DNA of 39,095 bases from an uncultured Gemmiger sp. (GTDB lineage Bacteria; Bacillota; Clostridia; Oscillospirales; Ruminococcaceae): assembly GCA_944382785.1 (NCBI GenBank), contig CALWNO010000024.1:1-39095 (forward strand), given 5' to 3'. The notes beneath the pieces are model-generated. The model did no database searches. It saw only the letters and a program-made list of their open reading frames with translations, and had not been told where the DNA came from. The position numbers and the translations under genes were made by a program. Of this stretch, positions 1 to 39,095 are shown piece by piece; within the stretch, counting starts at the first letter, position 1, and each line of letters begins with the position of its first letter.

Positions 1-1262
1 ATGTTGTGGTATTCCTTGTGGGGATGGAAGATGCCGTCGGGATATTCCTCGGTGGTGCGGTTGTTGCGCAGCGCCAGATCCAGAATATAGCCGTCCTGGT
101 CGTCATAGTGCAGGATGGGGGTGACGGTGTTGTGGGGGGTGTCCCCGGTATGGGACAGAATATCCACACTGGGATCGCTGTATTCCCGCCAGGCGGTCAG
201 GATGTTGTTGGCGGCGGTCTGCACTTCCTGAGAGCTGCGGCCGATGAGCCGGATGGTGGACACCGGCCAGTTCAGGATACCGGCGCGCACACCGGGATAG
301 CGGGGGTCCTGCAGGGGCGTGGCAATGCCGGCCTTCTGCATGGGGAAGAGATACCGTCCGCCCTGGAAATGGGAGTGGCTCAGAATGCTGCCACCCACAA
401 TGGGCAGGTCTGCGTTGGAACCGCAGGTGTAATGAGGGAACTGACTCACAAAGTCAAAAATCTGGGCCAGGGTGTGGCGGTCCATCTCCATGGGCTTGTG
501 TTCGTCATGCAGGATGATGCAGTGCTCATGGAAGTAGGCGTAGGGGCTGTACTGCAGGTAGAAGTCCTCACCGGCCAGATGCACCGGCACGATGCGGTGG
601 GTCTGCCGGGCAGGGAAGTTGATGCGCCCGGCGTACCCGATGTTTTCCTTGCACAGCATGCATTTGGGATAGCTGGCAGCGGGCTGCAGCCGCTCCATGG
701 CAATGACCTTGGGGTCTTTTTCGGGTTTGGTCAGGTTGATGGTGATTTCCAGTTCGCCGTAGGGCGTCTTGGTGTTCCACTGGATGTTCTTGGCAATCTG
801 GGCGGTGCGGATATAGTTGGACACCACGCACAGGTCGTAGAACCAGTCGGTGGCGGCTTCGGGGCCCCGTTTGGCGTACAGCTTGCGGAACTTGCGCAGA
901 ATTTCGCTTTCCCGGGGCATCATGGCGCCCATCAGGCGAGTTTCGAAGTTGATGCGGTACTGGGGCACATCGTTGTCAAACAGGCCTTTGGCAGCGGCCA
1001 GGTCCAGCATGTGCTCCAGAATCTCGGTGGGCGTGTCGAAGACTTCTTTCGGGGGCTTTTCCTCACTGGGCGCACTCAGCCCCAGCAGGTCCAGCAGGGT
1101 GTTGCGGGCCACCAGCATGTCCAGGTCCTTGATCATTTTGTGCTTGCGCCCAAAACGCAGCAGGCGTTCCACATCCAGGGCCAGGGCGGAATCCAGCTCG
1201 GCGGCAGTCAGTTCGGCAATGGGCTTTTCAACGGTGACGGGTTCATTGTTCGGATTGCTCAT
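1..1262 (-). CDS. galT: UDP-glucose--hexose-1-phosphate uridylyltransferase, class II (3' end outside window)
   Basis: This enzyme exchanges UMP between UDP-glucose and galactose-1-phosphate in the Leloir pathway, in the cytoplasm. About 420 codons are visible; the C-terminus lies beyond position 1. The N-terminus begins MSNPNNEPVTVEK and carries the Firmicutes-type (class II) sequence rather than the E. coli type. A histidine-rich SHSHFQGGRYLFP segment matches the active-site region of the family, and a Cys pair sits in KCMLCKENIGYAGR. The ATG at 1262 is preceded by AGCAGGAGGG, which supports this start. The gene is the last readable one of a leftward group; a terminator at 1361-1390 separates it from the nucleotidyltransferase gene, so it probably has its own promoter, which I could not fix with confidence. 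Family assignment is firm. The exact sugar (galactose or a hexosamine/GNB-derived sugar) cannot be told from the sequence. Confidence 0.9.
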   Translation of the reverse strand, partial: MSNPNNEPVTVEKPIAELTAAELDSALALDVERLLRFGRKHKMIKDLDMLVARNTLLDLLGLSAPSEEKPPKEVFDTPTEILEHMLDLAAAKGLFDNDVPQYRINFETRLMGAMMPRESEILRKFRKLYAKRGPEAATDWFYDLCVVSNYIRTAQIAKNIQWNTKTPYGELEITINLTKPEKDPKVIAMERLQPAASYPKCMLCKENIGYAGRINFPARQTHRIVPVHLAGEDFYLQYSPYAYFHEHCIILHDEHKPMEMDRHTLAQIFDFVSQFPHYTCGSNADLPIVGGSILSHSHFQGGRYLFPMQKAGIATPLQDPRYPGVRAGILNWPVSTIRLIGRSSQEVQTAANNILTAWREYSDPSVDILSHTGDTPHNTVTPILHYDDQDGYILDLALRNNRTTEEYPDGIFHPHKEYHN

Positions 1263-1360
1263 ACAGACATCCCTCCTGCTTTTACGATACCGCATTTTGC
1301 CCTCTCTTTCCATGCCCAGTAATGTCATTGTTTTGTGATTTTCGTTCCTGCGTACCAAAA

Positions 1361-1390
1361 TGCCCCGGCACACAGAAAGAGGCCGGGGCA
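1361..1390 (-). terminator. Intrinsic terminator after the nucleotidyltransferase gene
   Basis: Reading the minus strand, an 8-bp stem GCCCCGGC / GCCGGGGC with a 12-nt loop is followed by ATTTT. It lies 11 nt past the stop of the 1402-2328 gene and before galT. The T-tract is short, so some read-through into galT is possible. Confidence 0.6.
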
Positions 1391-1401
1391 AAAAATGGAT
1401 T

Positions 1402-2328
1402 TTACTTGCGCAGATCGCTGAACAGGTCCTTGCGGTAGACGCCGGCCTCAATCAGCTTGGCAAAGGACTCCACCACCACGGGCTTGTCCTCCTGATAGGT
1501 CACGCCGAACCAGCGGTCCTGCGTGGGCAGCACCTTGACGCTGACCTTGCCCTGCTTGAGCAGGCTGTCGATGAAGATGGGCAGCAGGTACTCGGCCTTC
1601 AGCTCGTTGCCGGCAATCCCGCCGAAGAATTCCACAAAGCCCTTCTCCAGCATGTCGGCAAACTCGGGAGTCAGCCCCCACATGTTCATGGAAACCAGAC
1701 TGTCCGGGTCCACGGCCTTGCCGCCGGCCTGGGCGCCGTCGGCGGTCTTCTCGATGCCGGAAGTCTCGTCCACGCCGGTCAGGTAGCCTTCGGCGTTCAT
1801 GCGGCAGATGCCACGGGTCACGGCGCCGTTGTCGCTCAGGGTATTTTTCAGCACAAAGCCGGCCATGCACAGGTCGCCGGGCTTTTCGGGGGTGTAGCCC
1901 TGCAGGAAGTCATGCAGCAGCACAAAGGCCTGCTTGCCGTAGTAGTCGTCGGCGTTGATAACGGCAAAGGGACCGTCCAGCTGGTCCTTGCAGGCCAGTA
2001 CGGCCTGGCCGGTACCCCAGGGCTTGGTGCGGCCCTCGGGCAGGGTCACGCCTGCGGGCAGAGCATCCAGCTCCTGGAAAGCGTATCCCAGCTCCACGCC
2101 CAATCCGGCGCAGATGCCCTGAATGCGATCGCCGATGGCTTCCCGGAACGCCTCTTCGATGTCCCGGCGGATGATGAAGATGATCTTGTCAAAACCGGCT
2201 TCGATGGCATCATGAATAGAATAATCCATGATGATCTCGCCATTGGGACCCACGGCCGCCAGCTGCTTGATGCCGCCGCCGTAACGGGAGCCGATGCCGG
2301 CTGCCATAATGACCAGGGTGGTTTTCAT
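1402..2328 (-). CDS. Sugar-phosphate nucleotidyltransferase family protein
   Basis: The 308-residue protein has the nucleotidyltransferase (GT-A) start MKTTLVIMAAGIGSRYGGG with the G-x-G-S-R...K signature continuing to IKQL (residues 9-23), and a NADDYYG metal-binding motif mid-protein. Such enzymes join a sugar-1-phosphate and an NTP into an NDP-sugar plus pyrophosphate, but this subfamily is diverged from GalU/RmlA and its sugar and nucleotide cannot be assigned. The start is decided by the ribosome site: GGAGG lies 8 nt before ATG 2328, whereas the in-frame TTG at 2343 sits on top of that site and is rejected. It lies 58 nt after the DUF2628 gene and just before galT, which suggests hexose-phosphate or nucleotide-sugar metabolism by context. 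Confident on fold, unsure on substrate. Confidence 0.8.
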   Translation of the reverse strand: MKTTLVIMAAGIGSRYGGGIKQLAAVGPNGEIIMDYSIHDAIEAGFDKIIFIIRRDIEEAFREAIGDRIQGICAGLGVELGYAFQELDALPAGVTLPEGRTKPWGTGQAVLACKDQLDGPFAVINADDYYGKQAFVLLHDFLQGYTPEKPGDLCMAGFVLKNTLSDNGAVTRGICRMNAEGYLTGVDETSGIEKTADGAQAGGKAVDPDSLVSMNMWGLTPEFADMLEKGFVEFFGGIAGNELKAEYLLPIFIDSLLKQGKVSVKVLPTQDRWFGVTYQEDKPVVVESFAKLIEAGVYRKDLFSDLRK

Positions 2329-2354
2329 AACAAATTCCTCCAATTGTATTCACT

Positions 2355-2382
2355 GCCGGTACCCACAGCGGGTGCCCCCGGC
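2355..2382 (-). other. Stem-loop between DUF2628 gene and nucleotidyltransferase gene
   Basis: On the minus strand GCCGG ... CCGGC encloses a smaller ACCC/GGGT stem. No T-run follows, so it is not a standard terminator; it could be an RNA processing or stability element in an otherwise contiguous leftward unit. Confidence 0.3.
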
Positions 2383-2386
2383 TGTA

Positions 2387-3400
2387 TTACATGTTGAACA
2401 TGGACATGACCGCCGCGGGGGTGACGCCCAGCAGGATGATCACCCAGGTCAGGGCCAGGCAGACGGCCAGATAGATGACCACGGCGGGAACGCTCACGCC
2501 GCCGCGCAGAGCCAGCATATCCTGGCGGTCCTGGCCTTCGGGAATGCGGTCGTAGATGGCCCGGATGCGGGCGGTGCAGGTCTTTTTGTACCAGTACCCG
2601 GCAAATATGGCCCGCAGGATCATCACCGCCCAGCCCACGATGGCGCAGACGTCCATGGCGGGCAGAATCCAGGAAGTGCTCATGCCGCTGACGATCGAAG
2701 CATCCGAGATAACCAAAAGGGCCAGATAGGTGGGAATGGTCACCGCCACATCCAGCACGGCGAACAATGCCCCTAGTTTCCACATCTTACGATAGAAGAA
2801 GTAGATGGGACCCAGGAAAAAGGCCGCAAAGGACATCCCGATCTTGTGTTTGGTCTGTTCCATGCGTACAAACTGCATCAAATAATACAAACTGGACGGT
2901 CCCACAAAGGTAGCCCAGTCCCGGGCGCGGATGCCGTCGATGGGGTCCTCGGGGCCGATCTCCCGGCGATAGACTCCTTCCGGCCCCACGGTATAGGTGT
3001 TGATGTGCGGGGGGGCGTCGGTGTTCCGCTGGGGGGCGGTGTAGTCGGGATCGTCGTAGATGGGCCGCCCGGAACCGCCCGGTGCGGATGTCCGGCTGCT
3101 GTGGGGAGCATCGACATTTTCGGGATGCTCCGGCAGAGGAACCCCGCAGTGGCTGCAGAAATGGGTGCCGGCGGGGTTGCGGGCGCCGCAGTTGGGACAG
3201 GCGAGCTGGCCGTCATCCTCCGCGTTGTCCGGTTTCCATTCAAATCCGGCACCGTGACGGGCCGCATTCACGCACACGCCGTCGGCGGGCCAGCAGGCAC
3301 GATGATAGGGGGTGCCGCAGTCAGGGCAGACGACGATGTCGTCGGTGGGAGTAAAAGGTTTATGGCACACAGGACATGTGCTGCCTGTATAATTGCTCAT
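2387..3400 (-). CDS. RING-like/zinc-ribbon membrane protein with DUF2628 domain
   Basis: The 337-residue protein has three parts. Residues 9-36 hold C-x2-C, C-x2-C and H-x2-C (Cys9, 12, 25, 28, His33, Cys36), the spacing of the prokaryotic RING-finger family. Residues 68-85 hold a second C-x2-C/C-x2-C zinc ribbon (CPNCGARNP...FCSHCG). After a proline/aspartate-rich linker, residues about 165-337 form a DUF2628-like region with the conserved FFLGPIYFFYRKMWKLG segment and four or so hydrophobic spans, so the zinc modules should face the cytoplasm from the membrane. ATG 3400 follows GGAGG at good spacing, and a TATAAT promoter lies upstream. Function is unknown in the family; no E3-ligase role should be assumed from the RING-like spacing. 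Confidence 0.8.
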   Translation of the reverse strand: MSNYTGSTCPVCHKPFTPTDDIVVCPDCGTPYHRACWPADGVCVNAARHGAGFEWKPDNAEDDGQLACPNCGARNPAGTHFCSHCGVPLPEHPENVDAPHSSRTSAPGGSGRPIYDDPDYTAPQRNTDAPPHINTYTVGPEGVYRREIGPEDPIDGIRARDWATFVGPSSLYYLMQFVRMEQTKHKIGMSFAAFFLGPIYFFYRKMWKLGALFAVLDVAVTIPTYLALLVISDASIVSGMSTSWILPAMDVCAIVGWAVMILRAIFAGYWYKKTCTARIRAIYDRIPEGQDRQDMLALRGGVSVPAVVIYLAVCLALTWVIILLGVTPAAVMSMFNM

Positions 3401-3450
3401 GATAGCCTCCGTGATTCATAAGCCGTTTTTGACGGCTGTTAACAGAAATC

Positions 3451-3479
3451 ATTATACACCATGCCATAAGGGAAAGCAA
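3451..3479 (-). promoter_or_regulatory. Promoter of the DUF2628-led leftward unit
   Basis: On the minus strand, TTGCTT (3474-3479) and a perfect TATAAT (3451-3456) are 17 nt apart. Between the start point and the gene lies an inverted repeat AGCCGT-TTTTG-ACGGCT (3421-3437), which could be an operator or leader hairpin. Confidence 0.6.
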
Positions 3480-3514
3480 AGAATTTTCCGTGAACAATAG
3501 GGAAAGGGCGACCC

Positions 3515-3543
3515 TTTACAAGGCAGTGGTTTTCGTTTATACT
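3515..3543 (+). promoter_or_regulatory. prfB promoter
   Basis: TTTACA (3515-3520) and TATACT (3538-3543) are exactly 17 nt apart, 39 nt before the prfB start. It is divergent from the DUF2628 promoter. Confidence 0.75.
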
Positions 3544-3582
3544 TATCCTGTATAACTATCATAAACGTAGGGGTATTGATAT

Positions 3583-4704
3583 ATGATCACCATTGACGAA
3601 CTGAAATCCAAACTGGGCAGCTTCCAGACCGCGGTGAACGACCTGCGGGATGCTTTGTCCATTGAGGCCAGCGAGAAGCGTCTGGCGGAGCTGGAGCACC
3701 AGATGACCATGCCCGGCTTTTTTGACGACCAGGCCCGCAGCCAGAAGGTCTATTCCGAGATGGGCGAGCTGAAGAACAAGCTGGAACGCTTCCGCAAGCT
3801 GTCCACCCAGTATGAGGAGGCGGGCACCCTGCTGGAGATGATCGAGGAGGAAAACGATCCTTCTCTGATCGCAGAGGGGGAGGAAGCGGTCAACGGGGTG
3901 GAAAAGTCCATCGACGAGCTGCAGCTCATGACCATGCTCAACGGCGAATATGACCACAACAACGCCATTCTGACCTTCCACGCCGGTACCGGCGGCACCG
4001 AAGCTCAGGACTGGGCCGAGATGCTCTACCGCATGTACACCCGCTGGGCCGAAGCCCACGGCTACTCGGTGGAGGTGCTGGATGTGCTGGACGGCGACGA
4101 GGCGGGCATCAAGAGTGCTTCCATGATGGTCAAGGGTGCCAACGCCTACGGTATGCTCAAGAGTGAGAATGGCGTCCATCGCCTGGTGCGCATCAGTCCC
4201 TTTGACGCCAACGCCCGCCGTCAGACCAGCTTTGCCAGCCTGGAAGTCATGCCCGAACTGGATGAAAAGATCCAGATCGAGATCAACCCCAATGATATTG
4301 AGATGCAGGTGTTCCGTTCCTCCGGTGCCGGCGGCCAGCACATCAACAAGACTTCTTCCGCCGTCCGCCTGATCCACAAGCCCACCGGCATTGTCACCTC
4401 CTGCCAGACCCAGCGCAGCCAGCTGCAGAACCGCGAGTACGCCATGGAAATGATGAAGGCCAAGCTGTACCAGATCGCCCTGCAGCAGCACAAGGACAAG
4501 ATCGACGACATCAAGGGCGTGCAGAATGAGATCGCCTGGGGTCACCAGATCCGCAGCTACGTCTTTATGCCCTACACCCTGGTCAAGGATCACCGCACCA
4601 ACTACGAAAGCGGCAACGTGCAGGCCGTCATGGACGGCGACCTGGACGGCTTCATCTATGCCTACCTGAAAGCGGCTTCCCGCGGCGAACTGGCGGAAGT
4701 CTGA
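3583..4704 (+). CDS. prfB: Peptide chain release factor 2, no programmed frameshift
   Basis: RF2 recognises UGA and UAA stop codons and triggers peptide release on the ribosome. The 373-residue protein has the codon-reading SPF motif (residues 205-207) and the catalytic GGQ (250-252, in SGAGGQHIN). The N-terminal domain aligns with E. coli RF2 without a break: LRDAL-S at residues 21-26 sits where E. coli has LRGYL-D with the in-frame UGA. Here codons 24-26 are GCT TTG TCC, so the protein is read in one frame and the usual +1 frameshift autoregulation is absent. ATG 3583 has an AGGGG site about 10 nt upstream. It is monocistronic, with a clear promoter and terminator. Very secure. Confidence 0.98.
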   Translation: MITIDELKSKLGSFQTAVNDLRDALSIEASEKRLAELEHQMTMPGFFDDQARSQKVYSEMGELKNKLERFRKLSTQYEEAGTLLEMIEEENDPSLIAEGEEAVNGVEKSIDELQLMTMLNGEYDHNNAILTFHAGTGGTEAQDWAEMLYRMYTRWAEAHGYSVEVLDVLDGDEAGIKSASMMVKGANAYGMLKSENGVHRLVRISPFDANARRQTSFASLEVMPELDEKIQIEINPNDIEMQVFRSSGAGGQHINKTSSAVRLIHKPTGIVTSCQTQRSQLQNREYAMEMMKAKLYQIALQQHKDKIDDIKGVQNEIAWGHQIRSYVFMPYTLVKDHRTNYESGNVQAVMDGDLDGFIYAYLKAASRGELAEV

Positions 4705-4716
4705 TAGATCCTTCTC

Positions 4717-4747
4717 ATGCTCCCGTATCGTCGGGAGCATTTTTTGT
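4717..4747 (+). terminator. prfB terminator
   Basis: A 9-bp stem ATGCTCCCG / CGGGAGCAT with a 6-nt loop is followed by six T and G then TTTT, 12 nt after the prfB stop. Confidence 0.9.
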
Positions 4748-4774
4748 TTTCGCCCGTGTCCGGTGTATCGGGAC

Positions 4775-4804
4775 TTTATTTGTTCATAAAGGCTGTCGTA
4801 TACT
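4775..4804 (+). promoter_or_regulatory. Possible promoter of the P-type ATPase gene
   Basis: TATACT at 4799-4804 is a good -10. The best -35 at 18 nt is TTTATT (4775-4780), which is weak. The gene follows a strong terminator, so a promoter is needed about here. Confidence 0.45.
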
Positions 4805-4846
4805 ACTGAACACGCTTTTTGTATTCCGGGAAAGGAGGTCCCTCAT

Positions 4847-7258
4847 TTGGCAAACTGTCATTCCGACCACTCTTTTCGCCGCCGGGCAGGGGAGCGTCCC
4901 GAATCTGGCCTGCCGGTTCTTTCTCCCAAGCCGGACAAGGGCCTGACCGAAGCCCAGGCAGCCCAGCGTGCGGCCGCGGGACTTTCCAACCGCGCACCCC
5001 GGGGCACCGGCAAAACGGTGGGACAGATCCTGCGGGAAAACCTCTTTACCTTCTTCAACCTGGTGTTTGTGGTGCTGGCGGCCTGTCTGTTTGCGGTGGG
5101 CTCCTACCTGAATGCCGGTTTTTTAGGAGTGGTGGTCTGCAATGCGGTCATCGGCATCGTGCAGCAGCTGCGGGCCAAGGTCACCATTGATCAACTGACA
5201 CTTCTTTCCGCCCACAAGGTCCGCTGCGTGCGGGACGGGGAAATCCGCCTGCTGTCTTCGGAAGAACTGGTGCGGGACGACATTGTGGAGTTTGTAGCCG
5301 GGGAGCAGATCTGCGCCGACGCGGTGGTGCGCACCGGCACCGCTCAGGCCAACGAGGCTTTGATCACCGGGGAGGCCGATGCCGTGGACAAAGGCCCCGG
5401 GGATGTGCTGCGGTCAGGGTCTTTTCTGCTTTCGGGACGGTGCCGGGCCCAGCTCACCCACGTGGGGGCGGACAGCTACGCCAACCGCCTGACCGAGGAA
5501 GCCCGGGCCGGGCATGCGGTGCCAAAGGGGGAGATGATGCGCTCCCTGGACAAGCTCATCCGGTTCATCGGCATTGCCCTGGTGCCGCTGGGGGTCCTGA
5601 TGTTCCTCAACCAGTTTGCCGCTCTGGATATGACCCTGCGGGATGCGGTGGAAGCCACGGTGGCCTCCCTGGTGGGGATGATTCCCGAAGGCCTGTATCT
5701 GCTGACCAGCGTGGCCCTGGCGGTGAGCATGATCCGCCTGGCCCGGCGCAAGGTGCTGGCCCAGGACATGAACTGCATCGAGACCCTGGCCCGGGTGGAT
5801 GTGCTCTGCGTGGACAAGACCGGTACCATCACCGAGACCCGGATGGAAGCCGGGGAGCCCCAGCTGCTGGACGATTCCTGGACCATGATGCAAGTGGAAA
5901 CGGTGCTGCGCAGCCTGTATGCCGATACCGAGCCGGACAACGACACCGCCCGGGCTCTCTGCCGCCGGTTTGCCCGGGGCGGGGGAGAACGCTGGCCCCG
6001 CACTGCCTCGGTGCCCTTCAATTCGGCCTGGAAGTGGAGCGCTGTCGTTTTCCGGGACCACGGCGCCTTTGTGGTGGGCGCCCCCGAGGTAGTGGCCGGT
6101 CCCCGGGCCGGGGAACTGCAGCGGGAGATCCTGCCCTATCTGGAACGGGGGAGCCGGGTGTTACTTTTGGCAGCTTACCAGGGCCGCCCTGACCCAAAAA
6201 CCGGTCTGGAACCCCGGAAACTGCAATTTCTCGCCCTGCTGCCGGTATCCAACCGGGTCCGGGCCGAAGCACCCCGGACCTTCCGCTATTTCGCGGAACA
6301 GGGGGTGGCCATCAAGGTCATCTCGGGGGACAACCCGCTCACCGTCAGCCGGGTGGCCCGGCAGGCCGGCATTGCCGGGGCGGAAAACTTTGTGGATGCC
6401 ACCACCCTGCACACCCCGGAGGAACTGTCAGCGGCCGCCGAGCGGTGCACCGTATTCGGCCGGGTCACCCCCGACCAGAAACGGCAGCTGGTGCAGGCTT
6501 TGCAGGCGGCAGGGCATACGGTGGCCATGACCGGAGACGGCGTCAACGATGTGCTGGCCCTCAAGGATGCGGACTGTGGCATCGCCATGGCCTCCGGAGC
6601 TCAGGCCGCCAGCCAGGTGGCCCAGCTGGTGCTGCTGGAATCGGACTTTTCCGGCCTGCCCGCCGTGGTGGCGGAAGGCCGAAGGGTCATCAATAACATC
6701 CAGCGCTCGGCAGCCCTGTATCTGGTCAAAAACCTGTTTTCCTTTACCTTCACCCTGGCAGCGCTGTGCCTGGCACTGCCATATCCCTTGCAGCCCATCC
6801 AGCTGACCCTCATTGCGGCAGTGACCATCGGTATCCCGTCTTTTGTGTTGGCCCTGGAACCCAACCATGAGCTGGTACGGGGAAAATTCCTTCCCAACGT
6901 GCTGCGGGCAGCGTTGCCTGGCGGCCTCACCGACCTGATTCTGGTACTGGTGCTGCAGGGGGCGGCGGCTGCCTTTGCAATGCCTTACGCCATGCTGTCC
7001 ACCCTCACTACCCTGGTTCTGCTGGGGGTGGGGCTGGGCGTCCTGTGGCGGGTCTGCCGTCCGTTTACTCCGGCGCACATCGCCCTGTGGATCGGGATGC
7101 TGCTGCTGGCTGTGGCCGGAGTAGCGCTGTTCGGCCCGGCGCTGGAACTGGTCGTGCCCGGCCGGCAGGAAGCCCTGCTTCTGCTCTTGTGCTGGGCGGT
7201 CACGCCCTACCTGCTGCGGTTGCTGACCAAAGTCGTCACCGCTGCATACGGAAAATAG
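4847..7258 (+). CDS. P-type cation ATPase, CtpE-like
   Basis: This 803-residue membrane pump uses ATP through an aspartyl-phosphate intermediate. Visible motifs in order: the actuator loop TGEA (174-177), the TM4 ion-site PEGL (280-283), the phosphorylation site DKTGT with Asp323, and the hinge TGDGVND (562-568). Hydrophobic pairs lie near 66-105 and 236-295, with about six more spans after residue 610. The LITGEAD and MIPEGLYLLTSVA patterns resemble the CtpE/Exp7 group, of which mycobacterial CtpE is a calcium pump; there is no N-terminal heavy-metal domain or CPx motif, so copper/zinc transport is unlikely. The start is TTG 4847, 8 nt after AAAGGAGG; no ATG fits. It stands alone between terminators. 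Family is secure, ion is inferred. Confidence 0.9.
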   Translation: MANCHSDHSFRRRAGERPESGLPVLSPKPDKGLTEAQAAQRAAAGLSNRAPRGTGKTVGQILRENLFTFFNLVFVVLAACLFAVGSYLNAGFLGVVVCNAVIGIVQQLRAKVTIDQLTLLSAHKVRCVRDGEIRLLSSEELVRDDIVEFVAGEQICADAVVRTGTAQANEALITGEADAVDKGPGDVLRSGSFLLSGRCRAQLTHVGADSYANRLTEEARAGHAVPKGEMMRSLDKLIRFIGIALVPLGVLMFLNQFAALDMTLRDAVEATVASLVGMIPEGLYLLTSVALAVSMIRLARRKVLAQDMNCIETLARVDVLCVDKTGTITETRMEAGEPQLLDDSWTMMQVETVLRSLYADTEPDNDTARALCRRFARGGGERWPRTASVPFNSAWKWSAVVFRDHGAFVVGAPEVVAGPRAGELQREILPYLERGSRVLLLAAYQGRPDPKTGLEPRKLQFLALLPVSNRVRAEAPRTFRYFAEQGVAIKVISGDNPLTVSRVARQAGIAGAENFVDATTLHTPEELSAAAERCTVFGRVTPDQKRQLVQALQAAGHTVAMTGDGVNDVLALKDADCGIAMASGAQAASQVAQLVLLESDFSGLPAVVAEGRRVINNIQRSAALYLVKNLFSFTFTLAALCLALPYPLQPIQLTLIAAVTIGIPSFVLALEPNHELVRGKFLPNVLRAALPGGLTDLILVLVLQGAAAAFAMPYAMLSTLTTLVLLGVGLGVLWRVCRPFTPAHIALWIGMLLLAVAGVALFGPALELVVPGRQEALLLLLCWAVTPYLLRLLTKVVTAAYGK

Positions 7259-7289
7259 GAGAGCCGTGCTGCAAACAAAAATCCCCAAT

Positions 7290-7330
7290 AAAAAAGCCCC
7301 GCTGCCCCAAAAGGGCAACGGGGAATTTTT
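7290..7330. terminator. Bidirectional terminator between P-type ATPase and dnaI
   Basis: The arms 7297-7307 and 7313-7323 pair over 11 positions (one C-A mismatch on plus, one G-U on minus) around a CAAAA loop. T-runs lie on both sides: five T on plus at 7326-7330 and six on minus at 7290-7295. It serves the two convergent genes. Confidence 0.85.
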
Positions 7331-7340
7331 ATGCGAGGTT

Positions 7341-8309
7341 TTACCTGGTGCGGTTCAACCGCTGGTCCATGCCGAAGAACTTGAACATCCGGCAGTTGCC
7401 CAGCATCCGGCTGGAAACCTTCTCGGTGTACCGGGCCTCAAAAATAGCCTGATCGGTGATGTTGGTGGTGTACACGGTGGGGCGGTGGCAGAGCATCCGG
7501 GTGTTGACCAGCTCGTACAGGACGCTGATGGTCAGGGCGGTGATGTGCTCGGTGCCCAGGTCATCCAGGATCAGCAGGTCGGCCTCCTTGCAGGCTTCCA
7601 GCCAGCTGTCCTCACTGTCCCGGTCAAAGTGCTCCCGGTTCAGCTGAGCGGCCAGGGCGGCGCTGCTGGTGTACAGCACATCAAAGCCCCGCTCCAGCAC
7701 GGCATCGGCCACGGCCAGGGCCAGATGGGTCTTGCCCAGCCCGGCCCCGCCCATGAACAGCAGGTTCTGGCTTTGCGGGCCGAAGTTCTCTGCCCAGCGG
7801 CGGCAGTACTGCAGTACCTTGGCCATGTACTCCCGGGGCGGTCCGCCCAGCTCGGGTTCCACCTCGGCGGGGTAGCGGTTCACATCAAAGGTGTCGAAGG
7901 CGCACAGGGCCAGGGGGCTGGCGTCGTTGATCTCCTCCCGGCGTAGGGTGCGGGCCACCTGAGCCACACACCGACAGGGAGACCCCTTGTACAGCCCGGT
8001 GTCATGGCACAGGGGACAGGTAAACCGGGGTTCCAGATCGGCGGGGGCATACCCGGCCTTGCGTAGGGACTGCTCCAGGGCCTGCCCGGCGGCTTCCAGC
8101 TTCTGGGCGGCGGCCGCGGTGTCACCGCCCCGGGCGGCGGTCATGGTCAGAGCCAGACCTGCCTGGACACGAGCTTCCTCGGCGGCGGCCAGTTCGGGGT
8201 GGGCCGCAAAGGCGGCGGCTCGCATGCGCTCGGCACGGGTCACGGCCCGTTGGCGGCGCCCCGCAATGTGACGCTGGGCCTCCCGGAACAGTTCGTCCTT
8301 GGTGCGCAT
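7341..8309 (-). CDS. dnaI: DnaI/DnaC-type helicase loader ATPase
   Basis: The 322-residue AAA+ protein should load the replicative helicase at origins or restart sites. It has an N-terminal helical region, a zinc cluster C-x2-C...C-x-C (Cys98, 101, 112, 114), a Walker A GGAGLGKT (187-194) and a Walker B LLILDDLG (245-252), the order found in Bacillus DnaI and phage-type DnaC. It lies 3 nt after the dnaD-like gene; a GGAGG near the end of that gene gives a good ribosome site for ATG 8309, so the two are co-transcribed. The pairing of a DnaD-domain protein with this loader is the standard Firmicutes primosome arrangement. The gene name is by family; a paralogue elsewhere cannot be excluded. Confidence 0.88.
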   Translation of the reverse strand: MRTKDELFREAQRHIAGRRQRAVTRAERMRAAAFAAHPELAAAEEARVQAGLALTMTAARGGDTAAAAQKLEAAGQALEQSLRKAGYAPADLEPRFTCPLCHDTGLYKGSPCRCVAQVARTLRREEINDASPLALCAFDTFDVNRYPAEVEPELGGPPREYMAKVLQYCRRWAENFGPQSQNLLFMGGAGLGKTHLALAVADAVLERGFDVLYTSSAALAAQLNREHFDRDSEDSWLEACKEADLLILDDLGTEHITALTISVLYELVNTRMLCHRPTVYTTNITDQAIFEARYTEKVSSRMLGNCRMFKFFGMDQRLNRTR

Positions 8310-8312
8310 GAA

Positions 8313-9218
8313 TCAGTCCTCCGTTTCGTCCTCAAATACGGCGTTCCAGTTGGCATGGAACAGATCTTTCTTGCCCGGGGCCGGGGCGGCGGGTTTCTGT
8401 GTGGTGGCCAGGATGTTGGCACCGGCCAGCTGCCCCTTGCCCCGCACCGCCTGCAGGGTGGTCAGGCCCTGAGCCCGCCAGGACCGCAGAATACCGTCCA
8501 CATAGCGGACGGTACGGTGGGCCTCGGCGTGCAGCAGGGCTTCGGCGATCATCTCGCCCCCAAATCCCCATTCCTCATACCAGCGGGTGATGGCGTTGCG
8601 CTCCCACCGGGTCAGGCGGGCAGCCTCGGTGCCGAACTGCAGGGCAACCTCATTCCAGCGGGAAGCCCGTACGGCTTCCTGCTTCAGAAAGCGTTCGGCA
8701 TCGGCACCGGTCTCCACACCGGCCTCCCGCCAGCGGGTCAGTTCCCGGCTCACCGCCGCCACCGTGCACCGGCCCTGCCGGGCCACCTCGGCACAGCAGG
8801 TCAGGATCACATCCGGCAGCCAGCCGTCCTGCAGGTACAGTCCCACCAGCCGTTGCATCTCGCTGCGGCTCAAAGCCCGCCCCAGGGCGGCCTGGGCTTC
8901 CTGACACAGGACTGCCACATAGGGGTCGTTCAGGGTGGTCAGGTCAATGTGCGGCGGCTTGGGGGCTTCTGGCTGGGGCAGGCCGCCCCGGTCACTTTCC
9001 AGCAAACCGGCGCCGGCCCAGTATTGCAGGGCCCGCTTGGCCGCTTCCAGGCTCTTGAGGCCCAGGTCATGGGCGATGGTGCGTGGGTCCGGGGCGCCGC
9101 CGCCGATGAGGTACAGCGCCACCCGCACCGTGTCCCCGTCTGCCCGGGGCAGATGCTGCCACACCAGACGGGGCACCGCCACCGTATCCCCGTTATGTGC
9201 TGCCAGCCGATATCCCAT
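8313..9218 (-). CDS. DnaD-domain primosome protein
   Basis: The 301-residue protein has an N-terminal winged-helix-like part (residues about 1-85, including LGLKSLEAAKRALQYW) and a DnaD-like C-terminal domain with the ITRWYEEWGFGGEMIAEA segment and the ...YVDGILRSW signature (about 205-250). DnaD proteins bind DNA and help bring the helicase loader to origins and stalled forks. ATG 9218 has GGAGG 8 nt upstream and a strong promoter just behind it, so the much longer open frame running to 10427 is not coding. The gene is the first of a two-gene unit with dnaI. Confidence 0.85.
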   Translation of the reverse strand: MGYRLAAHNGDTVAVPRLVWQHLPRADGDTVRVALYLIGGGAPDPRTIAHDLGLKSLEAAKRALQYWAGAGLLESDRGGLPQPEAPKPPHIDLTTLNDPYVAVLCQEAQAALGRALSRSEMQRLVGLYLQDGWLPDVILTCCAEVARQGRCTVAAVSRELTRWREAGVETGADAERFLKQEAVRASRWNEVALQFGTEAARLTRWERNAITRWYEEWGFGGEMIAEALLHAEAHRTVRYVDGILRSWRAQGLTTLQAVRGKGQLAGANILATTQKPAAPAPGKKDLFHANWNAVFEDETED

Positions 9219-9254
9219 GCCTGCGTTCCTCCATCCCTGTTTTTGTATCCTAAC

Positions 9255-9283
9255 ATTATAGCATTCCCCCCGCGGGGTGTAAA
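9255..9283 (-). promoter_or_regulatory. Promoter of the dnaD-dnaI unit
   Basis: On the minus strand TTTACA (9278-9283), a 17-nt spacer and TATAAT (9255-9260) give a near-consensus promoter. The spacer contains a perfect 10-bp palindrome CCCCGCGGGG (9268-9277), a possible operator. Confidence 0.8.
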
Positions 9284-9359
9284 GCAAGGGGGGAGGGACT
9301 CTGGCAAAACCTACAAAAACAAATGTGAAATCTTGGCGGGTATTTCCGACAGCCGATGC

Positions 9360-9388
9360 TTGCGTACACAGCCAAAAAAAATTACAAT
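9360..9388 (+). promoter_or_regulatory. Promoter of the phosphoribosyltransferase-like gene
   Basis: TTGCGT (9360-9365), 17 nt, TACAAT (9383-9388), with an A-rich spacer; 61 nt before the start codon. Confidence 0.6.
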
Positions 9389-9449
9389 AAAAGTAATAAC
9401 TCCCGCGCGTTGCAGCGCATACAAAAAGTGGAAAAAAGGAGTGATTCCC

Positions 9450-10088
9450 ATGGCCATCAGCCTGGTCAAGTTGCCCACAAAAAAGAAGGACCTTCTGCTG
9501 CGCGTGGCAAAGGGGCATTTTGCCACCAGCCACAGCCATATCAACTATTATATTGACGTTACCATGCAGAAGACCCGCCTGTCTGAAGCCCGTGCGGTCG
9601 CCCAGGAACTGGTGCGCCATTATACCGCCACCACCATCGTGGACACCGTTCTTTGCCTGGACGGTACCGAGGTCATCGGCGCCTGCCTGGCTTCCGAACT
9701 GACCCGGGGCGGCTATGTGAACATGAACGCCCACCAGACCATCTATGTGGTCAGCCCCGAACACACCAGCGGCAGCCAGCTGCTGTTCCGGGAGAATACC
9801 GCCCCCATGATCACCAACAAACATGTGTTGATTCTGGCCGCTTCGGTCACCACCGGATACACCGCCCAGGCAGCGGTGGAAGCGGTGGACTATTACGGCG
9901 GTCTGGTGGCCGGCATCACCTCCATCTTTGCCACGGTTACCGAGTGCGCCGGCTATCCTGTCACCAGCATCTTTGACCCGTCCACCCTGGGAGATTACGA
10001 GAGCTATGATTCCCGCAACTGTCCCTGGTGCAGGCAGGGCGTCAAGATCGATGCCCTGGTCAACAGCTACGGCTATTCCAGCCTGTAA
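9450..10088 (+). CDS. Orotate phosphoribosyltransferase-like protein lacking the acidic PRPP pair
   Basis: The 212-residue protein has the layout of a type I phosphoribosyltransferase: a variable hood (SHSHINYYID), a central DTVLCLDGTEVIGA strand and the PRPP loop region HVLILAASVTTG (125-136). In working enzymes the loop reads as a hydrophobic strand, two acidic residues and then TTG; here the acidic pair is Ala130-Ala131 while SVTTG is kept. A C-terminal CPWC (191-194) sits before KIDALVN. From memory, relatives in other Clostridia share the Ala pair and are often labelled orotate phosphoribosyltransferase, so the change looks family-wide. No pyrimidine gene is nearby. ATG 9450 follows AAAAAAGGAG at normal spacing, and the gene is alone between a promoter and a terminator. 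Enzyme activity is doubtful. Confidence 0.75.
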   Translation: MAISLVKLPTKKKDLLLRVAKGHFATSHSHINYYIDVTMQKTRLSEARAVAQELVRHYTATTIVDTVLCLDGTEVIGACLASELTRGGYVNMNAHQTIYVVSPEHTSGSQLLFRENTAPMITNKHVLILAASVTTGYTAQAAVEAVDYYGGLVAGITSIFATVTECAGYPVTSIFDPSTLGDYESYDSRNCPWCRQGVKIDALVNSYGYSSL

Positions 10089-10137
10089 AATGCCCATGAG
10101 TGGAGCCTCGTGCTCCGATGTCCTTTTCTCTTTTCGC

Positions 10138-10169
10138 AAAACCCCTGCCGTTGCACCGGCAGGGGTTTT
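10138..10169 (+). terminator. Terminator of the phosphoribosyltransferase-like gene
   Basis: A 13-bp stem AAAACCCCTGCCG / CGGCAGGGGTTTT with a short loop ends in TTTT. A smaller hairpin GGAGC/GCTCC (10102-10116) precedes it. Confidence 0.85.
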
Positions 10170-10179
10170 GTGGTATGCT
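10151..10179 (+). promoter_or_regulatory. Weak candidate promoter of the tagA-like gene
   Basis: TTGCAC (10151-10156), 17 nt, then TATGCT (10174-10179) with an extended TG at 10171-10172. The -35 lies in the loop of the upstream terminator. The hexamers are imperfect, so this is tentative. Confidence 0.3.
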
Positions 10180-10278
10180 AAGAGCAGTTTGCCCTGCCTG
10201 TTTTTACCCATCGGGCGGGATATTATGGAGAAACAATCGGTTCCGGAAGCCACCGGCACCGGGAAGGAGGACGGCCCA

Positions 10279-11028
10279 ATGCCGGAACAGCAGTTTTCCA
10301 CCTGTGACATCATGGGGGTGCATGTGGCTGTCACCGATATGGAAGCCGCTCTGCGCCTGCTGCAGCAGAATCTGGACCTCTGGCGGGGAGAATATATCTG
10401 TGTGGCCAATGTCCATACCACCGTCACCGCACACCGGGACCCGGACTATCTCCGGGTGCAGAACGGTTCCATCATGGTGCTGCCGGACGGCGGTCCTTTG
10501 TCCAAATACAGCCGGGCCCACGGCTACCCGCAGGCACAGCGTGTCACCGGGCCTGACCTGATGCGCCGGGTCCTGGCCGCAAGTGCCGAGCACGGCTGGA
10601 CCCATTATTTTTACGGTTCCACCCCGGAAACGCTGGAAAAGCTCAGGGCAGTGCTGGCTCAGCGGTATCCCGGCGCAAAGATAGCGGGCATGTACAGCCC
10701 GCCTTTCCGCGCTCTGACCCCGGAGGAGGATGCCGAGGATGTAGCCCGCATCAATGCTGCCGCGCCGGACTTTGTCTGGGTGGGGCTGGGGGCTCCCAAA
10801 CAGGAGCGCTGGATGGCCGCCCACAAGGGGCGGGTCCATGCCCTGATGCTGGGGGTGGGCGCCGCATTTGATTACGAGGCGGGCAATATCCAGCGGGCGC
10901 CGGACTGGATGCAGCGGCACAACCTGGAGTGGTTTTACCGGCTTATGCAGGACCCGGGTCGGCTGTTCGGCCGGTATCTTTCCACCAATCTACGCTTTTT
11001 GGCCTGGGCCGCAAGGCAGAAAAAATAA
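10279..11028 (+). CDS. WecG/TagA/CpsF family glycosyltransferase
   Basis: These GT26 enzymes add the second sugar, typically ManNAc, to GlcNAc-PP-undecaprenol on the inner membrane face for teichoic acid or surface polysaccharide. The 249-residue protein has the family segments ANVHTTVTAHRD, LPDGGPLSKYSRAHGYPQ, the FYGSTPETL nucleotide region and the VGLGAPKQERWM block, with a basic/aromatic C-terminal tail as in membrane-associated TagA. ATG 10279 lies 8 nt after GGAAGGAGG; the in-frame ATG 10225 has only a poor site. It is 21 nt upstream of the large initiating sugar-phosphate transferase, so both probably build the same lipid-linked glycan. The donor sugar is inferred from family only. Confidence 0.87.
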   Translation: MPEQQFSTCDIMGVHVAVTDMEAALRLLQQNLDLWRGEYICVANVHTTVTAHRDPDYLRVQNGSIMVLPDGGPLSKYSRAHGYPQAQRVTGPDLMRRVLAASAEHGWTHYFYGSTPETLEKLRAVLAQRYPGAKIAGMYSPPFRALTPEEDAEDVARINAAAPDFVWVGLGAPKQERWMAAHKGRVHALMLGVGAAFDYEAGNIQRAPDWMQRHNLEWFYRLMQDPGRLFGRYLSTNLRFLAWAARQKK

Positions 11029-11049
11029 AAACGACCAGGGGGAAATCCT

Positions 11050-12495
11050 GTGGCGAAAAAGGATAAAATTCAATATGTGCTCAACCTTCTGGCGGATGGT
11101 GCCAGCCTCCTGGTCAGTGTGGTGGCGGCCTGGCTTGTCACCGACAAAGGCCTGGGGGTGCTGCTGGACTATACCCGCCAGGACTGGGGCCAGTTCATCC
11201 TGATCCTGCTGCTGGCCTTTCTGGTGGTGTATGCGGGGTTCAACGGTTCTGCCCGGCTTACCCGGCGGGGCTGGAAGTCGGAACTGCTTCACTGCCTGCG
11301 CAATACCATTCTGCTGGGGGCGGTGCTGGCGGTTTGCCTGCTGCTGACCAAGGCTACCTTGCTGGAATCCCGCTACCTGTATGTGGGCATTCTGGCAGCC
11401 AACGCGGTCTGCCTGTATCTCTCCCATACGGCACTGAAAACCTACCTCAACAAATACTTCTATAAAGGGTCCCTGGCCACTTTGGTGGGCATCATCACCA
11501 CCACCGACAGGGCACCGCTGCTGATTCATGACCTCAAACACGACTGGGCCAAAAAGCTGCAGGGGGTGGTCCTGCTGGATGCCGAGCAGCCCGGCGGCCG
11601 GGTGGACGGAGTGCCGGTGGCGGCGGTGTATGAAGGAGCTATGGAATGGATTCGCCACGAACCTCTGGATGAAGTGTATGTGAATGTGCCCTACCAGAGC
11701 GGGGATTCCCTGCGCCCGCTCCTCAATGAGATGGAGAGCATGGGACTGTGCGTGCACCTGAATGTGACGGTATTGGAACCCTACACCGCGGCGGCCCGGC
11801 AGGAGGAGGGCTGGTTCCCCCAGCTGCAAACCACGGTAGAAACAGCGGGAGGCGTACCCTTTGTCACCATCACAGCCGCGGAACATGATTTCGGCGCCAT
11901 GATCCTCAAGCGGATGATGGATGTGGTGGGGGCGCTGGTGGGGCTGGTGATCTCGGTGCCCATCATTGCGATTACGGCCATTCCCCTCAAACTGGAAAGC
12001 CCCGGTCCTCTCTTTTTCCGCCAGAAACGGGTGGGCCTCAACGGCCGGGTGTTCTATATTTACAAGCTGCGCAGCATGTATGCGGATGCGGAAAAACGCA
12101 AGCAGGAACTGATGGAACAAAACAAGATGCAGGGCCTGATGTTCAAGATGGATGATGACCCCCGCATCACCAAAGTGGGCAAGTTCATCCGTCGTACTTC
12201 CATCGATGAACTGCCCCAGTTCTGGAACATTCTGAAAGGGGATATGAGCCTGGTGGGCACCCGTCCGCCCACACTGGACGAGTACGAGCAGTACGATTCC
12301 CACCACAAACGGCGCCTTTCCATGAAGCCGGGGCTGACCGGCCTGTGGCAGGTCAGCGGCCGCAGCGATATCCGCAATTTTGAGGAAGTTGTCAAACTGG
12401 ATGTGACCTACATCGATAACTGGTCTCTGGGTCTGGATATGCGGATTCTGGTCAAGACCATCGGTGTGGTGTTCAAGCGCACCGGCGCAGAATGA
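11050..12495 (+). CDS. Polyprenyl glycosylphosphotransferase (initiating sugar-phosphate transferase, large form)
   Basis: The enzyme transfers a sugar-1-phosphate from an NDP-sugar to undecaprenyl phosphate, the first step of exopolysaccharide synthesis. The 481-residue protein has four to five N-terminal membrane spans, a soluble CoA-binding-like middle (about 140-270) and a C-terminal bacterial sugar transferase domain (about 283-481). That domain has a membrane helix, KLESPGPLFFRQKRVG, the KLRSM segment, RRTSIDELPQFWNIL and LVGTRPPTLDEY. The start is GTG 11050 after AGGGGG. It follows the TagA-like gene by 21 nt and ends at a terminator. The sugar cannot be read from sequence. Compare the much smaller form at 34813-35433. 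Confidence 0.9.
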   Translation: MAKKDKIQYVLNLLADGASLLVSVVAAWLVTDKGLGVLLDYTRQDWGQFILILLLAFLVVYAGFNGSARLTRRGWKSELLHCLRNTILLGAVLAVCLLLTKATLLESRYLYVGILAANAVCLYLSHTALKTYLNKYFYKGSLATLVGIITTTDRAPLLIHDLKHDWAKKLQGVVLLDAEQPGGRVDGVPVAAVYEGAMEWIRHEPLDEVYVNVPYQSGDSLRPLLNEMESMGLCVHLNVTVLEPYTAAARQEEGWFPQLQTTVETAGGVPFVTITAAEHDFGAMILKRMMDVVGALVGLVISVPIIAITAIPLKLESPGPLFFRQKRVGLNGRVFYIYKLRSMYADAEKRKQELMEQNKMQGLMFKMDDDPRITKVGKFIRRTSIDELPQFWNILKGDMSLVGTRPPTLDEYEQYDSHHKRRLSMKPGLTGLWQVSGRSDIRNFEEVVKLDVTYIDNWSLGLDMRILVKTIGVVFKRTGAE

Positions 12496-12501
12496 GTTCG
12501 C

Positions 12502-12533
12502 AGCCCTTCGCTTTCATGGCGGAGGGCTTTTTG
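12502..12533 (+). terminator. Terminator of the tagA-like/sugar transferase unit
   Basis: AGCCCTTCGC / GCGGAGGGCT form a 10-bp stem with one G-U pair and a 7-nt loop, followed by TTTTTG. Confidence 0.85.
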
Positions 12534-12537
12534 CACC

Positions 12538-12566
12538 TTGTGTGCCGGGCACTCGTTGACTATAAT
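12538..12566 (+). promoter_or_regulatory. Promoter of the LytTR two-component operon
   Basis: TTGTGT (12538-12543), 17 nt, perfect TATAAT (12561-12566). The spacer holds an inverted repeat GTGCC-G-GGCAC (12542-12552), a candidate operator for autoregulation. Confidence 0.65.
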
Positions 12567-12594
12567 AAAAATAAAGAACCAAGGAGGGATGGCC

Positions 12595-13305
12595 ATGATC
12601 CGCATTGCAATCGTGGAGGATGACAAGGCGGTACAGACCCAGCTGGCGGAATACATCCGCCGGTATGAGCGGCAGTTCGGCCGCATGTTTGAGCTGAGCC
12701 TGTTTGACGATGGGGACGAGATCGTCTCCGACTATCGGGCCATCTATGATATTATCCTGCTGGATGTGCAGATGCGCCGCATGGACGGCATGGCTGCCGC
12801 CGAGCGTATCCGGCAGATGGACAAGGATGTGCTGCTCATTTTCATCACCAACATGGCCCAGTTTGCCATCCGGGGCTATGCGGTGGATGCGCTGGATTAT
12901 GTGCTCAAACCGGTGCCGTACTTTGCTTTTTCCCAGCAGTTGCAGAAAGCGGTGGCCCGGCTGCAGGCCCGGCAGAAAACTTTTCTCACCATCCCGGTGG
13001 AAGGGGGACTGCGCCGGGTGAATGTGGCGTCCTTGTATTATCTGGAAAGTGACGGCCATAAGGTCCGCCTGTATACCGAGAACGGAGAAATTGCCGCTAC
13101 GGGAACCCTGAAAGGATTTGAGGAAAAGTTGGCAGGCAAACCCTTCGCCCGCTGCAACAGCGGATATCTGGTCAATCTGGCTCAGGTGCTGGGGGTGCAG
13201 CAGAACACGGTACAGGTGGGACCTTATGAGCTGCAGATCAGCCGCCCCAAAAAGAAGGCCTTTATGGAGGCATTGACCGACTATATCGGAGGAGGCGTCA
13301 AGTGA
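12595..13305 (+). CDS. LytTR-family response regulator
   Basis: The 236-residue protein has a receiver domain (residues 1-120) with the acidic pocket EDD (8-10), phosphoacceptor Asp57 in ILLDVQM and conserved Lys105 in YVLKPV. A LytTR DNA-binding domain follows (about 135-232, LRRVNVASLYYLES...FARCNSGYLVNL). This is the AgrA/LytR/VirR architecture, which binds paired short direct repeats. Of two ATGs, 12595 is 7 nt from GGAGG while 12589 is 1 nt away, so 12595 is chosen. Its stop TGA overlaps the kinase start (TGATG), giving translational coupling with its partner. The target genes are not evident in the window. Confidence 0.93.
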   Translation: MIRIAIVEDDKAVQTQLAEYIRRYERQFGRMFELSLFDDGDEIVSDYRAIYDIILLDVQMRRMDGMAAAERIRQMDKDVLLIFITNMAQFAIRGYAVDALDYVLKPVPYFAFSQQLQKAVARLQARQKTFLTIPVEGGLRRVNVASLYYLESDGHKVRLYTENGEIAATGTLKGFEEKLAGKPFARCNSGYLVNLAQVLGVQQNTVQVGPYELQISRPKKKAFMEALTDYIGGGVK

Positions 13306-14588
13306 TGGCGTTGCCGGATATTCCCCGGCTGTACACAGCCCTGGCAGAGTGGCTGGCTTGCTTTTTGTATGTGCTGGCCCTGCGTCCCCGGTTCCGGCGC
13401 ACAGCCACCGTCTTGATCGCCGTTGTCTGGCTGGTGGGGATGGGAACCTTTTTGCAGCTGACGGGTCATGTGCCCATTGTGTGGTGGATTCCCTGCATGG
13501 CAGCGGCGGTGGCGGCCATGTATCTGCTGATTTTGCTGATCTGTGATATCCCGGCCATGGATGCGGGCTACTGCTGTGCCCGGGCCTTTATTCTGGCGGA
13601 ATTTGCCGCCAGTCTGGAATGGCAGCTTCATTGTCTGCTGTGGCCGGAGCGTCCCGGCAGTCATCCGCTGCCCCTGCTGCTGATGGCAGTGGTGTATGCG
13701 GCGGTATACGGATTCGTTTTCTGGTTTGATGTCCGGCGCATGGGGCGGGAAAACGGTACCCTTGGAGCTACCGGGCGCTCGCTCATCAGTGCGGTGGTCA
13801 TGGCCGTCACCGCCTTTGCGGTCAGTAACTTGAGCTTTGCCCAGGCGAACAGCAACACCATGAGCGTGTTCTACATTCGCACCCTGGTGGATTTTGCGGG
13901 GGTGCTGATTCTTTCCATCCAGCAGGAACAGCTGCGGGAAAGCCGCCTGCATGAGGAACTTTCGGCCATGGATAATGTGCTGCACCGTCAGTATGAGCAG
14001 TACCGACAGAGCAAGGAGAGTATCCATCTGCTCAACCGCCGGTATCACGACCTGAAGGTGAAGATTGCCGCCATCAAGGCGGAGCACGACCCCGGCAAGC
14101 AGGCGGCGGCTCTGGACGAGATGGAAAGCGGGATCCGCATGTATGAAGCCCAGAACAAGACCGGTAACCCGGTGTTGGACACCCTGCTCACCGCCAAAAG
14201 TCTGTACTGCCAGCAGCACGAGATCAACCTGACCTGTGTGGCCAACGGACACCTGCTGGATTTCATGCCCACGGCGGATATCTGCACCATTGTGGGTACA
14301 GCCCTGGACAACGCCACCGAGAGTGTGGAGGCCATCCCCGACACCGAGAAACGGCTGATCCGTACGGCGGTTTATGCCCGGAACGGCTTTATCATGCTGC
14401 GTTTTGAAAACTATTGCGAAACCGGCCCGGAACTGCCCGCGGAAGGCGGTTCCCGGGCAGGTGCCCATGGAGGATACGGGATCAAGAGCATCCGGGCCAC
14501 GGCCCAGAAATACGGCGGCACCGTCACCGTTCACTTTGAGAACAACTGGTTTACCCTGCGTGTGCTGCTGCCGGAAACACAAAAATAA
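13305..14588 (+). CDS. GHKL-type sensor histidine kinase (AgrC-like)
   Basis: The 427-residue protein has six hydrophobic spans in residues 1-205, a coiled helix (205-245), the phosphorylated histidine His248 in RRYHDLK, and a GHKL ATPase domain with N-box Asn336 (TALDNATE) and a GGYGIKSI glycine loop. This is the layout of AgrC/VirS kinases that sense peptides or other membrane signals and pair with LytTR regulators. The start overlaps the regulator stop (TGATG at 13303-13307); GTG 13302 is an alternative with the same GGAGGAGG site. No agrB-like processing gene or peptide precursor lies beside it, so the signal is unknown. Confidence 0.9.
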   Translation: MALPDIPRLYTALAEWLACFLYVLALRPRFRRTATVLIAVVWLVGMGTFLQLTGHVPIVWWIPCMAAAVAAMYLLILLICDIPAMDAGYCCARAFILAEFAASLEWQLHCLLWPERPGSHPLPLLLMAVVYAAVYGFVFWFDVRRMGRENGTLGATGRSLISAVVMAVTAFAVSNLSFAQANSNTMSVFYIRTLVDFAGVLILSIQQEQLRESRLHEELSAMDNVLHRQYEQYRQSKESIHLLNRRYHDLKVKIAAIKAEHDPGKQAAALDEMESGIRMYEAQNKTGNPVLDTLLTAKSLYCQQHEINLTCVANGHLLDFMPTADICTIVGTALDNATESVEAIPDTEKRLIRTAVYARNGFIMLRFENYCETGPELPAEGGSRAGAHGGYGIKSIRATAQKYGGTVTVHFENNWFTLRVLLPETQK

Positions 14589-14626
14589 ACAGGTCCGCTG
14601 CGGCAGGAACGCAGCGGACCTGTTTT
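14589..14626 (+). terminator. Terminator of the two-component operon
   Basis: A 13-bp perfect stem CAGGTCCGCTGCG / CGCAGCGGACCTG with a 7-nt loop is followed by TTTTG, directly after the kinase stop. Confidence 0.9.
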
Positions 14627-14761
14627 GATATCAAACAAAAAATCCGTGTCAATCGGTTGTGCATATAAAAAACCGGAAGTCTTTCAGCATTTGCTGTAAG
14701 GCGCTGATCGGTGTGACGGGCTTCTCCCGCGGACTGCTCTCATCTCCGCCCCACATACAAC

Positions 14762-14790
14762 AAAAAAGCTCCCAGCCTGAGCTGAGAGCT
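14762..14790 (-). terminator. Terminator downstream of tRNA-Pro
   Basis: On the minus strand AGCTCTCAGC / GCTGGGAGCT around a 4-nt loop is followed by five to six T. It starts 4 nt after the tRNA-Pro CCA end. A-runs on the other side make it partly bidirectional. From 14627 to 14761 I see nothing else. Confidence 0.85.
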
Positions 14791-14793
14791 TTT

Positions 14794-14869
14794 TGGTCGG
14801 AGTGACGGGATTCGAACCCACGGCCTCTTGGTCCCGAACCAAGCGCGCTACCATCTGCGCTACACCCCG
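14794..14869 (-). tRNA. tRNA-Pro (anticodon CGG)
   Basis: The minus strand gives acceptor CGGGGTG / CACTCCG (one G-U), D arm with GGTA, anticodon stem CTTGG/CCAAG around loop TTCGGGA (anticodon CGG, codon CCG), T loop TTCGAAT, discriminator A and an encoded CCA. It lies downstream of tRNA-Gln, but a terminator sits between them, ending 2 nt before this gene's 5' end. Confidence 0.97.
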
Positions 14870-14871
14870 AG

Positions 14872-14901
14872 AAAAAAACCGCAGCAGCCGGGCTGCTGCG
14901 G
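14872..14901 (-). terminator. Intrinsic terminator between the two tRNA genes
   Basis: On the minus strand CCGCAGCAG-CCCGG-CTGCTGCGG is followed by seven T (14872-14878). The stem begins 3 nt after the tRNA-Gln CCA, and the T-run ends 2 nt before tRNA-Pro. Confidence 0.85.
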
Positions 14902-14904
14902 TCC

Positions 14905-14978
14905 TGGTTGGGGATGAGAGGATCGAACTCCCACGGGCGGAGTCAGAGTCCGCTGCACTACCATTATGCGAATCCCCA
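14905..14978 (-). tRNA. tRNA-Gln (anticodon CTG)
   Basis: Acceptor TGGGGAT / ATCCCCA, D loop with AATGGTAG, anticodon stem GCGGA/TCCGC around CTCTGAC (anticodon CTG, codon CAG), T arm GGGAG-TTCGATC-CTCTC, discriminator A and encoded CCA. A perfect-consensus promoter lies 39 nt upstream. Confidence 0.97.
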
Positions 14979-15017
14979 GTAGGTTTTGTCTGGGCTTGCT
15001 GCCCTCGACGTTTATTT

Positions 15018-15046
15018 ATTATAGCGACTCGGATTCGGTTTGTCAA
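15018..15046 (-). promoter_or_regulatory. Consensus promoter of the tRNA genes
   Basis: On the minus strand TTGACA (15041-15046), 17 nt, TATAAT (15018-15023): both hexamers are perfect. Confidence 0.9.
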
Positions 15047-15170
15047 CAGTTTTTTGCAAAAAGTTTCCGGAAATTTTGCCTGCCATGCCGTGCCGGCTGC
15101 CTGAAGGTGGCCGGTGAGGCAAAAACAGATGGTGCACCAGAATTTTTTCTCCGGCCTGTTTGTCGGGGCA

Positions 15171-15200
15171 TTGACAAAGGGGGCTTTGGTGGCGTACTCT
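15171..15200 (+). promoter_or_regulatory. Probable pfk promoter
   Basis: Perfect TTGACA (15171-15176), then TACTCT (15195-15200) after 18 nt. The -10 is weak. The leader between here and the gene includes a CCCG/CGGG stem near 15231-15241. Confidence 0.5.
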
Positions 15201-15275
15201 TAACCTAAAGAAGATCTGCGGCGGCGGGGAACCCGTAGCGGGAGGCCCACTGCCCAAAAACGGGAGGGTTACACA

Positions 15276-16352
15276 ATGAAAATGCGTGTCGGTATCCTTA
15301 CGTCCGGTGGCGACTGCCCCGGCCTGAATGCGACCATCCGCGGCGTGGCCAAGGCGCTGTATCAGCGCATGGGTGATAACGTGGAGATCATCGGCATCAT
15401 GAACGGTTACGACGGCCTGATCAACGGCAACTACCGCGTGATGGACCCGTCGGAATTTTCCGGTATCCTGACGGTGGGCGGTACCATCCTGGGCACCAAG
15501 CGCACCCCCTTCAAGATGATGCGGGTGGTGGGCGAAGACAAGGTGGACAAGGTCGCTGCCATGAAAAAGACCTACAAGGCGGCCAAGCTGGACTGCCTGC
15601 TCTGCCTGGGCGGCAACGGCACCCACAAGACCGCCAACCTTCTGAGCCAGGAAGGATTGAACATCATTGGCCTGCCCAAGACCATTGATAACGACATCTA
15701 CGGCACCGACGTGACCTTCGGCTTCCACACTGCCGTGGACATTGCCACCGAGGTCATCGACCGCATCCACACCACCGCTGGCAGCCACAGCCGGGTGATG
15801 TGCATCGAAATCATGGGCAACAAGGCCGGCTGGCTGACCTTGTACTCCGGTATCGCAGGCGGTGCCGACATTATCCTGATCCCCGAACATCCCTACGATA
15901 TCAAGAAGGTAGCCAATGCTGTGGAACGCCGCGCCAAGGCAGGCAAGAACTTCTCCATTCTGGCGGTGGCCGAAGGTGCCGTCTCGGTGGAAGAAGCCAA
16001 GATGAAGCGCAAGGAATGGACCGCCAAGCGCGCCGCCGAAGGCTACACCACGGCCACCAACCGTATTGCCCATCAGATCGAGGAGATGACCGGCGCCGAG
16101 ACCCGGATCTGCGTACCCGGTCATATGCAGCGCGGTGGTTCTCCTTCCGCGTATGACCGCGTGCTGGCTACCCAGTTCGGCGCCTATGCCGCCGGCCTGG
16201 TGGCGGACGAGCACTACGGTGTGACCGTGGCCATGGTCAACCGCAGCGTTACCGCCAACCCGCTGATCGAGATCGCGGGCAAGACCCGGGGCGTGCCCGA
16301 TGACTGCGCCATGCTCAACGTGGCCCGCTCCATGGGCATCAGCCTGGGCTGA
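15276..16352 (+). CDS. pfkA: 6-phosphofructokinase family, mixed ATP/PPi signature
   Basis: The enzyme phosphorylates fructose-6-phosphate in glycolysis. The 358-residue protein has the N-terminal donor loop TSGGDCPGLNA (9-19), the catalytic PKTIDND (134-140, base Asp138) and MGNKAGWL (180-187), and the effector/substrate segment GHMQRGGSPSAYDR (282-294). Two donor-choosing positions differ from E. coli PfkA: GGDG reads GGNG (112-115), so the metal-binding Asp is Asn114, with Gly115 kept as in ATP enzymes; PGTIDND reads PKTIDND, with Lys135 as in pyrophosphate enzymes. This fits the mixed 'group III' class; the donor cannot be settled from sequence. ATG 15276 follows GGGAGGG by 7 nt. It is a single-gene unit. 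Confidence 0.93.
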   Translation: MKMRVGILTSGGDCPGLNATIRGVAKALYQRMGDNVEIIGIMNGYDGLINGNYRVMDPSEFSGILTVGGTILGTKRTPFKMMRVVGEDKVDKVAAMKKTYKAAKLDCLLCLGGNGTHKTANLLSQEGLNIIGLPKTIDNDIYGTDVTFGFHTAVDIATEVIDRIHTTAGSHSRVMCIEIMGNKAGWLTLYSGIAGGADIILIPEHPYDIKKVANAVERRAKAGKNFSILAVAEGAVSVEEAKMKRKEWTAKRAAEGYTTATNRIAHQIEEMTGAETRICVPGHMQRGGSPSAYDRVLATQFGAYAAGLVADEHYGVTVAMVNRSVTANPLIEIAGKTRGVPDDCAMLNVARSMGISLG

Positions 16353-16396
16353 TTTCCCGAATTTATCATTTTTCCTGTAGAAAAACCGCAGCTTCG

Positions 16397-16446
16397 GCGG
16401 CGGACAGTCTGGCACCAACCAGGTGCGGCTGCCCGCCGCTTTTTTC
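16397..16446 (+). terminator. pfk terminator
   Basis: A long hairpin with arms starting GCGGCGG (16397) and ending CCGCCGC (16439), with a 2-nt bulge and an AACC loop, is followed by six T. Confidence 0.85.
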
Positions 16447-16494
16447 TTTGCCCGATTTTTGCCTGGAAATCGCCCGAAAACATGGCAGACCCTC

Positions 16495-16523
16495 TTGACG
16501 AAGAAGCAAAAAGGTGATATGGT
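16495..16523 (+). promoter_or_regulatory. Promoter of the GntR-ABC operon
   Basis: TTGACG (16495-16500), 17 nt, TATGGT (16518-16523) with an extended TG at 16515-16516. The 85-nt leader that follows contains the operator candidate and the ribosome site of the regulator. Confidence 0.7.
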
Positions 16524-16525
16524 TA

Positions 16526-16539
16526 ATTACACAAGTAAT
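16526..16539 (+). promoter_or_regulatory. Candidate GntR operator
   Basis: ATTAC-ACAA-GTAAT is a perfect 5-bp inverted repeat 3 nt after the -10, over the transcription start, where a repressor made by the same operon would act. YtrA-type regulators usually control their own operon this way. Confidence 0.5.
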
Positions 16540-16608
16540 GAACCGAACAACCGGAGTGCGCAGCCGGTATCGGTTCTGCCTGTTTTACCCAAGAAAGGGG
16601 GCAATGGT

Positions 16609-16989
16609 TTGAAGGGAACACTTAATGACCAGAGCCTGATCTACCGGCAGATCGCCCAACTGCTGGAGGATGGCATCCTGCGGGGGGAATACCCCGCCGA
16701 CACCCAGGTGCCCAGCACCAATGAGCTGGCCCGGGCCTTCAACATCAATCCCGCCACCGCTGCCAAAGGCATCAACCGCCTGGTGGAGGAAGGTCTTTTG
16801 TACAAGCGGAGAGGCATTGGAATGTTTGTGGCCCCGGGAGCGGCCGAAGCCCTGCGGCAAAAGCGGCGGGAGGACTTCGCCAAAACCCAGGTCAGAGCCT
16901 TTGTGCGGGAAGCCAAACGTCTGGGCCTGACCCAACAAGAACTATACAGCCTGGTCAAAGCCCAGGCACAGGAGGAACAACTGCCATGA
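16609..16989 (+). CDS. GntR-family (YtrA type) transcriptional regulator
   Basis: The 126-residue protein has the short YtrA form: winged helix-turn-helix at residues 8-75 (SLIYRQIAQLLEDGI...VPSTNELARAFNINPATAAKGINRLVEEGLLYKRRGIGMFV) and only a short helical tail for dimerisation, with no effector domain. TTG 16609 lies 7 nt after AAAGGGGG. The in-frame ATG 16519 would start inside the -10 box of the only promoter seen and is rejected. The stop overlaps the ABC ATPase start by 4 nt (ATGA). It probably represses this operon, with release by an unknown ligand or cell-envelope stress, as in B. subtilis YtrA. Confidence 0.88.
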   Translation: MKGTLNDQSLIYRQIAQLLEDGILRGEYPADTQVPSTNELARAFNINPATAAKGINRLVEEGLLYKRRGIGMFVAPGAAEALRQKRREDFAKTQVRAFVREAKRLGLTQQELYSLVKAQAQEEQLP

Positions 16990-17897
16990 CCACTACGACA
17001 AAAGCACCAGCCCCGCAGCCTCTGCAGGCGGACAAACTTTGCAAGACCTATGGCAAACAATCTGTTTTGCAGGATCTGGACCTGACCTTTGAGCCCGGGT
17101 GCATTTACGGGCTCATCGGCCGCAACGGCGCGGGCAAAACCACCCTGCTGGGCATCTTGTCCGGTCAGAACTTTGCCACCGGGGGCCGGGCCCTGTACGG
17201 CGGCCAGCCGGTGTGGGAAAACAGCGCCGTGTTGGGCAATCTGCACTTTGCCCGGGAACTGTCCGCTGCCAGTGAGCTCAGCGGCCTTTCGGTCAAGAAC
17301 TTCATGCGGGCCGGGCGGCTGTTCTGCCCTTACTGGGACCAGGACTATGCCGACGAACTGATCAAAAAATTTGAACTGCCCAACAAGATGATCAACCGCC
17401 TGTCCCGCGGGCAGATGAGCATGGTGTCCATCACGGCGGCACTGGCTTCCCGGGCACCGGTCACCCTGCTGGACGAACCTACCGCCGGGCTGGATGTGGT
17501 GGTGCGGGAACGGTTTTACCGTATCCTGCTGGAAGAATACCAGCGCACCGGCCGCACCTTTGTTATCTCCACCCACATCATCGAGGAGGCTGCCTCGGTG
17601 TTTGAAAAGGTGGTCATCCTGGACGAGGGCAAGGTGGTGGCCGACCAGAACACCGAGGACCTCGTCGCACAGTTCCGCTACATCAGCGGCCCCGCCGCAG
17701 AACTGGACGCGGCTCTGGCCGAACAGGACATCATGCCTCTGCAGACCCAGGTGCTGGGTGGCCACAAGATGGTGGCTGTGCGGGGAGAGGATGCTCTCTT
17801 TGAAAAACTGGCGGCCCGGGATGGCCTGACGGTGGAAGGCATGAACCTGCAGAACGTGTTCGTGGCCCTGTGCGGCCACGGCGACGAGGAGGGGTGA
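16986..17897 (+). CDS. ABC transporter ATP-binding protein (YtrB-like)
   Basis: This 303-residue ATPase would power the two membrane proteins encoded after it. It has Walker A GRNGAGKT (45-52), an LSRGQ signature (139-143; the usual LSGGQ with Arg), Walker B VTLLDEP (159-165) and switch His197 in ISTH. The C-terminal 90 residues form the extra domain common to multidrug/bacitracin-type exporters. ATG 16986 overlaps the regulator stop. The GntR-ATPase-two-permeases order matches Ytr-type exporters linked to antimicrobial or cell-wall stress, but the cargo is not predictable here. Confidence 0.92.
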   Translation: MTTTTKAPAPQPLQADKLCKTYGKQSVLQDLDLTFEPGCIYGLIGRNGAGKTTLLGILSGQNFATGGRALYGGQPVWENSAVLGNLHFARELSAASELSGLSVKNFMRAGRLFCPYWDQDYADELIKKFELPNKMINRLSRGQMSMVSITAALASRAPVTLLDEPTAGLDVVVRERFYRILLEEYQRTGRTFVISTHIIEEAASVFEKVVILDEGKVVADQNTEDLVAQFRYISGPAAELDAALAEQDIMPLQTQVLGGHKMVAVRGEDALFEKLAARDGLTVEGMNLQNVFVALCGHGDEEG

Positions 17898-17899
17898 CC

Positions 17900-18550
17900 A
17901 TGCGCAATCTGGTGCGGTATTTCGGCCTGACCTTTCTGCAATTCCTGGGGGTCGTGGTGGCCTTTGTGGTGCTGGTGCTCCTGGGGGTCCGGTATACGCC
18001 CCTGTCCCTGTTTGAAGGGTATGTGTATATGATGCCAACCATGGGGCTGTGGCTCGCCCCGATGACCTTGGCCGGCTGCCATGCCACCATGGCGCTGCCC
18101 ACCTATTTCGGGGTGCGCCGACGGGATTCCTTTCTCGGCATGCAAATCCTGGCGGTGGTCATGGAACTGTGTACGCTGATTCTGGCGGTCACGGCTACCT
18201 CCCTGATTTCCACCTGGCACACCGACTGGGATATCGTCATGATTCCGGCATCCATCCCGGTGGTCCTGGCAAGCTCTCTTGTCGTCATCGAGCTGTCTCT
18301 GCTGGCACAGTACCTGCCCCGGGGCGCCAAACAGCGCACCGCCTCGGTCCTGATGGTCTTCATCATCATCGTCCTGACTTCTTCCATCTCTTTGGGCGTG
18401 TTCAAGGCGCTGGACCTTCCGATGCCCTTTTTCCCCATCCATGTGCTGCGTCCCGGCTGGGCGGTGTTTACCTTGGTCTGTGCGGCGGCTGCCGTGATTC
18501 TGGGCGTGGTGACCTGGCACTTCTACCGAAAGGTGGTGATTCGGACGTGA
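17900..18550 (+). CDS. ABC transporter membrane subunit 1
   Basis: The 216-residue protein is mostly hydrophobic, with about six spans near residues 11-31, 45-65, 80-105, 115-140, 155-172 and 190-212, and carries no recognisable catalytic motif. It starts 2 nt after the ATPase stop with GAGGAGGGG just upstream of ATG 17900. Its stop overlaps the next start by 4 nt (GTGA). By position it should be one half of the permease powered by the YtrB-like ATPase. Sequence alone would not identify it. Confidence 0.75.
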   Translation: MRNLVRYFGLTFLQFLGVVVAFVVLVLLGVRYTPLSLFEGYVYMMPTMGLWLAPMTLAGCHATMALPTYFGVRRRDSFLGMQILAVVMELCTLILAVTATSLISTWHTDWDIVMIPASIPVVLASSLVVIELSLLAQYLPRGAKQRTASVLMVFIIIVLTSSISLGVFKALDLPMPFFPIHVLRPGWAVFTLVCAAAAVILGVVTWHFYRKVVIRT

Positions 18551-19242
18551 AAAACAAAGGACAAACCTTTGCCCGCACGTTGGGCAGTGTTCTCCAACTG
18601 AACACCAAGTCTATGGCAATCCAGGCGGGCGTTCAGGTGGCCGTCTGGGCTCTTACGGTCGGGATTCTGGCCGTGGTGGATGGATTTATCCAGAGCGATT
18701 CGCCGGCACTTTTCCTGGGACTGCCGGGCATCTTTACCGTGTGTGCCGGTGCTATCCTTTTATTTATAGAAGGCATGCAGCAGTTCAACATGGATTTTGT
18801 GGTGCAGATCAACTTTGGCATTGCCCGCCGCCGTGCCCTGCAGGTGGGCTGGGTGGCTGTGCTGGGATACGGCGTGGTGACAGCGGTGCTCTCTGCGGTT
18901 CTGGAAGCCTTCTGGTACTTTGTGCTGGCCGGCGGCCAGGGGGAAAGCTTCCTTTGTCGGATTCCCGCCTGGGGCTGGCTCTGCCTGGTGCTGATGCCTG
19001 CGGCCCTGTCGGCACTGGCGGTGGGGGTGATGCACCGTTTCGGTGCAAAAGGCGGTCTGGTACTCTGGCTGTCCTTTATGGTTCTGTGCCAGGTACCTCA
19101 GCTGCTGGAAATCACATCTAAAAATGCCCTGGAGCTTCTGGCGGACATGCTGCCGGTATTTTTGCCTCTGGTGGGCCTGGCAGCGGCTGTGGTCGGAACG
19201 GTTCTTCTGTACCGGGACAATGCCGCGGTCACAAACCGTTGA
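18547..19242 (+). CDS. ABC transporter membrane subunit 2
   Basis: The 231-residue protein has about six spans (near residues 20-42, 52-75, 98-122, 136-158, 164-185 and 200-222) and begins at GTG 18547 (KNKGQTFART), overlapping the previous stop. A QFNMDFVVQINFGIARRRALQ loop follows the second span; this short charged loop between spans 2 and 3 may be the site that touches the ATPase, as coupling helices do. It is the last gene of the GntR operon. No terminator with a T-run follows, apart from the long palindrome at 19283-19306. Confidence 0.72.
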   Translation: MKNKGQTFARTLGSVLQLNTKSMAIQAGVQVAVWALTVGILAVVDGFIQSDSPALFLGLPGIFTVCAGAILLFIEGMQQFNMDFVVQINFGIARRRALQVGWVAVLGYGVVTAVLSAVLEAFWYFVLAGGQGESFLCRIPAWGWLCLVLMPAALSALAVGVMHRFGAKGGLVLWLSFMVLCQVPQLLEITSKNALELLADMLPVFLPLVGLAAAVVGTVLLYRDNAAVTNR

Positions 19243-19268
19243 CAAAATTCGACCATCCACGCTACAAT
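19239..19268 (+). promoter_or_regulatory. Promoter of the GH42-like gene
   Basis: TTGACA (19239-19244, over the stop codon of the upstream gene), 18 nt, TACAAT (19263-19268). Confidence 0.75.
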
Positions 19269-19282
19269 GCAAACAGGAAGGA

Positions 19283-19306
19283 GCGCCGCCCCGGCCGGGG
19301 CGGCGC
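19283..19306 (+). repeat. Perfect 24-bp palindrome in the leader of the GH42-like gene
   Basis: The 24 bases starting GCGCCGCCCC and ending GGGGCGGCGC are fully self-complementary. They lie about 8 nt after the expected transcription start and 17 nt before the AGGAGG. As RNA they fold to a very stable stem; TTGTTG follows, not a true T-run. It could end the upstream ABC transcript, cap the leader, or bind a dimeric regulator. Confidence 0.6.
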
Positions 19307-19337
19307 TTGTTGCTTGGATGGCAGGAGGTGTGTACCC

Positions 19338-21242
19338 ATGTCGGATGGATACTGGAAGGGGCTGCTGCACAGTGCGGTGTATGCCCCGCAGCGCTGGGCC
19401 GGGCAGCCGGAAATCTTGCGCCGTGATCTGGAACTGATGCACAAGGCCGGGCTGAACACGGTCACCCTGGCCGCCGGGGCCTGGCCCTGGCTGGAACCCA
19501 GGGAAGGGGAGTATGCCTTCGACTGGCTGGACAACGTCCTGACCACCCTGGAAGAAAACAAAATCAAGGTGATCCTGTGTGCCCAGGGACAGGTTTGCCC
19601 CGCCTGGATGGTCCGGCATTATCCCGGCGCTGTGCGCACAGATGAGAACGGCACCCGTCCGGCCCCCCGGGAGATTGGTGGCCTCTGTCCCAGCCACACC
19701 GCCCGCCGCAAGAAGGTGCGGGAGATGGACGAACAGCTGGCCCGCCGCTACGGAGCTCACCCGGCGGTGCTGGCCTGGCTGGTCACCGGCATGGACCAGC
19801 CCTGCTACTGTCCCTCCTGCCAGAAGGCCTACCGCGCCTGGCTGCGCAAAAAGTACGAGACCCTGGGGGCTCTCAACGAAGCCGGCGGCACCGCCTATTC
19901 TGACTGGGAAGAGATCAGCGCCGCCCGCCAGGAGGGTGCCAACCTGTGCGCCGCCGTGGACTGGGACGAATTCTGTGCCTACCAGCGGGCGGAACTGCTT
20001 CACCTGGAGGTGGAGGCTATCCGCAAGGGCTGCCCGGATGCCCGCATCTTTACCGATCTGCTGCCCCAACAGGGCGGGGGAGAGGCCGACCTGACCCTGG
20101 CCGTGGTGCGGCCGGACTGGCGCAGCGGCAGCGATCTTTCCAGCGAATGGAAGCGGGCGGTGCGGACTGCTTTTGTGTACGACCGGGCCCGGTGTGCCGG
20201 GCGTCCCTTTGTGGTCCGGCAGCTGCCCGGTACCAAATGCCTGCGTCCGGGACAGCTCATGCTTTCCCAGTTGCAGGCGGTGGCCTGCGGGGCGGACGGG
20301 GTGGAGCATGCCCTCTGGCGCCAGCTGCCCGCCAGCCTGGAAAGCGGTGCGGTGGTCAGCCGCAACGGCAGCGCCGAGACCCGTCTGTTCCGGGAAACGG
20401 CGGAAGCCGGTCAGGTGCTGCAAAAGCTGCCCTTTGTAGGGGGCATGGGCATCCGGGCGTCGGTGGCGTTTCTGTATGACGGCCGCACCCCGGCGGGGCT
20501 GGCAGCCCTGGCGGCCGCTCACCGCTGCGGCGACCCGCAGAACGTGATTCTGGACCACTATGCAGCCCTCTTGGAAAACTACGTGGACGTGGACGTGCTG
20601 GACCCGGCAGCGGACTGGTCCGGCTACAAAGTAGTCGCGGCGCCATTGCTGGCGGTGTTCCAACCGGATATGCCCAAGCGCATGGAGGAATACATCCAGC
20701 GGGGAGGACATTTCCTGCTCACCTTCGGCTCCGGAATCACCGATGAGAACGGCGCCGCTGTGCCCGGCTGGCCGCCCATCGGGCTGAACAATGTGTTCGG
20801 CATCGGGGTGGAAGACTGCGACCCGCTCCTGTCCGGGGAAACCAACAGTTTTACCTACGACGACCAGACCTACCCGGCGGTGTTCTGCTGCGATATCCTG
20901 CGCCGCACCGGTGCCCGGATGCTGGCTGCCTATGAAAAGGATTTTTACCGCGGCCAGCCCGCTGTGACCAAGCGGCCTCTGGGCTTTGGCTGCGCCTGGT
21001 ACCTGGGCTGCCACAGCGACGCCAAATTCCTGCGCAAACTCTACGCCGATATCCTGAAAGAGGCGGGGGTGCCCCGCCTGGCCGACATCCCCTACACCCA
21101 GGACCTGATGCTTCGCCGCCGCACCGACGGCAAGCGCACCTGCACCTTCTTCATGAACTTTTCTTCCCGGGTGCAGGTCACGGCGGGCCATCGTCTGGAC
21201 GCCTACGGCTGTGCCATGGATACCGCCTGGGCCCAGGAGTAA
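19338..21242 (+). CDS. GH42-like protein without the two catalytic glutamates
   Basis: The 634-residue protein has the full beta-galactosidase GH42 layout: TIM barrel (about 1-370, with LMHKAGLNTVTLAAGAWPWLEP), trimerisation domain (about 390-560, YKVVAAPLLAVF...GGHFLLTFGSGITDENG) and a small C-terminal beta domain. The zinc cysteines of the family are kept (Cys117, 156, 158, 161). The acid/base glutamate that follows W-x3-N in active members aligns with Met152 (AWLVTGMDQ), and the nucleophile of the LMEQxPG motif aligns with Arg294 (VVRQLPG). So hydrolysis by the normal mechanism looks impossible. It is free of stops and frameshifts, has its own promoter and AGGAGG before ATG 19338, so it is not decaying DNA. 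It may be a sugar sensor, a lectin or an enzyme with other chemistry. Confidence 0.85.
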   Translation: MSDGYWKGLLHSAVYAPQRWAGQPEILRRDLELMHKAGLNTVTLAAGAWPWLEPREGEYAFDWLDNVLTTLEENKIKVILCAQGQVCPAWMVRHYPGAVRTDENGTRPAPREIGGLCPSHTARRKKVREMDEQLARRYGAHPAVLAWLVTGMDQPCYCPSCQKAYRAWLRKKYETLGALNEAGGTAYSDWEEISAARQEGANLCAAVDWDEFCAYQRAELLHLEVEAIRKGCPDARIFTDLLPQQGGGEADLTLAVVRPDWRSGSDLSSEWKRAVRTAFVYDRARCAGRPFVVRQLPGTKCLRPGQLMLSQLQAVACGADGVEHALWRQLPASLESGAVVSRNGSAETRLFRETAEAGQVLQKLPFVGGMGIRASVAFLYDGRTPAGLAALAAAHRCGDPQNVILDHYAALLENYVDVDVLDPAADWSGYKVVAAPLLAVFQPDMPKRMEEYIQRGGHFLLTFGSGITDENGAAVPGWPPIGLNNVFGIGVEDCDPLLSGETNSFTYDDQTYPAVFCCDILRRTGARMLAAYEKDFYRGQPAVTKRPLGFGCAWYLGCHSDAKFLRKLYADILKEAGVPRLADIPYTQDLMLRRRTDGKRTCTFFMNFSSRVQVTAGHRLDAYGCAMDTAWAQE

Positions 21243-21268
21243 AACACGCCCAAACGCCGCAAAAACCC

Positions 21269-21297
21269 TTGACAACCGCCCGCCCTTGCACTAAACT
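21269..21297 (+). promoter_or_regulatory. valS promoter
   Basis: TTGACA (21269-21274), 17 nt, TAAACT (21292-21297). Confidence 0.75.
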
Positions 21298-21303
21298 GAA
21301 TGA

Positions 21304-21567
21304 TATCAAATGCAGTGCGGGGGAGTTCCGTGCGGGCAGTTCCTGTTTGCAGAGAGCCGGGGAGGGTGGAAACCCGGTAAAGGAGCCCGGCGGTTGTCGC
21401 CCCCAAGCAGAAGGTGCGAACCGCTTTTTTGCCCAGTAGTGCTTTCCGTTTCGCCCCCGTTACCGGGCGTTCAAGGGGCCTTTGCAAAAAGGCAATTTGG
21501 GTGGTACCGCGGTTATTGTTATACATGGCCGTCCCATGAGATTCTCTCACGGGACGGTCATTTTTTT
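21304..21567 (+). promoter_or_regulatory. T-box riboswitch of valS (specifier probably GUC)
   Basis: The conserved T-box GGGTGGTACCGCGG lies at 21499-21512. It is followed by a long terminator (arms 21526-21540 and 21544-21560, then seven T). Upstream, CAGAGAGCCGGGG and a GGGTGGAAACCC hairpin are the distal part of Stem I. The likely specifier codon is GTC at 21396-21398, at the same place relative to this element as TTC in the pheS leader. Uncharged tRNA-Val would pair with both sites and prevent termination. Confidence 0.92.
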
Positions 21568-21599
21568 CGTCCCGCACACAAGGTAAGGAGGACACACGA

Positions 21600-24314
21600 A
21601 TGGCAGAAACCGAGAAAACTCTGGCCAAACAGTATGACCCCAAAGGCACCGAGGACCGGGTCTATCAGAACTGGTGCGACAAGGGGTATTTCCACACGCA
21701 GATCGACCGCAGCAAGCGGCCCTTTACCATCGTGATGCCGCCGCCCAACGTTACCGGGCAGCTGCACATGGGCCACGCCATGGATGAGACCTGGCAGGAT
21801 ATCCTCATCCGCTACAAGCGTATGCAGGGCTACGCCGCTCTGTGGGTGCCCGGCACCGACCACGCCTCCATCGCCACCGAGGCCAAGGTCGTGGCCCAGA
21901 TGAAGGAAGAGGGCCTGACCAAGGAGATGCTGGGCCGCGACGGCTTCCTGGAACGGGCCTGGGCCTGGAAGAACAAGTACGGCAACCGCATCGTCAGCCA
22001 GCTGAAGAAGCTGGGCTGCTCCTGTGACTGGCAGCGGGAACGCTTCACCATGGACGAGGGCTGCTCCAAGGCGGTGCTGGACGTGTTCGTCAACCTGTAT
22101 AACCAGGGCCTGATCTACCGCGGTAGCCGGATGGTCAACTGGTGCCCCCACTGCAACACCTCCATCTCCGACGCCGAGGTGGAATACGAGGAGAAGGAAG
22201 GCAGCTTCTGGCATCTGCTGTACAAGGTCAAGGAGACCGGCGAGATGCTGGAACTGGCCACCACCCGTCCCGAGACCATGCTGGGCGATACCGCCGTTGC
22301 CATCAACACCGATGACCCCCGCTACAAGCACCTGCACGGCTGCCATGTCATCCTGCCCCTGCTGAACAAGGAGATTCCCATCGTCTGCGACGAGCACGCC
22401 GACATGGAAAAGGGCACCGGTGTCGTGAAGATCACCCCCGCCCACGATCCCAACGACTTTGAGGTGGGCAAGCGCCACAACCTGCCCATGGTCCGGGTGC
22501 TGACCTACGACGGCCGCATGACCGGCCCCGCCGACAAGGCCGAGGCTGACGCCCTGCGGGCCAGCGGCCGCGCCAGCGCCGACGAGCCCGAGGTCCTGGA
22601 CTGCGGCAAGTACGCCGGCATGACCGCCATGGAAGCCCGCAAGGCCATCCTGGCCGACCTGGCCGAGGGCGGCTACCTGAAGGAGACCGAGCCCCTGACC
22701 CACGAGGTGGGCACCTGCTACCGCTGCCACACCGTCATCGAACCCATGATCTCCAAGCAGTGGTTCGTCAAGATGGACCCCCTGGCCGGTCCCGCCATCG
22801 AGGCCGTGGAAAAGGGCGACATCAAGTTCGTGCCCGAACGATTCACCAAGAATTATATCAACTGGATGAAGGGCAGCCGTGACTGGTGCATCAGCCGTCA
22901 GCTGTGGTGGGGCCACCGCATCCCGGCATGGTACTGCGCCGATTGCGGCGAGACCATCGTGGCCAAGGAAGCCCCCACCGTCTGCCCCAAGTGCGGCAGC
23001 ACCCATCTGGATCAGGACCCCGACACCCTGGATACCTGGTTCTCCTCCGCCCTGTGGCCCTTCTCCACCCTGGGTTGGCCCGACAAGACCGAGGACCTGG
23101 ACTTCTTCTATCCCACCAACGCCCTGGTCACCGGCTACGATATCATCGGTTTCTGGGTTTCCCGCATGATCTTCTCCGGCCTGGCCTACACCGGCAAAGC
23201 ACCCTTTGACACCGTGCTCATCCACGGTCTGGTGCGGGACAGCCAGGGCCGCAAGATGTCCAAGAGCCTGGGCAACGGCATCGACCCCCTGGAAGTCATC
23301 GACCAGTACGGCGCCGACGCCCTGCGCATGACCCTGGTGGTGGGCTCCACCGCCGGCAACGATATGCGCTACAGCGAGGAAAAGGTCACCGCCAGTCGCA
23401 ACTTTGCCAACAAGCTGTGGAATGCCTCCCGCTTTGTGCAGATGAACCTGCCCGAGGACTTTAAGCCCGGTATGCCGGATGTGTCCCTGCTGGACATGAG
23501 CGACAAGTGGGTGCTGTCCGAGCTGGCCAATGTGGCCGCCGAAGTCACCGCCAACCTGGACAAGTACGAGCTGGGCCTGGCCGCCGACAAGGTGGAAAAG
23601 TTCATCTGGGAAATTTACTGCGACTGGTATATCGAGATCTGCAAGTCCCGGCTGAACTCCGGCGACGAGACCCAGGCCGACACCGCCCGCAAGGTGCTGG
23701 TGTATGTGCTGGACAACGCCCTGCGGATGCTCCATCCCTTCATGCCCTTCATCACCGAGGAAATTTATCAGGCTCTGCCCGGCAGCGCCGAGACCATCAT
23801 GACCCAGTCCTGGCCGGACGCCAAGGCTCTGCCCACCTGGCCGGAGGAGAGCGCCGACTTTGAGACCATGATGGCCTATATCAAGGCTGTGCGTGCCACC
23901 CGCAACGACATGAACGTGCCGCCGTCCAAAAAGACCAGCATGATCATCGAGACGGCCACCCCCGCCGCCTTTGAAAAGGGCAGCGTCTACCTGGCCCGGT
24001 TCGCCTTTGCCACCGACGTGACCCTCACCCCCAAGTATGAGGGCAGCACCGAGGGCATGGTCACGGTGGTCACCCCCGCTGCCCGCGGCTTCATCCCCAT
24101 GATGGAGCTCATCGACCGGGAGAAGGAGCTGGCCCGCCTGCAGAAGGAACTGGCCAAGAACGAGAAGGAAGTGGCCATGTTCAGCAAGCAGCTGGACAAC
24201 CCCCGCTTTGTGGAAAAGGCTCCCGCCGCTCTGGTGGAGGAGACCCGCAGCAAGCTGGCCGCCGCCCAGGAAAAGCACAAGGGCATCCTGCAGTCCATCG
24301 AGGCTCTGTCCTGA
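21600..24314 (+). CDS. valS: Valyl-tRNA synthetase
   Basis: This class I synthetase charges tRNA-Val. The 904-residue length is typical. It shows the HIGH-type motif HMGH (56-59, in PPPNVTGQLHMGHA), an editing domain (about 190-340), zinc-type C-x2-C pairs in CADCGE and CPKCGS, the KMSKS loop (552-556), an anticodon-binding domain (about 635-785) and the C-terminal coiled-coil arm (about 840-904, REKELARLQKELAKNEKE) that ValRS uses to grip tRNA. ATG 21600 follows AAGGAGG by 8 nt. It is controlled by the T-box leader directly upstream. A small membrane-protein gene follows 23 nt later and may share the transcript. Confidence 0.98.
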   Translation: MAETEKTLAKQYDPKGTEDRVYQNWCDKGYFHTQIDRSKRPFTIVMPPPNVTGQLHMGHAMDETWQDILIRYKRMQGYAALWVPGTDHASIATEAKVVAQMKEEGLTKEMLGRDGFLERAWAWKNKYGNRIVSQLKKLGCSCDWQRERFTMDEGCSKAVLDVFVNLYNQGLIYRGSRMVNWCPHCNTSISDAEVEYEEKEGSFWHLLYKVKETGEMLELATTRPETMLGDTAVAINTDDPRYKHLHGCHVILPLLNKEIPIVCDEHADMEKGTGVVKITPAHDPNDFEVGKRHNLPMVRVLTYDGRMTGPADKAEADALRASGRASADEPEVLDCGKYAGMTAMEARKAILADLAEGGYLKETEPLTHEVGTCYRCHTVIEPMISKQWFVKMDPLAGPAIEAVEKGDIKFVPERFTKNYINWMKGSRDWCISRQLWWGHRIPAWYCADCGETIVAKEAPTVCPKCGSTHLDQDPDTLDTWFSSALWPFSTLGWPDKTEDLDFFYPTNALVTGYDIIGFWVSRMIFSGLAYTGKAPFDTVLIHGLVRDSQGRKMSKSLGNGIDPLEVIDQYGADALRMTLVVGSTAGNDMRYSEEKVTASRNFANKLWNASRFVQMNLPEDFKPGMPDVSLLDMSDKWVLSELANVAAEVTANLDKYELGLAADKVEKFIWEIYCDWYIEICKSRLNSGDETQADTARKVLVYVLDNALRMLHPFMPFITEEIYQALPGSAETIMTQSWPDAKALPTWPEESADFETMMAYIKAVRATRNDMNVPPSKKTSMIIETATPAAFEKGSVYLARFAFATDVTLTPKYEGSTEGMVTVVTPAARGFIPMMELIDREKELARLQKELAKNEKEVAMFSKQLDNPRFVEKAPAALVEETRSKLAAAQEKHKGILQSIEALS

Positions 24315-24337
24315 GAAAAAACGGAGAGGAATTTCCC

Positions 24338-24727
24338 ATGAAAAAGAACCGGACCGACCGTATCCTGCTGGGCTGCTTTCTTGTCAGTCTGGCGGTGTAT
24401 CTGGTGATCTTCGTTTCCGCCTTTGCGGAACTGCCGCTGAATATTTCCCCCCTGCACCAGCTGCTTTTGATGTTCTTCCACTTCATTCCGCAGTTCTTCC
24501 TGCAGCTGCTGGTCTGCCGGCTGGAAGGCCCCGTCTGGCGGTTTGTCCTGCCCTTTGCCCTGTTCCTGGTTCCCGCTCTCGTCTTTGTGCTCTGCACCGG
24601 CGGGGCGGGCCTGGGCTGGGTCCTGGCGGGCGGCTGGTGCATGGCGCCTTTGTCGGGCTGTGCCCTGGGTTGGCTGGTCTTTGGCATCACCCGGCTGGTG
24701 CACCGCCTGCGCCGTCCCAACCCTTGA
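24338..24727 (+). CDS. Small four-span membrane protein, unknown function
   Basis: The 129-residue protein begins MKKNRTDRILLG and has four hydrophobic spans (about 8-30, 40-60, 68-88, 92-118) with a basic tail HRLRRPNP. I do not recognise the family. A GAGAGGAA site precedes ATG 24338. It starts 23 nt after valS and its stop codon lies inside the -35 box of the pheS promoter, so it is probably co-transcribed with valS under T-box control. No functional clue comes from its neighbours. Confidence 0.65.
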   Translation: MKKNRTDRILLGCFLVSLAVYLVIFVSAFAELPLNISPLHQLLLMFFHFIPQFFLQLLVCRLEGPVWRFVLPFALFLVPALVFVLCTGGAGLGWVLAGGWCMAPLSGCALGWLVFGITRLVHRLRRPNP

Positions 24728-24752
24728 CAAACCCCATCCCCGCGCCTATAAT
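24724..24752 (+). promoter_or_regulatory. Consensus promoter of pheST
   Basis: TTGACA (24724-24729), 17 nt, TATAAT (24747-24752): a perfect consensus, overlapping the stop codon of the small membrane-protein gene. Confidence 0.9.
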
Positions 24753-24758
24753 TGATAG

Positions 24759-25059
24759 CGTATTTTGCAAAACACGCTGACGGAGAAAGTAAGCGCCACG
24801 GGATTCCAGGCAAAGAGAGGGCGGTCACTGGCTGAAAGCCGCCCCACGGGTCCGGCACCGAAGTTCGCTCCCGAGTGGTCCGCGGGAACAGCCCTTTGCA
24901 ACGGGGCCCAGTAGTGCGGAACGGTCCCGCCCCGTTACGGCGGAAGAGCACAGGACCTGTGCTCGCAGAGTGCCGCCACATCAGCCGGCGGAACACGGGT
25001 GGTACCGCGGAGTTTTTACAGCTTCGTCCCTGACAAACATCAGGGACGGAGCTTTTTTG
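24759..25059 (+). promoter_or_regulatory. T-box riboswitch of pheST (specifier probably UUC)
   Basis: Stem I begins with GACGGAGAAAGTA (24779-24791), the conserved 5' element, followed by the AAAGAGAGGGCGG / GCTGAAAGCCGCCC distal hairpin. TTC at 24864-24866 is the likely phenylalanine specifier. The T-box GGGTGGTACCGCGG is at 24997-25010, and the terminator has arms 25020-25033 and 25040-25053 followed by six T. Confidence 0.93.
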
Positions 25060-25100
25060 TTTGCTTCGTCCCGCAACCGCAACAAAAGGAGAGGTGCGAA

Positions 25101-26123
25101 ATGCAGGAAAAGATCAATGCAGTGCGCGCGCAGCTGGAAGCCGACCGGGCAGCCGTGCACAACAAGGAGGAACTTTCCGCCTTCTGGCAGAAATACCTCA
25201 GCAAGAACGGGGCCGTCACCGGCCTGACCAAGAGCCTGCGGGACGTGGCCAAGGAAGACCGCCCCGCCGCCGGCAAGCTCATCAACGAGTGCAAGGTCTG
25301 GGCCGAGGGCGTGTACGAGGCCCTGTCCGCCGAGATCGAAGCCGCCGAGCTGGAAGCCCGCAACAAGGCTGAGACCGTGGACATCACCCTGCCCGGCAAG
25401 GGTAACCTGACCGGCGGGCTGCATCCCATCACCCTGGTCAAGAACGAGATCATCGACGTATTCTCCGGCATGGGCTTTGAAATTTATGAGGGCCCTGAGA
25501 TCGAGGACGACGAGCACAACTTCACCCGCCTGAACGTGCCCAAGAATCATCCCGCCCGGGATATGCAGGACACCTTCTATGTGGCCGAGGACATCGTGCT
25601 GCGCACCCAGACCAGCGGCGGCCAGATCCGCGTCATGGACGCCGAGCGCCCGCCCATCAAGGTGCTGGTGCCCGGCCGCGTTTTCCGCTCCGACTCCGAC
25701 GCCACCCATTCTCCCATGTTCCATCAGATGGAAGGTCTGGTGGTGGACAAGGGTATCACCCTGTGCGACCTGCAGGGCATGCTGGACAAGTTCGTCCAGG
25801 CCCTCTTCGGACCGGAAGTGAAGACCCGTCTGCGTCCTTCCTACTTCCCCTTCACCGAACCCAGCGTGGAGGTGGATGTCTCCTGTTTTGAGTGCGGCGG
25901 CAAGGGCTGCAGCCTGTGCAAGCACACCGGCTGGATCGAAGTGCTGGGCGCCGGCGTGGTGCACCAGAACGTGCTGCGCAATTGCGGCATCGACCCCGAA
26001 GTGTATTCCGGCTTTGCCTTCGGCATCGGCATCGAGCGGATCGCCATGCTCAAATACGGCATCAACAACATCGGCCTGATGTTTGAAAACGACCTGCGCT
26101 TCTTGCAGCAGTTCAAGGGCTAA
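25101..26123 (+). CDS. pheS: Phenylalanyl-tRNA synthetase alpha subunit
   Basis: The alpha chain holds the class II catalytic core of the alpha2-beta2 enzyme. The 340-residue protein has an N-terminal coiled-coil that reaches the tRNA (1-85), then GGLHPIT, motif 2 (VFRSDSDATHSPMFHQMEG) and motif 3 (GFAFGIGIERIAMLKYG, about 302-318). An insert with four cysteines, CFECGGKGCSLC (about 259-270), is typical of many bacterial PheS proteins. ATG 25101 is 7 nt after GGAGAGG; the frame is open further upstream, but that part is the T-box terminator. It lies 15 nt before pheT. Confidence 0.98.
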   Translation: MQEKINAVRAQLEADRAAVHNKEELSAFWQKYLSKNGAVTGLTKSLRDVAKEDRPAAGKLINECKVWAEGVYEALSAEIEAAELEARNKAETVDITLPGKGNLTGGLHPITLVKNEIIDVFSGMGFEIYEGPEIEDDEHNFTRLNVPKNHPARDMQDTFYVAEDIVLRTQTSGGQIRVMDAERPPIKVLVPGRVFRSDSDATHSPMFHQMEGLVVDKGITLCDLQGMLDKFVQALFGPEVKTRLRPSYFPFTEPSVEVDVSCFECGGKGCSLCKHTGWIEVLGAGVVHQNVLRNCGIDPEVYSGFAFGIGIERIAMLKYGINNIGLMFENDLRFLQQFKG

Positions 26124-26138
26124 GGGAGGAAGAAACCA

Positions 26139-28556
26139 ATGAAAGTACCGTTCAGCTGGCTGAAACAATATGTCGATATCGACGTGACCCCCGAAATCCT
26201 GCAGGAAAAACTCTTCTCCTGCGGCTTCGAGGTGGAAGAACTGATCTATCTGGGTGCCGAGATCTCCAAGGTGGTCGTGGGTGTTGTCACCGAGGCCGTC
26301 CCCCAGGAAGGCACCCATCTGCACATCTGCAAGGTGGACTGCGGCCCCTACGGCCATGATATCCAGATCTCCACCGGTGCCCCCAACGTGTATGTGGGCA
26401 TGCACACCCCCGCCGCTCTGGATGGCGCCACCCTGCCCGGCGGCGTCACCATCAAGGCCAAGCCCCTGCGCGGCGTGGAATCCAACGGCATGCTCTGCTC
26501 CGGCGAGGAACTGGGCCTGAATGAGGACCTGTACCCCGGTGCCGAGGTTTACGGGCTGCTCGACCTGCCCAAGGACACCGTCCCCGGCGACGACATCCGC
26601 AAGGTGGTGGGCCTGGATGAGTATATTTTCGATATCTCCATCACCGCCAACCGTGCCGACTGCCAGAGCATCCTGGGCATCGCCCGGGAGGTGGCCGCCG
26701 TGCTGGGCAAGCCCCTGAAGATGCCCGCCACCGACTACACCACCACCGACTACAAGGACCCCCGCCTGTCCATCACGGTGGAAGCCCCCGACATCTGTCC
26801 CCGTTACATGGGCCATTACGTGCGCAACATCACCTGGGGCCAGTCTCCCCGGTGGATGCGCCGTCAGCTGGCCCTGTGCGGCCTGCGCAGCATCTCCAAC
26901 GTGGTGGATATCACCAACTACGTCATGCTGGAGATCGGCCAGCCCATGCACGCCTTTGACATGAACACCCTGGAAAGCTGCCAGATCATCGTCCGCCGCG
27001 CCGCGGAAGGGGAGACCATCACCACCCTGGACGGCAAGGAGTTCGCCCTGACCAACCAGAACCTGGTCATCTGCGACGGCCACAAGCCGGTGGCCCTGGC
27101 CGGTGTCATGGGTGGTCTGAACAGCGAGATCACCGAGAACACCACCCAGCTGCTGTTCGAGTCCGCCAAGTTCGCCCGGGACAACATCCGCAAGACCGCC
27201 CGCGGCCTGGGCCAGAACACCGACGCCTCCGCTCACTATGAAAAGGGTGTCTCCGAGTACACCACCGAGCTGGGCATGGCCCGCGCCCTGCACCTGATCC
27301 AGGAACTGAACTGCGGCGAGGTCACCGCCAGTGCCTTTGACGTGTCCGCCGGTGCTTCCCGGGAGGGCAAGCATTTCTCCGCCCGCATCAGCCGCATCAA
27401 CGCCATCCTGGGCATCGAGGTTCCCACCGAGGCGGTGCTGGACATCCTCAAGCGTCTGGAATTTCAGGTGGAGCTGCAGCTGGACCGCGACACCATGCAG
27501 GTGGTGGCCCCCCGCTGGCGGGAGGATATCGAGGTAGGCGAGCCCGACCTGGCCGAGGAGGTCATCCGGGAATACGGCTATGAGCACATCAAGCCCACCT
27601 TCCTGAAGAACGCCACCGTCACCAACGGCGGCCTGAACCCCGACCAGCAGCGGCAGGCCCGTGCCAAGAACACCGTCTGCGCCCAGGGCTTCTATGAGGC
27701 CATCACCCTGGCCTTCTACGCCGACGCCGACCTGGATGCCCTGCACATTGCCGCCGACGCTCCCGAGCGCAACGTGGTGCGCATCCTCAACCCCCTGACC
27801 TCCAACCTGACCATCATGCGCCCGCTGCTGGCTCCGTCCCTGCTGAACGTGGTGGTGGAAAACCTGAAGAAGGGCAACACCGCCGGCCGTCTGTTCGAGC
27901 TGGCCAACGTCTACGCTCCCGCTGAAAGCATCAACCAGCTGCCCAACGAAACCCTGCATCTGGGCCTGGCTGCCTTCGGCGAGAAGGAGGACTTCTTCGC
28001 CCTCAAGGGGGCCATTGAGGCCCTGGGCGCTGCCTTCGGCGTGACCTTCCATTACCGCCGCGCCCAGAACACCCCCTGGTTGCACCCCGGCATCTCCGCC
28101 GACATCCTGTGCGGTGAGGACAAGATCGGTGTTTTCGGCAAGCTAGCCAACGACGTGACCGCCGAGCTCAAGCTGCCCAAGGACAGCCGTGACAACCAGA
28201 AGATCTTCCTGGCGGAGATCGACTGGCCCGCCCTCATGGCCCATCGCCGTCAGGCCCTGCGCTATGCCCCCATCTCCGAGTTTGCCTCGGTGGCCCGTGA
28301 CCTGGCTCTCGTGGCCGATGAGGAGACCGCCTGCGGCGATATCATCGCCGAGATGCACCGCGCCTGCCCCAGCCTGGGCGATGTGGAACTCTTCGACATC
28401 TACCGCAGCGAGTCGGTAGGTGCCGGCAAGAAGAGCATGGCCTTCACCCTGCACTTTGTGCCCACCGGCAAGGCCCTGACGCCCGAGGAGATCGACCGCT
28501 TTGTCAAGAAGATCCTGGGCAATCTGAAATATCGCCTGAACGTGGAAATCCGCTGA
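26139..28556 (+). CDS. pheT: Phenylalanyl-tRNA synthetase beta subunit
   Basis: The beta chain binds tRNA and edits mischarged Tyr-tRNA. The 805-residue protein has the usual domains in order: N-terminal tRNA-binding OB fold (about 40-150), B3/B4 editing domain (about 210-390), B5 DNA/tRNA-binding domain (about 400-475), catalytic-like core (about 480-690) and a C-terminal anticodon-binding (FDX-ACB) domain (about 712-805, ending LKYRLNVEIR). Length and order are standard. ATG 26139 follows GGGAGGA. It is co-transcribed with pheS and ends at a strong terminator. Confidence 0.98.
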   Translation: MKVPFSWLKQYVDIDVTPEILQEKLFSCGFEVEELIYLGAEISKVVVGVVTEAVPQEGTHLHICKVDCGPYGHDIQISTGAPNVYVGMHTPAALDGATLPGGVTIKAKPLRGVESNGMLCSGEELGLNEDLYPGAEVYGLLDLPKDTVPGDDIRKVVGLDEYIFDISITANRADCQSILGIAREVAAVLGKPLKMPATDYTTTDYKDPRLSITVEAPDICPRYMGHYVRNITWGQSPRWMRRQLALCGLRSISNVVDITNYVMLEIGQPMHAFDMNTLESCQIIVRRAAEGETITTLDGKEFALTNQNLVICDGHKPVALAGVMGGLNSEITENTTQLLFESAKFARDNIRKTARGLGQNTDASAHYEKGVSEYTTELGMARALHLIQELNCGEVTASAFDVSAGASREGKHFSARISRINAILGIEVPTEAVLDILKRLEFQVELQLDRDTMQVVAPRWREDIEVGEPDLAEEVIREYGYEHIKPTFLKNATVTNGGLNPDQQRQARAKNTVCAQGFYEAITLAFYADADLDALHIAADAPERNVVRILNPLTSNLTIMRPLLAPSLLNVVVENLKKGNTAGRLFELANVYAPAESINQLPNETLHLGLAAFGEKEDFFALKGAIEALGAAFGVTFHYRRAQNTPWLHPGISADILCGEDKIGVFGKLANDVTAELKLPKDSRDNQKIFLAEIDWPALMAHRRQALRYAPISEFASVARDLALVADEETACGDIIAEMHRACPSLGDVELFDIYRSESVGAGKKSMAFTLHFVPTGKALTPEEIDRFVKKILGNLKYRLNVEIR

Positions 28557-28575
28557 TTTCTGCGGCCTGAACAAA

Positions 28576-28623
28576 CACAAAAAGTCCCGCCGTACCGGAA
28601 ACGATACAGCGGGACTTTTTGTG
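28576..28623. terminator. Bidirectional terminator between pheT and the antiporter gene
   Basis: A 15-bp perfect stem starting CACAAAAAGTCCCGC and its complement carries five A and five T on the two sides, so it works for both convergent genes. Confidence 0.9.
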
Positions 28624-28638
28624 TTGCACCGCAAAAAA

Positions 28639-30249
28639 TCAGTGGGCAACTGTGTTGTTGATAATCAGCAGGTCCCCGTCCTCCAGTACGGTGTCCCCGT
28701 TGGGGATCAGGTACTCCTGCCCCCGGCGGATCAACACGATCAGCGCGCCGGCCCGGCGGGGCAGATCGCCCAGGCGGCGGCGGCTCTCGGGCAGATCCCG
28801 GATGTCCACCACCTTTTCGGTCAGGGTGGCGGCGGGGGCCTTGTCCTGCTCCAGAGCACAGAGCACCAGCAGATCATCCGGCTGCAGAACGGTACTGCCG
28901 GTGGGCACCAGCGTTTCCTCTCCCCGGCGCAGGCTGACCAGAATGGTGCCTGGCGGCAGCAGGATCTCCCGCACCGCCTTGCCGCACCAGGCATGACTGG
29001 CGGGCACGGCAATCTGGATGAACTGTACCGGGGCTTCGTCCACATAGTCGGTGAAGGTCTTGCGCACATTGCCCTGGGTATCGATCATGTCCAGGCGCCG
29101 GGCCACGGCGGGCAGCAGCGACCCCTGGACCAGGATGGAGAAAAGGACCACCACGAACACAATGTGGAAGATGTCCATCTCGATGTAGGCGGGGCTGATG
29201 ACTGCCATCACCGCAAAGACGACCGAGGCCGCCCCACGCAGCCCGGAAAAGGAGACCAGCAGCTTGCGTCCCATACTGCCCCGGAAGGGCGCCATGAGCA
29301 GGAACACCGCCGCCGGGCGGGCCCCCAGGGTCAGGAACAGGGCAATGCCCAGCCCTGGCAACAGAACCGCGGGCATCCGGGAAGGGTAGGAGAGCAGCCC
29401 CAGCACAAAGAACAGGATCATCTGCATGATGCTGGTGATACCGTCAAAGAAGGGCACCAGCGTCTCCTTGTGGCCGATCTCCCCGTTGCCCAGCAGGATG
29501 CCCGCAATGTATACGCTCAGGAAACCGTTGCCGTCCAGCAGGGTGGGGGCGGCATAGGCCAGCAGGGCCGCCGCCACCACCAGGATCACATCCGACCCGG
29601 GAAAGGAAAACCGCACCCGGCGCAGCAGCCACAGGGCCGCCGCCCCGACTCCGAAGCCGAAAGCCAGCCCGAAGGCCAGCTGCTTCACCAGCAGCAGGGC
29701 CGCACCGCCCGGGGTGATGCCAGTCTCCATGGCCGCCAGCAGTACGGCGGTAAGCATGTAGGCAAAGGGGTCGTTGCTGCCGCTCTCCACTTCCAGCAGG
29801 GAGTCGGTGTTTTCTTTCAGGGCCAGGTTCCGCGCCCGCAGGATGGAAAAGACCGAGGCCGCGTCGGTAGAACCCAGCACCGCCCCGCACAAAAGCCCCT
29901 GCAAAATGGGCATGCCCAGCACAAAATGGCAGAACCCGCCGGTGAGCAGGGCGGTCAGCAGGGTGCCGGCGCTGGAAAGCAGGATGGACGGCACGGCCAC
30001 CGGGCGGGCGGCACGCCAGTTGGTACCGAACCCGCCGTAAAACATGATGAATACCAAGGCAACCGAGCAGATCTGTTCGGTGACGGCGTAATCGTCAAAG
30101 GCAATCTTGAACAGGCCGTCCGAACCGAACAGCATGCCCAGAAACAAAAAGGCCAGCAGCGCCGGAATTCCCAGCCGGGAACTCAGCTTCAAAAATACCG
30201 TGCAGGCCAGCATGACCACGGCCAAAAACAACAAAAGAGATGCGAGCAT
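28639..30249 (-). CDS. K+(Na+)/H+ antiporter with C-terminal TrkA_C domains (NhaP2/CvrA type)
   Basis: This inner-membrane exchanger swaps protons for potassium or sodium. The 536-residue protein has about 12 spans in residues 1-385, including the ion-site segment ESGSNDPFAYML (Asn-Asp pair) and SGLRGAASVVFA. Two regulatory beta-rich repeats follow: VQFIQIAVPASHAW...DDLLVLC (about 410-475) and ALIVLIRRGQEYLIPNG...DGDLLIINN (about 500-532), each of the TrkA_C type that binds small ligands such as cyclic-di-AMP in some Firmicutes. ATG 30249 follows AAGGAAGGG. It is the only leftward gene between two rightward blocks. The preferred ion is an inference; K+/H+ fits the NhaP2 group best. Confidence 0.88.
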   Translation of the reverse strand: MLASLLLFLAVVMLACTVFLKLSSRLGIPALLAFLFLGMLFGSDGLFKIAFDDYAVTEQICSVALVFIMFYGGFGTNWRAARPVAVPSILLSSAGTLLTALLTGGFCHFVLGMPILQGLLCGAVLGSTDAASVFSILRARNLALKENTDSLLEVESGSNDPFAYMLTAVLLAAMETGITPGGAALLLVKQLAFGLAFGFGVGAAALWLLRRVRFSFPGSDVILVVAAALLAYAAPTLLDGNGFLSVYIAGILLGNGEIGHKETLVPFFDGITSIMQMILFFVLGLLSYPSRMPAVLLPGLGIALFLTLGARPAAVFLLMAPFRGSMGRKLLVSFSGLRGAASVVFAVMAVISPAYIEMDIFHIVFVVVLFSILVQGSLLPAVARRLDMIDTQGNVRKTFTDYVDEAPVQFIQIAVPASHAWCGKAVREILLPPGTILVSLRRGEETLVPTGSTVLQPDDLLVLCALEQDKAPAATLTEKVVDIRDLPESRRRLGDLPRRAGALIVLIRRGQEYLIPNGDTVLEDGDLLIINNTVAH

Positions 30250-30348
30250 GAACCCTTCCTTTCCGTGAATAAATTGAAAAAACGTAGTATAATTACTATA
30301 TCATATGAACTGTTTCAATGCCAAGGCAAAAAATAACAGGAAAAATCG

Positions 30349-30366
30349 ATTTTGATTTTTCAAAAT
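30349..30366. repeat. AT-rich inverted repeat upstream of the antiporter gene
   Basis: ATTTTGA-TTTT-TCAAAAT is a perfect 7-bp inverted repeat; a second overlapping one is AAAAATC...GATTTTT (30341-30360). The 447-nt gap 30250-30696 is far more AT-rich than its surroundings. It could be an operator or an upstream element. I could not fix the antiporter promoter. Confidence 0.4.
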
Positions 30367-30441
30367 TATAAGCATAAAACCTAAGATTCTTCAGAATTGT
30401 ATGCCGAAAACTTACTGAAAATGGCGCAGACGGCTTTTGAC

Positions 30442-30470
30442 TTGCTCTGCGCGGGGTTTCATGCTATTCT
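30442..30470 (+). promoter_or_regulatory. Promoter of a short transcript upstream of glmS
   Basis: TTGCTC (30442-30447), 17 nt, TATTCT (30465-30470) with extended TG at 30462-30463. Confidence 0.55.
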
Positions 30471-30475
30471 ATAGG

Positions 30476-30581
30476 AAGTACGCGACTCTGCTTTGAAAAG
30501 TCTTTATGGTGTAAGAAACTGGAAAGGGAGAATGCGTGCAGCGGACGGCCGTTGCCCTTGACGGCCGTCCGCTTTTCCTTT
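30476..30581 (+). ncRNA. Candidate small RNA or terminated leader upstream of glmS
   Basis: A promoter (30442-30470) and a strong terminator (30541-30581) bracket about 100 nt with no convincing gene. glmS has its own promoter after the terminator, so this piece is either a free small RNA or an attenuated leader. It matches no RNA family I recognise. A 9-codon frame, ATG 30532 to TGA, runs into the hairpin, but its ribosome site is too close to the start. Confidence 0.4.
30541..30581 (+). terminator. Strong terminator upstream of glmS
   Basis: A 12-bp perfect stem GCGGACGGCCGT / ACGGCCGTCCGC with an 8-nt loop is followed by TTTTCCTTT. Confidence 0.8.
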
Positions 30582-30608
30582 ATGGGCGCCGGAAAAGGTG
30601 GCGCATGG

Positions 30609-30637
30609 TAGACATTTGAAGGAAAATCGCATATACT
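30609..30637 (+). promoter_or_regulatory. glmS promoter
   Basis: TAGACA (30609-30614), 17 nt, TATACT (30632-30637), 59 nt before the start codon. Confidence 0.65.
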
Positions 30638-30696
30638 TAGAAAATCCTGTGACGAATACGATGAATAAAACAAATGCCTGAACTGGAGGGACTTCT

Positions 30697-32538
30697 ATGT
30701 GTGGAATCGTTGGCTTTACCGGCCGAACCCAGGCCGCGCCCATCTTGCTGGACGGTCTGGCCAAACTGGAATACCGCGGCTATGACTCGGCAGGTCTGGC
30801 GGTGCAGAACGCCGCCGGCAAGATCGAGGTGGTCAAGGCCAAGGGCCGCCTGCGTGTTCTGAGCGAGATGACCGACGGCGGCAACGCGGTGCCCGGCACC
30901 TGCGGCATCGGGCACACCCGCTGGGCCACCCACGGCGAACCTTCGGTGGTCAACGCTCATCCCCATTACAGCCGGGATGAAAAGATCGCGGTGGTGCACA
31001 ACGGTATTATCGAAAATTACCAGGAACTGAAAGACTGGCTCATCAACCGCGGTTTCAGCTTTGTGTCCCAGACCGATACCGAGGTGGTGGCCCAGCTCGT
31101 CGATTACTATTACACCGGCGAGGCGGCGGGAGATCCCCTGGATGCCATCACCCGCATGATGATGCGTGTGCGGGGCTCTTATGCCCTGGGCATCCTGTTT
31201 GCGGACCAGCCCGGTGTGGTGTACGCCGTGCGCAAGGACAGCCCCCTCATCGTGGGTCGTGCCGAGGACGGCAACCTCATTGCTTCCGACGTGCCCGCCC
31301 TGCTCAAGTACACCCGCACCGTCTATTACATTGACAACCTGGAAATCGCCCGCCTGACCGCCGATTCCATCGAGTTCTTCAACATCGACCGGGAACCGGT
31401 GGAAAAGCAGGCCACCACCATTGAGTGGGACGCCGAGGCGGCGGAAAAGGGCGGCTACGAGCACTTCATGATGAAGGAAATCCACGAGCAGCCCGCCGCT
31501 GTGCGGGATACTCTGAGTCCCCGCATCAAGGACGGCAAGGTGGATCTGAGTGAACTTTCCCTGGACGCGGAGGCCATCCGCGCCGTGCGCCGCATCTATA
31601 TTGTGGGCTGCGGTTCCGCCTACCATGTGGGGGTGGCGGCCCGGTATGTCTTTGAGAGCCTGGCCCGGATTCCGGTGGAAGTGGACGTGGCCAGCGAGTT
31701 CCGGTACCGTGACCCGGTGCTGGAGCCGGATTCCCTGGCCATCATCATCAGCCAGAGCGGTGAGACCGCCGACACCCTGGCCGCTTTGCGCCTGTGCAAG
31801 GAGCGGGGGGTGCGCACCATCGGCATCGTCAATGTGGTGGGTTCCTCCATTGCCCGGGAAGCCGACGCCACTTTGTACACCTGGGCTGGACCGGAAATTG
31901 CCGTGGCCACCACCAAGGCATACAGCACCCAGCTGGCGGCCTGCTACCTGCTGGCCATCGCCTTCGGTCAGGACCGGGGTGTGCTGGATGAGGACCGTGC
32001 CGCCGCTCTGGTGGCGGAGCTGCAGGCCCTGCCGGACAAGATCGAAAAGACCCTCTCCGACAAGGAACGCATCCAGTGGTTTGCCAGCAAATATGCCAAT
32101 GCCCATGACGTCTTTTTCATCGGCCGCGGCCTGGACTATGCGGTGGCCCTGGAAGGCAGCCTGAAGTTCAAGGAGATCAGCTACATCCACTCCGAAGCCT
32201 TTGCGGCGGGGGAGATGAAGCACGGCCCCATCTCCCTGGTGGAGAAGGGCACCCTGGTGGTGGGCATCCTGACCCAGCCCGACCTGTACGAAAAGACCGT
32301 CTCCAATCTGGTGGAAGCCAAGAGCCGGGGTGCTTTCCTGATGGGGCTGACCAGCTACGGCAACTACAACATCGAGGACACCGCCGGCTTCACCGTCTAT
32401 GTGCCCAAGACCGATCCCCACTTTGCCATCAGCCTTTCGGTGATTCCGCTGCAGCTGCTGGCTTACTATGTGAGCTGCGCCAAGGGCCTGGACGTGGATA
32501 AGCCCCGCAACCTGGCCAAGAGCGTGACGGTGGAATAA
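30697..32538 (+). CDS. glmS: Glutamine--fructose-6-phosphate aminotransferase (isomerising)
   Basis: GlmS makes glucosamine-6-phosphate from fructose-6-phosphate and glutamine, the entry to UDP-GlcNAc for the cell wall. The 613-residue length is typical. It starts MCGIVGFTG, where Cys2 becomes the N-terminal nucleophile of the glutaminase domain (1-240, with RWATHGEPS and HNGIIENYQ). Two SIS sugar-isomerase domains follow (about 290-430 and 465-605), with the SQSGETADT loop and a C-terminal KPRNLAKSVTVE. ATG 30697 has GGAGGG at good spacing. I see no glmS ribozyme in the leader, so feedback control here must work differently. Confidence 0.98.
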   Translation: MCGIVGFTGRTQAAPILLDGLAKLEYRGYDSAGLAVQNAAGKIEVVKAKGRLRVLSEMTDGGNAVPGTCGIGHTRWATHGEPSVVNAHPHYSRDEKIAVVHNGIIENYQELKDWLINRGFSFVSQTDTEVVAQLVDYYYTGEAAGDPLDAITRMMMRVRGSYALGILFADQPGVVYAVRKDSPLIVGRAEDGNLIASDVPALLKYTRTVYYIDNLEIARLTADSIEFFNIDREPVEKQATTIEWDAEAAEKGGYEHFMMKEIHEQPAAVRDTLSPRIKDGKVDLSELSLDAEAIRAVRRIYIVGCGSAYHVGVAARYVFESLARIPVEVDVASEFRYRDPVLEPDSLAIIISQSGETADTLAALRLCKERGVRTIGIVNVVGSSIAREADATLYTWAGPEIAVATTKAYSTQLAACYLLAIAFGQDRGVLDEDRAAALVAELQALPDKIEKTLSDKERIQWFASKYANAHDVFFIGRGLDYAVALEGSLKFKEISYIHSEAFAAGEMKHGPISLVEKGTLVVGILTQPDLYEKTVSNLVEAKSRGAFLMGLTSYGNYNIEDTAGFTVYVPKTDPHFAISLSVIPLQLLAYYVSCAKGLDVDKPRNLAKSVTVE

Positions 32539-32602
32539 AACTGAACATTGGGAGCACAATTGTCTGACTTGCCAAAATTTTTTTGGTGATTTTGTGCGTC
32601 TT

Positions 32603-32648
32603 TTGCTCCGTTTGCTCTCTGTTAGTAGGGACAAACGGAGCAATTTTG
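32603..32648 (+). terminator. glmS terminator
   Basis: A 12-bp stem TTGCTCCGTTTG / CAAACGGAGCAA is extended inside by CTCTCT/AGGGA and followed by TTTTG. It lies 65 nt after the glmS stop. The preceding stretch (32572-32595) is T-rich. Confidence 0.8.
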
Positions 32649-32657
32649 TGTTATAAT
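32628..32657 (+). promoter_or_regulatory. Promoter of the capD-like operon, overlapping the glmS terminator
   Basis: Perfect TATAAT (32652-32657) with an extended TG (32649-32650); the best -35 is GGGACA (32628-32633) at 18 nt, inside the terminator hairpin. The 130-nt leader after it shows no clear structure. Confidence 0.6.
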
Positions 32658-32789
32658 ACAAGCCGAAGTCAAAATTTTTGTGCGGGGAACGGCGTTGCGG
32701 TCCGGTTTGCCCCGCCATATACTGTGGCAGGGACGGCCGTTTTTTGTCCGGGCTGTCCAGTCTGCCGGATAACAGGGAAGACAGAACGA

Positions 32790-34823
32790 ATGAAGAAAAC
32801 CAATGAACAACTGATCAAGGGTCTGCCCCGCCGCATCCTGCTCATGCTGCTGGACTGCGGTTTGATCGTGCTTTGCTATTATATTGCCATCCTGCTGCGT
32901 TTTGACGGCGCTCAGCAGTATCTGCGCCCCGAAGTCATCGGAACATTCCTGCAGTATATGCCCTATATGCTCCTGACCTACATGGTCGTGTTCTGGTTCG
33001 GCGGGCTGTATGAGATCATGTGGGAGTATGCCGGCATGCGGGACCTGGCCAGGCTGATGTGTCTTTCCGGACTGGCCACCGGTTTCATTATGATGGCCGA
33101 CCTGCTGCTGATGCCCATCGGCGGCGGTGTGCTTTATCGTACCGTGCTGATCATTGGTGCGGTACTCAACATTGCGGCGGTGGCCGGTGTGCGGTTTTTG
33201 TGGCGGCTGTTGCGGACCTTGCGGCAGTATACCAGCAGCACGCCCAAGGCGGCCCGTACCGCCCGGGACAAAACGCCTCTGCTCATTGTGGGCGCGGGCA
33301 ATGCCGGGGCCTGGGCCGTCAACCTGTGCAAGACCAAAAACTCCACCTTCGGCAACCCGGTGGTCATCGTGGATGACGACCTGACCAAAAAAAATCTGCG
33401 TGTGCAGGGCGTTCCGGTGCGGGGAACGATCTCGGATATTCCCGAACTGGTGCGCAAATACCATATTGTGGAGATCGTCATTGCCATCACCACCCTGAAA
33501 GGCGAGCGCCTGCGGGAGGTTATCAACCTCTGCAACTCCACCCATTGCCGGGTGCGGATGCTCAACGACCCCCAGGCTGTGGACGAAAGCGGCAAGCCGG
33601 TGGTGGCGGGCCTGCGGGAACTGAACACCGCGGACTTCCTTTCCCGGGACGAAATTCAGCTGAACAATGCCCAGATCTCCGAATATCTGCACGACAAGGT
33701 GGTACTGGTCACCGGCGGCGGCGGATCTATCGGCAGCGAACTCTGCCGCCAGATCATGCGCTACAGCCCCCGCCAGCTGCTGATCTTCGATATTTATGAA
33801 AACTGTGCCTATGAGCTGGAGATGGAGCTGCGCAACAAGTATGGCGCCGATGCTCCCATCATCACCCTCATCGGTTCCATCCGGGACAAAGCCCGGCTGG
33901 ATGAGGTGTTTGAAACCTACCATCCCTCGGTGGTTTTCCACGCCGCAGCCCACAAGCATGTGCCCTTGATGGAGACCAGCCCTGCCGAAGCGGTGAAGAA
34001 CAACGTCTTTGGCACCAAGAACCTGTTGACCTCCGCTGCCGAGCACGATGTGGAGCGGTTTGTGCAGCTGTCCACCGACAAGGCGGTGAACCCCACCAAC
34101 GTCATGGGCTGCACCAAGCGCATCTGTGAAATGCTCATCCAGACCTTTGCCAGCAACACCACCATGAAGTGCATGGCGGTGCGGTTCGGCAACGTGCTGG
34201 GCAGCCACGGCAGCGTCATTCCTCTGTTTGAGGAACAGATCAAGCGGGGCGGTCCTGTTACCATCACCCACCCGGATATCGTCCGCTATTTCATGACCAT
34301 CACCGAGGCCGCTCAGCTGGTGCTGCAGGCCGGCGGTCTGGCCAAGAGCGGCAGCATCTACGTGCTGGATATGGGGGAACCGGTGCGCATCATGGACCTG
34401 GCCAACCGGCTGATCCGGTTCTACGGCTATGAGCCCGGGGTGGATATCCCCATCGAGATCACCGGTCTGCGTCCCGGCGAAAAGCTGTATGAGGAGCTTA
34501 TGCTGGATTCCGAGCAGGACAAGATGCTGAGCACCGCCCACAACAAGATCTTCATCGCCCCGCCCATGGAAATCGATCTGGCTCATTTCTATGAGGAGCT
34601 GCAGAATCTGCAGGTCTGTGCCGAACACAACGATGAGGCGGTGGTGCTTGGGCTGCAGCGCATTGTGGGGCGGTATCATCCCAACCGCAAGCTGAACGAG
34701 GACCATACCGTCAGCGCGGCCCACGGCAACACCTCCCTCATCGACAAGAGCGAGATCGAACACGCGGTGGCCCAGCAGCAGGCTGCCATGGAGAGCATGA
34801 AGGAGAGCAAAGATGTATCGTAA
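32790..34823 (+). CDS. CapD/WbpM-type membrane nucleotide-sugar 4,6-dehydratase
   Basis: Members act on UDP-GlcNAc to make a 4-keto-6-deoxy sugar for surface glycans. The 677-residue protein has four membrane spans (about 15-115), a first Rossmann-like domain (about 145-290, LLIVGAGNAGAW) and the catalytic SDR domain (about 300-600) with the NAD loop VLVTGGGGSIGSE and STDKAVNPTNVMGCTKR. In that motif the usual Tyr of YxxxK is Met, as in other large WbpM-type enzymes. ATG 32790 is chosen because the N-terminus MKKTNEQLIK leads straight into span 1; the AGGGAAG site is modest. It overlaps the next gene by 11 nt. The product sugar is inferred by family. Confidence 0.9.
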   Translation: MKKTNEQLIKGLPRRILLMLLDCGLIVLCYYIAILLRFDGAQQYLRPEVIGTFLQYMPYMLLTYMVVFWFGGLYEIMWEYAGMRDLARLMCLSGLATGFIMMADLLLMPIGGGVLYRTVLIIGAVLNIAAVAGVRFLWRLLRTLRQYTSSTPKAARTARDKTPLLIVGAGNAGAWAVNLCKTKNSTFGNPVVIVDDDLTKKNLRVQGVPVRGTISDIPELVRKYHIVEIVIAITTLKGERLREVINLCNSTHCRVRMLNDPQAVDESGKPVVAGLRELNTADFLSRDEIQLNNAQISEYLHDKVVLVTGGGGSIGSELCRQIMRYSPRQLLIFDIYENCAYELEMELRNKYGADAPIITLIGSIRDKARLDEVFETYHPSVVFHAAAHKHVPLMETSPAEAVKNNVFGTKNLLTSAAEHDVERFVQLSTDKAVNPTNVMGCTKRICEMLIQTFASNTTMKCMAVRFGNVLGSHGSVIPLFEEQIKRGGPVTITHPDIVRYFMTITEAAQLVLQAGGLAKSGSIYVLDMGEPVRIMDLANRLIRFYGYEPGVDIPIEITGLRPGEKLYEELMLDSEQDKMLSTAHNKIFIAPPMEIDLAHFYEELQNLQVCAEHNDEAVVLGLQRIVGRYHPNRKLNEDHTVSAAHGNTSLIDKSEIEHAVAQQQAAMESMKESKDVS

Positions 34824-35433
34824 CTATATCAAGCGCCTGCTGGACCTGCTTCTCTCAGCGGTGGCGGCGGTGGTGCTGGCCATTCCCATGGGAATCATGG
34901 CTATCTGGATCAAGCTGGACTCCCCGGGGCCGGTGTTTTTCAAACAGCGGCGGGTGGGGGCCCGCAAGACCCACTTCAACATCCTGAAATTCCGTACCAT
35001 GCGGGGGGACACGCCTCATGACGTGCCCACCCATCTACTTAAAAACGCCGATTCCTACATCACCAAAAGCGGGGCCTTCCTGCGGCGCACCAGCCTGGAT
35101 GAACTGCCTCAGATCTACAACATTCTGGCAGGGCAGATGAGCATTATCGGTCCCCGGCCGGCCCTGTACAACCAGTATGATCTGATCGAAGCCCGGGACG
35201 CGGTGCATGCCAACGATATCCGCCCGGGACTGACCGGTCTGGCCCAGGTCAACGGCCGGGATGAACTGCCCATCGATGTGAAGGCCCGCTATGACGGGGA
35301 GTATGCCGCCGACATCACCTTCCTCAAGGACCTGGCCATCTTCTTCCGCTCCATCACCTACGTGTTTGAACGCCGCGGTGTGGTGGAAGGGGGCACCGGG
35401 GCCCTGGAAGAAAAAAAGAAGGATCAAAAATAA
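34813..35433 (+). CDS. Initiating sugar-phosphate transferase, small monotopic form (PglC type)
   Basis: This enzyme links a sugar-1-phosphate to undecaprenyl phosphate. The 206-residue protein is just the catalytic core: one re-entrant N-terminal helix (residues 8-35), then KLDSPGPVFFKQRRVG, KFRTM, RRTSLDELPQIYNIL, IIGPRPALYNQY and RPGLTGLAQVNGRDE. PglC of Campylobacter, which uses UDP-diNAc-bacillosamine made by a related dehydratase, has the same size and a similar partner. It starts inside the capD-like gene (11-nt overlap) with AAGGAGAG upstream, so the two are coupled. The acidic/basic tail EEKKKDQK is unremarkable. Confidence 0.9.
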   Translation: MYRNYIKRLLDLLLSAVAAVVLAIPMGIMAIWIKLDSPGPVFFKQRRVGARKTHFNILKFRTMRGDTPHDVPTHLLKNADSYITKSGAFLRRTSLDELPQIYNILAGQMSIIGPRPALYNQYDLIEARDAVHANDIRPGLTGLAQVNGRDELPIDVKARYDGEYAADITFLKDLAIFFRSITYVFERRGVVEGGTGALEEKKKDQK

Positions 35434-35460
35434 CGCTGCATACCTTTTTTGGCATTCTGT

Positions 35461-35480
35461 GTCCGGCTTTTCGGCCGGAC
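35461..35480 (+). terminator. Weak terminator-like hairpin after the small transferase
   Basis: GTCCGGC / GCCGGAC with a 6-nt loop; the following T content (CATTTTG) is displaced. A second hairpin CCTGTTTT / AAAACAGG at 35509-35531 may finish termination. Confidence 0.4.
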
Positions 35481-35590
35481 ATTGGCATTTTGACGGAAAA
35501 AAGCACCTCCTGTTTTTCCCTGTAAAACAGGCAAAAATGGCACCAAAACAAAACTACACAAGAAAATATTGAAATTTTGGTTGAAATATG

Positions 35591-35619
35591 TTGCAAAAGT
35601 CAAGTTGATTGTGTAAAAT
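35591..35619 (+). promoter_or_regulatory. Promoter of the CdaR/PucR-type regulator gene
   Basis: TTGCAA (35591-35596), 17 nt, TAAAAT (35614-35619). The 103-nt leader contains GACCC...GGGTC (35630-35647) and the palindrome listed next. Confidence 0.6.
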
Positions 35620-35668
35620 ATACATCAGGGACCCGTCGGTTTGGGTCAAAATAACGGCAGAGTGGCCG

Positions 35669-35682
35669 GCAAGGGTCCTTGC
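35669..35682 (+). repeat. 14-bp palindrome GCAAGG-GT-CCTTGC in the regulator leader
   Basis: A 6-bp inverted repeat 46 nt before the ribosome site, downstream of the start point. It may be an autoregulatory operator or a leader hairpin. Confidence 0.4.
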
Positions 35683-35728
35683 GGCGGTTTGGTCATTCAG
35701 CACAATGGTAAGTAAGGAGAGGCAGCTT

Positions 35729-36814
35729 ATGGCAAACAGGGTATTCCAAAATGTGGTCTACCAGATGAAGGATGCAATCGACCGCGTTGTGGGTGTTGTG
35801 GATGAAACGGGGGCTGTGATCTCCTGCTCCGAATTGGGGCAGATCGGGGAAGTGCGGGAAGGCTTTGCGGCCACCCGGCTGACCGCCGGCGACGCCTTTG
35901 TGAAGGATGGCTACGCCTATCATCAGTTCTCCAACGCCAAGCACAACGACTATGCCGTCTTTGTGGAAGGCAGCGATACCACCGCCAGCCAGTTTGCGGC
36001 GCTGCTGTCCATCAGCCTGCAGAGCATCAAGCAGTACCACGATGAAAAGTTCGACAAGACCAACTTCATCAAGAATGTGGTGCTGGATAATATTCTGCCC
36101 GGTGATATTTACGCCAAAGCCCGGGAACTGCACTTTGTGTCCGACGTGCAGCGGGTGGTCCTGCTCATCCGGGTGACCAGCGGCAATGATATTTCTGCCT
36201 ATGATGTGGTCAGCGGCCTGTTCCCGGACAAGCAGAAGGACTTTGTCTTCAATATCAGTGAGAGCGATACCGTCCTGGTCAAGGAGATCCGCCCCGACAC
36301 CAGCACCCGGGATATGGAGAAGCTGGCGGCATCCATCGTGGATAACCTTCAGGGCGAGCATTACATCAAGGCCGTGGTGGGCATCGGTACCCCCATTGGC
36401 AACATCAAGGACCTGGCGGCCAGCTTCAAGGAAGCCCAGATCGCCATGGAAGTGGGCAAGGTTTTTGATACCGAAAAGCAGGTCATCTCCTACGATCACC
36501 TGGGCATCGCCCGGCTGATCTATCAGCTGCCCACCACCCTGTGTGAGGCCTTCCTGCATGAAGTGTTCAAGCAGGACAGCATCGACAGCCTGGATTCCGA
36601 GACGCTGTTCACCATCCAGCGTTTCTTTGAGAACAACCTCAACGTCTCCGAAACCAGCCGCGGCCTGTTCGTGCACCGCAACACTCTGGTTTACCGCCTG
36701 GAAAAGATCAAGAAGCTCACCGGCCTTGACCTGCGCAAGTTCGATGATGCCATCGTTTTCAAGGTGGCTTTGATGGTCAAAAAGTATCTGTCCGCCAACC
36801 CGGCCAAATACTGA
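35729..36814 (+). CDS. CdaR/PucR-family transcriptional regulator
   Basis: The 361-residue protein has an N-terminal sensor resembling the sugar-diacid recognition domain (about 1-110: MKDAIDRVVGVVDETGAVISCSE...IGE), a middle GGDEF-like domain without catalytic motif (about 140-280) and a C-terminal PucR helix-turn-helix (about 295-355: FFENNLNVSETSRGLFVHRNTLVYRLEKI). In E. coli CdaR this layout responds to glucarate/glycerate. No sugar-diacid gene is nearby, so the ligand and targets are unknown. ATG 35729 has AAGGAGAGG upstream. It has its own promoter and a strong terminator. Confidence 0.85.
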   Translation: MANRVFQNVVYQMKDAIDRVVGVVDETGAVISCSELGQIGEVREGFAATRLTAGDAFVKDGYAYHQFSNAKHNDYAVFVEGSDTTASQFAALLSISLQSIKQYHDEKFDKTNFIKNVVLDNILPGDIYAKARELHFVSDVQRVVLLIRVTSGNDISAYDVVSGLFPDKQKDFVFNISESDTVLVKEIRPDTSTRDMEKLAASIVDNLQGEHYIKAVVGIGTPIGNIKDLAASFKEAQIAMEVGKVFDTEKQVISYDHLGIARLIYQLPTTLCEAFLHEVFKQDSIDSLDSETLFTIQRFFENNLNVSETSRGLFVHRNTLVYRLEKIKKLTGLDLRKFDDAIVFKVALMVKKYLSANPAKY

Positions 36815-36828
36815 GATATGTCTGTTCG

Positions 36829-36861
36829 GCGCCCCGGCCCAGATGGCCGGGGCGCTTTTTT
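36829..36861 (+). terminator. Terminator of the regulator gene
   Basis: GCGCCCCGGCC / GGCCGGGGCGC, an 11-bp perfect stem with a 5-nt loop, is followed by six T. Between here and 37012 I see nothing else. Confidence 0.92.
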
Positions 36862-37012
36862 GCATGCAGGGCCCGCCGGGCGTAACACAAGCCGGAAAAA
36901 TCCGTTTTTTACAGGAAATCCACACCCTTTCCAAAATTTACAAAGTTATCACAACTGCCCGCCCGTGCCGCGAAAATCACGTTTGTACAAGAGAAGTCGG
37001 CCACTGTCAATC

Positions 37013-37041
37013 TTGACGCAAACGGGGATTCATGGTACATT
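37013..37041 (+). promoter_or_regulatory. ftsEX promoter
   Basis: TTGACG (37013-37018), 17 nt, TACATT (37036-37041) with extended TG (37033-37034). Confidence 0.7.
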
Positions 37042-37105
37042 AGTATCTGTATCGTTCTGCCCGTTTCAGGGGGCAGGGAAGTGTCGAGAAGCGCAGGAGA
37101 GTGCC

Positions 37106-37855
37106 ATGATTCAATTTGAACACGTATCCAAAGTGTATGAAACCCAGAGCGACGAGAACGTGGCCCTGGAAGATATCAATATCCAGATCGAAGAAGGAGA
37201 ATTCGTCTTTATCCTGGGCCATTCCGGTGCGGGCAAGTCCACCTTCCTCAAGCTCATGCTCATGGAGGAAAAGCCCACCGAGGGCAAGGTTTTCATCAAC
37301 GGCCAGGACCTGACCAAGCTGCGCCGCCGCAAGGTGCCCTACATGCGCCGTCAGATGGGCGTGGTGTTCCAGGACTTCCGCCTGATCCCCACCATGACCG
37401 TGTATGAAAACGTGGCTTTTGCCATGCGGGTGACCAATATTTCCACCAAGGTCATCAAGAACCGGGTGCCTTTTGCCCTGAGCCTGGTGGGCCTGGAGGA
37501 CAAGATGGACCGTCTGCCGGACGAACTTTCCGGCGGTGAGCAGCAGCGTGTGGCGGTGGCCCGCGCCCTGGCCCACGGCCCCAAGCTCATCATTGCCGAC
37601 GAGCCCACCGGCAACATCGACCCCGAAATGAGCATGGATATCATGCAGCTGTTTGAGGCCATCAACAAGGTACATATCACCGTGGTGGTGGTTACCCACG
37701 AACACGAACTGGTGCAGAAGCTGGCCAAAAAGTACAACAACCGTGTCATCACCCTGGCCCATGGGCAGGTAGCCTCGGACACCTCCCACCCGGAGGTGGC
37801 TCAGGAGTACGAAGCCCGCATGCGGGCAATGGGCATGGAACCGACTTATCTGTAA
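37106..37855 (+). CDS. ftsE: Cell division ATP-binding protein FtsE
   Basis: FtsE is the ATPase of the FtsEX complex, which signals across the membrane to switch on peptidoglycan hydrolases at division. The 249-residue protein has Walker A GHSGAGKST (about 39-47), signature LSGGEQQR and Walker B LIIADEPTGNID, with the family's early MIQFEHVSKVYE start. It is slightly longer than the usual 220-230 because of a C-terminal tail (TSHPEVAQEYEARMRAMGMEPTYL). ATG 37106 lies after GCAGGAGAG. ftsX follows at 12 nt and a PcsB-like hydrolase gene after that, the expected order for Firmicutes. Confidence 0.96.
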   Translation: MIQFEHVSKVYETQSDENVALEDINIQIEEGEFVFILGHSGAGKSTFLKLMLMEEKPTEGKVFINGQDLTKLRRRKVPYMRRQMGVVFQDFRLIPTMTVYENVAFAMRVTNISTKVIKNRVPFALSLVGLEDKMDRLPDELSGGEQQRVAVARALAHGPKLIIADEPTGNIDPEMSMDIMQLFEAINKVHITVVVVTHEHELVQKLAKKYNNRVITLAHGQVASDTSHPEVAQEYEARMRAMGMEPTYL

Positions 37856-37867
37856 GGGGGCTTGATG

Positions 37868-38773
37868 ATGCGTTTTTCCAGTTTTACTTATCTGGTCGGG
37901 CAGGGCCTGCACAACATGCGGGCCAATCGCCTGATGACCTTTGCCTCCATGGGTGTGCAGATCGTCTGCATGATCCTGGTGGGCGCGGCGCTGCTGTTCG
38001 GCATGAACATCGACGCCATGGTGGACTATATCGGGGAACAGAACGAAAGCTATGTTTACCTGGTGGACGGCCTGAGCGATGAACAGATCACCGCCGCCGG
38101 CGACGCCATCAAGGCGGTGCCGGGGGTGGTTTCGGTCACTTACATATCGCCCACCGATGTGCTTACCGAGTTTGACGGTATGCTCCAGAACTACACCAAC
38201 CTGATGGATACCTTCTCGGAGGATAACCCCTTCCACTCCATGTACAAGGTGGTGGTGGATGATGTGTCCAACATCGACAGCATCATTGAACAGCTCCGGG
38301 TCATTGAAAATGTGGAGAGCGTCAGTGCCACCCGGGAACTGTCCAAACTCTTTGTCTCCATCCAGCGGGTGGTCAACTACGTCAGCTACGGCCTGGTGGC
38401 GGTGCTGGCCCTGGTCAGCATTGTGGTCATCAACAACACCATCCGTCTGACCGTCTTTGCCCGCCGCAAGGAAATCGGCATCATGAAGCTGGTGGGAGCC
38501 ACCAACGGCTTTATCCGGTTCCCCTTCTTTGTGGAGGGTGTTACCTCCGGCCTGATCTCGGCAATTGTCTCTTCCGGCGTGGTCTGCGGCGCCTATTATG
38601 CGCTGTACCGCTGGTATCTGGAAAATCCGTCCAACCTGTCCAATCTGCTGGGCGGCACCCTGGTCCCGCTGGAAAGTGTGTGGTATTACATCGTCATCGG
38701 CTTTGTGGCCTTTGGCTTTGTCATGTGCGGCATCGGCACTGCCACCAGCATCCGCAAACACTTGAACGTCTGA
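37868..38773 (+). CDS. ftsX: Cell division permease-like protein FtsX
   Basis: The 301-residue protein has the FtsX topology: span 1 (about 25-47), a large extracellular loop (48-170) that contacts the hydrolase, then three spans (about 178-200, 225-250, 270-292). The conserved segment RRKEIGIMKLVGATNGFIRFPFF lies after span 2. AAGGGGG precedes tandem ATGs at 37865 and 37868; 37868 has the better 7-nt spacing. It forms the membrane half of FtsEX and lies 26 nt before the hydrolase gene. Confidence 0.95.
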   Translation: MRFSSFTYLVGQGLHNMRANRLMTFASMGVQIVCMILVGAALLFGMNIDAMVDYIGEQNESYVYLVDGLSDEQITAAGDAIKAVPGVVSVTYISPTDVLTEFDGMLQNYTNLMDTFSEDNPFHSMYKVVVDDVSNIDSIIEQLRVIENVESVSATRELSKLFVSIQRVVNYVSYGLVAVLALVSIVVINNTIRLTVFARRKEIGIMKLVGATNGFIRFPFFVEGVTSGLISAIVSSGVVCGAYYALYRWYLENPSNLSNLLGGTLVPLESVWYYIVIGFVAFGFVMCGIGTATSIRKHLNV

Positions 38774-38799
38774 TCCCTACGGTGGAGGAAACCCAAACC

Positions 38800-39095
38800 A
38801 TGATGTCACTTGCAGTCAAAAAGCATATTCATCAGGCTGCTTCGCTGGCCCTCACCCTGGTGATGGCCGCCGCCCTGATCTTTCAGGCAGCCACCCCGGT
38901 TTATGCCGACGAAAAACAGCAGGAGCTGGAAGCCAACAAGAACAAGATCCAGCAGGAATTGAACGAGATCCACAACCAGCAGTCCGAAAACCAGGAGAAC
39001 CTGGAGAATGCCCAGGACCAGAAAGAGCAGCTGGAAGCCAAGAACGCCGAGCTGAAGCAGGAAGTGAACGAGATCTCCAACAAACTGGATGATAT
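38800..39095 (+). CDS. Secreted coiled-coil peptidoglycan hydrolase (PcsB/CwlO-like), N-terminal part
   Basis: Only about 98 codons are visible before the window ends. The N-terminus has a signal peptide (basic HKKH-type start, hydrophobic core LALTLVMAAALIF, likely cleavage after VYA) followed by a long Glu/Gln/Lys/Asn-rich coiled coil (LEANKNKIQQELNEIHNQQSENQ and similar heptads). This is the N-terminal layout of PcsB/CwlO/EnvC-type proteins, whose coiled coil is held by FtsX and whose C-terminal CHAP, NlpC/P60 or M23 domain cuts the wall. The catalytic type is not visible. ATG 38800 follows GGTGGAGGAA by 9-11 nt. The position right after ftsX strengthens the call. Confidence 0.8.
   Translation, partial: MMSLAVKKHIHQAASLALTLVMAAALIFQAATPVYADEKQQELEANKNKIQQELNEIHNQQSENQENLENAQDQKEQLEAKNAELKQEVNEISNKLDD

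Follow-up and report, generated by a model that had tools for sequence, protein, structure and literature searches.

A GH42-fold protein without catalytic glutamates maintained under purifying selection in one clade of Gemmiger

The window analysed here, a stretch of 39,095 nucleotides from an uncultured Gemmiger sp., contains a gene for a GH42-fold protein that lacks the catalytic glutamates and is referred to as psi-GH42. Among 35 Gemmiger genomes, the gene is carried by that of the window and by three others, with protein identities of 91, 87, and 83%, and these carriers are the four genomes mentioned in the following list of features.

15276-16352, upstream: PFK
16486-16989, upstream: GntR
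16986-17897, upstream: ABC ATPase
Upstream, the second ending at 19242: two proteins that match nothing in Pfam, considered permeases because their sequences look hydrophobic by eye
19239..19268, + strand: sigma-70-like promoter, TTGACA-18-TACAAT (11/12), conserved in the four genomes
19281..19308, + strand: GC-rich leader hairpin with 12 pairs in the fold, identical in three genomes and with one extra G in the fourth
19323..19328, + strand: ribosome-binding site AGGAGG, nine bases 5′ of the ATG, conserved in all four
19338..21242 including the stop codon, + strand: psi-GH42, 634 aa
19380..20429, + strand: degenerate TIM-barrel domain, PF02449, residues 15-364 (Pfam), pocket residues gone
19686..19820, + strand: span with the zinc-type cysteines C117, C156, C158, and C161 (alignment)
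19791..19793, + strand: codon of Met152, at W+5, where the acid/base Glu is expected; the Glu column itself is a gap
20217..20222, + strand: codons of Arg294-Gln295; Gln295, the last residue of predicted strand 291-295, aligns with the nucleophile
20457..21071, + strand: trimerisation domain, PF08532, residues 374-578 (Pfam)
21072..21239, + strand: C-terminal beta domain, residues 579-634 (structure model)

The -35 element of the promoter-like site overlaps the stop codon of the upstream gene (end 19242), and the hairpin stands between this site and the AGGAGG motif within the leader (19239-19337). The preliminary description had given psi-GH42 its own promoter and ribosome site; both are present and kept in all four genomes, but the hairpin lying between them may end the ABC operon transcript or attenuate psi-GH42. 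Only two genomes, G019 and G008, show a clear T run downstream of the hairpin. The gene does follow the GntR-ABC operon, as had been described, but this tie is positional only, since four other Gemmiger genomes that were read (G031, G005, G016, and G010) have valS and its leader directly after the permease-type gene. In the window, valS lies downstream of psi-GH42 and is preceded by a T-box leader (21306-21539), for which the RF00230 match of 76.3 bits (E=3.7e-16) does not reach the gathering score of 93. The surroundings also include minus-strand genes for tRNA-Pro(cgg) and tRNA-Gln(ctg) (14794-14978), overlapped by listed open reading frames on both strands. Surface-polysaccharide-type genes (11050-12495; 30697-34823) flank the region at a distance, namely a bacterial sugar transferase on one side (11050-12495), an SIS/glutamine-amidotransferase protein (30697-32538), and a polysaccharide-synthesis epimerase (32583-34823).

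Searches with the window protein as query, at listing limits of 1e-3 for the genus, 1e-60 for the family, 1e-100 for the order, and 1e-95 for the phylum, returned psi-GH42 from the same four species only, among 35 genus, 396 family, 394 order, and 398 phylum genomes and in a contig search; the genome sets overlap, and those of the larger groups are samples of their taxa. All other matches listed in these searches show at most 36% identity, and counts of catalytic Glu among them cover the matches with a returned locus. One of the three orthologues matches Gemmiger formicilis An812 (locus L032). The four carrier genomes are collinear with the window around psi-GH42 and, in a valS tree covering 29 of the 35 genomes, make up a single clade (SH-aLRT 99). 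An ordinary full-length GH42 was not found in any of these four assemblies, of which G008 is 99% and the three others are 93-94% complete; the other PF02449 matches in them are partial, score no higher than 25.8 bits, and occur in two of the four.

Comparisons were made with 42 ordinary GH42 rows from the same genus, family, and phylum. This set leaves out near-copies (L008, L010, L011, L014, L049, L052, and L060), the truncated L013, L056 with one in-frame TAA, hits without a returned locus, and distant or split rows (L019-L021, L024-L027, L029, and L030). In the protein tree, a very long stem (2.78 changes per column to one side of the midpoint root) leads to a shallow psi-GH42 crown. Grouping psi-GH42 with either of two Gemmiger groups, which were chosen after seeing the tree, gave p-AU values of 0.081 and 0.085, so that neither grouping is rejected and an origin from the ordinary Gemmiger GH42s may or may not apply.

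The descent of psi-GH42 from GH42 is indicated by sequence profiles, as both the barrel profile (PF02449, E=6.3e-69, 233.6 bits, cut-off 21) and the trimerisation profile (PF08532, E=3.2e-47, 161.2 bits, cut-off 25.8) match the protein. With NCBIfam, there was no GH42 model and no match above the cut-off. The predicted model and its matches in Foldseek indicate a full-length GH42 fold, the comparison covering the listed Foldseek matches. Retention of all domains, as had been proposed, thus holds in Pfam for the barrel and trimerisation domains, but the C-terminal domain is not reported by Pfam and is covered by the structure model and its structural match. The clean reading frame was also confirmed, with no internal stop across the 634 aa. 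Furthermore, the four cysteines claimed as zinc ligands (117, 156, 158, and 161) stand at the positions described and are present in 42/42 ordinary GH42s and in all four psi-GH42 proteins. These four cysteines have a zinc role in GH42. Seven other cysteines, at residues 87, 204, 286, 494, 517, 552, and 602, are invariant among the four psi-GH42 proteins and are found in at most 1/42 ordinary GH42s. The total reaches 18-20 in psi-GH42 proteins, compared with 7-19 (median 13) in ordinary rows; because the latter were trimmed to the matched region, their counts at both ends and their total Cys are low estimates. The extra invariant cysteines could possibly form a metal or redox site.

In the alignment, the acid/base and nucleophile columns hold Glu in 42/42 ordinary GH42s, and both are Glu in all 48 non-psi rows of a wider alignment set. 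Neither the acid/base Glu after W-x3-N nor the nucleophile Glu is found in psi-GH42. In all four proteins, the acid/base column is a gap and the preceding Asn is replaced by Gly151, with Met152 standing at W+5. All four have Gln295 in the nucleophile column, and Arg294 occupies the Met column just before it. The same placement of Gln295 is obtained by phmmer alignment to 4oif and its E323A nucleophile mutant 5dfa, and the predicted strand 291-295 of the structure model likewise puts Gln295 at the nucleophile position. The preliminary description had both glutamates replaced, by Met152 and Arg294. Their loss and the positions of the two residues are correct, but the nucleophile is replaced by Gln295 rather than Arg294, and the acid/base column as aligned is a gap, which has to be shifted for Met152 (W+5) to take the place of the Glu; among close homologues, Met152 and Gln295 are the residues seen in 4/4. 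None of the four proteins has a Glu between residues 132 and 174 or between residues 270 and 323, so a register shift that restores a catalytic Glu was rejected, and the search for other glutamates in the two active-site positions that had been suggested found none.

The loss extends beyond the two glutamates. A report on BiBga42A (PMC10688820) names 16 residues for recognition and catalysis, of which 14 were mapped, leaving out F221 and R327; D24, W200, and M262 were placed by conservation and the other 11, by eye, from their spacing to the catalytic Glu or to each other. All 42 ordinary rows share 13 of the 14, and Met262 is kept in 41/42. None of the 14 is kept in all four psi-GH42 proteins, one staying acidic, as listed here by BiBga42A residue and its counterpart.

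D24: V; R121: I/S/A/M; H156: L/L/L/M; N159: G
E160: gap; W200: gap; M262: L; D285: V/E/V/I
Y287: R; E318: Q; W326: gap; F356: A
E366: E/D/D/D; H369: gap

In BiBga42A, N159, D285, R121, W326, and H369 contact O2, O3, O4, and O6 of galactose, Glu366 contacts O4, and W200 is a Trp lent to the pocket by the neighbouring subunit (PMC10688820). The Trp-bearing stretches (FWSH; TPSxxNWQ) are deleted in psi-GH42, and the old-pocket positions 113 (I/S/A/M), 148, 256 (V/E/V/I), and 335 vary among the four proteins. The galactose pocket expected of a GH42 enzyme is therefore not found, and the alignment indicates that the galactose site is erased, beyond the mere loss of two Glu, which is evidence against sugar sensing by the old site. 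Since the counterpart of W200 is deleted, completion of a galactose pocket cannot explain the continuing constraint on the trimerisation domain.

This constraint was examined in the four psi-GH42 species, which provide only four sequences and non-independent pairs. Pairwise dN/dS over 634 codons is 0.116-0.199 at a dS of 0.46-0.57, indicating that the gene is maintained, and the frame is unbroken in all four species, with neither a stop nor a frameshift. Lasting purifying selection on a protein without catalytic residues is what is expected of a pseudoenzyme. Pairwise dN/dS is 0.049-0.124 in the trimerisation domain and 0.18-0.27 in the barrel. The barrel diverges less than the trimerisation domain in 848/861 pairs of ordinary GH42s (ratio median 0.75, maximum 1.28), whereas it diverges more in 6/6 psi-GH42 pairs (ratio 1.56-2.89). 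Among eight ordinary Gemmiger GH42s, the dN ratio of barrel to trimerisation domain is 0.35-0.58 in all 28 pairs. Compared with ordinary Gemmiger GH42s, psi-GH42 has a higher median dN/dS in the barrel (0.224 against 0.119) and a lower one in the trimerisation domain (0.088 against 0.263), with a slight overlap of ranges. Only 6/56 positions of the C-terminal residues are variable among the four proteins, and 109/366 barrel positions are variable. Within the four species, the trimerisation and C-terminal domains are thus more constrained than the barrel, the reverse of ordinary GH42. Relaxation alone would not produce this pattern, as the barrel was relaxed while the trimerisation domain was tightened. 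This reversal holds among the four species but is absent from the stem: the mean identity to ordinary GH42s is 30% for the trimerisation domain and 36% for the barrel, showing that the former was no better preserved there, which counts against a special role of this domain.

A pseudogene in slow decay could account for a barrel whose rate, scaled to synonymous change, is roughly double that in ordinary Gemmiger GH42s. It was rejected as highly improbable in view of the dN/dS values, at a dS of about 0.5, and the intact frames in four species, and the tighter constraint on the trimerisation domain than in ordinary Gemmiger GH42s also speaks against it. The chance that psi-GH42 is still a GH42 glycosidase with displaced acids at work is equally slight; the overall fold and the zinc cysteines are kept, but no Glu lies within 20 residues of either catalytic position, both Trp-bearing stretches are deleted, and in BiBga42A the Ala mutants of either catalytic Glu alone have kcat lowered by 170- and 2,900-fold (PMC10688820).

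Use of the old pocket without cutting, by a cytosolic galactose or oligosaccharide sensor or a lectin, is improbable, if less so than decay. The change of Glu to Gln is the classical inactive change that leaves binding competent, and Gln295 stands in place of the nucleophile in all four proteins, in which the counterpart of the O4-contacting Glu366 also stays acidic; against this, the counterparts of N159, D285, R121, W326, and H369, and of F356 and the neighbouring-subunit Trp as well, are replaced or deleted. The non-hydrolytic role under selection that had been put forward thus finds support as catalytic loss without decay, given the dN/dS values, the single clade, and the kept promoter, and the sugar sensing or binding proposed with it is not supported as use of the ancestral site, because galactose contacts are lost besides the two Glu and several positions vary among the four proteins. 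A neofunctionalised enzyme, in which a remodelled barrel mouth would form a new active or ligand site with other chemistry, is unlikely, although the most credible of these four alternatives. Six residues (D153, D240, R258, Q295, E323, and H324) are newly polar, near strand ends, and invariant in all four proteins, which is what a new active site would also give. However, 257/366 barrel positions are invariant anyway and the invariance of the six says little, the old-pocket positions vary, the barrel is the less constrained domain, and that the six face one pocket is a guess from predicted strand ends. The barrel may nevertheless hold a function of its own, as its dN/dS of 0.18-0.27 is still purifying. 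Modulating an active paralogue, the common way in which pseudoenzymes work, is unlikely here, as the carrier assemblies yielded no ordinary full-length GH42.

We favour, with a probability of roughly 0.6, a GH42-derived pseudoenzyme, likely a zinc-stabilised cytosolic homotrimer that binds another molecule through its trimerisation/C-terminal surface, with the barrel as scaffold. Alignment and structure model indicate a protein that has retained its fold, the zinc-type cysteines, and both the trimerisation and the C-terminal domain, but not the catalytic glutamates, the galactose contacts, or the active-site loops. Its gene would have stood between the permease-type gene and valS in the common ancestor of the four-species Gemmiger clade. 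The trimeric state, zinc binding, and cytosolic location (no signal peptide by eye) are predicted; the barrel would then act as scaffold and the conserved trimerisation/C-terminal surface would bind a partner. A more tentative and rather doubtful idea is a GH42 turned inside out, in which the barrel has become a scaffold and the trimerisation and C-terminal module the selected functional part; a new site for a ligand or metal may have been added, given several invariant cysteines that none of the 42 ordinary GH42s has (e.g., C87, C494, C517, and C552).

Compared with the GH42 beta-galactosidases 5e9a from Rahnella, 4oif (GanB) from Geobacillus, and 8ibr (BiBga42A), which have the catalytic Glu, psi-GH42 has none, its pocket is erased, its active-site loops are deleted, and its domain constraint is inverted. 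The ordinary Gemmiger GH42s (L005-L012, L014-L018, L022, and L023) share genus and domain order with psi-GH42 at 30-35% identity, but their catalytic residues are intact and they occur in genomes where psi-GH42 was not found. The pseudo-glycosidases Klotho (GH1), heparanase-2, and CHI3L1/YKL-40 similarly keep an enzyme fold after catalytic loss and put it to non-hydrolytic use; these three are animal proteins of other families, whereas psi-GH42 is a bacterial GH42. Several animal pseudo-glycosidases keep a ligand-binding groove, and none is evident in psi-GH42. Judged by title, no report of a GH42 pseudoenzyme or inactive GH42 was found in the open-licence literature, most subscription journals being outside this scope.

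With the cutting site dismantled and selection now acting on a different part of the protein, psi-GH42 probably does a new job. It offers a clean case of an enzyme turned non-enzyme: it occurs in a single clade, other species of the genus have intact enzyme relatives, constraint has shifted measurably from one domain to another, and Gemmiger formicilis An812 (locus L032) is a named strain with the gene. Moreover, a profile search (Pfam) names psi-GH42 a beta-galactosidase, and sugar-use predictions made in this way for the carriers, gut bacteria whose genomes yielded no further full-length GH42, would be wrong.
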